Shown: piece by piece, positions 1-49,435 of the stretch
Layout: every line of letters starts with the position of its first letter
Position numbering within the stretch: position 1 is the stretch's first letter
Source of the DNA: a virus
Strand: one strand, 5' to 3'
Virus record (IMG/VR): IMGVR_UViG_3300050137_000047
Coordinates: 1-49,435 of that record
Length of the DNA stretch: 49,435 nt
Position numbers and translations under genes: made by a program
Notes under the pieces: model-generated
What the model saw: only the letters and a program-made list of their open reading frames with translations
The model's database searches: none
What the model was told of the DNA's origin: nothing

Positions 1-190
1 TCGGGCTGATCAGCACCAGATGCGGTTTGCTTCTAACTGCCGCGCGCCAACCGACAATAAAAGCGTGACGCTTCGCGTTCGCCACCGCGTTAGTATCGAT
101 GGGCTTCCGCTTCGCCATCAATGTGCCAATTAGAAAGCCGAATGATGAGGCGATCGAGATCGAGCAGAACCAAAATATAAGCATCCACAT
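1..190 (-). CDS. small membrane protein, 3'-truncated by the window
   Basis: Begins at ATG 190-188, four bases after the stop of the M15-like peptidase gene. A GGGAG motif inside the end of that gene serves as ribosome site, so the two are probably translationally coupled. The 63 visible residues start with one hydrophobic segment (about residues 2-24, aromatic and Ser/Ile/Phe rich) followed by a basic, soluble part (MAKRKP, then NAKRHAF). This looks like an N-in or N-out single-pass protein. Lying under the CI-controlled leftward promoter, it would be switched on at induction or just after infection. A lysis or exclusion role is possible but unproven. The C terminus is outside the window. 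Confidence 0.55.
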   Translation of the reverse strand, partial: MWMLIFWFCSISIASSFGFLIGTLMAKRKPIDTNAVANAKRHAFIVGWRAAVRSKPHLVLISP

Positions 191-194
191 TTTA

Positions 195-908
195 CTATCT
201 CCCGATCATCGCCACGCGGTGGCGATGGTGCCGGCGCTCGGCTGAAGCCGTGAACGTAGGGCCGTGGTGCTTGACGCGGTTCCAATAGGCGATGCCGCCT
301 ACGTTTCTGGCGTTGTCGACGTGCTGGCAGTCGCGGAAGTCGAAGCCGCTCCGAAGGCCGTGGGCTCGCACAAGGTGGGCCGGAATTGAGGGGAGGCTGT
401 CGAAGGCATTCCCGGAGCGATGGTTTGAGTTGGCGACATGCGTTCGCGCTCGGCTGTAGCAAGTTATCCGGTGGAACTTGATGCCCTGCGCCACGGCGTC
501 GGCGATCAGCGCCGCCGCCTCGCTGGCGAAGCCGGACGAGCATGTGATGTTGATGCCGGCGGCGGTTGAGACGGTGATCAGCCCGGGCCGATTGCCGTTG
601 GCGTCGAGGAAAGGGGCGCGGTCCCTGCGGTGATGCCGTGCTGCGTGGTGAACGTGGTGCGCGCGGCGATGAACACGGCGCGCTCTATGTGATCGCGCTG
701 AAAATGAATTCTGCTCAAACGATGGATGGCGCGGATCGGAAACTTTCGCGTCGGCCGGCCCGATGAGAAGTGTAAGAGCGAAGATTGCGACGGCAATGCC
801 GGAAAGTAGCGTGGCAATTACCGAGACGATCCCGAGCTCGCGCGCGCTCCCGAGCAACCCCGCGGCACGCTCCTGGTCGAAAGTGAATCCGAATGGATGA
901 TGATGCAT
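195..908 (-). CDS. membrane-anchored M15-like (D-Ala-D-Ala/VanY-type) peptidase
   Basis: 237 residues with one membrane segment at about residues 22-48, then a low-complexity His/Arg-rich linker (about 70-95) and a C-terminal domain. That domain carries the M15 zinc signature: S-N-H-R-S-G-N-A-F-D gives the first His and Asp, and D-C-Q-H-V-D about 45 residues later gives the last His. Two Cys (CSSG and CYSRA) may form a disulfide outside the membrane. The family cleaves peptidoglycan peptide bonds, so the domain should act in the periplasm. The start at 908 has a strong ribosome site (GGGAGGGGG). It is the first gene of the leftward operon under two 17-bp operators. Role in the phage cycle is inferred: lysis aid, entry, or surface remodelling. 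Confidence 0.65.
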   Translation of the reverse strand: MHHHPFGFTFDQERAAGLLGSARELGIVSVIATLLSGIAVAIFALTLLIGPADAKVSDPRHPSFEQNSFSARSHRARRVHRRAHHVHHAARHHRRDRAPFLDANGNRPGLITVSTAAGINITCSSGFASEAAALIADAVAQGIKFHRITCYSRARTHVANSNHRSGNAFDSLPSIPAHLVRAHGLRSGFDFRDCQHVDNARNVGGIAYWNRVKHHGPTFTASAERRHHRHRVAMIGR

Positions 909-936
909 AGCCCCCTCCCTGAATCGGTAAGGGGCG

Positions 937-987
937 AATGTAGTGAAAAACGCTACGCTGTCAAGTAGACGTAGCGAATAAAGCTAC
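937..987 (-). promoter_or_regulatory. leftward early promoter PL with two operators
   Basis: On the minus strand a perfect TTGACA (964-959) is followed by a 16-base spacer and TACATT (942-937), predicting a start near 930. Two 17-bp operators of the form GTAGC-N7-GCTAC are present: 940-956 (GTAGTGAAAAACGCTAC, one half-site change) lies in the spacer and enters the -10, and 971-987 (GTAGCGAATAAAGCTAC, perfect halves) lies just upstream of the -35. Centres are 31 bp apart. The same motif occurs three times between the repressor and cro, so this promoter should be controlled by the same repressor. Confidence 0.8.
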
Positions 988-1032
988 GCGCCGAAACAAG
1001 GCTGAATTTCTGCCCATGCCCTATTGTTGGAA

Positions 1033-1299
1033 TCATTCTTTCGGCAATTCAGGCCGTTCAAAATTCATGCTGCCGGGGACGATCAAGGTTCCTAACCCAA
1101 ATAACACCATTCCTCCGATCCAAAACAAAATTGATGCTGACAGATATGCCGAGGTGCCGAGTCCGATGCTTCCGCTTAACCCCAAAAAGCTGAATCCGTT
1201 GATGAAAAGTCCCACAATGCCCCATGCCCAAAAGAAAACCGTGAATATCATCCTGCCAGGAGTGAAGATCCCGCGGATGGTTGCTGCTGGCTGTGACAT
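1033..1299 (-). CDS. two-pass membrane protein downstream of the repressor
   Basis: 88 residues with two clear hydrophobic segments (about 17-38 and 52-74) joined by a short Gly/Ser-rich loop, ending in a short charged tail. Begins 13 bases after the repressor stop, with AAAGGA as ribosome site, so it is probably co-transcribed with the repressor and expressed in the lysogen. In lambdoid phages this position (between cI and OL) often holds lysogen-expressed exclusion functions such as rexAB. A superinfection-exclusion role is therefore a reasonable guess from position, not from recognised homology. Confidence 0.65.
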   Translation of the reverse strand: MSQPAATIRGIFTPGRMIFTVFFWAWGIVGLFINGFSFLGLSGSIGLGTSAYLSASILFWIGGMVLFGLGTLIVPGSMNFERPELPKE

Positions 1300-1312
1300 C
1301 TTGCAATCCTTT

Positions 1313-1915
1313 TCAAAGATCCAACACGGTGCGCCGAACGCGACCGATGACTTCCAGATCTCGGCGGCGTTTAACGAAGGTCGGCTTGTGCATCGGCTCG
1401 GTTGAATCCGGCTCTAGGTAGGCCGGCGGCCCCGGGTTCCACCGCTTGAAAGTTGTCTCGCCTCGTACCGCGAACACGTAACATTTCCCTGAAATAAGCG
1501 TCTTGTCGCGCCGATCAACGACGATGACAGAGCCTTCCGGCGAAAGTCTGTCCATTGAGTTACCTTTAACGGTCAGAGCAAAAAAATCTCCAGGCCCAAG
1601 ATCGGCGAACGCGAGTAACGGAACGTCTTCCACAGGAATTTGCGAGCGAGGCTCGCGGAGCTTTCCTGCGCTTATCCAATCAAACATCGGCACCATGACC
1701 GGCGCATTTGGTGAAGGCACCACCAGGCCTGTAACGGCCTCGATTGCCAGCATCTCGTCGGCATGAAGGTTGCGGCTGCCTTTGACTATTTTGTTAACGG
1801 CGGCGCGGTCGATCTCGCGCCGAAGTTCCTTGGTGAGTAGCCGGGCCAGTTGGGCCTGACCGCCCGCTCTGGTGACCGCGGCTGCAACCCATTGGCTCAA
1901 AGGCTTTATTCCCAT
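1313..1915 (-). CDS. CI-type repressor, HTH plus S24 peptidase
   Basis: 200 residues. The N-terminal helix-turn-helix spans about residues 7-50 (AGGQAQLARLL, then AAVNKIVKGSRN). The C-terminal LexA/CI-like S24 domain has the nucleophile Ser120 in VKGNSMDRL and general base Lys157 in TTFKRW. A likely self-cleavage bond is Ala83-Gly84 in ISAGKL. It should dimerise, bind the 17-bp operators at 1925-1999 and 940-987, keep PR and PL silent, and cleave itself on RecA activation. Divergent from cro. A TACACT -10 at 1927-1922 puts the likely transcription start at or very near the A of the start codon, so the message may be leaderless. Confidence 0.93.
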   Translation of the reverse strand: MGIKPLSQWVAAAVTRAGGQAQLARLLTKELRREIDRAAVNKIVKGSRNLHADEMLAIEAVTGLVVPSPNAPVMVPMFDWISAGKLREPRSQIPVEDVPLLAFADLGPGDFFALTVKGNSMDRLSPEGSVIVVDRRDKTLISGKCYVFAVRGETTFKRWNPGPPAYLEPDSTEPMHKPTFVKRRRDLEVIGRVRRTVLDL

Positions 1916-1921
1916 TCTTTC

Positions 1922-2003
1922 AGTGTAGCGGGAGACGCTACACGGCGTCTGTGGTGGAAATCGCTACTCGATACTTGCATTAGTAGCGCGAATCGCTACA
2001 ACT
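1922..2003. promoter_or_regulatory. OR-like operator triad with divergent promoters PR and PRM
   Basis: Three 17-bp sites GTAGC-N7-GCTAC: 1925-1941 (GTAGCGGGAGACGCTAC, perfect halves), 1951-1967 (GTGGTGGAAATCGCTAC, imperfect) and 1983-1999 (GTAGCGCGAATCGCTAC, perfect). Centres are 26 and 32 bp apart. PR: TTGCAT at 1975-1980, 16-base spacer, TACAAC at 1997-2002, with the third site filling the spacer. PRM (minus strand): -10 TACACT at 1927-1922 with a poor -35 (GACGCC), as expected for a promoter needing activation. At PR and PL the operator begins two bases after the -35 and ends in the -10; PRM has the same operator-to-minus-10 geometry. Confidence 0.85.
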
Positions 2004-2011
2004 CCCCACCC

Positions 2012-2263
2012 ATGGAGCCGGCACAGACGATTATCCGAAAATTGGGGGGTCCGAACGCGGTCGCGAGGATCGTTTCGGTGCACCGCACGCGAGTTTCTAG
2101 TTGGCAGCGTTCCCGCGCGGCGGGTGGAACCGACGGTCGCATCCCGCAAAATCACATTTCGGCGCTTCTTACGTTCGCGCGCCAAAACGGGATCGATCTT
2201 ACGGCCGATGAGTTCCTGGGCCCATCTTCTGCCCAAGCTGCAGCCGCCGGGGTTCACCAATGA
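2012..2263 (+). CDS. Cro-like repressor
   Basis: 83 residues starting at ATG 2012 (METhionine-Glu-Pro-Ala). Helix-turn-helix at about residues 12-34 (GGPNAVARIVSVHRTRVSSW), the YdaS/Cro type that reads a palindromic operator. First gene of the rightward early operon and divergent from the repressor. No Shine-Dalgarno lies before the ATG (the preceding bases are CTCCCCACCC), and the PR -10 ends at 2002, so the transcript probably begins within a few bases of the start codon. A longer reading from upstream would cross the operators and promoter and is therefore unlikely. Confidence 0.85.
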   Translation: MEPAQTIIRKLGGPNAVARIVSVHRTRVSSWQRSRAAGGTDGRIPQNHISALLTFARQNGIDLTADEFLGPSSAQAAAAGVHQ

Positions 2264-2318
2264 CCGCGCGCGGCGCCATACGAAGTCGTGTTTGTAATGC
2301 GTTCCATGGGAGCTTGTC

Positions 2319-2576
2319 ATGCGTTCACTATCGGAAGCGCCGTCGATTGTTTCCACAGAAAACCGGGGCATTCGATTGCCCCACAGGGAAACGGATTGCC
2401 CTAGACCTTTCGCTCGCGCTGCACGCGGGCTTTGGCCGAATAAGACAGCCTTCATTCTCGCCAGCTTCGCGAACGCGACTGAGCGCGCGGCGAAGAATTG
2501 GCTGTCCGGCGAGCAAAACCCGCCCGCAATCGTCATCGCCAAAGTCATGGCTGAGATCACCAGCGATTTTAAATAG
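2319..2576 (+). CDS. small HTH-like early protein
   Basis: 85 residues. The C-terminal half (KTAFILASFANATERAAKNW, then LSGEQNPPA and a final amphipathic helix) has the pattern of a small phage DNA-binding domain in which an Arg-Ala-Ala-Lys-Asn-Trp helix is followed by a turn. The first 40 residues are basic and Pro/Arg rich, without a recognised fold. GGGAG stands 8 bases before the ATG. Another frame is open over the same bases, but its composition (Arg/Ser/Pro runs) is that of a shadow. Probably an early regulator of the CII/Cro-accessory type. Confidence 0.6.
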   Translation: MRSLSEAPSIVSTENRGIRLPHRETDCPRPFARAARGLWPNKTAFILASFANATERAAKNWLSGEQNPPAIVIAKVMAEITSDFK

Positions 2577-2585
2577 GAGAACGGC

Positions 2586-2780
2586 GTGACCGATGGTCCG
2601 AGGGTTGTTGACCTTCCCGTCAAGAACGAGATCGCCGCTGCTGGCGATACCATTCGTCGCAACATCGATATGCTGATCGAAAATCAAAAGATGATCGCCA
2701 GGTTTAGACGTGCGGCATATCTCAACTATGTCGAAGAGGGATTTACTGAAGTGCAGGCCCTTGAGCTTTGCCTGAAATAG
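2586..2780 (+). CDS. conserved small early protein
   Basis: 64 residues from a GTG start at 2586, with AGGAG five bases upstream. Helical throughout: an N-terminal Asp/Val-rich part, a central amphipathic helix (about 20-45, DTIRRNIDMLIENQKMIARF), and a C-terminal motif YLNYVEEGFTEVQALELC. The EGFTExQALEL ending occurs in small proteins of phage early regions. No enzymatic motif. Function unknown; the size and helical character suggest an accessory or inhibitor protein. Confidence 0.65.
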   Translation: MTDGPRVVDLPVKNEIAAAGDTIRRNIDMLIENQKMIARFRRAAYLNYVEEGFTEVQALELCLK

Positions 2781-2868
2781 TTACGCCCGCGCCGCTTGTT
2801 GTGTCGGTTTTTGTAGCGTCTCGCGTTCACCATCACTTGTTGAATCTCTCCAGACGGCAGCGGAGTGG

Positions 2869-3153
2869 ATGCCCCACTTCGCTGCCGCCGAAGGTGAAAG
2901 CGCAAACGCTATGAACAACGCCCAGAATATCGCCAACGGGAAGCTCCCACGCTGGACGCAGGCCGAGGACGCGTTCTTGCGCGCACAGTGGTCAGCTGGA
3001 ATTTCCATGTTGACGATCGCCGGAATGATGCACGGAAAAACCCGTTGCGCAGTTGCCTGCCGGATCTCTCGGCTTGGTCTCAAGCTTTCGCCGCGCGAGC
3101 GCCATCGGCGCATTTCGACGGGATCCGCGATCGGTGGGGGAAAAGCCACATGA
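2869..3153 (+). CDS. GcrA-like DNA-binding protein
   Basis: 94 residues. Residues 27-75 (WTQAEDAFLRAQWSAG, then MMHGKTRCAVACRISRLGL) match the N-terminal helical DNA-binding part of the alphaproteobacterial cell-cycle regulator GcrA and related phage proteins (W-T-x-E-x-x-x-L-x-x-x-W ... S-R-x-A-V-x-x-x-I-x-R-L-G-L). GcrA tunes sigma70 promoters, often in a methylation-sensitive way, which is notable with a phage DNA methyltransferase two genes downstream. The start is uncertain: ATG 2869 has GGAG only three bases upstream, ATG 2911 would remove 14 poorly conserved residues. It overlaps the next gene by ATGA. Confidence 0.7.
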   Translation: MPHFAAAEGESANAMNNAQNIANGKLPRWTQAEDAFLRAQWSAGISMLTIAGMMHGKTRCAVACRISRLGLKLSPRERHRRISTGSAIGGGKAT

Positions 3154-3515
3154 GCCACGCCCAGCACATCGTCGACGTTCTCTCCGCGCTGATCGGAGTC
3201 ACAGAGACCATCATCGATGACCATGCCGTAGTTCTCACCCCGGATCAGCTTGTCGATCTCGATACCGAAGTCGACAACGCGCGCGCCCTCATGATCGAAG
3301 GCGGCAACCCGATCGGGGCGGAAGCCTCGATGCTGATCGAATGTCTTGCGCATGTAAGCCGCTGCCGGTGCACGCTCGATCGCAGTCTCGAAGCATGTTG
3401 GCTAGTGGTCACGGTGCCATTATTGCCGATGGTGCAAGAAAATCTAGCCGAAGCGTTCGAGCGCTTGCGGCCAATCCCCGCTGATCGTGTCGCCCGGGGG
3501 GGGCAGTATAGGTGA
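3150..3515 (+). CDS. hypothetical early protein
   Basis: 121 residues starting at the ATGA overlap with the GcrA-like gene. Acidic, mainly helical N-terminal half (repeated Asp/Val/Leu, residues 1-75), then a Cys-containing stretch (LIECLAHVSRCRC) and a helix near the C terminus. No known motif recognised. An eight-G run (3496-3503) lies eight codons before the stop. Slippage there would alter only the C-terminal tail and could read into the following gene region. Confidence 0.55.
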   Translation: MSHAQHIVDVLSALIGVTETIIDDHAVVLTPDQLVDLDTEVDNARALMIEGGNPIGAEASMLIECLAHVSRCRCTLDRSLEACWLVVTVPLLPMVQENLAEAFERLRPIPADRVARGGQYR

Positions 3516-3520
3516 GGAAA

Positions 3521-5230
3521 ATGAGCAAACGAGTAAAATCATCGGCCAAGAAAAAGCCCGCGAAACACACCTTCAAAACATTGAAGGCGGCAGGCTTTGC
3601 GCTCAAGGCAAAACCGCGCAGACACCCTTCGCTTGCCATACGGCCGATCCATACCCGCTGGCCGGCCGAGATCACGATCGGCAAGAGGCATCGCAAGGAA
3701 TTCGGCGACATCGAGGCGCTGGCGCTTTCCTATAACGAGCGCGGCGCCATCATCCAGCCGATCGCGATCACCACCGACGACAAGCTGATCGCCGGCGAAC
3801 GCCGCCTCAAGGCCTGGCTGCATCCGAGATCCAACTTCCGCGATCAGCCCATTCCGGTGCACGTCATCACCGTCGATTCCATCGTCGCTGGTGAGTGGGA
3901 CGAGAACGCACACCGCAAGGACTTCACACCATCGGAAGCCGTTGCGATCAAGCGCGAGATCGAAGTTCTGCTGAAAAAGCACGCCAAGGATCGCCAGCGC
4001 GCACACGGAGGCACAACGCACGGCAAGAAATCGAACGCAACCGACAAACTCAATGTTCGCGAACGCGCCGCCGCGATGACCGGCAAGAAACGCAGCTCGC
4101 TCGACAAGGCAGAAAAGATCGAGGCCGCCGCCGAGCAGGATCCCAAGAGATTTGGCAAGCTACGCGACGACATGAACCGCACGGGCCGCGTCGATGGCCC
4201 TTTCAAACGCCTGCAAAATATGCAGCAGGGCGATGCGATCAAGAAATCTCCGGCGCCGCTTCCCGGCAAAGGGCCCTATCAGGCGATCGTAATCGATCCG
4301 CCCTGGCCGCAGGAAACGGAGGCTGACCAGGAAACGATCGACGCGAATGGTCGCAGCCTGCGGCCTTATCCGGCGATGTCGATCCAGGCGCTGTGCGCGT
4401 TTATGACCGAAGAGGTCAAGCCTATCCTCGCCGAAAACTGCGCGGTCGGCCTGTGGGTCACCAATCATCACATGCGGCACGCCTTCGCGCTCTTGCATGC
4501 GCTCGGCATCGACCAGCATTCGACGATCGTCACATGGTGCAAGGATAAATTCGGCCGCGGTCAGGTCCGCCGCGACAAAACCGAGCATTGCATCATTGGG
4601 CTCTTGGGCAAGCCGGTGCTCACGTTGACTAATCAGACAACCGTTCTGCAGGCTCCGCGCCGCGAGAATTCGCAAAAGCCCGACGAATTCTATGCCGAAT
4701 TCGAGGCAGTACACCCGGCGCCACGTTATGCCGAGATCTTCTCGCGCGGCGGCCGCAATGAAAAGTGGGATTGCCACGGCGACCAGGCGGAAAAATTCGA
4801 CGCGCCAGCAAAGGCTGAGTCCGCTAAATCCGCCAAGGCTGCGAGCCCCAAGCGCAAAGCGAAATATCCCTGGCCGCTCGACGAGCTTGGCTGGCCATCG
4901 GAAAACGGTCACACTGTCTCGATGACGCGCAGCCAGGACAGCGGCGCGCATATTGGCAACTGCGAATGCGGTGCAACCTGGAAATTCCCGCTCGGGAAAT
5001 ACGACGCGCTCGACAAGGCGATCGACAAACACTGGATTGCAGAATTCGAGCACGCGACGGCGCAGCTCGGAGCTCGGCCGCCGGACAATGTGCCGGATCC
5101 CACCGAGCCGCCGGCGGATAATGGTGAAAAGTCTGCCAAGTCTGCCGCCGTTCCCGCCGGCGATTCCGATCAGCTCAAAATCCCTTTCTTCCTGGATCGC
5201 AACGCGCCCGCAGCGGAGGCCGCAGAATGA
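3521..5230 (+). CDS. ParB-like domain fused to MT-A70 adenine methyltransferase
   Basis: 569 residues. The N-terminal ParB/sulfiredoxin-like domain spans about residues 45-130, with the box GERRLKA at about 92-98. A helical linker follows (to about 230), then an MT-A70 domain with the catalytic DPPW at about 258-261 (VIDPPWPQE). Downstream are the expected WVTNHH and RNENS-like/HPAPRYAEIFSR blocks. The extra C-terminal part (about 440-569) has a C-x-C zinc-like pair and a low-complexity tail. The family methylates N6 of adenine; the ParB part may position it on DNA. ATG 3521 is preferred over GTG 3512 because GGTGAGG then sits at proper spacing. A likely role is self-protection from host restriction, or regulation together with the GcrA-like protein. 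Confidence 0.88.
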   Translation: MSKRVKSSAKKKPAKHTFKTLKAAGFALKAKPRRHPSLAIRPIHTRWPAEITIGKRHRKEFGDIEALALSYNERGAIIQPIAITTDDKLIAGERRLKAWLHPRSNFRDQPIPVHVITVDSIVAGEWDENAHRKDFTPSEAVAIKREIEVLLKKHAKDRQRAHGGTTHGKKSNATDKLNVRERAAAMTGKKRSSLDKAEKIEAAAEQDPKRFGKLRDDMNRTGRVDGPFKRLQNMQQGDAIKKSPAPLPGKGPYQAIVIDPPWPQETEADQETIDANGRSLRPYPAMSIQALCAFMTEEVKPILAENCAVGLWVTNHHMRHAFALLHALGIDQHSTIVTWCKDKFGRGQVRRDKTEHCIIGLLGKPVLTLTNQTTVLQAPRRENSQKPDEFYAEFEAVHPAPRYAEIFSRGGRNEKWDCHGDQAEKFDAPAKAESAKSAKAASPKRKAKYPWPLDELGWPSENGHTVSMTRSQDSGAHIGNCECGATWKFPLGKYDALDKAIDKHWIAEFEHATAQLGARPPDNVPDPTEPPADNGEKSAKSAAVPAGDSDQLKIPFFLDRNAPAAEAAE

Positions 5231-5418
5231 TGACGGCTTTTTGGCACGATCGGCGTGTCGGCGACAACGTGGTGCGCGTGCGCCGCTTTCATAACGCGCC
5301 GCAGCGCGTGCAGGCGCGGCCGACTGAACCAGCGCAGATTTTCATCCTACCTGTGATCCGCAACGAACTGCCGTGTGATTGCGGCGAGCCTGACAAGCGT
5401 GAACGGCCGCCGCCTTAA
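5227..5418 (+). CDS. hypothetical small protein
   Basis: 63 residues starting inside an ATGATGA overlap with the methyltransferase stop. Basic N-terminal half (HDRRVGDNVVRVRRFHNAP), then Pro-rich, with a CDCG near the C terminus that could bind metal only as part of a multimer. Nothing recognised. Supported by the overlap start and the unbroken run of genes on this strand. Confidence 0.5.
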   Translation: MMTAFWHDRRVGDNVVRVRRFHNAPQRVQARPTEPAQIFILPVIRNELPCDCGEPDKRERPPP

Positions 5419-5502
5419 CCGGCGCAGCTGACGGTTTCAACGACGAGTGTAATTGCGTCGCCGCGGGACGTTTTCCCGCCACGGGAGAGCTTTGCGCTTC
5501 AC

Positions 5503-5802
5503 ATGACCATCTTCGGCCGCCACATCATCCTCACCACGCTCGATCCGATCCCGCGCTTGTTCCGCGCGGCGCCCGGCGTGCTGGCGATGAACCAGTGCGA
5601 GATCGCGGCATTCAAGCGTGGCGAGGCCACCACCTTCAAGCTCATCGTCGATATCTGCCAGGCCGAGGATGCCGCCGACGCGCGTCTCGCCATGCAGACG
5701 CACCGGCCGCGCCGGAAGAGGCTGGGCCCCTCGACGCGGCTGTTCATGCTCGGCGCGGTGTCTCCCGGACGCAGCGAGACAATCAGAAAGCAACGGGCAT
5801 GA
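5503..5802 (+). CDS. hypothetical early protein
   Basis: 99 residues. The middle (QCEIAAFKRGEATTFKLIVD) reads like a compact alpha/beta fold; the C-terminal 35 residues are Arg-rich. Its stop overlaps the next start by ATGA, which supports the frame, but no good ribosome site precedes ATG 5503 (GGGAG lies about 15 bases away). Opposite-strand frames over the same bases are Arg/Pro-rich and look like shadows. Confidence 0.5.
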   Translation: MTIFGRHIILTTLDPIPRLFRAAPGVLAMNQCEIAAFKRGEATTFKLIVDICQAEDAADARLAMQTHRPRRKRLGPSTRLFMLGAVSPGRSETIRKQRA

Positions 5803-5996
5803 GCGCTTCAACCATTCTCACTCTGATTATTTTTGCTTTGGCACTTGGCGGTTGTTCACAAGATGCAGCCTTCGATAATGGCGCGGATATCGTCGCTTAC
5901 GTCCAGCGGGTTCAATCCGACAAATGTCTTGTCAGCATCAAGCCTCGATTTGGAGGCGTGGGCCATCTCGCGCGCCTCGAAGGATGCAATCCATGA
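5799..5996 (+). CDS. small putative lipoprotein
   Basis: 65 residues, shorter than usual gene-calling limits when read from its proper start at the ATGA overlap (5799). A hydrophobic N terminus ends in a lipobox (LALGGC), with Cys19 as predicted lipidation site, followed by a 45-residue mature part with two more Cys. Expected to be anchored to the periplasmic face of a membrane. Sandwiched in ATGA overlaps on both sides within the early operon. A lipoprotein made early could act in superinfection exclusion; this is a suggestion only. Confidence 0.6.
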   Translation: MSASTILTLIIFALALGGCSQDAAFDNGADIVAYVQRVQSDKCLVSIKPRFGGVGHLARLEGCNP

Positions 5997-6622
5997 CCGC
6001 CGCAACCATCCTCACCCTCTCCAACGGAAAGGGCATCGATCTCACCGCACCGCGTGCGGAGGATATCGACTTCGACGTTGTGGCCGAGCATCTGGCGAAA
6101 GAGAATCGATACAACGGGGCCACGCGTGGCTTCGTCTATTCGGTCGCGCAACATTCCATCATCGGTGCAGATGCGGCCTTCACCGACACCGGAAGCCGTG
6201 AGCTAGCTGGTTATTTCCTCATTCATGATGGCCCTGAATTTGCATTGAAGGATGACACCACCCCGAAAAAGAAGGCCATCGCGGAAATTGCGGCGGCTGA
6301 ATTCGGAATATTGTCCGCTGAAATTCTCGGCACGTTCGCACTACTGACCTATCGAATGGACGCCGCAATTCATGAATCTGCTGGGCTCATCTGGCCGCCT
6401 TCATCAGCGATTCAATCCACAATCAAGGCCTACGACGAAATCATGTTCGTTACCGAATGGCGCGATTTGATGCGCGGCACGCCTCACCCCAATTGGGATA
6501 AGTATCGCGACATCTGCCCGCTGCCCGACATCATCGTTCCACAACATTGGACACAGGCGAAGGCGATGTTTCTGGATCGCTGTCGGCAATACCTTCCGCG
6601 CTTTGCCAAGGTGAAAGCATGA
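5993..6622 (+). CDS. HD-domain phosphohydrolase (YfbR/5'-deoxynucleotidase-like)
   Basis: 209 residues starting at the ATGA overlap. HD-superfamily metal ligands are visible: His54 in YSVAQHS, His78-Asp79 in FLIHDGPEF, and a later Asp in the helix with MDAAIHE. The pattern of an HD followed by a charged segment and TTPKKKAI is typical of phage nucleotide phosphohydrolases of the YfbR type, which remove phosphate from deoxynucleoside monophosphates. It probably helps shape nucleotide pools for phage DNA synthesis. An upstream in-frame ATG (5924) would overlap the lipoprotein gene and add an Arg-rich stretch; it is rejected. Confidence 0.8.
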   Translation: MTAATILTLSNGKGIDLTAPRAEDIDFDVVAEHLAKENRYNGATRGFVYSVAQHSIIGADAAFTDTGSRELAGYFLIHDGPEFALKDDTTPKKKAIAEIAAAEFGILSAEILGTFALLTYRMDAAIHESAGLIWPPSSAIQSTIKAYDEIMFVTEWRDLMRGTPHPNWDKYRDICPLPDIIVPQHWTQAKAMFLDRCRQYLPRFAKVKA

Positions 6623-6906
6623 CCAGCGCGGCGCGCCTGAATAATAAACACATCGTGGTGCTCCGGACGTTGGCCAAGTGCGACACGACCGCGCGCGGCA
6701 TCACACTCCAGAAGTGGATGCGGCGACCGTCGATCCACCTGTGGCGTCGAAGTCTGGTCGAGATTTGGTATCGGCAATCGCCGAGCGGAGCGTTTGAGGG
6801 GCCGTTCTTCCGGCTCACCGAGATCGGCGCGTTTCTCGCGCTGAAGTTTTTCCCGGCACCTCGCGGGTTTTCAGGGGTGGAGAACGGAAATGGGAAAGCA
6901 GGCTAA
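6619..6906 (+). CDS. winged-helix-like small protein
   Basis: 95 residues from the ATGA overlap at 6619. The pattern (helix, LRTLAKC; helix, ITLQKWM; helix with RRSLVEIWY; a turn; then PFFRLTEIGAFLAL) resembles a minimal winged-helix DNA-binding fold of the kind ending in L-T-x-x-G. Many phage early regions hold such proteins. The last 20 residues overlap the next gene by 17 bases. Target unknown. Confidence 0.55.
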   Translation: MTSAARLNNKHIVVLRTLAKCDTTARGITLQKWMRRPSIHLWRRSLVEIWYRQSPSGAFEGPFFRLTEIGAFLALKFFPAPRGFSGVENGNGKAG

Positions 6907-7189
6907 GCAAAGCGGCCAAGAGCGTTCCGTGCTGGTGACAACGCAGCATCGCGGCGTGTTCTTCGGCTACGCAACAAAAACCGACGGCGCGATCATCAAT
7001 CTGCGCGCCGCGCGCAACTGCCTCTATTGGGCGAAAGATGTGAAAGGTTTTATCGGGCTCGCCACCACCGGCCCGATCGGCGGATCGCGTGTCGGACCTC
7101 CGGCCGATATTGAGCTGCGCGACATCACTTCGGTGACGACCGTGCTGCCCGAAGCCGTTAAGGTTTGGGAGAGCGCCCCATGGAAATAG
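6890..7189 (+). CDS. conserved phage protein (DUF6948-like)
   Basis: 99 residues. Reads as the small beta-rich family commonly seen in phage early regions: VLVTTQHRGVFFGYATK, then LRAARNCLYWAKDVKGFIGL and ATTGPIGGSRVGPPADIEL, ending in EAVKVWESAPWK. The family name is given from memory of these conserved blocks. No enzymatic residues are evident. Its 3' end overlaps the repeat-protein gene by 10 bases. Confidence 0.75.
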   Translation: MGKQAKQSGQERSVLVTTQHRGVFFGYATKTDGAIINLRAARNCLYWAKDVKGFIGLATTGPIGGSRVGPPADIELRDITSVTTVLPEAVKVWESAPWK

Positions 7190-7740
7190 AGTCGACACAA
7201 GTCGCGCTCTTGCGCGGCGCCGTGCCGGCCGATCTTAACTCCGGCTACGGCGCCGGCTCCGGCTACGGCTACGGCGACGGCTCCGGCTCCGGCTACGGCG
7301 ACGGCTCCGGCTCCGGCTACGGCGACGGCTACGGCTACGGCTCCGGCTCCGGCGACGGCTACGGCTACGGCGACGGCTCCGGCTACGGCTCGAAAGAATA
7401 TTGGCTGGCCTGCGTCGACCATTTTGCGGCTAAGTGGCCGCAAAATGCGCAGGCCAGGCTCGACGCGCTGCGCCGCTCCGGCGCCACGATCGGCTTCTGG
7501 AAATCTGACGCGCAAGGCCGCGCCTGCAATGGCGGCAAGAGCGAGCCGGTTGCGCCGAGCAAAGTCGAGACGATCCCAGGACCGCTGAAAATCTGCAGCA
7601 AGCACGCGCTGCACGCCACCTTCATTCCGCCGAAATGGAAAGGCGATCGTTGGTGGATCGTCGCACTGATCGGCGAGGTGCAGATCGACGATGACAAGGC
7701 CGGCGCACTCACGCGCGAGATCATCGGCGAGTGCCTATGA
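7180..7740 (+). CDS. Gly/Tyr/Ser/Asp-repeat protein (DUF7666-like)
   Basis: 186 residues from ATG 7180. Residues 21-70 are built only from Gly alternating with Ser, Tyr, Asp and Ala (GYGYGDGSGSGYGDGSG and variants). The C-terminal ~110 residues form a conserved domain: a helix with KWPQNAQARLDAL, a central KICSKHALHATF, and KGDRWWIVALIGEVQIDDDK followed by REIIGEC. This resembles phage proteins annotated DUF7666, which often carry such an internal repeat. The repeat is likely disordered or a flexible multivalent linker. Function unknown. Confidence 0.75.
   Translation: MEIESTQVALLRGAVPADLNSGYGAGSGYGYGDGSGSGYGDGSGSGYGDGYGYGSGSGDGYGYGDGSGYGSKEYWLACVDHFAAKWPQNAQARLDALRRSGATIGFWKSDAQGRACNGGKSEPVAPSKVETIPGPLKICSKHALHATFIPPKWKGDRWWIVALIGEVQIDDDKAGALTREIIGECL
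7241..7390 (+). repeat. in-frame 6-base tandem repeat (GGCTAC/GGCTCC/GGCGAC)
   Basis: About 150 bases made almost entirely of the hexamers GGCTAC, GGCTCC and GGCGAC. They encode Gly-Tyr, Gly-Ser and Gly-Asp dipeptides inside the gene at 7180-7740. Because units are a multiple of three bases, gain or loss of units changes length without breaking the frame. Read on the other strand the repeat gives a meaningless Ala/Val/Gly frame. Confidence 0.9.
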
Positions 7741-8054
7741 CCGCTGCGCGCGCACCTTATATTTCCCCGCCGTCGGACGATTCCGAAGAGCCGGACAATG
7801 CGTTCGCGCCGATCGTGATGGTGCCGATCGCCGGCGGCTGCAAGGCCATGCTCGGCGTCAACGAGCTCGGCCAGGTGCGCGTGCATGACGCCGGTAAATT
7901 CCTCGCATTTTGGCGATCGCGTTTGCCCGGTGCCGATTGCACGCCGCGACCGGTGTCGTCGATTGAGTTTGGACAACAGCGCCTTGCCGAAGCGATCCGC
8001 GATTGGTTTGCCGCCTGTGGGCACCCGTTGCCGCGTGAGGGCAACAACTCATGA
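7737..8054 (+). CDS. hypothetical early protein
   Basis: 105 residues beginning at the ATGA overlap (7737; a GTG at 7731 would add two residues). Acidic Pro/Asp-rich N terminus, a central beta-like stretch (IVMVPIAGGCKAMLGVNELGQVRVH), then an amphipathic helix (QQRLAEAIRDWF). No motif identified. Member of the ATGA-linked gene chain. Confidence 0.6.
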   Translation: MTAARAPYISPPSDDSEEPDNAFAPIVMVPIAGGCKAMLGVNELGQVRVHDAGKFLAFWRSRLPGADCTPRPVSSIEFGQQRLAEAIRDWFAACGHPLPREGNNS

Positions 8055-8227
8055 GCGATCCTACCACCCGGATGCTGCGGGTCGAGATCCCGGCCACGCT
8101 TGATCCCATGCTCGAGAAGTTCGTGGCGCGTTTTGCGCGCAAGCTGGCGGCTGATTTGCACGCGGCTGAGAGGATATTCAGCCATCACGACGTCGTGCTC
8201 GAGCTCAATGGGGAAGGCCACGCATGA
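8051..8227 (+). CDS. small hypothetical protein
   Basis: 58 residues, linked by ATGA overlaps on both sides (8051 and 8224). One strand followed by a long amphipathic helix (LDPMLEKFVARFARKLAADL) and a short His-rich end (FSHHDVVLEL). Too small for confident family assignment. Its reality rests on the two overlaps and on coding-like composition. Confidence 0.55.
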   Translation: MSDPTTRMLRVEIPATLDPMLEKFVARFARKLAADLHAAERIFSHHDVVLELNGEGHA

Positions 8228-8571
8228 GCAAAACCGATGACGTTCAGACGTCAGAGCGCCCGAGCACCTGCAAAGCCGCTGAAGCCGGCGGCCTGATGGT
8301 GTGCGAGCGCTGCGGCTTCGAATGGCCGGAAGCGGAAGCGGCACCAACCTGCAATCCGATCACGTTTGATCACTTGCGCGCGCGAATGGCGAGCGAGGCG
8401 TCGAGTTCCGAGGCCTGGATGATCGCGATGGCCGAATGGAAGGCGGAAGGCAAGCCGGTCGACCTTGCGCCAATGCGGCGGCGTGGCGCCGAGATCAACG
8501 CGGTGCTGCGCCTGGTAGAGCGCTGCGCCGGCGATGCCGCGATCAAGGCAATCTTGAACGGGAAGAAGTGA
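8224..8571 (+). CDS. hypothetical protein with Cys motif
   Basis: 115 residues from the ATGA overlap at 8224. A single CERCGFEW at residues 27-34 with a later Cys (PTCNP) suggests a small metal-binding loop. The remainder is helical (residues 48-112, EAWMIAMAEWKAEG and INAVLRLVERCAGDAA). No known enzyme. Probably an accessory early protein. Confidence 0.6.
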   Translation: MSKTDDVQTSERPSTCKAAEAGGLMVCERCGFEWPEAEAAPTCNPITFDHLRARMASEASSSEAWMIAMAEWKAEGKPVDLAPMRRRGAEINAVLRLVERCAGDAAIKAILNGKK

Positions 8572-8579
8572 GGCCGGCC

Positions 8580-8786
8580 ATGATCGATTATGACCACGGC
8601 GATATCGTGTTCCACTGCGATGGCCCGAGTTGCGGCGAATTCATCGAGACGCACACGTCGAACTTCGAAAGCGCGCAAAACATGCTGCATCGCGCACACT
8701 GGAAGCCGCGCAAGGTCGTTGTCGAGTGGAGGCATTTTTGTCCTGACTGTCAGGACGCGGGTGAGCTACCGATGCGGAGGCGCTGA
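8580..8786 (+). CDS. small zinc-finger-like protein
   Basis: 68 residues starting at ATG 8580. Four Cys in two pairs (FHCDGPSCGE near residue 12 and HFCPDCQDAG near residue 53) separated by a helix that contains ESAQNMLHRAHW. This is the layout of a small treble-clef or zinc-ribbon protein. It ends one base into the primase start (TGATG), so its translation is probably coupled to that gene. Confidence 0.6.
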   Translation: MIDYDHGDIVFHCDGPSCGEFIETHTSNFESAQNMLHRAHWKPRKVVVEWRHFCPDCQDAGELPMRRR

Positions 8787-9976
8787 TGAGTCTGCTTTCC
8801 GCCGCCGAAATCTCCGCGCTCAAGCATGATCACCCCTGCCACCAGGTGGCGGCACAATGGGTTACGCTGCGTCACGGATCCTCGAAATACGGCGCGCAGG
8901 GCTTCACAGGACCTTGCCCACTGCATTCGCAGAATCCGCAGGCACGCGATAGCACAAGCTTTGAATGCGGCGCTGAGGGCTGGGTCTGTGTCACCTGCAG
9001 CGATGGCGGCGACGTCATCAAGCTTATCGCGCTTAAGCACGGGCTGGATCCGGAGAAGGATTTCCGCAAGGCCGTCGAACTGCTGGGTGGTGCGCGGCGG
9101 CCGAGCGCTGATGAAACCGCGGCCGCGGCGCCGCCTGCCGGCGATCTGCTTGTCGCAAGTGAAGCCGAACGCAACGAGTGGCGAGATGCTGAGCGCCGGC
9201 GCGCTTATGATCTCTATTACAAATACGCCGTGCCTCTATCGGATCCCGCGGCCGAGATCGGACGGCGGTATCTGCGCGAGGTGCGCAAAGTCGATTTCCC
9301 CGACAATGTCTGGCTGCGCTTCGATCCGGCCTGCAGGTTCTATGTGCAGGACAGACCTCGAGCTCGCCTGATCCATACCGGGCCGGCGCTGCTCGGCCAG
9401 ATCCAGCGCGACGGTCATTTCGCCGGCGTGCACATGACTTTCTTGGATCTCGATCAGCCCAAGGGCAAAGCGCGCCTGGACGACGACAAGACCGGGGGGG
9501 CGCTCGAGTCCAAGAAAGTGCGCGGCTCGATGAAGGGCGGCCACATTGATCTCACCAACGCCAAGGATCCGCGCGAGCTGGTGCTGGGCGAGGGCACCGA
9601 GAAGGTATTGGCAATCTGGTCGGCTTACGCGGCCTCCGGCCGCGATCTCGGCGTCACCGCGTTCTGGAGTGCGATGAACCTCGGCAACCTCGGCGGCAAG
9701 CACGCCGGCCTTGTGCCGCATCCATCGCTCAAGACGCCCACGGGCCGCGTGCAGCGCGTGCCGGGCCCGGCACCTGACATGACGGCGGTAGCGATCTCAA
9801 TCCCTCTCAGCGTCTCCCGCCTTGTGCTGCTCGCCGATTCAACATCGGACCGGTTTTCCACCGAGTGCGTGCTGGCGCGTGCAGCTGCTCGCTATGCGCG
9901 GCCCGGCCTCGAGATCGTCGCTGCATGGTCACCGGACGGCAAGGATTTTGACGATTTGCTCCGCGAGGCCGCGTGA
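8786..9976 (+). CDS. DNA primase, CHC2 zinc finger plus Toprim
   Basis: 396 residues. The N-terminal zinc finger has CPLHSQ near residue 44 and VCVTC near 68, followed by GGDVIKLI, the DnaG-type CHC2 layout. The middle part is a Toprim domain with ELVLGEGTEKVLAIW near residue 270 holding the catalytic Glu. The second Toprim motif (RLVLLADST near 345) has Asp-Ser-Thr where Asp-x-Asp is usual, so catalysis may be altered or the metal site differs. It should make primers for phage replication together with the helicase encoded immediately downstream, with which it overlaps by GTGA. Confidence 0.85.
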   Translation: MSLLSAAEISALKHDHPCHQVAAQWVTLRHGSSKYGAQGFTGPCPLHSQNPQARDSTSFECGAEGWVCVTCSDGGDVIKLIALKHGLDPEKDFRKAVELLGGARRPSADETAAAAPPAGDLLVASEAERNEWRDAERRRAYDLYYKYAVPLSDPAAEIGRRYLREVRKVDFPDNVWLRFDPACRFYVQDRPRARLIHTGPALLGQIQRDGHFAGVHMTFLDLDQPKGKARLDDDKTGGALESKKVRGSMKGGHIDLTNAKDPRELVLGEGTEKVLAIWSAYAASGRDLGVTAFWSAMNLGNLGGKHAGLVPHPSLKTPTGRVQRVPGPAPDMTAVAISIPLSVSRLVLLADSTSDRFSTECVLARAAARYARPGLEIVAAWSPDGKDFDDLLREAA

Positions 9977-11946
9977 CCGATCGTCCAGACGCCATCAGTC
10001 AGATCCTAACGATCATCGACGGCGCACAGGCGCCGGCGGTACATGCTGTTGCGTCTGCGGCCGTTTCTTCCGCGTTTGTTTTGCCGACGGCAAAAAAACA
10101 GCATCGCTCCCAAATGGGAGGGTCGCCGAAATCGGTCCCGGGTGAGAAAGACCGTGGAGCAACGCCGCCTGCGCCGCCCGACGATGAAGACCCACACACA
10201 TTGAACTTGCGGTTGGCATGGCTGCCGCGCACTGACTTGGGCAATGTCGAGCGCTTCCGCGAGCGCTATCGCGGCCAGCTGCTCTATTGCGAGACGTTGC
10301 CGGGCGCATCGCGTAGCGAAGGTGGTTGGCTATGGTGGGATGGCCGCCGCTGGTCGGCAACCGGCGCCACGGCCAAGGTCAAGCTATTCGAGCACCTGTG
10401 CGTGCGAGGCATCCAGGAAGAGGCCAAGGCCTGCCTGCAGGAAGCCGGCCGACTGGAGAAGGCACACCCGGACGCCGCGGCACTGGCGCGCAAGGCGGTG
10501 AAGCAAGCTACGAAAAAGGCCAAAGGCAAACGCGGTCCGCGGCTGGCGGCGGTCGATGGAGTCGTTGTCGACGCCGAGGCTGGCAAGGGCAAAAAACCAC
10601 CCGATCTGAAAAAGCTGAGCGAGCACATCTTCAGTCTGACGATGCTCGCCAGCGCACTCAAAACATGGGGCCGCTCGTCGGAAGCCAATTCGAAGATGGT
10701 GCCGATCTCGCGCCACGCCAGCGCCTATCTCGGCGTCGAGCAAAACCAACTCGATGCCGATCTGTTCGCCTTCAACGTGCTCAACGGCACGCTGGTGTTC
10801 CGCCGTGTTTGGGATGTTGCCGCCGATCCCTCGATCGGCGGCCACGAGATGTGGCAGGAGACGGGAGACTATATCAAGTTTAAGCCGCACGATCCGCGCG
10901 ATTTCATGACCCGTCTCGCCCCGGTAGAATTCCGGCCCGGCGAGGGCGCACCGAAGTTTCTTGCATTCCTCGACAAGGTGCAGCCGGAAGCGGCCATGCG
11001 CAGCTTCCTGCAGGAATGGAAGGGCTACCAGATGACCGGCGACACCGGCGAGGCGCGGGTCTGCCTGTTCCTCGGCGGCGGTCGCAACGGCAAGGGAGTG
11101 TTCGAGACCGCGACCAATTTTGTGCTCGGCGACTATGCCGGCTCGACCGGCATCGAAACCTTCACCATCGAGGCGCGCTCGCGCTCGGCCGGCCAGGCGA
11201 CGCCGGAGCTGGCCAAGCTGCCTGGTATCCGCGGCCTACGCACTAGCGAGCCGAAAGAAGGCGCGCGTCTCGATGAGGCTCTAATCAAGCTGGTCACCGG
11301 GCAAGACCCGATCGACGCGCGCCATCTCAATCGGCCGTTCTTCACCTATATCCCACAATACAAGCTGACGATCTCCGGCAATCACCGGCCCAAGATCAAG
11401 GGCGGCGACGAAGGCATCTGGTCACGCGTCACCTACGTGCCTTGGTCAGTTTTCATCAAACCGGAAGAACGGGACATCAAGCTCGGCGACAAGTTGCAGG
11501 CGGAAGGCACCGGCATTCTCAACTGGCTACTCGATGGGCTCGCGCGCTGGATGGAGAAAGGGCTCGAACTGCCGGAGACGGTGAAGGCGGCGACGGCCGA
11601 ATATCGGCGCGACAGCGATCAGCTCGGCCGCTTCCTGGAATACAACTGCACGATCGATGAACCCGGCACCATCCCTCCAAGCCGCACGCAATCGAGTCAG
11701 ATTCTCGAGGTGCATAACGCCTGGGCGCGCGCTGGCGGTGGAAGTGAATGGAGAACGAAGGGTTTTCACGACGCCATGATCGACCGCGGCTTCAAGGAGA
11801 CGAAGTCGAGCGTGATGTTCTGGCTCGGGCTCAAGCTCACAAGCTCGATCAACGATTTCCTCGATCACGAGGGCAAGCCGCGGGCGCAAAACGGCACGGC
11901 CGCGCCGCCCCGCGCGGCGGGAGACGACGATGAGATTGTGTTTTGA
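9973..11946 (+). CDS. phage/plasmid replicative helicase, P4/D5 family
   Basis: 657 residues from a GTG start at 9973. Residues 1-215 are a variable N-terminal region. Then comes a D5-like N-terminal part (HASAYLGVEQNQLDADLFAF), and from about 350 a superfamily 3 helicase core: Walker A GGGRNGKGV at about 367, LAKLPGIRGLRTSEP (Walker B region) and the sensor-type LTISGNHRPKIKGGDEGIW with Arg finger region SRVTYVPW. C-terminal winged-helix part. It unwinds DNA at the phage origin. A palindrome CTCCCAAATGGGAG lies inside the gene at 10107-10120 and resembles motifs downstream at 11959-12237. Confidence 0.9.
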   Translation: MTDRPDAISQILTIIDGAQAPAVHAVASAAVSSAFVLPTAKKQHRSQMGGSPKSVPGEKDRGATPPAPPDDEDPHTLNLRLAWLPRTDLGNVERFRERYRGQLLYCETLPGASRSEGGWLWWDGRRWSATGATAKVKLFEHLCVRGIQEEAKACLQEAGRLEKAHPDAAALARKAVKQATKKAKGKRGPRLAAVDGVVVDAEAGKGKKPPDLKKLSEHIFSLTMLASALKTWGRSSEANSKMVPISRHASAYLGVEQNQLDADLFAFNVLNGTLVFRRVWDVAADPSIGGHEMWQETGDYIKFKPHDPRDFMTRLAPVEFRPGEGAPKFLAFLDKVQPEAAMRSFLQEWKGYQMTGDTGEARVCLFLGGGRNGKGVFETATNFVLGDYAGSTGIETFTIEARSRSAGQATPELAKLPGIRGLRTSEPKEGARLDEALIKLVTGQDPIDARHLNRPFFTYIPQYKLTISGNHRPKIKGGDEGIWSRVTYVPWSVFIKPEERDIKLGDKLQAEGTGILNWLLDGLARWMEKGLELPETVKAATAEYRRDSDQLGRFLEYNCTIDEPGTIPPSRTQSSQILEVHNAWARAGGGSEWRTKGFHDAMIDRGFKETKSSVMFWLGLKLTSSINDFLDHEGKPRAQNGTAAPPRAAGDDDEIVF

Positions 11947-11958
11947 GAGGTGTGAGTG

Positions 11959-12237
11959 CTCCCAGGCTCCCAAAACAGGGAGTCTGCGGCATGGTGGCAA
12001 GTAGTTGAAATTGTTGGCGACGGGAGGACTTTGATTCGTTGGGAGTGTTTTGTGCATGACTGTGACTCACGCGCCCGCGCACGTGCGCGTGCATGAGCGG
12101 ATAGCTCTACATAGCTCTCCCATCCTCCCAAATTATATTAAGTGACTCAAAAGACTCAGTTTTTTATTTGCTTAGAGGATGAAACCTGATCGAGAGGCTC
12201 GCGTTTGTGACTCCCGAGTAGCTCCCGAATTGGGAGC
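11959..12237. other. candidate replication origin: CTCCC repeats plus AT-rich stretch
   Basis: No gene here. Ten copies of CTCCC/GGGAG occur in about 280 bases: 11959, 11967, 11978, 12022, 12041, 12117, 12125, 12211, 12222 and 12232. They include a perfect inverted repeat GCTCCC-GAATT-GGGAGC at 12221-12237. An AT-rich block lies at 12130-12172, and a 12-bp palindrome GCGCACGTGCGC at 12077-12088. Iterons beside an AT-rich unwinding zone immediately after the helicase gene fit an origin; a control region for the following genes is the alternative. Confidence 0.4.
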
Positions 12238-12268
12238 GTCGAAGCGACAGCAGGAAAGGACGATCGTC

Positions 12269-12700
12269 ATGAGTAAAGCTGATGGCACGCAAGGGGCCTT
12301 CGAAGCTCTTGTTAAAGAACTAGACGACAGAGGCCTAGTAACGTGGGCACTTCCCGCCGATTGGATCATATGTTTTGATTCTGACGTTCTGCGCTACATA
12401 CCAAAAATGACGGAACGCAAAAGAATATTAAAGAAAGCGAAAGCCGAACTCACCCGCCTTAAAATTCAAGAGCGCGTGGATGAAATTGCTGAAGCTTGGG
12501 AGAGCGAAGAACCAACAGAGGTTGAAATGTTGTTGGAAGCATTTCCCCAAGATTTGGAGGTATACAAAATATTCTCAATCCTGCGCAGCGCCAAAAATGG
12601 ATTGACAAAGCTATGCTTGCTGGCCTCGGTCGGATTGATAAGACCGATAAAGAACAGCCTTGCATTTATTTTGTTAGCACGGATCACGACCAAAGCTTAA
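12269..12700 (+). CDS. hypothetical protein, probably the N-terminal part of a frameshifted GIY-YIG gene
   Basis: 143 residues from ATG 12269, chosen over ATG 12179 because AGGAAAGGA stands eight bases upstream. Charged, helical protein (KMTERKRILKKAKAELTRL). The last ~30 residues turn unnaturally hydrophobic and Leu-rich after codon 110. At the five-A run 12593-12597 a -1 shift would move reading into the following frame and give SAK-KWIDKAMLAGL and then the complete GIY-YIG domain. The region is visibly AT-richer than its neighbours, which suggests recent acquisition. Either an indel has split one gene, or two overlapping genes exist. Confidence 0.5.
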   Translation: MSKADGTQGAFEALVKELDDRGLVTWALPADWIICFDSDVLRYIPKMTERKRILKKAKAELTRLKIQERVDEIAEAWESEEPTEVEMLLEAFPQDLEVYKIFSILRSAKNGLTKLCLLASVGLIRPIKNSLAFILLARITTKA

Positions 12701-12966
12701 TCAAGATCGGGTACACAACCAATCTTGCGGCTCGATTGCGATCCTTACGGACAAGCTCGCCGCACGAACTGAAAATTCATCTAGTGATCCCCGGCGACCG
12801 GGAGACCGAGCAACAGCTACACCGTCAATTCGCGCCGTTTCGCGTGCGCCTTGAATGGTTCAAGCACACAAGCGCCATTGATAAATTTATTGTGGGACGC
12901 AAGCGCGTTGATGATCAACACATAGAGGCGCTGGATTATGCGGACCAAAAAAGCCCAACCGTCTGA
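12613..12966 (+). CDS. GIY-YIG nuclease-like protein (T5orf172/Mug113 type)
   Basis: 117 residues if begun at ATG 12613, for which no ribosome site is evident. The domain starts with CIYFVSTDHD and has the KIGYTTNLAARLRSL block (GIY-YIG second strand plus catalytic Arg), then ETEQQLHRQFAPFR with the Glu/His typical of the T5orf172 group, and a final EWFKHTSAIDKFI. These proteins are small endonuclease-like modules common in phages. An open frame continues upstream of the ATG (KWIDKA before it), which supports origin from a longer protein joined to the preceding reading frame. Confidence 0.65.
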   Translation: MLAGLGRIDKTDKEQPCIYFVSTDHDQSLIKIGYTTNLAARLRSLRTSSPHELKIHLVIPGDRETEQQLHRQFAPFRVRLEWFKHTSAIDKFIVGRKRVDDQHIEALDYADQKSPTV

Positions 12967-13030
12967 AAAGATTAATTAAATTATGTCACCGAAGCCAGCT
13001 TGGCGTAAGTGACTTTTGAAGGAGAGCGCG

Positions 13031-13705
13031 ATGGCGGGAATGAGCGATCGGGATTTTAGGGAGTCGGCGGAAGCCGCATTGACACGCGCCGCTACGATCG
13101 ACCGGCGCCATAGCAAGCGCGGCGAGGGCGAGGAATTTTTATATATTGCCTGCGTGATCGGTAAATCGGATCAATACGCGCTCGACTGGCTGGAACGCAT
13201 GAAGATCGCCAGTTACTACCCGAAGATCACGCAGTTGCGCAAAGTACCGTACCGTCAGCTCTCGCGCGCACAGCGGGCTTCCGGTATCGAGATCCTCAAG
13301 CCGACACAGATGCCGATGTTCCCGCGCTATGTCTTCGTCAACCTTCGCGGCGGCGACGATTGGGGCGAGATTTCCCGCTTCGCCGGCATCGGCGGAATGT
13401 GGTGCGAAGGCGGTGTGCCGGTGCGCATTCGCGAGACCGATCTGCAGAAGATCAAGAAGTACGAATGCAGCGGCGTGGTGCCCGGATCGGAGAGTGTTCG
13501 CGTGTTGTTCGCTATTGGCGATGAAGTGAGGGTGATCGATGGCCCGTTTGCATCATTCCCTGGTATTGTCGAGAAAGGCCTGGACATGGCGATCGAGGAC
13601 CTTGATCCGCGCGAGAGAATCAAGGTAGCAGTGAACATCTTCGGAAGAGCGACGCCGGTCGAACTCGAAGTCTGGCAAGTCGAAAAGCAAGCCGCAGCAC
13701 CTTAA
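13031..13705 (+). CDS. NusG/RfaH-like transcription elongation factor
   Basis: 224 residues from ATG 13031, with GAAGGAGAG five bases upstream. Residues 34-145 have the NGN-domain pattern (YIACVIGKSDQYALDWLERM, then MPMFPRYVFVNL). Residues 160-215 form a KOW domain (IGDEVRVIDGPFASFPGIV, ending in VAVNIFGRATPVELEVWQVE). Cellular NusG binds RNA polymerase; specialised paralogs such as RfaH suppress termination in chosen operons. As the last early gene, directly before two terminators and the terminase genes, it holds the place that Q has in lambda, so a late antiterminator role is inferred. Confidence 0.85.
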   Translation: MAGMSDRDFRESAEAALTRAATIDRRHSKRGEGEEFLYIACVIGKSDQYALDWLERMKIASYYPKITQLRKVPYRQLSRAQRASGIEILKPTQMPMFPRYVFVNLRGGDDWGEISRFAGIGGMWCEGGVPVRIRETDLQKIKKYECSGVVPGSESVRVLFAIGDEVRVIDGPFASFPGIVEKGLDMAIEDLDPRERIKVAVNIFGRATPVELEVWQVEKQAAAP

Positions 13706-13800
13706 CCAAGCCGTCATTATTCACTAACCACGCCTCTGGCCACCCTGTCAGCCACCACCGCAGCCACCTCTTGGGCCACGCGGCGTGCGGCGCACGAGAT

Positions 13801-13845
13801 AAAGCCCGGCCATCGTGCCGGGCTTTGTCGTTCATAGGGTAGGGA
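13801..13845. terminator. terminator hairpin, first copy of a direct repeat
   Basis: Perfect 10-bp stem AAAGCCCGGC (13801-13810) / GCCGGGCTTT (13817-13826) with a six-base loop CATCGT, then GTCGTT and the tail CATAGGGTAGGG. The A and T ends let it act in both directions. Bases 13803-13844 recur almost unchanged at 14002-14044. Confidence 0.8.
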
Positions 13846-13879
13846 CTATATTGTTATCGGTGCAGCGTTTCGTCGGGAA

Positions 13880-13955
13880 CGCCTTGTAGCTCAGAGCCAG
13901 AGCAACTGCTGTAATGGCAGAGGGTCGGAGGTAGCGGCAAATCCTTCCAGGGCGC
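13880..13955 (+). tRNA. tRNA-like element, degenerate or modified
   Basis: Folds as a cloverleaf: seven-pair acceptor CGCCTTG (13880-13886) with CAGGGCG (13948-13954); T8 A9; D stem GCTC/GAGC with seven-base loop; anticodon stem CTGC/GCAG with loop TGTAATG (13910-13916); five-base variable loop; T stem GGAGG/CCTTC. Departures from a normal tRNA: the T loop is 11 bases (AGCGG stands where one T is expected before CAAAT), base 33 is G rather than T, the D loop lacks GG, and no CCA is encoded. The anticodon is therefore uncertain (TAA by position). Probably a decayed phage tRNA or a tRNA-mimic RNA. Confidence 0.45.
13927..13938 (+). promoter_or_regulatory. ops-like element candidate
   Basis: GGAGGTAGCGGC matches seven of eight bases of the ops core GGCGGTAG that recruits RfaH to paused polymerase in enterobacteria. 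It lies between the two terminator repeats and about 220 bases after a NusG/RfaH-like gene. It coincides with the abnormal T arm of the tRNA-like element, so the match may be fortuitous. Confidence 0.25.
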
Positions 13956-14001
13956 ACGGGTAGGCCGAATAAGCCGACGATATGTGAGACGAGCACCACT
14001 T

Positions 14002-14045
14002 AGCCCGGCCATCGTGCCGGGCTTTGTCGTTGCATAGGGTAGGGC
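14002..14045. terminator. terminator hairpin, second copy of the direct repeat
   Basis: Stem AGCCCGGC (14002-14009) / GCCGGGCT (14016-14023), the same CATCGT loop, then TTGTCGTTGCATAGGGTAGGG. It differs from the first copy by loss of the outer A-T pairs and one inserted G. Stands about 220 bases before the small terminase start, so late transcription from upstream must pass both hairpins. Confidence 0.75.
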
Positions 14046-14266
14046 AGTCGTCGTGCACCACGCGCCGTCTGCTTTGATCCTCCCTAGACTTGGGCGGCAT
14101 TCTTGACCGGGTGTCGCCCCTCTTTCCAGTCAGCGTCACGGGTCCTTCTTTGAGGAAGCCTCAAACGGGTGCGCTCGCCCCGGCCTCGCACCAGTCTGGA
14201 TGCGAAATTAGAGCCTAAACAACTAAAGAGGCGGCCTAAACATCGCCTGAAGTTGGTGAGGGCGAC
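14046..14266. other. untranslated region before the terminase genes
   Basis: No convincing gene on either strand; short frames here are Arg/Ser/Cys rich. In lambda-like phages with Nu1 and GpA terminases the packaging site cos lies just upstream of the small terminase gene, so cos is expected in or near this stretch. No cohesive-end sequence can be named from the bases alone. No clear late promoter was seen. Confidence 0.4.
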
Positions 14267-14908
14267 GTGACCGCAACGCATTCGGAGATCGTCTCAAAGG
14301 GGAAGTTCGCGGCGCTGCGCAACGTCACGCCCGGCCGCGTGTCGCAGTGGATCGCGGAACGCAAGATCAAGGGCCCCGCCATCGTCGGAGAGGGCCGCAA
14401 CGCACAGATCCACGTCTTGATTGCGACCCAGCAGCTACGAGGCTCGCTCGACATCAAGCAGCGGGCCGGCAACGGGCTGGAAACCAACCTCGATATACCG
14501 CCGGTGCTGGCGCCAGATGTCACCGATGGCGCCAAGGCGCCGGAACTGCCGATCACCGACCCGATCGACGAGCACATCAAGCGCGAGCGTCTCGAGCAGC
14601 TCAGGCGGTCCAACCGAAAATTAGCCGAGGAAGAAGCGACGCGGTCGGGCCGCTTCACCGACGCAGCGGAAACCTCGCGCCGCATGGGCACCATCGCCGC
14701 GCAGACGATCACAATCGTCGAAGCGTCACTCTCTGAGATCGCGACGGCGCTGTCGGCCAAGTTTCAGATCCCGCAACGCGACGTGCTTCACCTTTTGCAT
14801 GCCGAATTGCGCAAGGTCCGCACCGCCGGCGCCAAGATGTTCCGCGAGCAGGCCGAGGTGCTTCCGATCATGGTCGATGTTGAGCTCGAGGAAAAGGAAA
14901 TCGCGTGA
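14267..14908 (+). CDS. terminase small subunit, Nu1-like
   Basis: 213 residues from a GTG start at 14267 (GAGGGCGAC upstream). The N-terminal winged HTH (SEIVSKGKFAALRNVTPGRV and SQWIAERKI, residues 5-35) is the Nu1-type DNA-recognition domain. The middle is a Pro-rich linker, followed by a long helix (about 105-130, HIKRERLEQLRRSNRKLAEE) typical of the oligomerisation part. It recognises the packaging site and delivers DNA to the large subunit encoded immediately downstream. Confidence 0.82.
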   Translation: MTATHSEIVSKGKFAALRNVTPGRVSQWIAERKIKGPAIVGEGRNAQIHVLIATQQLRGSLDIKQRAGNGLETNLDIPPVLAPDVTDGAKAPELPITDPIDEHIKRERLEQLRRSNRKLAEEEATRSGRFTDAAETSRRMGTIAAQTITIVEASLSEIATALSAKFQIPQRDVLHLLHAELRKVRTAGAKMFREQAEVLPIMVDVELEEKEIA

Positions 14909-14911
14909 CCT

Positions 14912-16873
14912 GTGGGGATTCAGCTTGCGAATGCGGAACGCTTAGCGCTCGAAGCCCAGGCGCGCGCATGGGAGCCGCCACCACCGGTTGATTATCTGCG
15001 CTGGGCTGAAGAAAACATCATCTTCACCGCGCGCGAGAGCCCGTTCCCAGGACCATTCAACGTCTCGTTGTTCCCACATCTGCCTGAAATCCTGCGGGCG
15101 CTTTCGCCTGACGATCCCTGCCGGGTGGTGACCGTGGAGGGATCGGCCCAGGTCGGCAAGACGGTGATCGCCGACATCTTCGTCGGCGGCTCGATGGCGA
15201 TGGACCCCTGCGATTTTCTGGTTGTCCATCCGACCGACGACAATGCGGGCCGCTGGTCGAAGCTCAAGCTATCGCCGATGCTCAAGGGCACCGCGGTGCT
15301 GGCCGGGATCTTCCCGGAAAAGTCACGCGACGGCGCGAATAGCGTTTTGCTTAAGGAACATCGCGACGGTCTCGGCGCCATCCTGATCTCGGGCGCAAAT
15401 TCACCGTCGTCGCTTTCGCAAGTTTCGATGCGCCGCCAGGTGCAGGATGATCTCTCGAAATGGGAGATGAACCCTGCCGGCGACCCGGAAGCACAAGCGG
15501 AAAGCCGATCACGCGCGCATGAGTTTGCGAAGATCTTCAAATCCTCGACGCCACTGGTGCTGCCCGGGTGCCGGATCACCAAGAGTTTCGAGGCCGGGAG
15601 TCAGGAATATCCTTACGTTCCTTGCCCGCATTGCCAGCATATGCAGGTTCTCGAATGGGAGAACATGCTTGCCGCGCTCGATCCGGAGAAGCCGGAAGAC
15701 GCGCACTTCACTTGCCAGGCCTGCGGCGCGACTATCGAGGAGAATAACCGCCGCGACATCCTCTCGAAGCTGGAATGGCGCGCTCATAATCCAGCGGCCA
15801 AGCGCGAGCATCGATCGTTCTGGATCTGGTCGGCCTATTCCTTCCTTCAGTCGTTCGAGCGTATCGCGCGCGAATGGCTAAAGGCCAAGGGTGACCCCGC
15901 GGCCGAGCAGACCTTCCTCAACGACACGGCCGGGAAGGCCTTCAAGGCCGCGAGCGAAGCCCCTCCCTGGGAAAAAATACGCGATCGCGCCGGCCAGTCG
16001 GCCTACGTGCGCGGCAACCTTCCCGCTGGCGCGCTGATCGTTACGATTGGGATCGACTGCCAGCACGATCGCATCGAGTGGCAGTCGGTGGCTTGGGGCA
16101 GGGAGCATCGCCGCTTCGTCGTCGATTACGGCGTTATCCCCGGGCACATCTCCGATAAGATCTGCCAGGAACGGCTGGGCGGCCTACTCAAGCAGACCTG
16201 GCCGAATGCGTCGGGCCGAAAAATCGGAGTCGATCTCGCCGCGATCGACGGCAATGCCTGGACCGAGGACGTTTGGGACTTCGCGCGCAAGCATCCGTCC
16301 TCGCTTCTGATCATGGTGCGCGGCCTGGGAGCTGATTCAGCGCCGCTGCTGGCTCGCGTGCGCAAGGAGCGCAACGAAAAAACCGGCAAGCTGCTCAAGT
16401 ATGCCAAGCGGTTTTTCAACTTCGGCACCTCGGTGCTGAAAATGGCGCTCTACCGTAACCTCGCCAAGGAAGACGCGCTCGCGCAAGGCCACATCGCGTT
16501 TCCTTCCGGCCTCGATGATGAATATTATCGGCAGCTGACGGCCGAGCGCCGCACTCCTGAAAAACGGCACGGCTTCATCGTCTATCGCTGGACCAAGGAC
16601 GAGAGCCAGGCGAACGAGGCGCTCGATACGATGCTGCAGGCGGAAGCTGCCGCGATCAAATATGGCATCCGCGGCTTGCCCGACGCGATCTGGGCCAAGA
16701 TCGAAGCCGAACGCGAAACGCCGCCGTTGGCCTCGCAGCCAGAATTGTTCGATGCGCCGCTGTTCTCGCAAAGTTTACCGCAACCGGCTGCCGCGAGTTC
16801 ACCACCAGGCGCAGCAAGGCCCGCAGTCGCCCCGCGAGGCCGCCGCTCGAGCCGCTCGAGCTACATGGATTGA
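14912..16873 (+). CDS. terminase large subunit, GpA family
   Basis: 653 residues, GTG start at 14912, three bases after the small subunit stop. ATPase: a GpA-type N-terminal block (RESPFPGPFNVSLFPHLPEI) and Walker A GSAQVGKT at about 75-82. A four-Cys zinc element (CPHCQH and FTCQACGA, about 235-275) is characteristic of the GpA family. Nuclease part begins with IGIDCQHDRIEW (about 375), with Asp for metal binding, followed by GVDLAAIDGNAWT. Low-complexity Pro/Ala/Ser tail. It translocates DNA into the prohead and cuts cos. Confidence 0.95.
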   Translation: MGIQLANAERLALEAQARAWEPPPPVDYLRWAEENIIFTARESPFPGPFNVSLFPHLPEILRALSPDDPCRVVTVEGSAQVGKTVIADIFVGGSMAMDPCDFLVVHPTDDNAGRWSKLKLSPMLKGTAVLAGIFPEKSRDGANSVLLKEHRDGLGAILISGANSPSSLSQVSMRRQVQDDLSKWEMNPAGDPEAQAESRSRAHEFAKIFKSSTPLVLPGCRITKSFEAGSQEYPYVPCPHCQHMQVLEWENMLAALDPEKPEDAHFTCQACGATIEENNRRDILSKLEWRAHNPAAKREHRSFWIWSAYSFLQSFERIAREWLKAKGDPAAEQTFLNDTAGKAFKAASEAPPWEKIRDRAGQSAYVRGNLPAGALIVTIGIDCQHDRIEWQSVAWGREHRRFVVDYGVIPGHISDKICQERLGGLLKQTWPNASGRKIGVDLAAIDGNAWTEDVWDFARKHPSSLLIMVRGLGADSAPLLARVRKERNEKTGKLLKYAKRFFNFGTSVLKMALYRNLAKEDALAQGHIAFPSGLDDEYYRQLTAERRTPEKRHGFIVYRWTKDESQANEALDTMLQAEAAAIKYGIRGLPDAIWAKIEAERETPPLASQPELFDAPLFSQSLPQPAAASSPPGAARPAVAPRGRRSSRSSYMD

Positions 16874-16879
16874 GAAAAA

Positions 16880-17098
16880 ATGCCCGCTGACCTTCCTACG
16901 CTGCAAGGCCGGCTCGATGCGCTGAAGACGGCGCTCACCAATGGCCGCTCGGAAGTCAGCTACGCGGGTCGCACCACGAAATACCGCACGATCGTGGAGA
17001 TCCAGTCGGCGATCAAGGACGTGGAAAGCGATATCGCGGGGCTAACCGGCGCTCCGATCACGCGGACTTACCGATTTCATTCGCACAAGGCGCTTTAA
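16880..17098 (+). CDS. gpW-like head-tail joining protein
   Basis: 72 residues. The pattern LPTLQGRLDALKTALTNG, then VSYAGRTTKYRTIVEIQSAI and KDVESDIAGL, is that of the gpW family: helix, beta-hairpin, helix. In lambda gpW docks under the portal after packaging and prepares the site for FII. It lies between large terminase and portal as in lambda. Confidence 0.85.
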   Translation: MPADLPTLQGRLDALKTALTNGRSEVSYAGRTTKYRTIVEIQSAIKDVESDIAGLTGAPITRTYRFHSHKAL

Positions 17099-17101
17099 CC
17101 G

Positions 17102-18775
17102 ATGCTAGAGCGGCTTGCACGCAGCGTTCGCGGCGCCGCGATGGGCGCATGGAGCGGTTTTCACGACGGTGTCGGGCTCGAATCCGGCCGCATGGGCCGC
17201 CGCCTCGGCAGCTGGATCCCGTCGCGCGTTCACGTCAACACGCTGATCAACCAATCGGGCCCAAATACGCTGGCCCGTGCACGCTTCCTGGCACGCAATA
17301 ATGGCTATGCCTTCAGCGCGGTCGAGTGTTTTGCGTCGAATCTGATCGGCGCCGGCATCACGCCGAGCTGGAAATCGCCGCTGGCCGAAGACGGACCGGA
17401 CGCGGCAGATGATCCTGAGGCTGCCAAAAAACGCGCCTCCACTGCGGCGTCGCAAAAAAAAGACGTGCACGCGCTTTGGGCACGCTGGACCGATGAAGCC
17501 GATGCCGAAGGGATCACGGATTTCTATGGGATCCAGAAGCGTGTTGCGCGCGAGCTATTCATCGCAGGAGAAATCTTCGTTCGTCTGCGGCCGCGCTATC
17601 TTTCGGACGGACTTTCGATCCCGCTTCAGCTCGAGCTCTATCCTTCGGAGCAACTGCCTCTCTGGCTGACGATGCCGCTTGATAACGGCAACTGGATTCG
17701 CCAGGGCATCGAGTTTGATAAGATTGGCCGCCGCGTCGCCTATCATTTCTGGCGGGTCAATCCCGGTGATATCACGCTGGCGCCTAAATTCGGCGAGCGC
17801 GTGCGCATCCCGGCCTCGCAGATCCTGCACATCTTTGATCCGCTGGAGGGCGGACAGATCCGCGGCCTTTCGCGATTGACACCGGCGATCATCACACTGT
17901 GGATGCTCGATCTCTATGACGACGCCGAGCTCGAGCGCAAAAAGACCGCGGCGCTGTTTTCGATCTTCATCAAGCGCCCGGATCCGGACGGCGAATTTTT
18001 TGACCGTAAAACGACGCCCGGTGCGCCGGGGGCGCCGGAAGCAGATGGCAGCTCCGACGTCAAGCTCGAGCCTGGCTCCGCGCATGTGCTGTTGCCGGGC
18101 GAAGACGTTACCGTCGCGGCGCCAGCCGACAGCGGGCAGTCTTATGAGCCGTTTCAATATCGCACGCTCGCGCGCGTCTGCGCCGGACTTGGGCTGCCCT
18201 ATGCCGGCGTGACCGGCGACATGGTGAAGGCAAACTACGGCAACCAACGCGCTGCCATGATCGAAGCGCGCCGGCGCGCCGAGGCACTACAGCACGGCAT
18301 CATCGTCTTTCAGTTATGCATGCCGATTTTCCGCGCGTTCATGGATTCTGCACACATCGCCGGCGCGCTCGACTTCGACGGCTACGCGGACAATCCGCAA
18401 GACTACCTGGAGATGGCCTGGATCCCGCCACGCTGGATGTGGATCGATCCGTTGAAAGACAGGCAGGCGGAAGTTCTCGCGGTCGACGCCGGTTTCAAGG
18501 CGCGCAGCCAGGTCATCGAGGAAGAAGGTTACGACGCAGCCGAAGTCGACCAACGCATCGCCGACGATATGGCACGCGCCGATCGTATGGGCTTGAATTT
18601 CTTCGGCATCGCGAGCCTACGCACCGAACTGGCATCTGCGCCCCCGGATGAATCGCTCGCCGACGAAGCGCAAAACGAACCGGTGCCTGAAACGCCTCCG
18701 GGGCAACCGGTGCCTCCGCCTCCGGGGCCGGCCAAGAAAACCGTTCCGCCAAAGCCAAAGCCGCGCAAGCCATAG
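17102..18775 (+). CDS. portal protein, lambda gpB family
   Basis: 557 residues starting three bases after gpW. Features of the lambda-type portal: an N-terminal block with RARFLARNNGYAFSAVECFA and NLIGAGI, the mid-section RELFIAGEIFVRLR and HIFDPLEGGQIRGLSRLTP, and the C-terminal YEPFQYRTLARVCAGLGLPY, NYGNQRAAMIEARRR and AWIPPRWMWIDPLKD. Ends with a Pro-rich tail (residues 530-557). Forms the dodecameric channel for DNA entry and exit. Confidence 0.95.
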   Translation: MLERLARSVRGAAMGAWSGFHDGVGLESGRMGRRLGSWIPSRVHVNTLINQSGPNTLARARFLARNNGYAFSAVECFASNLIGAGITPSWKSPLAEDGPDAADDPEAAKKRASTAASQKKDVHALWARWTDEADAEGITDFYGIQKRVARELFIAGEIFVRLRPRYLSDGLSIPLQLELYPSEQLPLWLTMPLDNGNWIRQGIEFDKIGRRVAYHFWRVNPGDITLAPKFGERVRIPASQILHIFDPLEGGQIRGLSRLTPAIITLWMLDLYDDAELERKKTAALFSIFIKRPDPDGEFFDRKTTPGAPGAPEADGSSDVKLEPGSAHVLLPGEDVTVAAPADSGQSYEPFQYRTLARVCAGLGLPYAGVTGDMVKANYGNQRAAMIEARRRAEALQHGIIVFQLCMPIFRAFMDSAHIAGALDFDGYADNPQDYLEMAWIPPRWMWIDPLKDRQAEVLAVDAGFKARSQVIEEEGYDAAEVDQRIADDMARADRMGLNFFGIASLRTELASAPPDESLADEAQNEPVPETPPGQPVPPPPGPAKKTVPPKPKPRKP

Positions 18776-18788
18776 CCTGAGAGACTTC

Positions 18789-20270
18789 ATGCCCATTGCC
18801 TATCCGCACGTTGCCGAGCGGCTATTCAATCACGCTCACGCGATCGAGCCGTTTGCGCTACGGGCCATCATCGACGGTCCGGCTGGGCGTCGAGTGCTGT
18901 CGGGTGAACGTCTCGCCGGCAAGGAAGGCAAGAAGTCGAACAAGATTCGACGTGAGCGCCTTTCGACGGTTGCCGGCGCCGAAATGGTCCGCAGCTCCGA
19001 TGGAATGGTTGAATACGGGCTCACGCAAGACGGTATCGCCGTCGTCTCGATCGCCGGCGTGCTGTCGCGTCGGTTCGACTGGTTGGCGGCGGCCTGCGGC
19101 TGGTCAACTTACGACGCATTGGACGTCACGCTCGACAGCGTGATGAAGGACTTTCGTGTGCGCGGCGTCATGCTCGACGTCGACAGCCCGGGCGGTGAAG
19201 CCGCCGGCATGCTCGACATTTGCGACAAGATCATCGCCTGCCGCGACGTCAAGCCGATCTGGGCTGTTGCCAATACCTTCGCCGCGTCGGCGGCTTATGG
19301 CATTGCGAGATCTGCCTCGCGGTTGCTTCTTCCCCGACTTGGGCAAGTCGGTTCGATCGGCTGCGTCATGATCCATGTCGATCAGTCGGTACAGGACGAG
19401 GCGATGGGTCTCAGTTACACGGCAATATTTTCGGGTGCGCGCAAGATCGACGGTTGGGCGCACGCGCCGTTGTCGAATGCCGCAAGAGATTCGTTTCAGG
19501 CCGATGCCGATCACTGCCGGCAGGAATTTGCGGGACTGGTCGGACGGCAAGGCCGCATATCAGTGAAGGACGCGCTGTCGACCGAGGCGGATATTTATTC
19601 AGACAGCGATGCGGTGACGAAAAAGCTTGCGGACGAAGTCATGACATTCGACGACGCGCTCGCAGCGCTTACCGCTCAAGTGAACAAGAGTTTGTCAACA
19701 TCAATGGCGGCGAGCGCCGCTCAAAATGGAGACCTAGAAATGTCGATCAAGGATCAATTGAAGTCGACCGCATCACCGGCTGCGATCGCGGCTGGCACAT
19801 CGACCGCCTCGGCCGCTGCGGATCCCGCTTCGCCTGCAGTTGCGGATGGCACCGCTAAAGCCGTCGCGGATACCCCGAAGCCAGCTTTAAATCTTCCGAA
19901 GCCTCCGGCTCCTGGCGAGAAGTGCCAGACCTGCGGCCAGATCATGCCCGTCGACGGCGGTGAGGACGGCTTGCCAGTTGATCCGAATTCGAAGTCAGCC
20001 GGCTACACGATTGAAATGGCGGCCGAGACAATGGATCTATGCACCATCGCCAAGGTCTCGCTGGTAGAGGCAAAGACCTTCATCGCGGCCAAGGCTCCAC
20101 TCGCGACGGTGCGCGAGGTACTCGCCAAGAAAGCGGCCGACCAGGCCAACGCGACCGCGGTCGATGCAACCGCAAAGCCGGCCGGCTCCGCAGAGGCGAA
20201 CGTCGCCGCGGCCTGGGACCAGGTTGTGGCCGAGCAGAACGCCAAGCAGCCGCAGAACGCCAAGCGCTAG
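18789..20270 (+). CDS. S49 family capsid-maturation protease with scaffold C-terminus
   Basis: 493 residues from ATG 18789; an upstream frame extension overlaps the portal end and is rejected. The S49 (SppA/gpC-type) core includes VMLDVDSPGGEAAGMLDICD, then ANTFAASAAYGIARSA with the catalytic Ser near 165 and LGQVGSIGCVMIH. The C-terminal ~175 residues are an Ala/Pro-rich linker, a CQTCGQIMP turn and helices, corresponding to the lambda Nu3-type scaffold region. It cleaves scaffold and portal during prohead maturation. A second in-frame start lies at 19740. Confidence 0.9.
   Translation: MPIAYPHVAERLFNHAHAIEPFALRAIIDGPAGRRVLSGERLAGKEGKKSNKIRRERLSTVAGAEMVRSSDGMVEYGLTQDGIAVVSIAGVLSRRFDWLAAACGWSTYDALDVTLDSVMKDFRVRGVMLDVDSPGGEAAGMLDICDKIIACRDVKPIWAVANTFAASAAYGIARSASRLLLPRLGQVGSIGCVMIHVDQSVQDEAMGLSYTAIFSGARKIDGWAHAPLSNAARDSFQADADHCRQEFAGLVGRQGRISVKDALSTEADIYSDSDAVTKKLADEVMTFDDALAALTAQVNKSLSTSMAASAAQNGDLEMSIKDQLKSTASPAAIAAGTSTASAAADPASPAVADGTAKAVADTPKPALNLPKPPAPGEKCQTCGQIMPVDGGEDGLPVDPNSKSAGYTIEMAAETMDLCTIAKVSLVEAKTFIAAKAPLATVREVLAKKAADQANATAVDATAKPAGSAEANVAAAWDQVVAEQNAKQPQNAKR
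19740..20270 (+). CDS. nested scaffold protein (Nu3-like), in-frame internal start
   Basis: 176 residues in the same frame as the C-terminal third of the S49 protease. ATG 19740 (MSIKDQLKST) is preceded by GGAG at 19728-19731 with eight-base spacing, a better ribosome site than most in this operon. In lambda the scaffold Nu3 is made in exactly this way from inside gene C. The product is Ala-rich, with a CQTCGQ motif and C-terminal helices suited to capsid binding. Confidence 0.65.
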   Translation: MSIKDQLKSTASPAAIAAGTSTASAAADPASPAVADGTAKAVADTPKPALNLPKPPAPGEKCQTCGQIMPVDGGEDGLPVDPNSKSAGYTIEMAAETMDLCTIAKVSLVEAKTFIAAKAPLATVREVLAKKAADQANATAVDATAKPAGSAEANVAAAWDQVVAEQNAKQPQNAKR

Positions 20271-20378
20271 TCGCCTTTAACGTCAAGCAACAGCCGCCGG
20301 CCGTCCGACGACGGAGCCGATCTGCTGGCCTTTCCAATCCGTCGTCATGATTCAGCGGTCATTTAAGGGAGACAATCC

Positions 20379-21056
20379 ATGACCACAGGTATCGTCCAGA
20401 CCGAGTCCAGGCACGCCGGCGGCTTCATGGTAAGTGAAGCCAACATGCGCCGCTCGCGTGATCAGTTTGTCGTCGCGCTTTCGCAAACCCTCGTCGCCGG
20501 CCAGGTAGTTGGCAGGACCGCCGTTATAGCGAACGCCACATCGAGCGTCGCCGCGGATGCCGGCAATACCGGTAACGGCGTGTTCACGATCGACGCTACC
20601 GCGCCTGTCGGTGCCGGTGCGAAGAACGGCGTCTATCGCGTGATCAACGATCTGGTCGCCACCAACAGCGGTGAATTTCAGGTGCTCGATCCCGACGGCA
20701 TCGAGATCGGCCGCGTCGCGGTTGCCGCCACCTTCAACAACCAGATCAAGTTTGTCATCGCGGATGGAGCGACCGACTTCGCTATCGGCGATGCCTTCTC
20801 GGTCACGGTTGGCATCTCGGAAGGCAACTCTCAGATTGCGGCGTTCGTCGTGGCCAATACCGACGGCACGCAGCGACCTTTCGGCATCATCTGGCAGAAC
20901 GTAACGACCGACGCGTCCAATCTCGGCGCCGCTGTCGTGATTACGCGTGATGCCGAAGTGCGCGGTGTCGATCTCACCTGGCCGTCCGGCATCACCGCTC
21001 CGCAGCTCGCCGACGCCATCCGCCAGCTTGAGAAACAGCACATCATCGTTCGCTGA
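20379..21056 (+). CDS. head decoration protein, lambda gpD-like
   Basis: 225 residues, roughly twice gpD (about 110). N-terminal part has ESRHAGGFMVSEANMRRSRD and a TLVAGQVVGR block. An inserted Ala/Gly/Thr-rich beta domain (residues 45-150) follows, then the C-terminal PFGIIWQNVTTDASNLGAAV and VITRDAEVRGVDLTWP typical of D-type stabilisers. AAGGGAGA lies upstream of the ATG. It trimerises on the expanded capsid and secures the major capsid protein encoded next. Confidence 0.85.
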   Translation: MTTGIVQTESRHAGGFMVSEANMRRSRDQFVVALSQTLVAGQVVGRTAVIANATSSVAADAGNTGNGVFTIDATAPVGAGAKNGVYRVINDLVATNSGEFQVLDPDGIEIGRVAVAATFNNQIKFVIADGATDFAIGDAFSVTVGISEGNSQIAAFVVANTDGTQRPFGIIWQNVTTDASNLGAAVVITRDAEVRGVDLTWPSGITAPQLADAIRQLEKQHIIVR

Positions 21057-21116
21057 GTTTTGCGTTCGCAAACTTAACCGCGTCGGCGAAAACCGTCCGA
21101 CCTCAGGAGACCTGCA

Positions 21117-22163
21117 ATGATCACAATGGATGCATTCCGGGCGGACGCCTTCTCTGCCGTCTCGCTCACTACCGCCGTGGACAAGCTGGGTTTCATCCCG
21201 CAATTCCTCGGCACGATCCCCGGCCTATTCACCGACGCGCCTGTGCGTACCACGGCTGTGTGGATTGAAGAGCGTTCGAATTCGCCCGCTCTGATCCAGA
21301 CCACGGAACGTGCGGCGCCTCCGAAAGTCCGCGGCGCCGAACAGCGCGGCGCGCGCTCGTTCAAGACAAAGACTTTGGGCGAGGGCTCCCGCATCATGGC
21401 GGACGAGCTGCAGAACATCCGCGCCTTCGGATCTGAAACGGAAATGAAGACGCTGATGACTGAGTTGGCCCGTCGCCAGTTGCTCATCAAGAACGACATC
21501 GAGCTCACCAAGGAAAACTGGCGGCTCGGTGTCATCCAAGGCGTGCTCAAGGATGCCGACGGTTCGACGATCTATGACTGGAACGCCGAATTCAGCCAGG
21601 CGCAGGCCGGGGAAGTCAACTGGGACCTGCTGAACTCCAACCCGGTCGGCGGCTCGCTGCGGGCGCTGAGCAACACGACCGTGCGGCACATCACCCGTAA
21701 ACTGCTGGGCGTCGGCGGCTCCAACATCAGGATCATGGCGGCCTGCGGCGACAAGTTCTGGGACGCCTTCACGGCGCACCCGGAAGTCCGCCAGACCTAC
21801 CTGAACTGGATGGCGGCCGCCGATCTGCGCACCGGCAACGCCTGGGAGACCTTCGACTTCGGCAGCATCACCTGGTTCAACTATCGTTCGACAGACGACG
21901 GCGACACCACGGATACGCCCCTTGTCGGCATTCCTTCGACCCGTGCCAAGTTCTTCCCCGTTGGAGCAGGCATCTTCCAGATGGCCTACGCGCCGGCGCC
22001 GAAGTTCGAGTTTGTTAATACTCTCGGCATGCCGACTTATTCCTGGATGGTTCTCGACGAGAAGCGCGACATGTGGGCCGACTGCGAGACGTTCTCGTAT
22101 CCGCTCGCAGTCTGCACGATGCCAGGCGCGCTGCAGAGCGGCAAGCGGACCTCCGGCGACTGA
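21117..22163 (+). CDS. major capsid protein, lambda gpE family
   Basis: 348 residues, the usual length for the gpE family (lambda E is 341). Visible family blocks: the N-terminal helix AFSAVSLTTAVDKLGFIPQF, then RTTAVWIEERSNSPALIQTT, the long helix RRQLLIKNDIELTKENWRLG, the core AACGDKFWDAFTAHPEVRQT, and the C-terminal KFEFVNTLGMPTYSWM with EKRDMWADCETFSYPLAVC. Strong ribosome site (CAGGAGA). It forms the HK97-fold shell. Confidence 0.95.
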   Translation: MITMDAFRADAFSAVSLTTAVDKLGFIPQFLGTIPGLFTDAPVRTTAVWIEERSNSPALIQTTERAAPPKVRGAEQRGARSFKTKTLGEGSRIMADELQNIRAFGSETEMKTLMTELARRQLLIKNDIELTKENWRLGVIQGVLKDADGSTIYDWNAEFSQAQAGEVNWDLLNSNPVGGSLRALSNTTVRHITRKLLGVGGSNIRIMAACGDKFWDAFTAHPEVRQTYLNWMAAADLRTGNAWETFDFGSITWFNYRSTDDGDTTDTPLVGIPSTRAKFFPVGAGIFQMAYAPAPKFEFVNTLGMPTYSWMVLDEKRDMWADCETFSYPLAVCTMPGALQSGKRTSGD

Positions 22164-22190
22164 TCGAGCCTGATCGTTTTTGAGAAATGA

Positions 22191-22219
22191 GCCCCGCGCG
22201 GGAAACTGCGCGGGGTTTT
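22191..22219 (+). terminator. terminator after the major capsid gene
   Basis: Stem CCCCGCGC (22192-22199) / GCGCGGGG (22208-22215) with an eight-base loop, followed by TTTT. Placed 28 bases after the capsid stop inside the late operon. It would lower expression of genes beyond the capsid unless antitermination operates. Confidence 0.8.
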
Positions 22220-22240
22220 GCTATTTATAGAGGCTCTCAA

Positions 22241-22471
22241 ATGTCGAAAAATAAACGCGCGGTTGTCGCAGCTCGGGAGCCGGCGCGACAACCGGTCAAA
22301 TCGTCGAGCTCACATTGTGTGCGTATGAGGCTGCCCGCCGGAAAGTATGCCGTGCAAGCGGCAGAAGCAGAAGTGATTGTCGATGGCGGCCGCATCGCCG
22401 GGGGAAACAAGAATTTCGAATTTGAGCTGGAGACCGAGACCTGGGTCGAAGTGCGTGTCATTCGCGATTGA
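22241..22471 (+). CDS. hypothetical small protein after the capsid terminator
   Basis: 76 residues from ATG 22241 (GAGG upstream). Start 22187 is rejected because the terminator hairpin lies inside it. Basic N terminus (SKNKRAVVAAREPARQ), then a beta-rich part (VRMRLPAGKYAVQAAEAEVI, ending in ELETETWVEVRVI) that suggests a small beta-sandwich. The location matches that of lambda FI, but the sequence does not allow that assignment. Confidence 0.6.
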   Translation: MSKNKRAVVAAREPARQPVKSSSSHCVRMRLPAGKYAVQAAEAEVIVDGGRIAGGNKNFEFELETETWVEVRVIRD

Positions 22472-22499
22472 TCAGCCCTCAACCTGAAGGAAAATTCCA

Positions 22500-22754
22500 A
22501 TGGGTGTTATGTATCCAGACGCATCAGCAGTCTCTCAGATTGCGGTGACCCCAAATGATAACGTAGATCTTCCAGGCGGTTCCTGCAGGGCCCTGGAGGT
22601 TTTGGTCGGAGGCAACATTGTCTGTATTGCGGCAACCGATCCGGACGCCGGCGCAATTACAAGGACCGGTTACCTCGCCGGGACTATCATCCCCATTTCC
22701 ATTCGTCGGGTGAAGGCTACCGGCACGACCGCGACAGTCTTGGCGCTCTACTAA
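22500..22754 (+). CDS. head spike base protein, RcGTA Rcc01079-like
   Basis: 84 residues with the family pattern: VTPNDNVDLPGGSCRALEVL, then GGNIVCIAATD and GTIIPISIRRVKATGTTATV, ending in LALY. This small beta-barrel type is named after the Rhodobacter capsulatus gene transfer agent protein RCAP_rcc01079, the base of the capsid head spikes (assignment from remembered family features). It overlaps the fibre gene by TAATG, so the two are probably made together. Position next to the major capsid gene supports attachment to the head. Confidence 0.7.
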   Translation: MGVMYPDASAVSQIAVTPNDNVDLPGGSCRALEVLVGGNIVCIAATDPDAGAITRTGYLAGTIIPISIRRVKATGTTATVLALY

Positions 22755-25372
22755 TGTTTGGCCCAGGCATTCTGATGTGGCGGAAAGGGCGATTCGCCGG
22801 CGCCGGCGCCATTGCCCTTTCGGCGGCCACTATTCCAGACGGGTCGGCAAATAATACCGTTGTCGGCACCGCTTCGCTCTCCGGTTCCTATACCGGGACG
22901 CCCGTGTGGGCAATCTTCGATGCCGATACCACCTTCAAGATTGATTCCAGCACTGGCATTATCGAAGTAAACAATAATACGGACCTCGTCGCGGCTACGC
23001 ACCCGATGATCACGGTCACGATTTCGGTCACTGGTACGACGCCGATCCCCGCCAATCTTGTTTCGCCGATTCTCGTTACCAAGGTGCCTACGAATTCAGT
23101 TGCGCCCGCGATCAGTGGTTCGGCAATTCTACCGGATACGTTGACGGTATCGAATGGAACGTGGACTGGAAATCCGGCGCCGACCTATGCCTATCAGTGG
23201 AAGAGCGCCGGTTCGAGCATCGGGGGTGCGATCGGCGCGACCTATGTCTTGCGGACCGCCGACGTTGGCTCGGCCATTACCTGCACTGTCACGGCAACGA
23301 ACAGCATCGGCAGTGCGAGCGTCACGTCGAGTGCGACCGCGACTGTTACCGAGACGACGTTAAGTTACTCGCCTTTCGTGACCGCAACGCAGTCATCCGC
23401 CTATACCGGCGCAACACCATCAACTTCTAGCGGCACGGCCCCATACACCTATTCGGCAGCGTCCCTACCGTCTTGGGCGTCGATTAGTTCAAGCACGGGG
23501 ATCATTACCGGCACACCGACGAGCGTGGAGACTGATGTGGGCATTACCATAACGGTTACGGATGCTAATGGAGCATACGCAGTCAGTTCGCCGTTTACCA
23601 TCACGGTTTCTGCGGCGAGCAGCTATCCGCTAACGCCATCGCTCGTTCTTGAGGCCGCCTCAGACACTGGCTTCTCGCCGACCGATAATATCACCGGCAT
23701 CACGACGCCGACGATTGACTTCGTCTTTGGCACGGTCCCGTTGGTTGGAGACGTGGTCACGATCAAAGACGGCGGCACGATAATCTTTGGGCCACATACG
23801 ATTACTTCGGGAGAAGCCGGGCTAAGCGCGATAGCGATGGGGCTTTCGGCTTTGTCTGCCGGTACTCATTCACTGACGGCGCGGCATTCGAGCGGCAGCA
23901 GTAACAGTGCGTGGTCAACTGCGCTTGTGCTCGTAATTGAGACGGTGGCGCCGACACTTTCGGCCCCAAGCGGTGTTGAACTTGCTCAGACAACGGCCAC
24001 TATCGGGGTCACTACAAGCGGGGCTGATGGGCATCTTTATTATGTTGTTACCACTTCTGCCACGCCGCCAAGCAAAGCGCAGATCAAGCTTGGCCAGAAT
24101 GACGGGAGCACCACCGCAGTCGCAGACAACCATACGTCTCCGCTATCTATCTCCGCTTCTGGCGCCAACTCTCTGACGGCAACAGGGCTAAGCGGAGCAA
24201 ATGGCGCCGTGACTTATGACGTGTATTTCATGCACGAGGACGCGGCAGGAAATCAGTCCAATGTCTCGACTGTTTCATGGTCGCAAACTGACATCACCGC
24301 GCCGACACTTTCTAGTGCAACGTCCGTTGTCGCGGGCGCTACCTCTGGCACGCTTAATGTGTCGTCCAACGAGAGCGCGGGCACGCTCTATTGGATTGTT
24401 ACAACAGATACCGGCGGCGCACCTTCGGCGGCGCAGATAAAGGCCGGGCACGATCACTCTGGCGGTCTAACCGGGGCCGCAGGCAGCCCGACTGTAACCG
24501 GGTCAGGAGCGCAGCCGACAATAACAGCAACAGGCTTGACGACCGGGCTTACTTACTTTGCCTACTTCCTGCATACGGACGTGGCCGGAAACAATAGCGC
24601 GGTGGTTGGTGCGGCAACGTCCTTCGTAACGTCAGGAGGCGCTTGGACCCCGGCTTCGTTGACTGGACTTGCCGCTTGGTACATGGGCGATGTCGGCGTC
24701 AGTCGTAGCGTCGGGGTAGGCTCCGAAATCACGGCATGGGCGGATCAAACCAGTAATCACTTCGATCTTTCAAAATATAATGCGGGCGTAACTACTTCTC
24801 CGGTCTATGACGACAATCCTCTTAATTCGCTGGCTACTACAAACTGGCAAGCCGTTACCAACCAAGGGTTAAAAAATTCTTCTATCAGCCTTGCCGGAGC
24901 GACAGCATGGGCGTTTGGCGTTATGCGCAACTCCGCGGCGTCACCTGCTAATTCCATTGCAGTTACTTATGAAGGCAACGCGACAACTTCTGACACGGTA
25001 GCAGCCTCGGTACAACTGATTTACTTTGTGACCGCCGCGCAGTCAAAAATTTATCATAATGGTGGCTTTGCCGTTAACAACGCCAGCTATGCACCAGCAC
25101 AGAATACGTGGCAAGCGATGGGTAGCGTACTGGATGCAACCAACGTCACGGCTTATACAGGCAACGGCAGCGGAACATTGGAAGCCGGAACATCTTTAGC
25201 GCGTGGCACTGGCAACCTGACTGGCCCCGGCACGTTAATGATTGGCCAAGGCGGAACAGGCGGCAATGCCCTCGCAGGAGACATTGCAGAAATAATTGTT
25301 GGAACTGGAACGCTTTCGAGCGGTGACTTAACCCAGATCGGGACGTACCTGCATTCTAAGTGGGGCGTCTAA
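22754..25372 (+). CDS. Ig-like/LamG-like fibre, candidate head-spike fibre
   Basis: 872 residues, Thr/Ser/Gly/Ala rich. Domain order: a short N-terminal anchor; a cadherin-like beta domain (25-115, STGIIEVNNNTDL); an Ig-like domain (about 120-200, TYAYQWKSAGSSIGG); a putative-Ig HYR/He_PIG domain (205-285, LPSWASISSSTGIITGTPT); a bacterial Ig-like domain (290-405); two FN3-like repeats (405-635, each with LYxxVTT and AQIK); and a C-terminal concanavalin/LamG-like lectin fold (640-872, GLAAWYMGDVGV). All are carbohydrate- or surface-binding folds. The start overlaps the spike base stop. Probably a surface-exposed adhesin; a tail fibre is the alternative. Confidence 0.75.
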   Translation: MFGPGILMWRKGRFAGAGAIALSAATIPDGSANNTVVGTASLSGSYTGTPVWAIFDADTTFKIDSSTGIIEVNNNTDLVAATHPMITVTISVTGTTPIPANLVSPILVTKVPTNSVAPAISGSAILPDTLTVSNGTWTGNPAPTYAYQWKSAGSSIGGAIGATYVLRTADVGSAITCTVTATNSIGSASVTSSATATVTETTLSYSPFVTATQSSAYTGATPSTSSGTAPYTYSAASLPSWASISSSTGIITGTPTSVETDVGITITVTDANGAYAVSSPFTITVSAASSYPLTPSLVLEAASDTGFSPTDNITGITTPTIDFVFGTVPLVGDVVTIKDGGTIIFGPHTITSGEAGLSAIAMGLSALSAGTHSLTARHSSGSSNSAWSTALVLVIETVAPTLSAPSGVELAQTTATIGVTTSGADGHLYYVVTTSATPPSKAQIKLGQNDGSTTAVADNHTSPLSISASGANSLTATGLSGANGAVTYDVYFMHEDAAGNQSNVSTVSWSQTDITAPTLSSATSVVAGATSGTLNVSSNESAGTLYWIVTTDTGGAPSAAQIKAGHDHSGGLTGAAGSPTVTGSGAQPTITATGLTTGLTYFAYFLHTDVAGNNSAVVGAATSFVTSGGAWTPASLTGLAAWYMGDVGVSRSVGVGSEITAWADQTSNHFDLSKYNAGVTTSPVYDDNPLNSLATTNWQAVTNQGLKNSSISLAGATAWAFGVMRNSAASPANSIAVTYEGNATTSDTVAASVQLIYFVTAAQSKIYHNGGFAVNNASYAPAQNTWQAMGSVLDATNVTAYTGNGSGTLEAGTSLARGTGNLTGPGTLMIGQGGTGGNALAGDIAEIIVGTGTLSSGDLTQIGTYLHSKWGV

Positions 25373-25387
25373 GATGGTCTTGACCCG

Positions 25388-26422
25388 ATGACTACGTTCT
25401 TGATTGGTGCCATCGGGGGCGACAGCAACGCCGGTTCTGGCGCAACACTAGATGCCACGCTTGATAACGCTACGCTTGCCGGTGTCTATATGTTTGACCG
25501 GGCAAACCCCGGCACTCCCCGGTTAGCCACTTCCGCGCTGATGGAGCAAGGCGCAAACGGCAATCAGGGCATGTCCGCCAATCGGGTTGGTTCAAGCGTT
25601 AAGTTTTTCCAAAATTTAATGTCACGCGGAAAGATACGCCCGGACTGCAATCTATTGCTCGTGGGCTGCGCACAGGCGGGTACTGCGTTTCAAAACTATT
25701 GGGCAACTACCGGAAGTCGATTAGCTTTAGGGGCGACGACAGATAATGGCAGCGGGACTTTTTATGGGCAAATAAATGCGGCTCTAGCACTGGGAACTAA
25801 CAGCCGTATGCTCTCCGTTGATTGGAACCACGGAGAGAATGACGGAAGTACGACGCAGACCCAATACCAGAACAACATTATTGGCACGTTTGGCGAGGTA
25901 AGAGCAAACATTCCAACTGCGGAAAGGATACCAATCCTCGTAACCGGGTGCCCGCCAGATCGGCAAGACCCCAACTTGGGGGCACAGGTTAACATGGGCG
26001 GCGTGTGCTTGGCTCAACAAAACGTGGCAAGCTATTTGGAAAACGCTGTTTACGTCGATCCAACCGGATTGCACTCGTATTTGAACGGGGGATCGGGCGG
26101 CGGCGGCGGGTTTGTGCATTTTACGCGGAACGCCCATCTTGGCGGCGTTGATAATTCACTTTCAATTGGCTCTGAATGGGCTTCCGGAACTACTTACGCT
26201 GCACAGGCCGTTAATGTCATCAAGGTCGTTCTAGGTTCGGACGGATGGTACTATTATTCTAAGCAGGCCGGCAATCTAGGAAATGACCCTTCGCTCGATA
26301 CGCCGGGCACATGGTGGGGAAAAACGTATCAATACGGGCAGACGGAGAGCAATCCGCTCTCTGAGCGCAAATATAATGCGCTGATAAATATGAAGTGGCC
26401 GATGACATGTACGTGGTCGTGA
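25388..26422 (+). CDS. SGNH-type carbohydrate esterase
   Basis: 344 residues. Block I GGDSNAGSGA near residue 10 carries the nucleophile Ser; block III is VDWNHGENDG near 140; the last block has HFTRNAHLGG near residue 245 with the catalytic His. This is the sialate O-acetylesterase-like SGNH layout. The C-terminal ~90 residues (WASGTTYAAQAVNVIKVVLG, SDGWYYYSKQAGN) look like a small carbohydrate-binding tail. It probably removes acetyl or other acyl groups from host surface polysaccharide. Placed directly after the fibre gene, so it is likely part of the same particle-borne apparatus. Confidence 0.75.
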   Translation: MTTFLIGAIGGDSNAGSGATLDATLDNATLAGVYMFDRANPGTPRLATSALMEQGANGNQGMSANRVGSSVKFFQNLMSRGKIRPDCNLLLVGCAQAGTAFQNYWATTGSRLALGATTDNGSGTFYGQINAALALGTNSRMLSVDWNHGENDGSTTQTQYQNNIIGTFGEVRANIPTAERIPILVTGCPPDRQDPNLGAQVNMGGVCLAQQNVASYLENAVYVDPTGLHSYLNGGSGGGGGFVHFTRNAHLGGVDNSLSIGSEWASGTTYAAQAVNVIKVVLGSDGWYYYSKQAGNLGNDPSLDTPGTWWGKTYQYGQTESNPLSERKYNALINMKWPMTCTWS

Positions 26423-26425
26423 GCC

Positions 26426-27547
26426 ATGACAACGTACACATGCTTCTGGACTACGCTGCCATTGCCAGGGAATGTCTCTGGTTTAAGTTCGTCGGCGGGG
26501 AGCGTAAATTCGCTCACTATGGCCTTTACGGGGGCCTCCGGCGCAACGAGCCACCAGGAGCAGCACAGATTATCCCCGAGTGGGTCGTGGTCCTCCCCGG
26601 CTACGATCATAAATGGCGGCATATTAATTGGGCTCACGACAGCAACGGCCTACGATGTGCAGGTGCGCGGTGTCGGAGCATATGGAAATGGTAGCTGGTC
26701 GAGCACGGCGACCGCTTCGACCGCGTCCTCTGGCCTGCTAATAAACATTACATTTGACGCAACGGCACTCGCCAGTGCATCAACCATCTGGAAAAATTGC
26801 GTCCTTACAGCCGCTGCATGGTTGCAGACGTTGTTCTCAAACCCCGTCACGCTGGCTATCACGGTTGGCTATGGCGAGGACGGCAGCGGTAACGGCTTGA
26901 GTGGTACGGGAGCCAGCAATTCTATTTTTGGCGGGCCGGGTTATTCCGGTGCAAGAGCGGCTTTGCTGGCCCAATCAGCACAAGGCTCCGCTACGCTGCC
27001 GTCAACTTCTCCGCTTTCTGGCGTTGTTTATGCAACACAAGCCAATGTAAAAGCTTTGGGATTGTTTACGTCCGGGGGATCAGTGGACGGCACCTGTGGC
27101 TTTGGGCCAAGTTCAATGTTTGGAAGCTTTACAGAGGGGGTGGCACCTGCAAGTGGCTACTACATGCCGGGAACCGTAAAGCACGAACTGACCGAGATCA
27201 TGGGCCGTCAATCGTTGATTGATAGCCAGCCAACCTATTATACTCCGGCTGACTTGTTCAGGTACACCGCCGCGGGGGCTCGTGCGCTGACTTCTTACGT
27301 CAATGGCGGTGCGGCGAACGCTTTTTTCTCTCTTGACGGCGGAACAACCCTACTAAGAGAGTGGAACAACAGAGACACGGGATTTGGCGATTTAGGCGAT
27401 TGGTTGGGTGGGAGCTATCCGGTAGACGCCTGCAACGGTTATGGGTCGCTCTATGTTGTAGCGCCATTTTCTACCCATGACGTTTTAGAAATGAACGCGA
27501 TCGGGTGGACGTTGACGGCGGCTGGCATGACGGCGGCGGGACTCTAA
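26426..27547 (+). CDS. FN3 plus zinc metalloprotease (NF038122-like)
   Basis: 373 residues. FN3-like domain at about 10-98, then a protease-like domain. The zinc motif is VKHELTEIMGR (near residue 250), with the first His and catalytic Glu but Glu where a second His is usual. It is followed by the family blocks YTPADLFRYTAAG, FFSLDGGTTLLREW and DVLEMNAIGW. These blocks match the bacterial NF038122 metalloprotease family, from memory. No signal peptide, so delivery on the virion is likely. It may cut surface proteins or trim the fibre encoded two genes upstream. Confidence 0.7.
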   Translation: MTTYTCFWTTLPLPGNVSGLSSSAGSVNSLTMAFTGASGATSHQEQHRLSPSGSWSSPATIINGGILIGLTTATAYDVQVRGVGAYGNGSWSSTATASTASSGLLINITFDATALASASTIWKNCVLTAAAWLQTLFSNPVTLAITVGYGEDGSGNGLSGTGASNSIFGGPGYSGARAALLAQSAQGSATLPSTSPLSGVVYATQANVKALGLFTSGGSVDGTCGFGPSSMFGSFTEGVAPASGYYMPGTVKHELTEIMGRQSLIDSQPTYYTPADLFRYTAAGARALTSYVNGGAANAFFSLDGGTTLLREWNNRDTGFGDLGDWLGGSYPVDACNGYGSLYVVAPFSTHDVLEMNAIGWTLTAAGMTAAGL

Positions 27548-27563
27548 TGGCCGACCCATTGGC

Positions 27564-28301
27564 TTATGCTTTTCGGCAAACAAATAAGGTTTCCCCGCGT
27601 ACGAGCGAGTGTCTAGAAATAAGCGGCTCTTCCGGGGTGAATCGTGTCAATTTAAATCCTGCGCTTCTGATGCGGTCGTCGGAATCGTTACCAAAACAGC
27701 GAACGTGATCGTATTGTCCGAACCAAAGTTCTCGGTCACTCATCTCTGTGATTGTATCGTCCTCAAATGTTTTCATGTTTTCGGTTACAGGAAACATGGC
27801 TAACAAAAGACCGTTTTGTTTTAGCGCCGCGTGAATTGACCTCAGGGCCTTGGCGTCGTTGACGTGCTCCAGGACGTGAGAAGCAATCACCACGTCAAAT
27901 TCGCCGTTCATGCCGATGTTCTCTATGTCGATGCGTCGGCTGGCACGGGAATCGAAAAGGTCGGCACTGACATAACGTGATGCCATCGGCGCGACGAGTT
28001 TGGTAATCGACTGTTCCGGCGCGAAATGGAGTATGGATTTACCTTCGATCTCGCTACGGTGTTCCTTTAACCAAATGGCGAAGAGGCGGTGACGTTCAAG
28101 TGAATGGCACTGCGGACAACCGGCGTCGCGTCTTAGGTTAACTCCAAAGGCATAAAACGGCCCGGCATAGCCGCAAATATTGCAGGTTCGATCGGCAATT
28201 ATGCCTCCAGTTTTAACGAAAGAAATGGCCGCCTGAACCGTGCGGATTCTGGCTTTCGTCCTGTTTCCGAGAAACCGTCCGACGATAGATTGGATGCTCA
28301 C
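27564..28301 (-). CDS. class I SAM-dependent methyltransferase with zinc-binding N-terminus
   Basis: Opposite strand to every neighbour. Start at GTG 28301-28299, where AAGGAG stands eight bases upstream; 245 residues. The N-terminal zinc element has TCNICGYAG and CPQCHSLERHR. The SAM-binding core follows: motif I ILHFAPE, then SADLFD and DVVIASHVLEHV, with GLLLAMFPVTEN. The C-terminal HVRCFGNDSDDRI segment is seen in methyltransferases of polysaccharide clusters. It could methylate a host surface sugar or protein. The convergent orientation implies its own promoter, perhaps active in the lysogen (a moron). Confidence 0.8.
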   Translation of the reverse strand: MSIQSIVGRFLGNRTKARIRTVQAAISFVKTGGIIADRTCNICGYAGPFYAFGVNLRRDAGCPQCHSLERHRLFAIWLKEHRSEIEGKSILHFAPEQSITKLVAPMASRYVSADLFDSRASRRIDIENIGMNGEFDVVIASHVLEHVNDAKALRSIHAALKQNGLLLAMFPVTENMKTFEDDTITEMSDRELWFGQYDHVRCFGNDSDDRIRSAGFKLTRFTPEEPLISRHSLVRGETLFVCRKA

Positions 28302-28431
28302 GCTACTGGCTCCTTCTTGGGATGAGCCACTATGAAAGCGCGAATATCCTTCGCTGGCAATAAGACAATCCACTTCCTGCAATCCCGACAGGTGATCAAA
28401 GGCTGAATCCCAGTGGACAATGCAGGCGATA

Positions 28432-28761
28432 ATGACCTCAGCTGATGACGTCGCCCAGCTGGCAGTAGACGACACCTATGCGGAATTCGGTCGCGAAGCG
28501 ACCTACACCCCGCCAGGCGGAGGTGCTGGCATTCCATGTACCGTCATAGTCGATCTGCGGGACATCGGTTCACGTCCCGACGACGGGCACCCTATCGCGG
28601 GCCAGATGACGATCGAGGTAAGGCGATCTGAAATCGCAGCGCCGGCGAAAGACGGCACCTTCGCATTTACAGCGGCTAGCGGAAATATAACGGCGACGGT
28701 CATGAACCGGCCGATGCTCGACGAAGAAAATGCCCTAGTCTGGAAAATGTGGGCGACCTGA
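28432..28761 (+). CDS. head-tail connector, lambda FII-like
   Basis: 109 residues from ATG 28432 (AGG upstream; ATG 28420 is an alternative). The pattern DDTYAEFGREATYTPPGG, a Val/Asp-rich strand, RPDDGHPIAGQMTIEVRRSE and the C-terminal NALVWKMWA is that of small connector proteins that sit below gpW/portal. It overlaps the next gene by TGATG. In lambda FII follows FI directly after the capsid; here a 6-kb module separates it from the capsid gene. Confidence 0.75.
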   Translation: MTSADDVAQLAVDDTYAEFGREATYTPPGGGAGIPCTVIVDLRDIGSRPDDGHPIAGQMTIEVRRSEIAAPAKDGTFAFTAASGNITATVMNRPMLDEENALVWKMWAT

Positions 28762-29396
28762 TGATCACGGCAAAAGTCGATCTCATCGACCGGGATATCA
28801 TTCTCGCTCTTTCGCCGGAACTATCGCCGGCCGGCCAGAGCGCTGCGATCGCGGCCTTCGCCCAGGATCAGCTTGATGCCGCAGAAGCGACCGATGCAGG
28901 CGTGCTGGGCGACGTGCCGGATCACACCACCTTCGTCGACGGAAACGAGAACGACGATCTCAAAAGCGTTCGTCCCGATGGCGTCATCGTCTTCGATTTC
29001 GACGTGCTCACACTGATCGTACGCTGGATTGAGCAGCAGTTGGTGACGCATTCGCCGGTGCGCACGGGCCGCTACCAGCGATCGCACCGGGTCTATGTCG
29101 ATGGATCCGAGATCGATGTTTCCGGTCGCATATCCGGAAGCGTGCAGGAGGTTGTGTTTGCTCCGCTCGTTCCGTATGCGCGCCGCATCGAGCAGGGCTG
29201 GTCGAAGCAAACGCCGGACGGCGTCTACCAGGTCATCGCTGCACTAGCGCGGCAGAAATTTACGGCGAGTGCGGTGAGCGTCAGTTTCGGTTATCGCTCG
29301 CTTGCCGGCGTCGAGGAAACCGGCCCCGAACTCCGTGCGCGCCGGCACGCACCACGCGATCTGCGCCAGCCGGCGATCATCCTGCAGGTGAAGTGA
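28761..29396 (+). CDS. minor tail protein Z-like (tail completion)
   Basis: 211 residues. The central block LVTHSPVRTGRYQRSHRVYV is the signature of the gpZ/HK97-gp10-like group (HSPVxTGxYxxS), followed by FAPLVPYARRIEQGWSKQTP and a C-terminal basic part (ARRHAPRDLRQPAI). It completes the tail before joining to the head. The N-terminal 60 residues are acidic and less typical. Confidence 0.75.
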   Translation: MITAKVDLIDRDIILALSPELSPAGQSAAIAAFAQDQLDAAEATDAGVLGDVPDHTTFVDGNENDDLKSVRPDGVIVFDFDVLTLIVRWIEQQLVTHSPVRTGRYQRSHRVYVDGSEIDVSGRISGSVQEVVFAPLVPYARRIEQGWSKQTPDGVYQVIAALARQKFTASAVSVSFGYRSLAGVEETGPELRARRHAPRDLRQPAIILQVK

Positions 29397-29402
29397 GCGA
29401 GC

Positions 29403-29813
29403 ATGGCGAGCCTGAGCGTCAAAACCGCGGTCGAGGCGCGCCTTGCGACCTGGGTTCATATTTTGAACTGCCCCTTCGTCGATGAAAACGAGGTCGCAAA
29501 TTCGCCGCTGCAGACGTTCATCACCGTCGAATATCCGGTCTCGAACGAGGACCGCATCAATGTCGGGCTTCCGGGGCTGTTCAGAGAATCGGGCGGCTTT
29601 CGCTTTGTCATCCACATTCTCAACTTGAGCGGCTTTGGCGATGCACTTGGATGGGTCGACGAGATCCGCAATCTGTTCCGGGATGCTCAGTTCGCCGGCA
29701 TCATGACCTTCGCCGCGGCGCCGGCGGCCTTCGACAAGAGCAACAAGGCCGGCGCGTTCTATCTGCTGCCGTTTGTCGTGACCTACAAGTACGACATCAC
29801 GCGCGTTAGCTAA
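29403..29813 (+). CDS. tail terminator, lambda gpU-like
   Basis: 136 residues, close to gpU (131). Pattern: VKTAVEARLATWVHILNCPF, then FITVEYPVSNEDRINVGLPG and FRFVIHILNLSGFGDALGWV with IRNLFRD, ending in YLLPFVVTYKYDITR. This alternation of helix and strands fits the hexameric ring that stops tail-tube growth. Lies between Z and tube protein as in lambda. Confidence 0.75.
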   Translation: MASLSVKTAVEARLATWVHILNCPFVDENEVANSPLQTFITVEYPVSNEDRINVGLPGLFRESGGFRFVIHILNLSGFGDALGWVDEIRNLFRDAQFAGIMTFAAAPAAFDKSNKAGAFYLLPFVVTYKYDITRVS

Positions 29814-29914
29814 ATCTCAACACCGTAAATCGGAATGCGTAGCAAGGCGACGGCATACGTCGCGTGGTTTCACGCTGCCTATCAGTAGGCGCGTCGATCT
29901 TTCAGGAGGCTCCT

Positions 29915-31378
29915 TTGGGCTCAACAAATCGCACCACGCTCGCCTACTGCGCCGAGTCCACGCCTGGCGTGACGCCGGCGAATCCTCCTTTCACCGCGCT
30001 GCGGGTAACATCGAACACTCCGGCCTTCACGCCGAAGACGGTGGTGAGCGCCGAAATCCGTCCCGATCGGCAGACGACCGATCTCATCCTGATCGATGCG
30101 GATTCGGGCGGCGCGGTGGCGATCGAAACATCGTTTCGGGCTTTCGACGACATGATCCAGGCGTCCCTACAGGCAACCTGGAACTTAAATCAGCTGATCG
30201 CCGTGGTGACGGCCGGCGTTGAAATTTCCGCACTTTCTACCACGACGGCAACTGTTGTCACGCCGCTCGGCACACCATTCAAGGCCGGGATGTTGGTCAA
30301 CACCGGCGGGTTTGCGAACGCTGCCAACAACGGGTTGCTGGCGCCGGTTGTTAGCTCAAGCGCGACGACCGTAGTATTCGGTTCGGCAACCTTCACAGTG
30401 GATGCCTCGCCACAGGCCGGCGCAAAATTGCAGCAGTGCGGTTTCCAGGGCGCATCCGCCGATATCACGGCGACCGCGACCGGCCTCGCATCGACCGTGC
30501 TGGATTTCACCACGCTCGGCATCGGTGCAGGGGAATGGCTCAAGATCGGCGGCGATACCACAGGATTTCAGTTTGCGACCGCGGCGCTGAATTCATGGGC
30601 GCGCGCGATAGCAGTCTCCGCGCACGCAATCACGCTTGACAATCTTCCCGCTGGCTGGACCACGGATTCTGGCACCGGCAAGACCATTCAGATATTCACC
30701 GGGGACTTTCTAGCGAACGGCACAACAGTTCGTTCGTTCACGCTGGAACGTCAGCAGCAGGACATCACCGTTCCGTCTTACGAATATTTTCCGGGCTCGC
30801 AGCTCGACAAATGGTCGCTTGATTTCAAGGCGGCCTCTATTCTGGCCGGGTCGTTCAGCTTCATTGGTACAACCGGATCGGTGCTCATAACCCGCTTAAG
30901 CGGTGCGACCGATATCGCGGCGCCCGCTTTTAGCGTGCTCAACACTTCGTCGAATGTCGGGCGCATGATGGTCGGCGGTGTTGCGGTCGCAGGCCCTTCG
31001 TTCTTCCAGGAGATTGGCTTCGACCTCGCCAACAATCTCGCCGGTCAGAAGGCGATCGGGACGCTCGGATCGGTCGGTATCCGCAACGGATCTCTCTCGC
31101 TCTCGGGCAAGATCAATGCGTATTTCGGCGACACCGCGTTGCTGGCGGCTGCAATCGCGAATACACAGACCTCGATCATGATCAAGACCAACCGCTCCGA
31201 TCTTAATCGCGAGGGATATGTCTTTGATATCCCGGCGTTGAAGATCACCGGATCGGCGCCAGTTCCGGGCAAGGACCAGGACCGGTTTTTCAGCGGCACC
31301 TATCAGGCGTTCCGGCATTCGACGTTGGGCTACACGGTTTCGGTCGGCCGCTTTCCCTATCTGCCGATCGCGAACTGA
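29915..31378 (+). CDS. major tail tube protein
   Basis: 487 residues from TTG 29915, chosen because AGGAGG stands five bases before it; an open extension to 29864 lacks a ribosome site. N-terminal TTLAYCAESTPGVTPANPPF and the following ALRVTSNTPAFTP and TVVSAEIRPDRQTTDLIL are the opening of the phage tail-tube group that includes large two-domain tubes. Beta-rich throughout, with Ig-like inserted parts (about 90-290) and a C-terminal block FFSGTYQAFRHSTLGYTVSV. Polymerises into the tail tube. Confidence 0.82.
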   Translation: MGSTNRTTLAYCAESTPGVTPANPPFTALRVTSNTPAFTPKTVVSAEIRPDRQTTDLILIDADSGGAVAIETSFRAFDDMIQASLQATWNLNQLIAVVTAGVEISALSTTTATVVTPLGTPFKAGMLVNTGGFANAANNGLLAPVVSSSATTVVFGSATFTVDASPQAGAKLQQCGFQGASADITATATGLASTVLDFTTLGIGAGEWLKIGGDTTGFQFATAALNSWARAIAVSAHAITLDNLPAGWTTDSGTGKTIQIFTGDFLANGTTVRSFTLERQQQDITVPSYEYFPGSQLDKWSLDFKAASILAGSFSFIGTTGSVLITRLSGATDIAAPAFSVLNTSSNVGRMMVGGVAVAGPSFFQEIGFDLANNLAGQKAIGTLGSVGIRNGSLSLSGKINAYFGDTALLAAAIANTQTSIMIKTNRSDLNREGYVFDIPALKITGSAPVPGKDQDRFFSGTYQAFRHSTLGYTVSVGRFPYLPIAN

Positions 31379-31385
31379 TAATCCC

Positions 31386-31640
31386 GTGCGTGTGAGCGGT
31401 GACCGAAACAGCGTGGATTATTGGGCGATCCATTACCTGACTTGCCCGCTAATTCTGCTCGACGGACACCGCGTTGATCATTGCATCATGGCGGATGATG
31501 CAAGAGGTCTCGTCGAATGTCAGCGGATTGATGAAAGCGGAAATATAGTTATCGACCGCGAGGCTGGGATCATCGTGACATTCAAAAAGTCCGGAAAAGT
31601 CGAGATCATTGCTCCGCAGAACGGCGATTCCGTAAATTGA
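31386..31640 (+). CDS. hypothetical tail-region protein
   Basis: 84 residues from GTG 31386, seven bases after the tube stop. Mixed alpha/beta, with a Cys-His pair (DHCIMADDARGLVECQRI) and a C-terminal beta hairpin (ESGNIVIDREAGIIVTFKKS) that looks like a small beta domain. Possibly a tail completion or chaperone protein. No recognised family. Confidence 0.6.
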   Translation: MRVSGDRNSVDYWAIHYLTCPLILLDGHRVDHCIMADDARGLVECQRIDESGNIVIDREAGIIVTFKKSGKVEIIAPQNGDSVN

Positions 31641-31679
31641 CTTTCCTTCCCGTTTCTTGTCTCAGCAAAAGGGTGCTTC

Positions 31680-32108
31680 ATGAAGCTCAACGATGTCAGC
31701 GTCGATCCGGTCCGCGTCGAGCAGGGCGAATGGATCGGAGAAAAATACGACTCGCCGATCCCTGAAATGGGGGATCTATGCGTGAAAGTTCGCGGCCTCG
31801 GCAATGCCGACTGGCGCCGGGCACAGTCGAAGCTCATCGCAGCTCTGCCACGCAACAAGCGCGTCGGCGGCCAGATCGATAGCGACGAGATGGACCGCAT
31901 CAACTCGACCTTGCTGCTCGAACACAGCCTTCTCGACTGGAGCGGCATCGACGATGACTCCGGAAATCCGGTGTCTTACTCCAAGGCGCAGGCCAAGGAG
32001 ATCATCAGCAACCCGACGCATCGCCGGGTACGCGACGCGATCTTCTGGGCGGCCTCAACGGTCGGCGATGGCATCGCGGCCAAGAAGGAAGACGAAGCAA
32101 AAAACTAA
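31680..32108 (+). CDS. tail assembly chaperone, lambda gpG analogue
   Basis: 142 residues. Globular alpha/beta N-terminal part with WIGEKYDSPIPEMGDLCVKV, then LPRNKRVGGQIDSDEMDRIN and a helical C-terminus ending in KKEDEAKN. In lambda-like phages this short product chaperones the tape measure. The stop TAA at 32106-32108 follows a slippery A-AAA-AAC, so part of the ribosomes shift -1 into the T part. Position just upstream of the tape measure confirms the role. Confidence 0.8.
   Translation: MKLNDVSVDPVRVEQGEWIGEKYDSPIPEMGDLCVKVRGLGNADWRRAQSKLIAALPRNKRVGGQIDSDEMDRINSTLLLEHSLLDWSGIDDDSGNPVSYSKAQAKEIISNPTHRRVRDAIFWAASTVGDGIAAKKEDEAKN
32099..32105 (+). other. -1 ribosomal frameshift slippery heptamer A-AAA-AAC
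   Basis: Frame 0 reads AAA (32100-32102), AAC (32103-32105), TAA. A slip of one base back re-reads AAA AAA and continues with CTA (32105-32107) into an open frame of 107 codons that ends exactly at the tape measure start. A-AAA-AAC is one of the most efficient bacterial slippery sites, and the stop codon immediately after it is typical. The predicted fusion is 249 residues. Confidence 0.88.
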
Positions 32109-32428
32109 CCGCGCGCGTCGCCTTCGATCTTAAATACGGCGATAGCGCGCAATGGCTGGCGCAGGCAGCAACTGATGCGGGGCAACCCATCCCCGACGAC
32201 GCCATCGCGCCGGAGCTGCTCGAGGAATGCGAGTTCGTCTATCGCGCCTTCGCGGAGCTCTCGACTGATCGCTCGGTCGGAATGAGCTTGGGTGCGATCC
32301 CATGGTCATCGATCAATGCCTATGCCGATCGCTACGGCATTAACGACATCGATGAGTTCGAGCTTTTTGCGTTCCTGATCCGCGCCTGTGACGGCGCCTA
32401 TCTCAATCCGGAAAATCAGCCGAAATGA
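32105..32428 (+). CDS. T part of the frameshifted tail chaperone (gpGT analogue)
   Basis: 107 codons read only after the -1 shift; no start codon of its own. The fusion covers 31680-32105 joined to 32105-32428. Sequence after the shift: LTARVAFDLKYGDSAQWLAQ, then ELLEECEFVYRAFAELSTDR, IPWSSINAYADRYGI and FELFAFLIRACDGAYL. The WSSINAYADRYGI block, helical and aromatic, matches T-part proteins that contact the tail tube. Its stop overlaps the tape measure start by ATGA. Confidence 0.85.
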   Translation, partial: LTARVAFDLKYGDSAQWLAQAATDAGQPIPDDAIAPELLEECEFVYRAFAELSTDRSVGMSLGAIPWSSINAYADRYGINDIDEFELFAFLIRACDGAYLNPENQPK

Positions 32429-35049
32429 CCGACGACGTCGTCCGTACCATCACGATCAAGGGCACGACCGACGGCGTCGATCAGGCGACGGAGGCGGTCA
32501 ATAAGCTCGGCGATGCCATGGCCGGCGTTACCGTTACTTCGGATACGACGTCGAAGTCGACGCTGAGTGTTCAAAGTGCGCTTGATCGTCAGCAGCGTTC
32601 GCTCGATACGACGTACCGCTCGCAGGTCAACTACAATCAATCCGTCGGGATCATCAATAAAGGTCTCAATGAAGGGCTGATCAGCCAAGATCGGGCTAAC
32701 CAGCTGATTGATCTTGCGCGTGATCGCTTTGACAAAGCAACCGCCTCGGCCACGCCTTTCATGGCGGCGCTCAATGGCGTGCAGACCCAGTTAGTGGCGC
32801 TGGCCGCCGGCGCCGGGCCCGTCGGTGTCTTTCTCGCATCGTTCGGCCCGTGGGGGCTCGCGGCTGCGGCAGGCATCGGCATCGTTACAATGGGTTTTAG
32901 TGCGTTGGCTGATGCCGCAACTCAGCTCGCACAAAAAGCCCAGGGACTGCAGACCTTTTCCCTTATCACCGGATTAACGACGGATCAGATCCAGAAGCTT
33001 GAGGAAGAGGGCAGCAAGTTCGGAATACAGACCGACACGGTCGGAAAATTCCTCGATCAGTTCAGCGTCAAGCTGACGACCGCGCGCACGGCTATGGGGC
33101 CCTATTACGACATGGTCCGGCAGATCAACCCGGCGCTCGCGCAGCAGACGCTCACAACGCAGGGTGAGGCAGACCAGCTCGTAATCCTTGCCGCTGCCTA
33201 TGCGCAGGCCGGCGAGAAGGGCAATGCGCTTCTGCAGGCCGCGGGTGGCCGCGGAGCGGTCCAGGTGGCGCCATTGCTGGGTACGATCAACTCGGCCGGG
33301 TCGGTAGGTAACCTTCCTGCATCGCCGCAAATCTCGGCCGATGAGATTGCTCGGATGACCAAGGAACTCAACGCAAACTCAATTGCGTGGGATCATATCA
33401 AAACAAACGTTGGTGCAATCGGGTTTAATCTTGGGTTTTCGGATGACAGGCGCAAGACGAGGGAGGATCTCGAAGCGATTACTGCGGCAGTGCGAGATTT
33501 CAGTCCTTCGCAAGCCTGGAATGATTTTGTTGCAGGCTTCGCGCGCATGATCGGTGCAGGTAGCGTTTCGGCGGCAAACTTTAAGCCACCGGCGGTCCCC
33601 GTCATCCCTGTTCAAAGTGGTGGCAATCTTCCTGCGGCCACGGGCGCGCAGCAGACAGGGCTTACGCCAGAACAACAGGCCAATGTGCTGAAAACAACCG
33701 TTGCTGCGCTCGGCAGCGCTGCGACCGCACAAGATCAATATAATGTCAAGATCGCCGAGGCCACCATTGCGCGTGGTAAAAACATCCTATCGGAGACGGA
33801 ATTTCAACGGGTTATCGGCAGCGCAGGTTTGGAAGAAGCGATTGCGATCCTTTCCCTGCATAATTCCGCGCTTGGGGCAGCTGCGACAGTTACGGACATT
33901 GTCACTCAAAAAACCGCAGCGCTGCAGCAAGAGCAACAAAAGGGGGCCGGTCTATCCGCCACCGAATATGCCAATGCGCAACGCCTCATTAAAGCGCAGG
34001 CTGATGGAACGTTTGCCCTACAAGGGCAGATTGACGCCATTAAAGTTCAGGCTGGTGCGATAGGAATGTCGGTTGGTGCTGCCGAGACATTCACGATCGT
34101 TCAAACAAAAATAAACGCAAATCTGAATGCGGGTAAGTCCGCACTCGATGGGATCAACCCGGCGTTCCTGAAATTGGCCGACGCTGCCGGTGCTGCAAAA
34201 CAGGGGCAAGCCCAACTAGCCGCACAGCAGACCGCAGACTTCAGTCTTCAGACATCTCTGATGACCGGATTGGAATCACAGATTGCTGCCGTGCAACACC
34301 AGCTTCACGGTAACGATTGGCAAGCCTTCATGAATGATGGGCTTTCAGCAACGATGCGGCTGGCCGATGGAATGAAACAGTTAAGCGCTACGGCGCAAAG
34401 CGCGCTCGGTGGAATGGCCACCGATATGCGGGTCGGGCTGCAATCAGGAAAGACGGCGTGGGAGTCTTTCCAGACGGCCGCTGTGAACGCGCTGAACAAG
34501 ATTTCCGACAAGCTGATGCAGATGGCGATTGATAGTCTTTGGTCGAAGGCATTCGGCGGCGCGAGTACAAGTGGTTTAGGTGGAATTCTTGGCGCGCTCG
34601 GGATGGGTGGGGCATCCTCAAATCTTGCGGCATCGAACGCGGCCGCAACCGGCGCTCCCGCCGGAGATCTTGCATTTGCATTCAGTGCCGGCGGCATGGT
34701 CGGAATAAACGGCACGCCGACTTACGTGCATCCGGCTTATTTCGATAATGCCCCCCACATGGCTAGTGGTGGCCAGATAACCGACGGAGGTGTGCCGATC
34801 ATCGCACATCGCAATGAGCGCATACTTAACGCAGCCGAGACGGCAAAATATAACGCGGGCGGCGGCGCGTCGAATATTGCAATTTCCGTTTCCGTCGATG
34901 TCTCCGGTGCCAACGGCGACAAAGCCGTAAATGATATTGCGGAGGCTGCGGCTTCGCGCGGCGTGTCAGCGGCGTTAAAACAGGTTCCTAATATCTCCGT
35001 CAATTCGATCGTTGACGCCACCAATCGCGGCCTACGGCTGCACGCCTAA
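32425..35049 (+). CDS. tail tape measure protein
   Basis: 874 residues from the ATGA overlap. Typical composition: long helical Ala/Gln/Thr-rich stretches (40-120, 400-640), a hydrophobic membrane-like segment at about 125-160 (VALAAGAGPVGVFLASFGPW and following GLAAAAGIGIV), and a Gly/Ala-rich C-terminal block (690-790). It sets tail length and probably enters the host envelope at injection. At about 1.5 angstrom per residue the tail would be near 130 nm. The C-terminal GGQITDGGVPIIAHRNERIL block is common in alphaproteobacterial tape measures. Confidence 0.88.
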   Translation: MTDDVVRTITIKGTTDGVDQATEAVNKLGDAMAGVTVTSDTTSKSTLSVQSALDRQQRSLDTTYRSQVNYNQSVGIINKGLNEGLISQDRANQLIDLARDRFDKATASATPFMAALNGVQTQLVALAAGAGPVGVFLASFGPWGLAAAAGIGIVTMGFSALADAATQLAQKAQGLQTFSLITGLTTDQIQKLEEEGSKFGIQTDTVGKFLDQFSVKLTTARTAMGPYYDMVRQINPALAQQTLTTQGEADQLVILAAAYAQAGEKGNALLQAAGGRGAVQVAPLLGTINSAGSVGNLPASPQISADEIARMTKELNANSIAWDHIKTNVGAIGFNLGFSDDRRKTREDLEAITAAVRDFSPSQAWNDFVAGFARMIGAGSVSAANFKPPAVPVIPVQSGGNLPAATGAQQTGLTPEQQANVLKTTVAALGSAATAQDQYNVKIAEATIARGKNILSETEFQRVIGSAGLEEAIAILSLHNSALGAAATVTDIVTQKTAALQQEQQKGAGLSATEYANAQRLIKAQADGTFALQGQIDAIKVQAGAIGMSVGAAETFTIVQTKINANLNAGKSALDGINPAFLKLADAAGAAKQGQAQLAAQQTADFSLQTSLMTGLESQIAAVQHQLHGNDWQAFMNDGLSATMRLADGMKQLSATAQSALGGMATDMRVGLQSGKTAWESFQTAAVNALNKISDKLMQMAIDSLWSKAFGGASTSGLGGILGALGMGGASSNLAASNAAATGAPAGDLAFAFSAGGMVGINGTPTYVHPAYFDNAPHMASGGQITDGGVPIIAHRNERILNAAETAKYNAGGGASNIAISVSVDVSGANGDKAVNDIAEAAASRGVSAALKQVPNISVNSIVDATNRGLRLHA

Positions 35050-35064
35050 TTCCAGGTCATCGAA

Positions 35065-35730
35065 ATGACAATCACGTTTCCTCGGTCATTTCCGACCGGC
35101 CTAGATGCTTGGGGAACGTGCGATTTCAACCTGATGCGACAGCAGGTTGCCAATACGACCTATGGCGGTCAATTCACCGGAATGGAATTGGCTGACGCAT
35201 TCTGGACCTGCAAATATCAGACGGTCCTTCTTGGGATCGACGGCAAAGATCGTGCGATCTGGCAAGCGTGGGAAAGAAGCCTCAAGGGAGTCTTCAACGC
35301 CTTCTATGGTTACGATCCTGAGAAACGCTATCCGTTTTATTATGGGGCATCGGTTCTAAACCTCACGCGCTACGGCGGCGGATCGTTTGACGGAACGGCA
35401 ACCGTCGTCAGTACCACAGTCTCGACGATTTCCGTCTCAGCATTGCCCGCCAACTATCAATTCTCAGTTGGCGATAACATCTCGATCCCGATGACGGTGG
35501 GGCAGCGCTCGCTCCATCAGATCCTCGAGGCGGTGACGGCGAGCGGTACGGGAACGGCGACGGTGTCGGTGGAACCAAACGTCCGCAGTGGGGCCGCAAC
35601 TACGGCACTCGGGGTGCAGCTCGTATCACCAACCTGCGTCATGATTATAAAGCCGGGGACATTCTCGGCCCAGGCACAAGCAGCGACGGCGCTACCCGTG
35701 ACGTTTGAATCCGTGCAGCAACTGGTCTGA
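35065..35730 (+). CDS. minor tail protein, distal-tail type
   Basis: 221 residues. The N-terminal half has FPTGLDAWGTCDFNLMRQQV, then KYQTVLLGIDGKDRAIWQAW and a globular part with PFYYGASVLNLTRYGGGSFD; the second half is a beta sandwich (about 115-221) with Val/Ser/Thr-rich strands. Position after the tape measure and before the hub protein matches the distal-tail or gpM place in siphophages. The exact homolog is not identified. Confidence 0.7.
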   Translation: MTITFPRSFPTGLDAWGTCDFNLMRQQVANTTYGGQFTGMELADAFWTCKYQTVLLGIDGKDRAIWQAWERSLKGVFNAFYGYDPEKRYPFYYGASVLNLTRYGGGSFDGTATVVSTTVSTISVSALPANYQFSVGDNISIPMTVGQRSLHQILEAVTASGTGTATVSVEPNVRSGAATTALGVQLVSPTCVMIIKPGTFSAQAQAATALPVTFESVQQLV

Positions 35731-36354
35731 ATGAAATCCTTCGACTCGTCCACCATCGCCATGCTTGCGACAGGGCGCGCGGTAAGTCGCGCGCTGATGG
35801 AGTTTACGTTTCCATCCGGCACCTATCGGTTCTGGAGCGGTCAAGGCATTCTGATTTATAGCGGAAACAATTATAACGGCGCCGGCGCACTGATCGACAT
35901 TCAAAAGATCGGTGGAGTATCTGATCTCTCATCCGTGCCGTTGCTTGTCACCCTGACCTCGGTACCTAATTCCGATTTGTCTCCTGACATACTTGCGACG
36001 ATTGAGAGCGAAACCTGGCACCAGGCCCCGGTGAAAATATCACGCGCTTATTATGACCCTGATAGCCGCACGTTGTTATCGGCCGAACGATTCTATTCCG
36101 GATATATAGACAAGATCGATCATGAGGATCAGATCGGCGGCGGCGCAGTGCTCAAAGCCTATCTTGAATCGAAGGCGCGCGATCATCTTAAAACCGGTTA
36201 CCGCACGCGCTCGGATGCTGATCAGCGATGGATCAATGCGACGGATGGCGGCTTGATGTTGGCGGCAGTAGCTGGCGTGCAGGATATTTTCTGGGGTCGC
36301 ATCAACCAGAATGCAGGATCGACCGGTCATGGCGGCCTGCATCGCGGTGGATAG
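35731..36354 (+). CDS. tail hub-like protein (gpL/DUF2163 place)
   Basis: 207 residues starting at the base after the previous stop. Recognisable features: ALMEFTFPSGTYRFWSGQGI, then GNNYNGAGALIDIQKIGGVS and the block VKISRAYYDPDSRTLLSAER followed by FYSGYIDKIDHED. This Y-x-G-x-I-D pattern is found in tail-hub proteins of alphaproteobacterial siphophages and GTAs. The C terminus has KTGYRTRSDADQRW. It precedes a small peptidase-like protein and the tip protein J. Confidence 0.7.
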   Translation: MKSFDSSTIAMLATGRAVSRALMEFTFPSGTYRFWSGQGILIYSGNNYNGAGALIDIQKIGGVSDLSSVPLLVTLTSVPNSDLSPDILATIESETWHQAPVKISRAYYDPDSRTLLSAERFYSGYIDKIDHEDQIGGGAVLKAYLESKARDHLKTGYRTRSDADQRWINATDGGLMLAAVAGVQDIFWGRINQNAGSTGHGGLHRGG

Positions 36355-36357
36355 GCA

Positions 36358-36762
36358 GTGAGACTACCAGATTGGGAAACGCGGCTCGCCGCAACGATAG
36401 AAAGGCATCGCCCATTGCCGTTCGAATTAGGTGTGTCCGATTGTTTTGAGCTGACGATGGATGCGGTCGAGGCAATAACTGGAGAAAATCCATGCGTTGA
36501 GTTTTGCGGCTCCTATCGTACTGAAATGGACATCGCGAGAATTCTTGCCAGATTAAAACTTCGCGACGTAGGGGATTTTCTAGCGAAGTATTTCCCCGAT
36601 GAGATCGCCCCGTCTTTTGCAAGCCGAGGCGATCTGGTTGCGGTCAAGCAGGGCGAGCAAATTGCCGCCGCAATTTGTATCGGGCAAATGATTCTCGGCA
36701 AGGCGGCATCCGGGTTGACCTTCACATCGCGTTCATTCGCCATCAGGGCATTCCGGGTCTAG
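36358..36762 (+). CDS. DUF6950-like tail protein (K-like position)
   Basis: 134 residues from GTG 36358. N-terminal WETRLAATIERHRPLPFELG is followed by VSDCFELTMDAVEAITGENP and then FCGSYRTE; the Cys in SDCFEL sits where NlpC/P60-like proteins hold the catalytic Cys, but no matching His was identified with confidence. The family is usually found directly before J, where lambda has gpK. Acts in tail-tip assembly or local peptidoglycan opening. Confidence 0.72.
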   Translation: MRLPDWETRLAATIERHRPLPFELGVSDCFELTMDAVEAITGENPCVEFCGSYRTEMDIARILARLKLRDVGDFLAKYFPDEIAPSFASRGDLVAVKQGEQIAAAICIGQMILGKAASGLTFTSRSFAIRAFRV

Positions 36763-36765
36763 GCA

Positions 36766-39700
36766 ATGCCATTTATTGTTCCTCTCATTCTAGGCGCTGC
36801 ACTCGTCGCCGAGATTGGGGTTGTCGGCGTTGCTGTTATTGAAATCGCCGTAACCGTTGCTTTATCATTTGGCCTTAGCTATCTCGCAAAAGCATTGGCG
36901 CCTAAGACGCCATCCGCGCCGGCCTCGCTTGGCGGCGTGCAAACCCAGGTGCAATTTGGTGCCAATCTGCCGCGCAGTGCCTTGTTTGGAATGCAGGCAA
37001 CAGCGGGTGCTTTACTCTACTGGAACGCGGACGGAGCAAATAACGATAACCTTCAGCTCGTATATGCCATCGGAGATGGTCTGCATGACAGCCTCGCCGG
37101 CATGTATATCAACGGATTGCCGGTCACTGTTGAATCCTCTCCGGTCTCCTTAAGTTGGGGGTCGGGATATCCGGTCACCGAATATCGCACGGGCGGTGTC
37201 ATCGGCGGCACGCCGCGCATGCTGGTGCGATTTTTCAATGGCAGCGACAGTCAAGCGGCCGATTCAGAACTTGTCTCGCATGCCAATCCGGCCGGACGGT
37301 GGAGTTCAAACAATACCCTGACCGGAATCTGCTATGCCTCGATCACGTTGTTGTATGATACCAATGTCTATTCCTCCGGCTCCATTCCGCAGTTCCTGTT
37401 CGTTGTCAAAGGGCTGCGCTGCTACGATGTAAGAAAGGATTCCGCGGTCGGCGGTTCCGGATCGCATCGCTGGGGCACGCAATCAACTTATGAGTGGACA
37501 GCCAACCCGGCGATCGGGCTCTACAATTATCAGCGCGGAGTCTGGGTTAACGGAAATCTCATGCTGGGCATGGGGCTTAGCACCAATGACATGGTGCAGA
37601 ATGCCTATGTCGCAGCGGCGAATTCGTGCGATGACGCTATCACACTGGTCCTCGGTGGCGCATCGATAAGTTCAATTAACGCGGGTGGTACAGGGCACGC
37701 GGTTGGCGACGTAATAACGCTTGCCGGTGGCACCTTTACGGTGCCGATTTTGGTGCGTGTAGATACGATTTTGAGTGGTGTCATTACGCATGCGACGATA
37801 ATTCAATCAGGCCACTTTACTGTTTCCGCCGGCAATCCTGTCTCGGAAGGATCAACTAGCGGCTTCGGCATTAATGCCAAGCTCAATCTGACTTGGACGT
37901 CAACCGAAAGTCGCTACCGCGTCGGCATGCAGGTTGCCTCAAATGTGCAGCACCGGGATGCCATCACAGCGTTCCTGAGTTCAATGGCGGGGACGCTTCT
38001 GGAAGATGCCGGGATATTTGCGCCTCTGGCCGGTGTAGCGCAAACCGTCGCATTGAGTTTTACCGACAGTGATCTGGTTGCAGGGCAGTCCCAAGTATAT
38101 TCTTCACATCGCTCAAGGGCTGATCTGATCAATGCGGTGTTCGGCACCTATTCAGAACCAGTGCAGAACTGGGCCTCGATCTCATCGCCGCCGCGCGTTT
38201 CATCGGCGGACGCCACGGAGGATGGCGAGGAACTAGCGACTTCCATCGATTTCCCGATGATCTATTCGGGAACGCAAGCGCAGCGGGTTGAGGAAATCAC
38301 CCGTAAATTAGCGCGCTTACAAGCAACAGCGACGATCGTTCTACCATTCAAGTTCTCGGTGCTGGAACCGGGCGATTGGGTGACCTGGACCTCGGCGCGA
38401 TTCGGTTTTACTAAAACTTTCCTGATCAGTATTACGACGCTCAATCCTGATCAAACCATCACCTTGACATTGCGTGAGATCGCATCAAGCGCATTCGATT
38501 GGACCGCCAACACCGATGAGCTGTCCGGCACGGCCCCGACCAATCTTGCCGGGTTCAATAGTCTTGCCACGACGGTTAATGCTTTCTCGATCGTCGCCGC
38601 TCAGATCAATGCCTCAGGTGGCGTGACAACACCCGCATTAAGTTGCAATTGGACGGCAATCACCGACGCCACGATCAAGGCGGTCATTGTCCAGTATCGC
38701 ATCCAAAGCGACACCAATGTTCTAGAACAAAGATTTGCTGATCCTACCACTGGTTTGGGGCTGATAAGTTCAGGCATTCAATCGGCCGCAGTCTATGAAG
38801 CCCGCGCCACTATTGAAACTATCCCGTCTCGAGCGGCAACTTACACTGCATGGGTCAACACTGGCGTAGCTGTCGGAAATCAAGTGGTTGCTGGGTCACT
38901 CGGGTCGACCCCGCCTGTTGGCAGCGTGGGACGAAGCGCCCTTACCGATGCATTAAATACAGAATTAAACGATGCCATTGCGTCAGTGCAGGATCAGGCT
39001 GCCCAGTTGTTTGCCACGGGCGTTGACATCGGAACCGTTGCTGCGAATGTCAACGCCAATAATGGCAATATAGTTACAGCATTAGCATCAGCAGCTACTG
39101 CAGAATTTGATGCAGCGGCTGCCAACGCTAACGCCACTACTGCCTCGATCGCCGCCGCTTCTGCTAAAGCCGAGGCTGATGCGTCACAAGCTAACATTAT
39201 TCTTGATCTGGTCGCTCTCGCGACGATCACTGACGCCTTCTCTGGATTTCAATTCGATACAACCTCTCACTTCGCCAGCTCAGACGCCACTTTAGCAATC
39301 ACAGGAACGACAGCGGCCAATGCCTTAGCCGCAACGGTAACGCTCACCACAAATCTCAGTTCGACCAACACCAACGTCACCGCCAATTCAGCAGCGATCT
39401 CAAGTGAGGCCGCGACGCGCGCCAGCGCGGACACGACCATTGCCGGGACAGTTACCTCGCTGACCTCTACGGTTTCCGGCAACACAGCGGCGATTTCAAG
39501 CGAGGCATCGACGCGCGCCAGCGCGGATACGACCATCGCCGGGACAGTTACCGCGCTGACCACCGCGGTCGGCACCAACACAGCGGCGATTTCAAGTGAG
39601 GCGACGACGCGCGCCGGCGCGGACACGACCATTGCCGGGACAGTTACCGCGCTAACCTCTACGGTCGGCACCAATGCGTCGACCGCCTCTGCGGCGGTTT

Positions 39701-41187
39701 CAAGTGAGGCAGGGACGCGTGCTAGTGCGGACACAGCTCTTTCGAGTTCGATCAGTACGGTTTCCGCTGCGGTCGCCCTTGTTAATGCCGGCGCACAATT
39801 CCAGGTAATCGCGAGTGCGGGCAGCGGCGGCGCACTGGCCTTGATTGATATGCAGGTGAATGCCTCAGTTGGGGCTACGTTTGCTTCTGCTGGAATACAG
39901 ATAGCAGCGTACACGGATATATATGGGGTTCCATATTCCCGCTTGCGTCTTTATGGTGATCTCACCGAGATTGGAATCCCCGGCATCACGGGCGGAGATT
40001 TCTTCGCGCCATTCCTGGTGGAGCAGGTCAATGGTTTACCGCAGATTGCGCTGCGGCCGGATGCAATACCGGATGGGGCAATTGGTAGTCGTGCATTGGA
40101 CGACGGCGCTCTTGGCAAGATCTCTCATGCCACCAGCAGTGATGTTACAAAAACAAGTGTCTCATGGAATAATTCTGGTGCGGGAAATACCGTAATTACT
40201 ACGACAATTAATGTTGTGGTTGGGAGCACCATATTCATCGATTTTAATACGATGTGGTCTTACAACGACATCGACGCAGGCGGGCCCGACACATCCGCTG
40301 GCTTTGTTAAAATTTTAGTGAACGGTACTGTAGTAAAGACCTATCCCTATGCTCCCATCACAAGTGACCCTAATATACCTTCTCCCTACCTCATGCGTAC
40401 GGTTGTAAATAATTTACCGGGTGGATCTACGACCATCGCGGTCTTGATGCAAATTACCTCCACCCGTACAAATACCATCACGGCCAAGACGCCTGAGATT
40501 TACACCCATGAACTAGCCAACCCAATTTTTGCAAATACTTCTCTTACTCCTTCGGTTTCCTATCAGACATCGGTGGTTGGGTCTGGGACATTCACTTCGA
40601 CCGCCATCGGCTCAGCCAATACTAATCGCGTGGTGGTGGTTGCTCTTAGATACTACAATAGCGGTAATACGCCAACATTGACGATTGGTGGCGTGGCAGC
40701 TAATCGAGTGGCATTTGTTGGAGATACCTGGGGAACAGGGATGAGATCGGCATTATTTGAATGCCCTTATCCCACCGGCACAATGGCGACCATCATTGCC
40801 AGCATAGCAGGCTCTCCGGTCGATATATCTATCAGTGTTTGGGCGGTAGTCGCATCCTCGCACGTACCCGTATATTGTGGAGGCGGCGGGAACAACAGCG
40901 GCTCCTATTATGCTTTTGGCGGCGGTAATATGTCGATGGCCCCTGGCCAAGTGTATATCTGCTCGGCCTACGGAGGGTATGTTGACGGGTCCAATCACTT
41001 TGACGAAATTTGGAATGGTTCGGCAACATTGAACAAGAGAGTCGATATCACTACTGGCACCGGCCAGCGTTATGCAGTTTGGGATATGGTTTCCACGCAA
41101 ACCATAAACGCAACCATGACCGTAGAAGATCAAACTACCAACGGCCATCTTTCCCCTCTCGTCAGCGTATTTGGCACATGGCAATAA
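36766..41187 (+). CDS. tip attachment/host specificity protein, J-like
   Basis: 1473 residues (lambda J 1132). The N-terminal membrane-like segment (2-45) with SYLAKALAPKTP is followed by the PRSALFGMQATAGALLYWNA block and a classic J N-terminal region to about 600 (YQRGVWVNGNLMLGMGLS, then FVNGSDSQ-like and hub folds). FN3-like domain near 610-730. A coiled stretch rich in Ala/Asn (740-830) and 32-residue repeats (875-990, AAISSEAATRASADTTIAG) form a fibre shaft. The C-terminal 300 residues are beta-rich and presumably receptor-binding. Central tail fibre and host-recognition protein. Confidence 0.9.
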   Translation: MPFIVPLILGAALVAEIGVVGVAVIEIAVTVALSFGLSYLAKALAPKTPSAPASLGGVQTQVQFGANLPRSALFGMQATAGALLYWNADGANNDNLQLVYAIGDGLHDSLAGMYINGLPVTVESSPVSLSWGSGYPVTEYRTGGVIGGTPRMLVRFFNGSDSQAADSELVSHANPAGRWSSNNTLTGICYASITLLYDTNVYSSGSIPQFLFVVKGLRCYDVRKDSAVGGSGSHRWGTQSTYEWTANPAIGLYNYQRGVWVNGNLMLGMGLSTNDMVQNAYVAAANSCDDAITLVLGGASISSINAGGTGHAVGDVITLAGGTFTVPILVRVDTILSGVITHATIIQSGHFTVSAGNPVSEGSTSGFGINAKLNLTWTSTESRYRVGMQVASNVQHRDAITAFLSSMAGTLLEDAGIFAPLAGVAQTVALSFTDSDLVAGQSQVYSSHRSRADLINAVFGTYSEPVQNWASISSPPRVSSADATEDGEELATSIDFPMIYSGTQAQRVEEITRKLARLQATATIVLPFKFSVLEPGDWVTWTSARFGFTKTFLISITTLNPDQTITLTLREIASSAFDWTANTDELSGTAPTNLAGFNSLATTVNAFSIVAAQINASGGVTTPALSCNWTAITDATIKAVIVQYRIQSDTNVLEQRFADPTTGLGLISSGIQSAAVYEARATIETIPSRAATYTAWVNTGVAVGNQVVAGSLGSTPPVGSVGRSALTDALNTELNDAIASVQDQAAQLFATGVDIGTVAANVNANNGNIVTALASAATAEFDAAAANANATTASIAAASAKAEADASQANIILDLVALATITDAFSGFQFDTTSHFASSDATLAITGTTAANALAATVTLTTNLSSTNTNVTANSAAISSEAATRASADTTIAGTVTSLTSTVSGNTAAISSEASTRASADTTIAGTVTALTTAVGTNTAAISSEATTRAGADTTIAGTVTALTSTVGTNASTASAAVSSEAGTRASADTALSSSISTVSAAVALVNAGAQFQVIASAGSGGALALIDMQVNASVGATFASAGIQIAAYTDIYGVPYSRLRLYGDLTEIGIPGITGGDFFAPFLVEQVNGLPQIALRPDAIPDGAIGSRALDDGALGKISHATSSDVTKTSVSWNNSGAGNTVITTTINVVVGSTIFIDFNTMWSYNDIDAGGPDTSAGFVKILVNGTVVKTYPYAPITSDPNIPSPYLMRTVVNNLPGGSTTIAVLMQITSTRTNTITAKTPEIYTHELANPIFANTSLTPSVSYQTSVVGSGTFTSTAIGSANTNRVVVVALRYYNSGNTPTLTIGGVAANRVAFVGDTWGTGMRSALFECPYPTGTMATIIASIAGSPVDISISVWAVVASSHVPVYCGGGGNNSGSYYAFGGGNMSMAPGQVYICSAYGGYVDGSNHFDEIWNGSATLNKRVDITTGTGQRYAVWDMVSTQTINATMTVEDQTTNGHLSPLVSVFGTWQ
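39391..39740 (+). repeat. 96-bp tandem repeat within the J-like gene
   Basis: Units begin at 39391, 39487, 39583 and 39691: spacing 96, 96 and 108 bases (32, 32 and 36 codons). Each encodes SSEAxTRASADTTIAGTV plus a Thr/Ser/Ala-rich connection. Bases are highly similar between units (for example GCGGCGATTTCAAG), so recombination could lengthen or shorten the fibre shaft without a frame change. Confidence 0.85.
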
Positions 41188-41196
41188 GGAACTGCA

Positions 41197-41607
41197 ATGC
41201 TTCAGCCTCAAATCAGAACTTACGGCCCCGTCCCTATCACGACCGCTGGCACCATCATTGGTCTCCCAATGACGCGCTTCGATGGCGTGCTTGATTTGAC
41301 CATCCAAGCGTCGCTAACGGGTTATGTCTCGGGCGGCACAACCATAGATCTCTACCTTCAAACGTCGCTTGACTCAGCTGCCACATGGCAGGACGTGGCC
41401 AACTTCCACTGGACGACAGCCAATGCCATCAAGAACAGAAGCTTGTCCAAGGACACGGTCCACGTCACAGACGTGACGCCAGGCAGCCTTGCGTTAGCCG
41501 CAGGCACCTCCGTTGATGGCATCTTCGGAGACCAGTTCCGTTTCGTCATTGTCAGCGTCGGCACCTATGTCGGCCCGATTCTGACCGCTACCTTGATCCC
41601 GTCGTGA
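41197..41607 (+). CDS. small tail or fibre-associated beta protein
   Basis: 136 residues starting ten bases after J (AGGAACTGCA upstream). Predicted beta sandwich: TYGPVPITTAGTIIGLPMT, then LTIQASLTGYVSGGTTIDLY and LQTSLDSAATWQDVANFHWT, ending with QFRFVIVSVGTYVGPILTAT. The alternating strands with a Trp near the middle resemble small phage proteins that lie after the tail-tip gene. Function unknown. It overlaps the muramidase start by four bases. Confidence 0.65.
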   Translation: MLQPQIRTYGPVPITTAGTIIGLPMTRFDGVLDLTIQASLTGYVSGGTTIDLYLQTSLDSAATWQDVANFHWTTANAIKNRSLSKDTVHVTDVTPGSLALAAGTSVDGIFGDQFRFVIVSVGTYVGPILTATLIPS

Positions 41608-42173
41608 TAGGCAATCGTGCTACTGCGCTCGCCTACATCGACGAGGACGAAGGGCCTGAAGTCAACATCAGTCCCAACGAGCCAGGTGGAGAAAGCAAGC
41701 ACGGCGTATCGCTGACCTTCCTGAGCGACTGGCGCAAGACAAAGGGTCTGCCTCCCGCGACGATTGATGATGTGGCCGCTGTTACGAGTGAAACAGCGGC
41801 GCAGGCTTATACCGATATGTTCGCCGTTCCGCTTCGCTTCGATGAGCTGCCCGGCGGACCCGATTATCGCTTACTCGATATCGTGGTGAACCTCGGTCTG
41901 CATGGCGGCATCATCGCCCTACAGCTCGCGCTCGGCATGTGGCCGCTCACCGGCACGATGGATGACGCCACGGTTGAGCTCGCAAAACAGGCTGATCCGA
42001 AAGCGCTGGTGATGGCACTCGGCGCGGTCTGGATTTCCAAGAAACACGAAAGCCCGAATTGGGTGCCGAGCCCGGTCACCAAGACCGGCTACGGCCACGG
42101 CTGGACGAACCGTTGCAACAAGGCGAACGCGCGCGCCTTGGCGCTCATCGTCCCGCCGGTGCTCTCTCAATAA
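41604..42173 (+). CDS. endolysin 1: GH108-type N-acetylmuramidase
   Basis: 189 residues from a GTG at 41604 overlapping the previous stop. N-terminal ALAYIDEDEGPEVNISPNEP with likely catalytic Glu16, then GGESKHGVSLTFL, matches the GH108 (former secretion-activator) family pattern of EGG...PxDxGGxTxxGI. The C-terminal KTGYGHGWTNRCNKANARAL is the peptidoglycan-binding-3 block. It cleaves glycan strands of host peptidoglycan. No signal peptide, so it would need a holin. Followed directly by a second endolysin. Confidence 0.88.
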   Translation: MIGNRATALAYIDEDEGPEVNISPNEPGGESKHGVSLTFLSDWRKTKGLPPATIDDVAAVTSETAAQAYTDMFAVPLRFDELPGGPDYRLLDIVVNLGLHGGIIALQLALGMWPLTGTMDDATVELAKQADPKALVMALGAVWISKKHESPNWVPSPVTKTGYGHGWTNRCNKANARALALIVPPVLSQ

Positions 42174-42194
42174 TCATCTCACGAAAGGTCTGCC

Positions 42195-42827
42195 ATGATC
42201 ATCGTCGGCAAATTTGTCGACCTGCCCGGCTTTGCCGCGCACGTCGCCGGCCTGCAATTCACCGGCTGGCGGCCGAGCTTCGTTGTCGTTCACAACTCAT
42301 CGGAACCGACGCTGGCGAACTATGCCGATTGGCGCGCGCACCCGGAAAAGCACGGCAACTGGACGCCTGAGCAATGGCTGCAAAATCTCAAAGCCTATTA
42401 CACATCGCTCGGGTGGCTCGCCGGCCCACACGCCTTCGTCACGCCTGACGGCGTCGGGCTATTTACGCCTTTCACGCAACACGGAACTCATTCGCCGGCG
42501 TGGAATTCCCGCACCTGGGGCATCGAGACGGTCGGGGAATTTGAGACTGAGCCATTCGCCAGTCCTGTGCGCGACAATCTGATCGCCGTGCTGGGCATCT
42601 TGCACGCGCGCATAGGTCTCATTCCAGAGGACTATCACTTCGGCGTGCGCGGGTTGCACTTCCACAAAGAAGATCCAGTGACGACCCACAAGACTTGCCC
42701 CGGTATCCATGTGGTGAAGCCGGATCTCGTCGCTGCCGTCGTCTCCTACATGCAAGCGTCGCATCCAGGAGATCACATCGTCATCCCGGCTGCGGTGCAT
42801 ACCGCGCCGGCTGCGGTAGTGGCCTAA
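42195..42827 (+). CDS. endolysin 2: N-acetylmuramoyl-L-alanine amidase (Amidase_2)
   Basis: 210 residues. Zinc ligands of the T7-lysozyme/PGRP fold are visible: His33 in FVVVHNSSEP, and the final His-x-x-Cys in TTHKTCPGIHV (about 163-172). The middle has GPHAFVTPDGVGLFTPFTQH and NSRTWGIETVGEFE. It cleaves the amide bond between MurNAc and L-Ala. A Val/Ala-rich tail of about 30 residues follows the catalytic part. AAAGGT stands before the ATG. Confidence 0.9.
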   Translation: MIIVGKFVDLPGFAAHVAGLQFTGWRPSFVVVHNSSEPTLANYADWRAHPEKHGNWTPEQWLQNLKAYYTSLGWLAGPHAFVTPDGVGLFTPFTQHGTHSPAWNSRTWGIETVGEFETEPFASPVRDNLIAVLGILHARIGLIPEDYHFGVRGLHFHKEDPVTTHKTCPGIHVVKPDLVAAVVSYMQASHPGDHIVIPAAVHTAPAAVVA

Positions 42828-42866
42828 ACAATATTCTCAACTCGGCAAAGCGGAAGGATCAACGGA

Positions 42867-43109
42867 ATGAAAATGAAATGGATTTGGGCGAGTTGGATCT
42901 TGCTGATAGCGGTTAGCTTTTCGGCGCTTGAAGGATACGCGCTGATCGACAACACGACGACGCTCTCGCGTTTCGTCTGGACGATAACGGCGGCATTCCC
43001 GCCTATCCCATTCATCGCCGGTTTTCTCGCCGGATTCCTTTGCTGTCATTTTTGGTGGGGCGGCATCGTGCCGTTCGCGCCGGTCAAGAAGGTGGAGAAC
43101 ACGCAATGA
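42867..43109 (+). CDS. two-pass membrane protein, holin candidate
   Basis: 80 residues with two hydrophobic segments (about 5-24 and 42-62), a short connecting loop (LIDNTTTLSRF) and a charged C-terminus (KKVENTQ). Two ATGs in frame (42867 and 42873) give a dual-start possibility as in lambda S. Directly follows the two endolysins and overlaps another membrane protein, so a holin or antiholin role is likely. Confidence 0.65.
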   Translation: MKMKWIWASWILLIAVSFSALEGYALIDNTTTLSRFVWTITAAFPPIPFIAGFLAGFLCCHFWWGGIVPFAPVKKVENTQ

Positions 43110-43531
43110 ATTGGACTTGGGGGCAATATAAGGCCGCCGGAAAGCACGTCGCGAGCTACGCGGCGGGCGGCGTTTCCGTGGCTGTGGCGTTTCATTTTTT
43201 GTCGCCGTCACAGGGCGGCGACATCACGACAAATCTCAATTCGATCTTCGACGGCGTCAAGGAAATCGCTATCGGCGTCGGCGGCCTCGTTACGGTCCTG
43301 ACGCCGATCTATACGGCGTTGCGCGCCGCCAACAATGCCAGCGCGCAAAATCAGGCTGCGTCGCTGGTTGTTGCCGCGAACAATCCGGCAAATCCCGAAC
43401 AGGCAAAAACGGCACAGGTGGCAATCGCCAGTGCCGTTATCGAAGCCAATGATCTGGTAGTGAACGGCACGATCACTGCGCCCGCTGCTGTTGCGTTTGC
43501 CGTGCCCAGCCCAAAACTTGTGACGAAATAA
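43106..43531 (+). CDS. membrane protein, second holin candidate
   Basis: 141 residues from the ATGA overlap at 43106. Two hydrophobic stretches: about 14-33 (VASYAAGGVSVAVAFHF) and 55-78 (IAIGVGGLVTVLTPIYTAL). The Ala-rich C-terminal half is helical and likely cytoplasmic. The pattern YxAGxxx...GGLVTVLTPIYTAL occurs in phage proteins annotated as holin-like in rhizobial prophages. Either this or the preceding gene forms the membrane lesion; they may act as a pair. Confidence 0.65.
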   Translation: MNWTWGQYKAAGKHVASYAAGGVSVAVAFHFLSPSQGGDITTNLNSIFDGVKEIAIGVGGLVTVLTPIYTALRAANNASAQNQAASLVVAANNPANPEQAKTAQVAIASAVIEANDLVVNGTITAPAAVAFAVPSPKLVTK

Positions 43532-43536
43532 AACCG

Positions 43537-43553
43537 ACGCTCGTCGCGAGCGT
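43537..43553 (+). other. intergenic hairpin
   Basis: Perfect seven-bp stem ACGCTCG/CGAGCGT with a three-base loop just after the holin-like gene, without a T tract. It may be a weak terminator, an RNA-processing site or simply mRNA-stabilising. Confidence 0.4.
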
Positions 43554-43593
43554 ATCGCGGCATTCAATCTCCCTCCAACATCAAAGGTGATCT

Positions 43594-44298
43594 ATGCGCA
43601 AATACTCGCTTGCGTTCGCTATCGCGTCTCTGCTTGCGGTTTCCTCGATCGCGCACGCCGCCGACATCACAAAGGCCAAGCCGAGCCTATTCACCGGCTA
43701 CCTCGCCGGCCAGTGCGGCGCGTATTTTGGTCTCAATACGCTCGGCGGCGCCGGCACCATCAGTGGCGGACCTCCGGGCGCCTCGATCATCCAGGGTGAC
43801 GTCGGTGTGACGCTTGGCTATGGCTGCCCGTTTGGCACCACGGCCGGCAACTTCTGGTTTGTCGAGGGCAACTTCGACTGGGCCAATCTCAACGGCTCGC
43901 AGAACGGACTATCTCTGACTGGCCCGCTCCACTTCGAGCAGCGCGCCGGCGTCGGCAGCCCGTTGTCGTCCATGCTCAATCTGTTCCCGAGCCTGACCAG
44001 CGGACTATCGGTTCCGTCGCTGCCGGCGTTGCCGGCCGGTGTGACCCAGGGCCCGTCCTATCCGTTCATCTTCGCGTCGCTACATGAACAGGATGTCAGT
44101 GCCACCTTTGGTGCCGCCCAGAACCACGATTGGCTGATCTCGCCTGGCATCGGCATCGGTCTTGAATCGCGGCTAAGCAACGGGGTTGTCGCGGACATGA
44201 CCGCGCAATGGGTCATGCAGAGCAGCGGACTGGCGGTCGGACCGCAGCCCGTCAAACTCGGCAACGCCGCTATGGTCGGCTTCACGCTCAAATATTGA
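43594..44298 (+). CDS. outer-membrane beta-barrel protein (moron)
   Basis: 234 residues. Signal peptide 1-22 (MRKYSLAFAIASLLAV, cleavage after AHA). Mature part begins AADITKAKPSLFTGYLAGQC and shows alternating strands ending in an aromatic residue (VGFTLKY at the C terminus, the usual Bam-recognised end). The Omp25/31-like family of alphaproteobacteria has similar patterns. It is not needed for particle building. A phage-encoded surface barrel could alter receptor access and exclude related phages. Separate from its neighbours by 60 bases and with its own ribosome site (AAAGGTGA). Confidence 0.8.
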   Translation: MRKYSLAFAIASLLAVSSIAHAADITKAKPSLFTGYLAGQCGAYFGLNTLGGAGTISGGPPGASIIQGDVGVTLGYGCPFGTTAGNFWFVEGNFDWANLNGSQNGLSLTGPLHFEQRAGVGSPLSSMLNLFPSLTSGLSVPSLPALPAGVTQGPSYPFIFASLHEQDVSATFGAAQNHDWLISPGIGIGLESRLSNGVVADMTAQWVMQSSGLAVGPQPVKLGNAAMVGFTLKY

Positions 44299-44305
44299 GA
44301 GAGTG

Positions 44306-44479
44306 ATGCCTTCCGACGACTCATGGGCAACAACCTTCCGCGGCTGCATAAAAGCCGCCGCGGTCGGCGCCGTGATTGCCTTCATCTTGGTGGAGCTTGC
44401 CGTGGTCGCGTTTAATTACGCCGTCACCGGCGAGCTCGCGTTTGAGCTGATTAAGCCAACGTGCTGCGCGGGGATATGA
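44306..44479 (+). CDS. small single-pass membrane protein
   Basis: 57 residues, below common length limits. ATG 44306 with GAGAG upstream. Soluble N-terminal 15 residues (MPSDDSWATTFRGCI), one membrane segment (about 20-40, AVGAVIAFILVELAVVAF), then a short C-terminal part with Cys-Cys. Stop overlaps the next start by ATGATGA. First of four coupled genes, three of which have membrane segments, so it may belong to an envelope-disruption unit. Confidence 0.55.
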   Translation: MPSDDSWATTFRGCIKAAAVGAVIAFILVELAVVAFNYAVTGELAFELIKPTCCAGI

Positions 44480-44670
44480 TGACTTTCCAGGCTCGCGCCA
44501 TCGAAGCCGTCGAGGCCGCCTTTGACCGGGCGGTCTCGGAGCGTTTCATCTTGTGGACCGCAAATCTTCAACCGGGCTCGGTGGAAGATTTTGTCGCCGG
44601 TATCTACAAGCTGAATTCTGGTCGCGAGCGCGTTGTCGCGGAGCTGGCGAAACAAGGGGCGAAGGCATGA
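44476..44670 (+). CDS. small hypothetical protein
   Basis: 64 residues beginning at ATG 44476 or 44479 in the ATGATGA overlap. Helical, amphipathic (RAIEAVEAAFDRAVSERFIL), with a conserved-looking VEDFVAGIYKLNSGRERVVA and no membrane segment. Small soluble protein of unknown role, between two membrane proteins with overlaps at both ends. Confidence 0.6.
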   Translation: MMTFQARAIEAVEAAFDRAVSERFILWTANLQPGSVEDFVAGIYKLNSGRERVVAELAKQGAKA

Positions 44671-45122
44671 TGGATAATTCGACCATCATGATCATAATTG
44701 CCGGCTCCACGCTCGCATTATCCGTCGCAATTCTGATCTTCAATGGCGGCTGGGGATTATCTCGCAAGCTTGGAAGCATGGAAAGCCGCTTAGCTCAAAC
44801 CATTGCCGAAGCTTCGCGGGAGCTTGAAGACCGTCAAGATAATGCCACAAGTATGTTTGGCGAAACGGCGTCCGCCCTACGCGAGCAAATGCGGCTAAAC
44901 GAAAAGGAGACGATTGGCGAGCTCCACCAACTATCCGAAAGGATGAGCGACGTCGAAAAATGGGCGCGTGATGAATTTGTACGAAAGGAAAGTTTTCGAG
45001 AAATTGTTGCGGATATTAAAAATATTGTTGCCGAGCACGCCCGTAATATGAACAACGCGGTACAAAACGTGCGATCCGCGGTCATGTCGATAGCTGCCGG
45101 CCGTAAGATTGAAGAAGATTAA
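44667..45122 (+). CDS. N-terminal membrane anchor plus coiled-coil protein
   Basis: 151 residues from the ATGATGG overlap. Membrane segment 6-28 (TIMIIIAGSTLALSVAILIF), then a long charged coiled coil (about 35-145; MESRLAQTIAEASRELEDRQ, SERMSDVEKWARDEFVRKES). This is the topology of an inner-membrane spanin, N-in with a periplasmic coil, but longer than usual. The next gene encodes a partner with the opposite layout (signal peptide first, membrane anchor last). Confidence 0.65.
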   Translation: MMDNSTIMIIIAGSTLALSVAILIFNGGWGLSRKLGSMESRLAQTIAEASRELEDRQDNATSMFGETASALREQMRLNEKETIGELHQLSERMSDVEKWARDEFVRKESFREIVADIKNIVAEHARNMNNAVQNVRSAVMSIAAGRKIEED

Positions 45123-45165
45123 GTAGCGTAGCTCTTCAATAATCCAAAGCACTCGGAGCAAGGGG

Positions 45166-45975
45166 ATGATAGACAAAATAATCAGCGCAGTCGTTGCGCT
45201 CTGCCTCTGTTCGTCGTTGGCTTTGGCGCAGGAGTTAAGCTCTCCGCCGTCTCCGTCCAGGCCATCATCGACGAACATCTCTCAGTCCATTGATCCAACC
45301 GAGAACGTCAAGGCGCTCAGTGAGGCCGCAAACAAGCGGCAGGATGATCTTCGCATCGCAAACGAAAGGCTGGTTGAAAGCAAGATAGCTGGGTTGGCTG
45401 CTCTTACCCAACTCAGTATCGATGGTTCTACGAGGGAACGTGATGCTGAGTTTCGGCGCATCGACAACGAAGCAAAGTTGCGTTCTTCGTATGAGGATCA
45501 ACTCAGAGCAGCCGAGGCCAAGCGCATCGATGCTATTCGTCTCGTAGATGTTGGTGCTGCGGCCACATTGGCCCAGCGAACGACAGAGCAGGCTACCGCA
45601 CTGGCGACCGTAGTTACTCAAAGTGCCGAGGTGCTTCGGAATGGGGTGACGAAAGCAGCCGAAGAGACACGGTCGCTCGTCGCGACCACAGCCGCAACCG
45701 CGTTGCAAAATCAGCAACAACAGTTTCAGGGGATCACGACCCGCCTAGCGGCACTTGAGCAGGCCGGTGCAGAGGGTAAGGGCAAACAGACAATCTCCGA
45801 TCCGGCATTTCTCGACCTGTTGAAAGAGGTCAAGAGCCTCAGTCTGGCGCGGACCAACGTCACAGGAGTAGAAACCGGGCGCAACGATGTGATCGGTTGG
45901 ATCGCGGCCGGCATGATGTTTTTGTTTGCGGCCGGCGGTTTCTTTTACACCATCACCAGACCAAAACTAAGATAA
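45166..45975 (+). CDS. secreted coiled-coil protein with C-terminal membrane anchor
   Basis: 269 residues. Signal peptide about 1-21 (IISAVVALCLCSSLALAQ). A Pro/Ser-rich linker follows, then a long coiled coil with VKALSEAANKRQDDLRIANE, RSSYEDQLRAAEAKRIDAIR and a second coil about 150-200. C-terminal membrane segment 243-263 (VIGWIAAGMMFLFAAGGFFY) and a basic tail. This layout recurs in late regions of rhizobial and other alphaproteobacterial phages. A partner of the preceding coiled-coil protein is likely; together they may span the periplasm. Confidence 0.7.
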   Translation: MIDKIISAVVALCLCSSLALAQELSSPPSPSRPSSTNISQSIDPTENVKALSEAANKRQDDLRIANERLVESKIAGLAALTQLSIDGSTRERDAEFRRIDNEAKLRSSYEDQLRAAEAKRIDAIRLVDVGAAATLAQRTTEQATALATVVTQSAEVLRNGVTKAAEETRSLVATTAATALQNQQQQFQGITTRLAALEQAGAEGKGKQTISDPAFLDLLKEVKSLSLARTNVTGVETGRNDVIGWIAAGMMFLFAAGGFFYTITRPKLR

Positions 45976-45986
45976 GGGGCGACGCC

Positions 45987-46376
45987 ATGCGGTTATTCGG
46001 ATTCGACACCCATCACAGCGATAATCCTTTGGACGGTGCCAGCCCATTGGATGTTGAAATGTACCACATGCTGGCGCACATCATCGCAAACCAGGAGAAG
46101 ATCATGTCTGCTGTAGACGATACTGCCGCTGCCGTAGCGGCTGAAGATACTGTCATCGACGGCGCCGTCACGCTTTTGAAGAGTTTGACTGCCGCTGTCA
46201 CCGCTGCCGGAACAGACCCCACCAAGTTGGCGGCGCTTACTTCCGATATCACGGCGAAGACCGCTGTGCTTGCTGCGGCCGTCATTGCCAACACTCCGAC
46301 GCCTGTGCCGACTTCGCCACCGGTTACACCAGCTGCTGCGGCAACAGCAGCGACTGCCGCCGTCGCGGCGGCCTGA
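45987..46376 (+). CDS. Ala-rich hypothetical late protein
   Basis: 129 residues from ATG 45987 with AAGGGG upstream. The N-terminal part is short and soluble (FDTHHSDNPLDGASPLDVEM), followed by a coiled-coil-like stretch with AEDTVIDGAVTLLKSLTAAV, TDPTKLAALTSDITAKTAVL and a Pro/Thr then Ala-rich end. Last gene before the late terminator. Function unknown; may pack with the coiled-coil proteins encoded before it. Confidence 0.65.
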   Translation: MRLFGFDTHHSDNPLDGASPLDVEMYHMLAHIIANQEKIMSAVDDTAAAVAAEDTVIDGAVTLLKSLTAAVTAAGTDPTKLAALTSDITAKTAVLAAAVIANTPTPVPTSPPVTPAAAATAATAAVAAA

Positions 46377-46404
46377 CCCGTCCCGCGTAAGATCCATCCT
46401 GCGT

Positions 46405-46437
46405 AAACCCAGGCCGCACCCGCGGCTTGGGTATTTT
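46405..46437 (+). terminator. late operon terminator
   Basis: Ten-pair stem CCCAGGCCGC (46408-46417) / GCGGCTTGGG (46422-46431), one G-T pair, four-base loop, then TATTTT. Only 32 bases after the last long late gene. Strongest terminator at the right end of the phage. Confidence 0.88.
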
Positions 46438-46472
46438 CATCGTTGACCGGGATGCAGAATAGGAGCGCGGCG

Positions 46473-46580
46473 ATGTTTGCAGAGCATAGTTCACCGGAGA
46501 AACTGGCGGCAATATTCTGGGTAACGATATTAGCTGGAATAGCATTCTGTTTCGTATTCTCAATGATGTCAAAACACTAG
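46473..46580 (+). CDS. 35-residue single-pass membrane peptide
   Basis: A tiny gene: ATG 46473, AGGAG at 46461-46465 with seven-base spacing, stop TAG. The peptide is a short charged N terminus (MFAEHSSPEKL) followed by one membrane segment (AAIFWVTILAGIAFCFVFSM) and MSKH. The strong ribosome site and clean hydrophobic profile support expression. Lies beyond the late terminator, so it needs its own promoter or readthrough. Confidence 0.5.
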   Translation: MFAEHSSPEKLAAIFWVTILAGIAFCFVFSMMSKH

Positions 46581-46935
46581 AGGAGAGTTTCGGTACGAAC
46601 TCCAATTGACCTGAGCCGGACAGGGGCCGCGTGGCAGGTGTTAGGGTTGTCGTGTCATAACCCCTAGCCGGTTGGAGCAAACAAAATAGGAGGATTGCTT
46701 TAACGATAGCGATGGTGGGAAGGCGGGTAGTAGATAGGCCGCGCCCCCACGCCTCGCGCTTTCAGTAAGGGCTGGCTACGCCCACCACGATAGGCACAGC
46801 ACGGCTCCGGCCTGCGAGGCGAAAATCGGGATGGTGGCTACGTTGCAAAGTCAGAGAGTGTCTCCGGTCGGCCGCCGCAGCATTCACCCGCTGTCGTTAT
46901 CGTTAAAGCAACGTCCAAGAACGGAGCCTCGGCAA
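46581..46935. repeat. gene-poor stretch with an 18-bp inverted repeat
   Basis: TTGCTTTAACGATAGCGA at 46695-46712 is matched in inverted orientation at 46894-46911 (17 of 18 bases). The 181 bases between hold no convincing gene. Ends this long and similar could be those of a miniature mobile element or a protein-binding pair, but no clear target duplication flanks them. A short stem (TAGGGTT ... AACCCCTA) lies near 46645. Confidence 0.55.
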
Positions 46936-47073
46936 ATGCCAAAATGGTTGAAGCGGTTTCTAACTTTTAAATGCCCCGACTGTGGTGAGTGGTCAATGAG
47001 CCTTTTCGGATATGTCTGCGTCAACCGAGATTGTCCCTCTTGGAATGAAGTTCGCAAGGCGTGGAAACTATAA
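46936..47073 (+). CDS. small zinc-ribbon protein
   Basis: 45 residues from ATG 46936. Four Cys in two pairs: FKCPDCGEW and VCVNRDCPSW, separated by 14 residues, the layout of a minimal zinc ribbon. Basic N terminus (PKWLKRFL). No strong ribosome site (GGAG lies 13 bases upstream). Last phage-like gene before the tmRNA. Confidence 0.5.
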   Translation: MPKWLKRFLTFKCPDCGEWSMSLFGYVCVNRDCPSWNEVRKAWKL

Positions 47074-47089
47074 AAGGAGCCGACCATGT

Positions 47090-47400
47090 CGTAGACGTGA
47101 ACGGGAGCTTCGCGGCCCATAATTCAGTTTCGTTTCGTCGTTTGCAACGAAAGATGGTGCTGAACCTTCGAAGTGAAGATCGTCGGACCCGGGGGCAGTA
47201 CCCGGCGCCTCCACCAACGGGGGCGACATAGGATCGACGGCGCTCGGATGATCGAAGCTGTACTCGGCGTGACCTGCCGTGATCGGTCAAAACACCTGCC
47301 AACGACAATCAGTTGGTCGGTCAGGAACTGCGCCTCGCGGCGTAAGTGCTGATCCGAGTCAGGGGACGCTTGGGAACAGAAGTCCCCACTTCATTTTGTT
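47090..47400 (+). ncRNA. ssrA: tmRNA, circularly permuted two-piece type
   Basis: Acceptor piece first: T arm CCGGG (47189-47193), seven-base loop GGCAGTA, CCCGG (47201-47205), then acceptor 3' strand CGCCTCC (47206-47212), A, CCA (47214-47216). After two bases the coding piece begins with GGGGGCG (47219-47225), which pairs fully (one G-T) with CGCCTCC. The tag is read from GCC 47298 to TAA 47345: ANDNQLVGQELRLAA, with the ANDN start and LAA end usual in alphaproteobacteria. A pseudoknot-like GGGGAC/GTCCCC follows. The order acceptor-then-coding is the hallmark of the alphaproteobacterial permuted gene. Ends are approximate. It tags stalled nascent proteins and frees ribosomes. Confidence 0.88.
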
Positions 47401-47422
47401 GCGTCGCCTCAATCTCCAAACG

Positions 47423-47462
47423 AGCCCGCCGCCTGGATGCCCAGGGCGAGCGGGTTTTTTCG
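47423..47462 (+). terminator. tmRNA terminator
   Basis: Stem CCCGCCGCCTGG with CCAGGGCGAGCGGG (one or two bulges), then TTTTTT. It closes the tmRNA transcript. Confidence 0.9.
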
Positions 47463-48087
47463 TTTGTGGCACAGCGCTGACCACCTGGTGGGGTGTTTTT
47501 TGCCCGGGATCCCGGTATAGGCTAGGCCGCGAAGCTGAAAAGCCCGGTTTCCTGGCGTTGACAACGTCCGTAGCGGGCTCCCGCTACCAGCCCTTTAATA
47601 TCAATGACTTAGAAGGAATTTTTAGGCGATTTTGCGCTCCCTGTCAAATCGACGCCGGGGGTACAGTGGGGGTACACGGAGGGCCAATTCATCCAGGCGG
47701 CGAGCGCCTCGACGAGCGTCACTTTTCTACCGGAAACATTCACCATCCCGACGATTTGCCTCTGTGCGACGGAGGCCGCCGCGCGGCGCCATGATAAGTC
47801 TGGCTGGAGCCGGAGGGACGCCGCCGCCGCATCAACTGGACCATAGCGGACATTGTTCAGCACTGGCGCGGGATGGCTCGGTCGCGATTGACCCATAAGC
47901 GACATTGGCTGTGCACTGCGGCAATGTTTTCGATGTCGGTTTCAGCACCTATCAAAGTGCGCGTTTGATCCGATACAATGGTGTCTCCTTAGCTTGGGGA
48001 CCCTAGCCGAAACGATCGTAACAGCAATTGGTCTGTTCTGTGCGCGGCCTTGTGGGGTAGACCGGATAGCCACGAAGGAGTGACGTC
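47463..48087. other. intergenic region with a possible second attachment scar
   Basis: No convincing gene. It holds CTCCCGCTACCA (47578-47589), which resembles the 3' end of a tRNA gene, then an AT-rich stretch (TTTAATATCAATGACTTAG) and the direct repeat GGGGGTACA (47657 and 47669). Such features often border integrase genes, so this may be a scar of another integrated element. The bases GCGGACATTG and GCGACATTGG near 47850 and 47898 belong to a dispersed repeat family. A minus-strand open frame 47609-47905 is not coding-like. Confidence 0.4.
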
Positions 48088-48354
48088 ATGCGCCTTGTGC
48101 TTTGTGTCCTGCTCACCATGCTGCTCACTAGTTCCACTTTTGCCGCCCAGCGAACCTTGACCCGGTCCGAAGCTCAGGCTGCCGTCGGAAGCGGCGATGC
48201 CCAAGCTGCGGCTGCATTGACAATGACGACCGATCAAGCGACTTGCCTGAATGAGTGCACAAAGCGGGGGCACAACACAGCGGAGTGCGCTGATGCCTGC
48301 CAGCCTGGACTTTGCCATCCGGATGCCGAGCAGCCTTATTGCATATCAAGGTAG
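48088..48354 (+). CDS. small secreted Cys-rich protein
   Basis: 88 residues. Signal peptide about 1-19 (MRLVLCVLLTMLLTSSTFA, cleavage after FAA or FA). The mature part has an Ala-rich helix, then six Cys in CLNECTKRGHNTAECADACQ and PGLCHPDAEQPYC, suited to three disulfides in the periplasm or outside. AAGGAG stands eight bases before the ATG. Host-type gene; function unknown. Confidence 0.65.
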   Translation: MRLVLCVLLTMLLTSSTFAAQRTLTRSEAQAAVGSGDAQAAAALTMTTDQATCLNECTKRGHNTAECADACQPGLCHPDAEQPYCISR

Positions 48355-48962
48355 CTAGTCTCAACGTAATTGTATCCGGCCCGCACGAGTCTGTTGTTGG
48401 CACAAAGCGGACATGCGGGCCGCGCAAATGAATGTCCGCTTTTGTGGTCATTGCGGACATTGAGCGGACGTGCCGACGGCATGTTTTATGAGGTCATGCC
48501 CTAACCTCCATCGATGCTGAACGCCGCATCCTCGGCGAGCCAGGTGCGGATGCCCGCGTCAGCCGGTCCCCTCACCTGTCGTTTAACCTTTCTGAGACAT
48601 GGTGCGCTTCTTGTCAGCACGACTTGCTGGCGGGGCAAGGGCACGGCCCGACGCGGGCCATTCATGGCCACGGAACGACAGGCGCGGCGTGCAAGGCTAA
48701 CTGATCTGCGACCGGCGCTTATTAAATTTTTCACCTGTGTGAGCTGCGTCACACTGGCCTCACGTTCGAGCGGCCTAGGGTCGTTTCATGCTGCTCAGAT
48801 CAGGATTTAATCACTGCTGCGAAGTCGTCGGCCGGGCTTCAGCGATTATCATGCTCGCAAGCATGGGATCGATTGTTTTGGCGGCAACCGCGCTTGACGT
48901 TTTGCGCTAGCCAAACCGAGCCGATTGTTCTTTCCGGCAGAAGTGACGCGTGGATGTGCGCT
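48355..48962. repeat. gene-poor stretch with dispersed AATGTCCGC/GCGGACAT repeats
   Basis: Contains AAGCGGACATGCGGGCC (48406), AATGTCCGCTTTTGTGG (48430) and GCGGACATTGAGCGGAC (48453), short inverted motifs. Related units lie at 47850 and 49143-49205. These repeats create many spurious reading frames (encoding SALPP-type and VRFVP-type peptides) familiar from Bradyrhizobium and relatives. The remaining part has no convincing gene. Confidence 0.6.
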
Positions 48963-49091
48963 ATGGAAAAAATTGTCCTGCTTGCTGCCTTAATCAGTGC
49001 GATTTTGGCAATGGCCCAATTCCCGGACTGGCCGCACCAGCACCCCCGGGCTTCGGCGGAAGCTGGACCCTCGAATGATAGTTTCGACTGA
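48963..49091 (+). CDS. possible 42-residue secreted or membrane peptide
   Basis: ATG 48963, no strong ribosome site. Hydrophobic N terminus (MEKIVLLAALISAILAMAQF) followed by a short Pro/His/Ser tail. It could be a small exported peptide, or an accident in a repeat-laden region. Confidence 0.3.
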   Translation: MEKIVLLAALISAILAMAQFPDWPHQHPRASAEAGPSNDSFD

Positions 49092-49142
49092 GCTGTCGAT
49101 TGTCGGGTTCTGGCCCAATGCGGCCGCGCCAACTTGCTCCGG

Positions 49143-49205
49143 AATGTCCGTTATCGGGGGGTAAAGCGGACATGCTCCGGACGTCGCGGGATGTCCGCTT
49201 TTGAC
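49143..49205. repeat. dispersed AATGTCCG/GCGGACAT repeat unit
   Basis: AATGTCCGTTATCGGGGGG, AAAGCGGACATGCTCCGGAC and GGGATGTCCGCTTTTGACC form paired inverted motifs, the same family as near 47850 and 48406-48475. Confidence 0.6.
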
Positions 49206-49272
49206 CGATGCTGTTGAAAAAGGCCGCGGCATGCCGCCGGCGCGCAATTATCGAATCAGCGGAGACAATATT

Positions 49273-49435
49273 TTGAATCGTTCTTGCGCATTCCACGCTT
49301 GGGCGATTCAGATCGCCAGGCGCCGCGGCATGAAAAAGGCGATCGTGGCCCTGGCGCGCCGATTGGCCGTCATCATGCACCGCATATGGGTTGATGGCAC
49401 TGAGTTCCGCTGGACCCGGGAACAAGCCGCGGCAG
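49273..49435 (+). pseudogene. IS110-type transposase remnant, C-terminal part
   Basis: The open frame from TTG 49273 reads AFHAWAIQIARRRGMKKAIV, then ALARRLAVIMHRIWVDGTEF and RWTREQAAA to the window end. It matches the C-terminal block of IS110-family transposases (W-x-x-x-x-A-x-R-x-G-x-x-K-A-x-V-A-x-A-R-x-L-A-V-x-x-H-R-x-W). The catalytic DEDD part and most of the gene are absent upstream, where repeat sequence stands instead, so this is a 5'-truncated fragment. Confidence 0.78.

Follow-up and report, generated by a model that had tools for sequence, protein, structure and literature searches.

A probable head-spike module between the capsid gene and the head-tail joining gene of a lambda-type phage

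The DNA analyzed here is a single IMG/VR virus record (IMGVR_UViG_3300050137_000047), whose entire length of 49,435 bases is referred to as the window, and families were assigned from profile matches to Pfam, PHROG, and NCBIfam. The window carries a head gene set of the lambda type, with the decoration protein D (PF02924), the capsid protein E (PF03864), and FII (PF05354) all matching above cut-off. A permuted tmRNA of the alphaproteobacterial type lies near the right end (positions 47094 to 47390), and the host is therefore probably an alphaproteobacterium; the tmRNA is either carried by the phage or part of host DNA at an attachment site. The D protein (20379 to 21056) comprises 225 amino acids and matches a 116-position profile from end to end, which indicates that approximately 100 residues are inserted, as they are in the sister phages, i.e., the relatives that we found by their capsid protein. 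The gene of the major capsid protein (21117 to 22163, plus strand; PF03864, 1.6e-70) forms the left border of the slot described below. Its stop codon is followed by a strong hairpin that resembles a terminator or attenuator, seen as a stem in the sequence (22189 to 22218, plus strand); strong hairpins of differing sequence also lie directly 3′ of the stop of the capsid gene in every close relative (L007 to L011). The next gene (22241 to 22471, plus strand) encodes a small core protein of 76 amino acids from the ATG at 22241, with matches in L007, L008, L009, and L011, and occupies the place of FI in the lambda gene order. Since it is found in sister phages both with and without an insert, the insert proper begins at the gene behind it. 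The right border is the gene of the head-tail joining protein FII (28420 to 28761, plus strand), which exceeded the cut-offs of PF05354 and NF049848.

The sequence-only reading of this region had described a 6-kb block comprising a spike base, a fiber, an esterase, a metalloprotease, and a reverse-strand methyltransferase, delimited by the ATG of the small gene at 22241 and by the GTG at 28301 with which the methyltransferase begins. All five genes were confirmed by profile matches; their frames are intact and their spacing is tight. It had also been stated that the connector genes of such phages directly follow the capsid gene, and this is true of five relatives (L008, L011, L111, L112, and L123), in which the slot is empty, except that L008 and L011 carry the small conserved gene there. 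The window departs from this close spacing by 6 kb.

The first gene of the insert (22500 to 22754, plus strand) encodes 84 amino acids and matched the profile of the Rcc01079 family of head spike bases (NF048002) with 52.1 bits against a cut-off of 28. Similarity to Rcc01079 of RcGTA was obtained in a single-sequence search (6tb9, 7.5e-7) as well as with the family profile (2.3e-23), and the near-invariant VKATGTTA signature is retained. The AlphaFold model, based on 52 homologues, shows six strands in a jellyroll (pLDDT of 82.6), and its only good fold matches in the PDB were 6tb9 from RcGTA (TM of 0.75) and 8cjz from Carin1 (TM of 0.72), both of which are capsid spike bases; the remaining matches had E values of 0.07 or worse. 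The N terminus is short and divergent, and its first ten residues were modeled with a pLDDT of 58. Judged by its sequence and predicted fold, the protein is a genuine member of the Rcc01079 family, in agreement with the likeness to Rcc01079 first noticed in the sequence.

The stop codon of the base overlaps the ATG of the following gene (TAATG), as it does at 30 of 88 base loci. This second gene (22754 to 25372, plus strand) encodes the putative spike fiber of 872 amino acids, whose Ig-like domains He_PIG (PF05345) and Big_13 (PF19077) both exceeded the Pfam cut-offs. Its residues 1 to 14, MFGPGILMWRKGRF (22754 to 22795, plus strand), were picked out by a motif test as a candidate docking peptide of a weak variant: MFGPGILM resembles, in weak form, the Gly/hydrophobic peptide by which the RcGTA fiber is docked, and FGPGILM matches the motif only if proline is permitted and does not match its strict version. 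With the window left out and the loci gathered by using the window base as a query, the strict motif occurred just behind the base at 8 of 46 nonredundant loci, compared with 1 of 421 other open reading frames (p of 4e-8). The Ig domain of the window recurs at 52% identity in L099, directly behind MAMNRLGLGLGLQRG. At the other end of the fiber, residues 630 to 872 (24641 to 25369, plus strand) constitute a LamG-like domain by their likeness (29% identity, phmmer E value of 6e-5) to the base-coupled fiber of L048, which begins with MIGLGLDLW and exceeds the cut-off of Laminin_G_3 (PF13385); no direct Pfam match to LamG was obtained in the window, and the structure of the fiber C terminus, predicted from two sequences, reached a pLDDT of 36. 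An Ig/LamG fiber coupled to the base, as originally suggested, is thus supported by the TAATG overlap and the Ig profiles and, as far as LamG is concerned, indirectly through the L048 fiber.

The next two genes start 15 and 3 bases behind their upstream neighbors, and their products are therefore probably made late. The first (25388 to 26422, plus strand) encodes a SASA-type carbohydrate esterase of 344 amino acids (PF03629, 29.4 bits against a cut-off of 24.8), which agrees with the earlier assignment as an SGNH esterase. GGDSN and WNHGEND blocks are visible in it; inspection of the catalytic residues by eye revealed GGDSN and VHFT, with Gly in place of the usual Asp three residues before the His. 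The second (26426 to 27547, plus strand) encodes a homologue of the NF038122 metalloproteases (113.9 bits against a cut-off of 80), and its N-terminal domain (residues 20 to 115) resembles a domain in a beta-1,3-glucanase (9vsf, 4.1e-7). Its zinc motif reads HExxE (HELTEIMGR, residues 253 to 261), and because this form is devoid of the canonical second zinc histidine, catalysis is doubtful; of the proposed metalloprotease, the family membership stood, whereas the HExxH motif was replaced. HExxE also occurs in the best-scoring relative, L185, whereas the other aligned NF038122 members carry HExxH; the window protein and L185 form a subgroup with HE[LI]TE[IV]MGR at this place. The last gene of the insert lies on the minus strand (27564 to 28301, within a frame open to 28475) and encodes a class I methyltransferase (PF13489 and PF08241, above cut-off).

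In sister phages with an occupied slot, the contents differ. L007, whose capsid protein is 91% identical to that of the window, holds a 96-amino-acid protein, here referred to as B2, a short protein rich in Gly, three larger ones that matched no family, and a reverse-strand acyltransferase (Acyl_transf_3). Proteins of the B2 family are about 96 to 122 amino acids long (L007:9130-9420, L010:11311-11676, L099:11705-12010, L191 at about 6001-6303, and L202 at about 1461-1764). The B2 relative in L010 is followed by a protein with GFGLGLGG, and behind each of those in L099, L189, L190, and L192 comes a protein whose N terminus is of the LGLGLG type; in L191 and L202, B2 lies behind capsid genes of the lambda type and the SU10 type, respectively. 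Comparison of profiles, that of B2 being built from only 4 sequences, revealed no relationship between B2 and the Rcc01079 family, and B2 has no solved relative. From its sequence context, B2 may represent a second family of spike bases. Several slot proteins of L009 (11300-13531) and L010 (11311-15271) have signal-peptide-like starts, which would be unexpected in virion components that assemble in the cytoplasm. A domain common to the tail protein J and the slot proteins of sister phages had been suspected but was not found.

Collectively, these data make it likely that the phage bears a head spike of the RcGTA type produced from two translationally coupled genes, and sugar-binding fibers are probably displayed at the corners of its head. 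The base family and its fold, the coupling of the fiber, the domains that it has in common with docking-peptide fibers, and the position of the genes all speak for the location on the head that the sequence-only reading had deduced from adjacency. Following the mechanism described for RcGTA (PMC7296036, PMC10218006), five copies of the 84-amino-acid jellyroll base would sit on each capsid pentamer, and the Gly-spaced hydrophobic N terminus of one fiber would pass through the base pentamer and anchor a flexible rod of Ig domains ending in the LamG-like lectin domain. The spike would bind host surface polysaccharide reversibly and multivalently before the tail engages. The esterase, made late and belonging to the virion or the lysate, would probably trim the same polysaccharide, the protease homologue may be merely a binding protein, and the reverse-strand methyltransferase would probably alter the surface glycan of the host in lysogens. 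Several observations stand against the head spike, namely, the weakness of the docking peptide in the window (FGPGI with proline), the shortness and poor prediction of the base N terminus, which contacts the capsid in RcGTA, a capsid type that differs from that of RcGTA, and the position of the pair in the phages RcapMu, RcapNL, and P8625, where it stands behind tail genes under the annotation of tail fiber.

Which of the five products would travel with the particle is a narrower question, and we give slightly less than an even chance to the reading that only the base and the fiber are virion parts, with the esterase, the protease homologue, and the methyltransferase being cargo for the lysogen or the lysate. 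The variable content of the slot in close relatives is consistent with cargo, as are the reverse-strand acyltransferase at the same spot in L007, the methyltransferases and sulfotransferase in the slot of L128, and a GC3 of 0.54 to 0.59, compared with 0.71 to 0.82 in the left head genes; the tail genes J and TMP, however, are similarly low in GC3, and the genes of the esterase and the protease homologue run in the direction of the late genes, with no signal peptide visible in either product. For the methyltransferase itself, the most likely role is that of cargo expressed in the lysogen and acting on the host surface glycan rather than that of a virion component, and its family, strand, and composition make it look like a case of lysogenic conversion. 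Its gene has the lowest GC content among the genes compared and is convergent with the operon, and the protein matched no defense system and was without relatives among the sister phages. Superinfection exclusion would be a fitting role for a spike that binds a glycan and a gene that modifies one.

A wider proposal, which we regard as possible while leaning against it, is that vertex-spike modules are exchanged at this slot, that their bases belong to at least two families unrelated in sequence (Rcc01079-like and B2) but holding the same type of docking peptide, and that the spike is often paired there with enzymes altering the glycan that it binds, so that lysogens escape readsorption. Among the slots with glycan genes, that of L128 (7939-12288) contains two methyltransferases and a sulfotransferase, and that of L191 (6319-9823) contains a GT8-like gene below cut-off.

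The fuller claim of the sequence-only reading, a particle whose capsid bears degrading as well as binding enzymes, is unsupported, and we consider it unlikely that the esterase and the protease homologue are attached to the head as well. They share the strand of the fiber and follow it at tight spacing, the esterase family suits a polysaccharide, and the glucanase-like N-terminal domain of the protease homologue points in the same direction. Nevertheless, the docking motif is absent from both N termini, that of the esterase consisting of its Ser block, and HExxE is found in the protease homologue. In addition, no relatives of either protein were found in scans of viral contigs or by tblastn in phage records, and none of the protease homologue in plasmids. 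One fiber peptide fills all five pockets of the base pentamer in RcGTA (PMC7296036), and therefore no spare docking site is evident for further proteins.

The head spike remains our preferred reading of the base and the fiber, and the surroundings of base genes elsewhere bear on it. In L055, an HK97-type capsid gene, a base, a docking fiber, and a head-tail adaptor follow one another in the order seen in the window. A base follows the capsid gene and one small open reading frame in L086, lies between the portal and head morphogenesis genes in L044, and stands behind an adaptor in L032 and behind a portal and an adaptor in L015; in L128, a base occupies this slot behind a lambda-type capsid gene, and its score of 23.5 bits falls short of the cut-off of 28. 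In several bacterial genomes, e.g., L083, the base adjoins apparent polysaccharide genes. As bases occur among the head genes of several unrelated phages, the gene order that had been singled out is informative but not unique, and capsid-fiber genes within structural regions have been noted earlier (PMC11409702). Head spikes of this family have been described in detail mainly in RcGTA. The claim that the apparatus is unusual holds only in part, in view of the order in L055 and the bases among head genes in the other five phages. The suggested search for the gene order in other phages likewise recovered it in L055, whereas the pair follows tail genes in RcapMu, RcapNL, and P8625. The latter arrangement, together with the PHROG name of the base family, "tail fiber protein," would suit a tail-fiber module that binds at the tail and came to stand behind the capsid gene by chance. 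We regard this as quite improbable, given that both solved members of the base family come from capsids and that bases lie among portal, capsid, and connector genes in the six phages named above, although gene position alone is not decisive, since the pair of RcGTA is itself unlinked to its structural cluster. Misassembly of the environmental contig, conceivable for an IMG/VR record, is very improbable in view of the clean gene borders, the intact small core gene and FII at either side, and the presence in L007 of a similarly sized block at this position.

The spike would constitute a module that can be swapped at a single defined position of the genome in a lineage with lambda-type capsids, with a docking peptide that is recognizable in relatives, and capsid-borne adsorption therefore becomes searchable in genome data. 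The slot also suggests a second base family and offers a defined place in which to seek paired receptor-binding and receptor-modifying genes.

Among known systems, the Rcc01079/Rcc01080 pair of RcGTA (GhsA/GhsB; 6tb9/6tba) shares with the window the base family and fold, the succession of base and fiber, a candidate docking-type fiber N terminus (weak in the window), and a fiber predicted to bind sugar. In contrast, the RcGTA pair lies outside the structural cluster of an agent with an HK97-type capsid, and the window pair lies inside lambda-E head genes; the RcGTA fiber has 325 amino acids compared with 872, and only in the window do an esterase, a protease homologue, and a methyltransferase follow it. 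L055 has the same order with an overlapping start, its fiber of 779 amino acids beginning with MDGFGFGIDLSL, but the capsid is of the HK97 type and the adaptor follows the fiber at once, without enzymes. In the Rhodobacter phages RcapMu and RcWaterboi, base and fiber stand beside a DUF303/SASA protein (a SASA-domain tailspike), but the module forms the end of the tail gene block, and the window esterase showed no significant similarity to the SASA protein of RcapMu. By description only, phage 7-7-1 is similar in using capsid-vertex fibers for first contact (PMC12796354) and differs in that flagella are the target of these fibers and an Ig linker protein is presumed to take part in their base; a capsid-fiber gene within the structural cluster, again by description only, is the point of likeness to Rhizobium phage 16-3 and RDJLphi1 (PMC11409702). 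A literature search found no paper on Carin1 or 8CJZ. The spike base of Carin1 (8cjz) has the same family and fold as the window base and belongs to the capsid of a mature phage.
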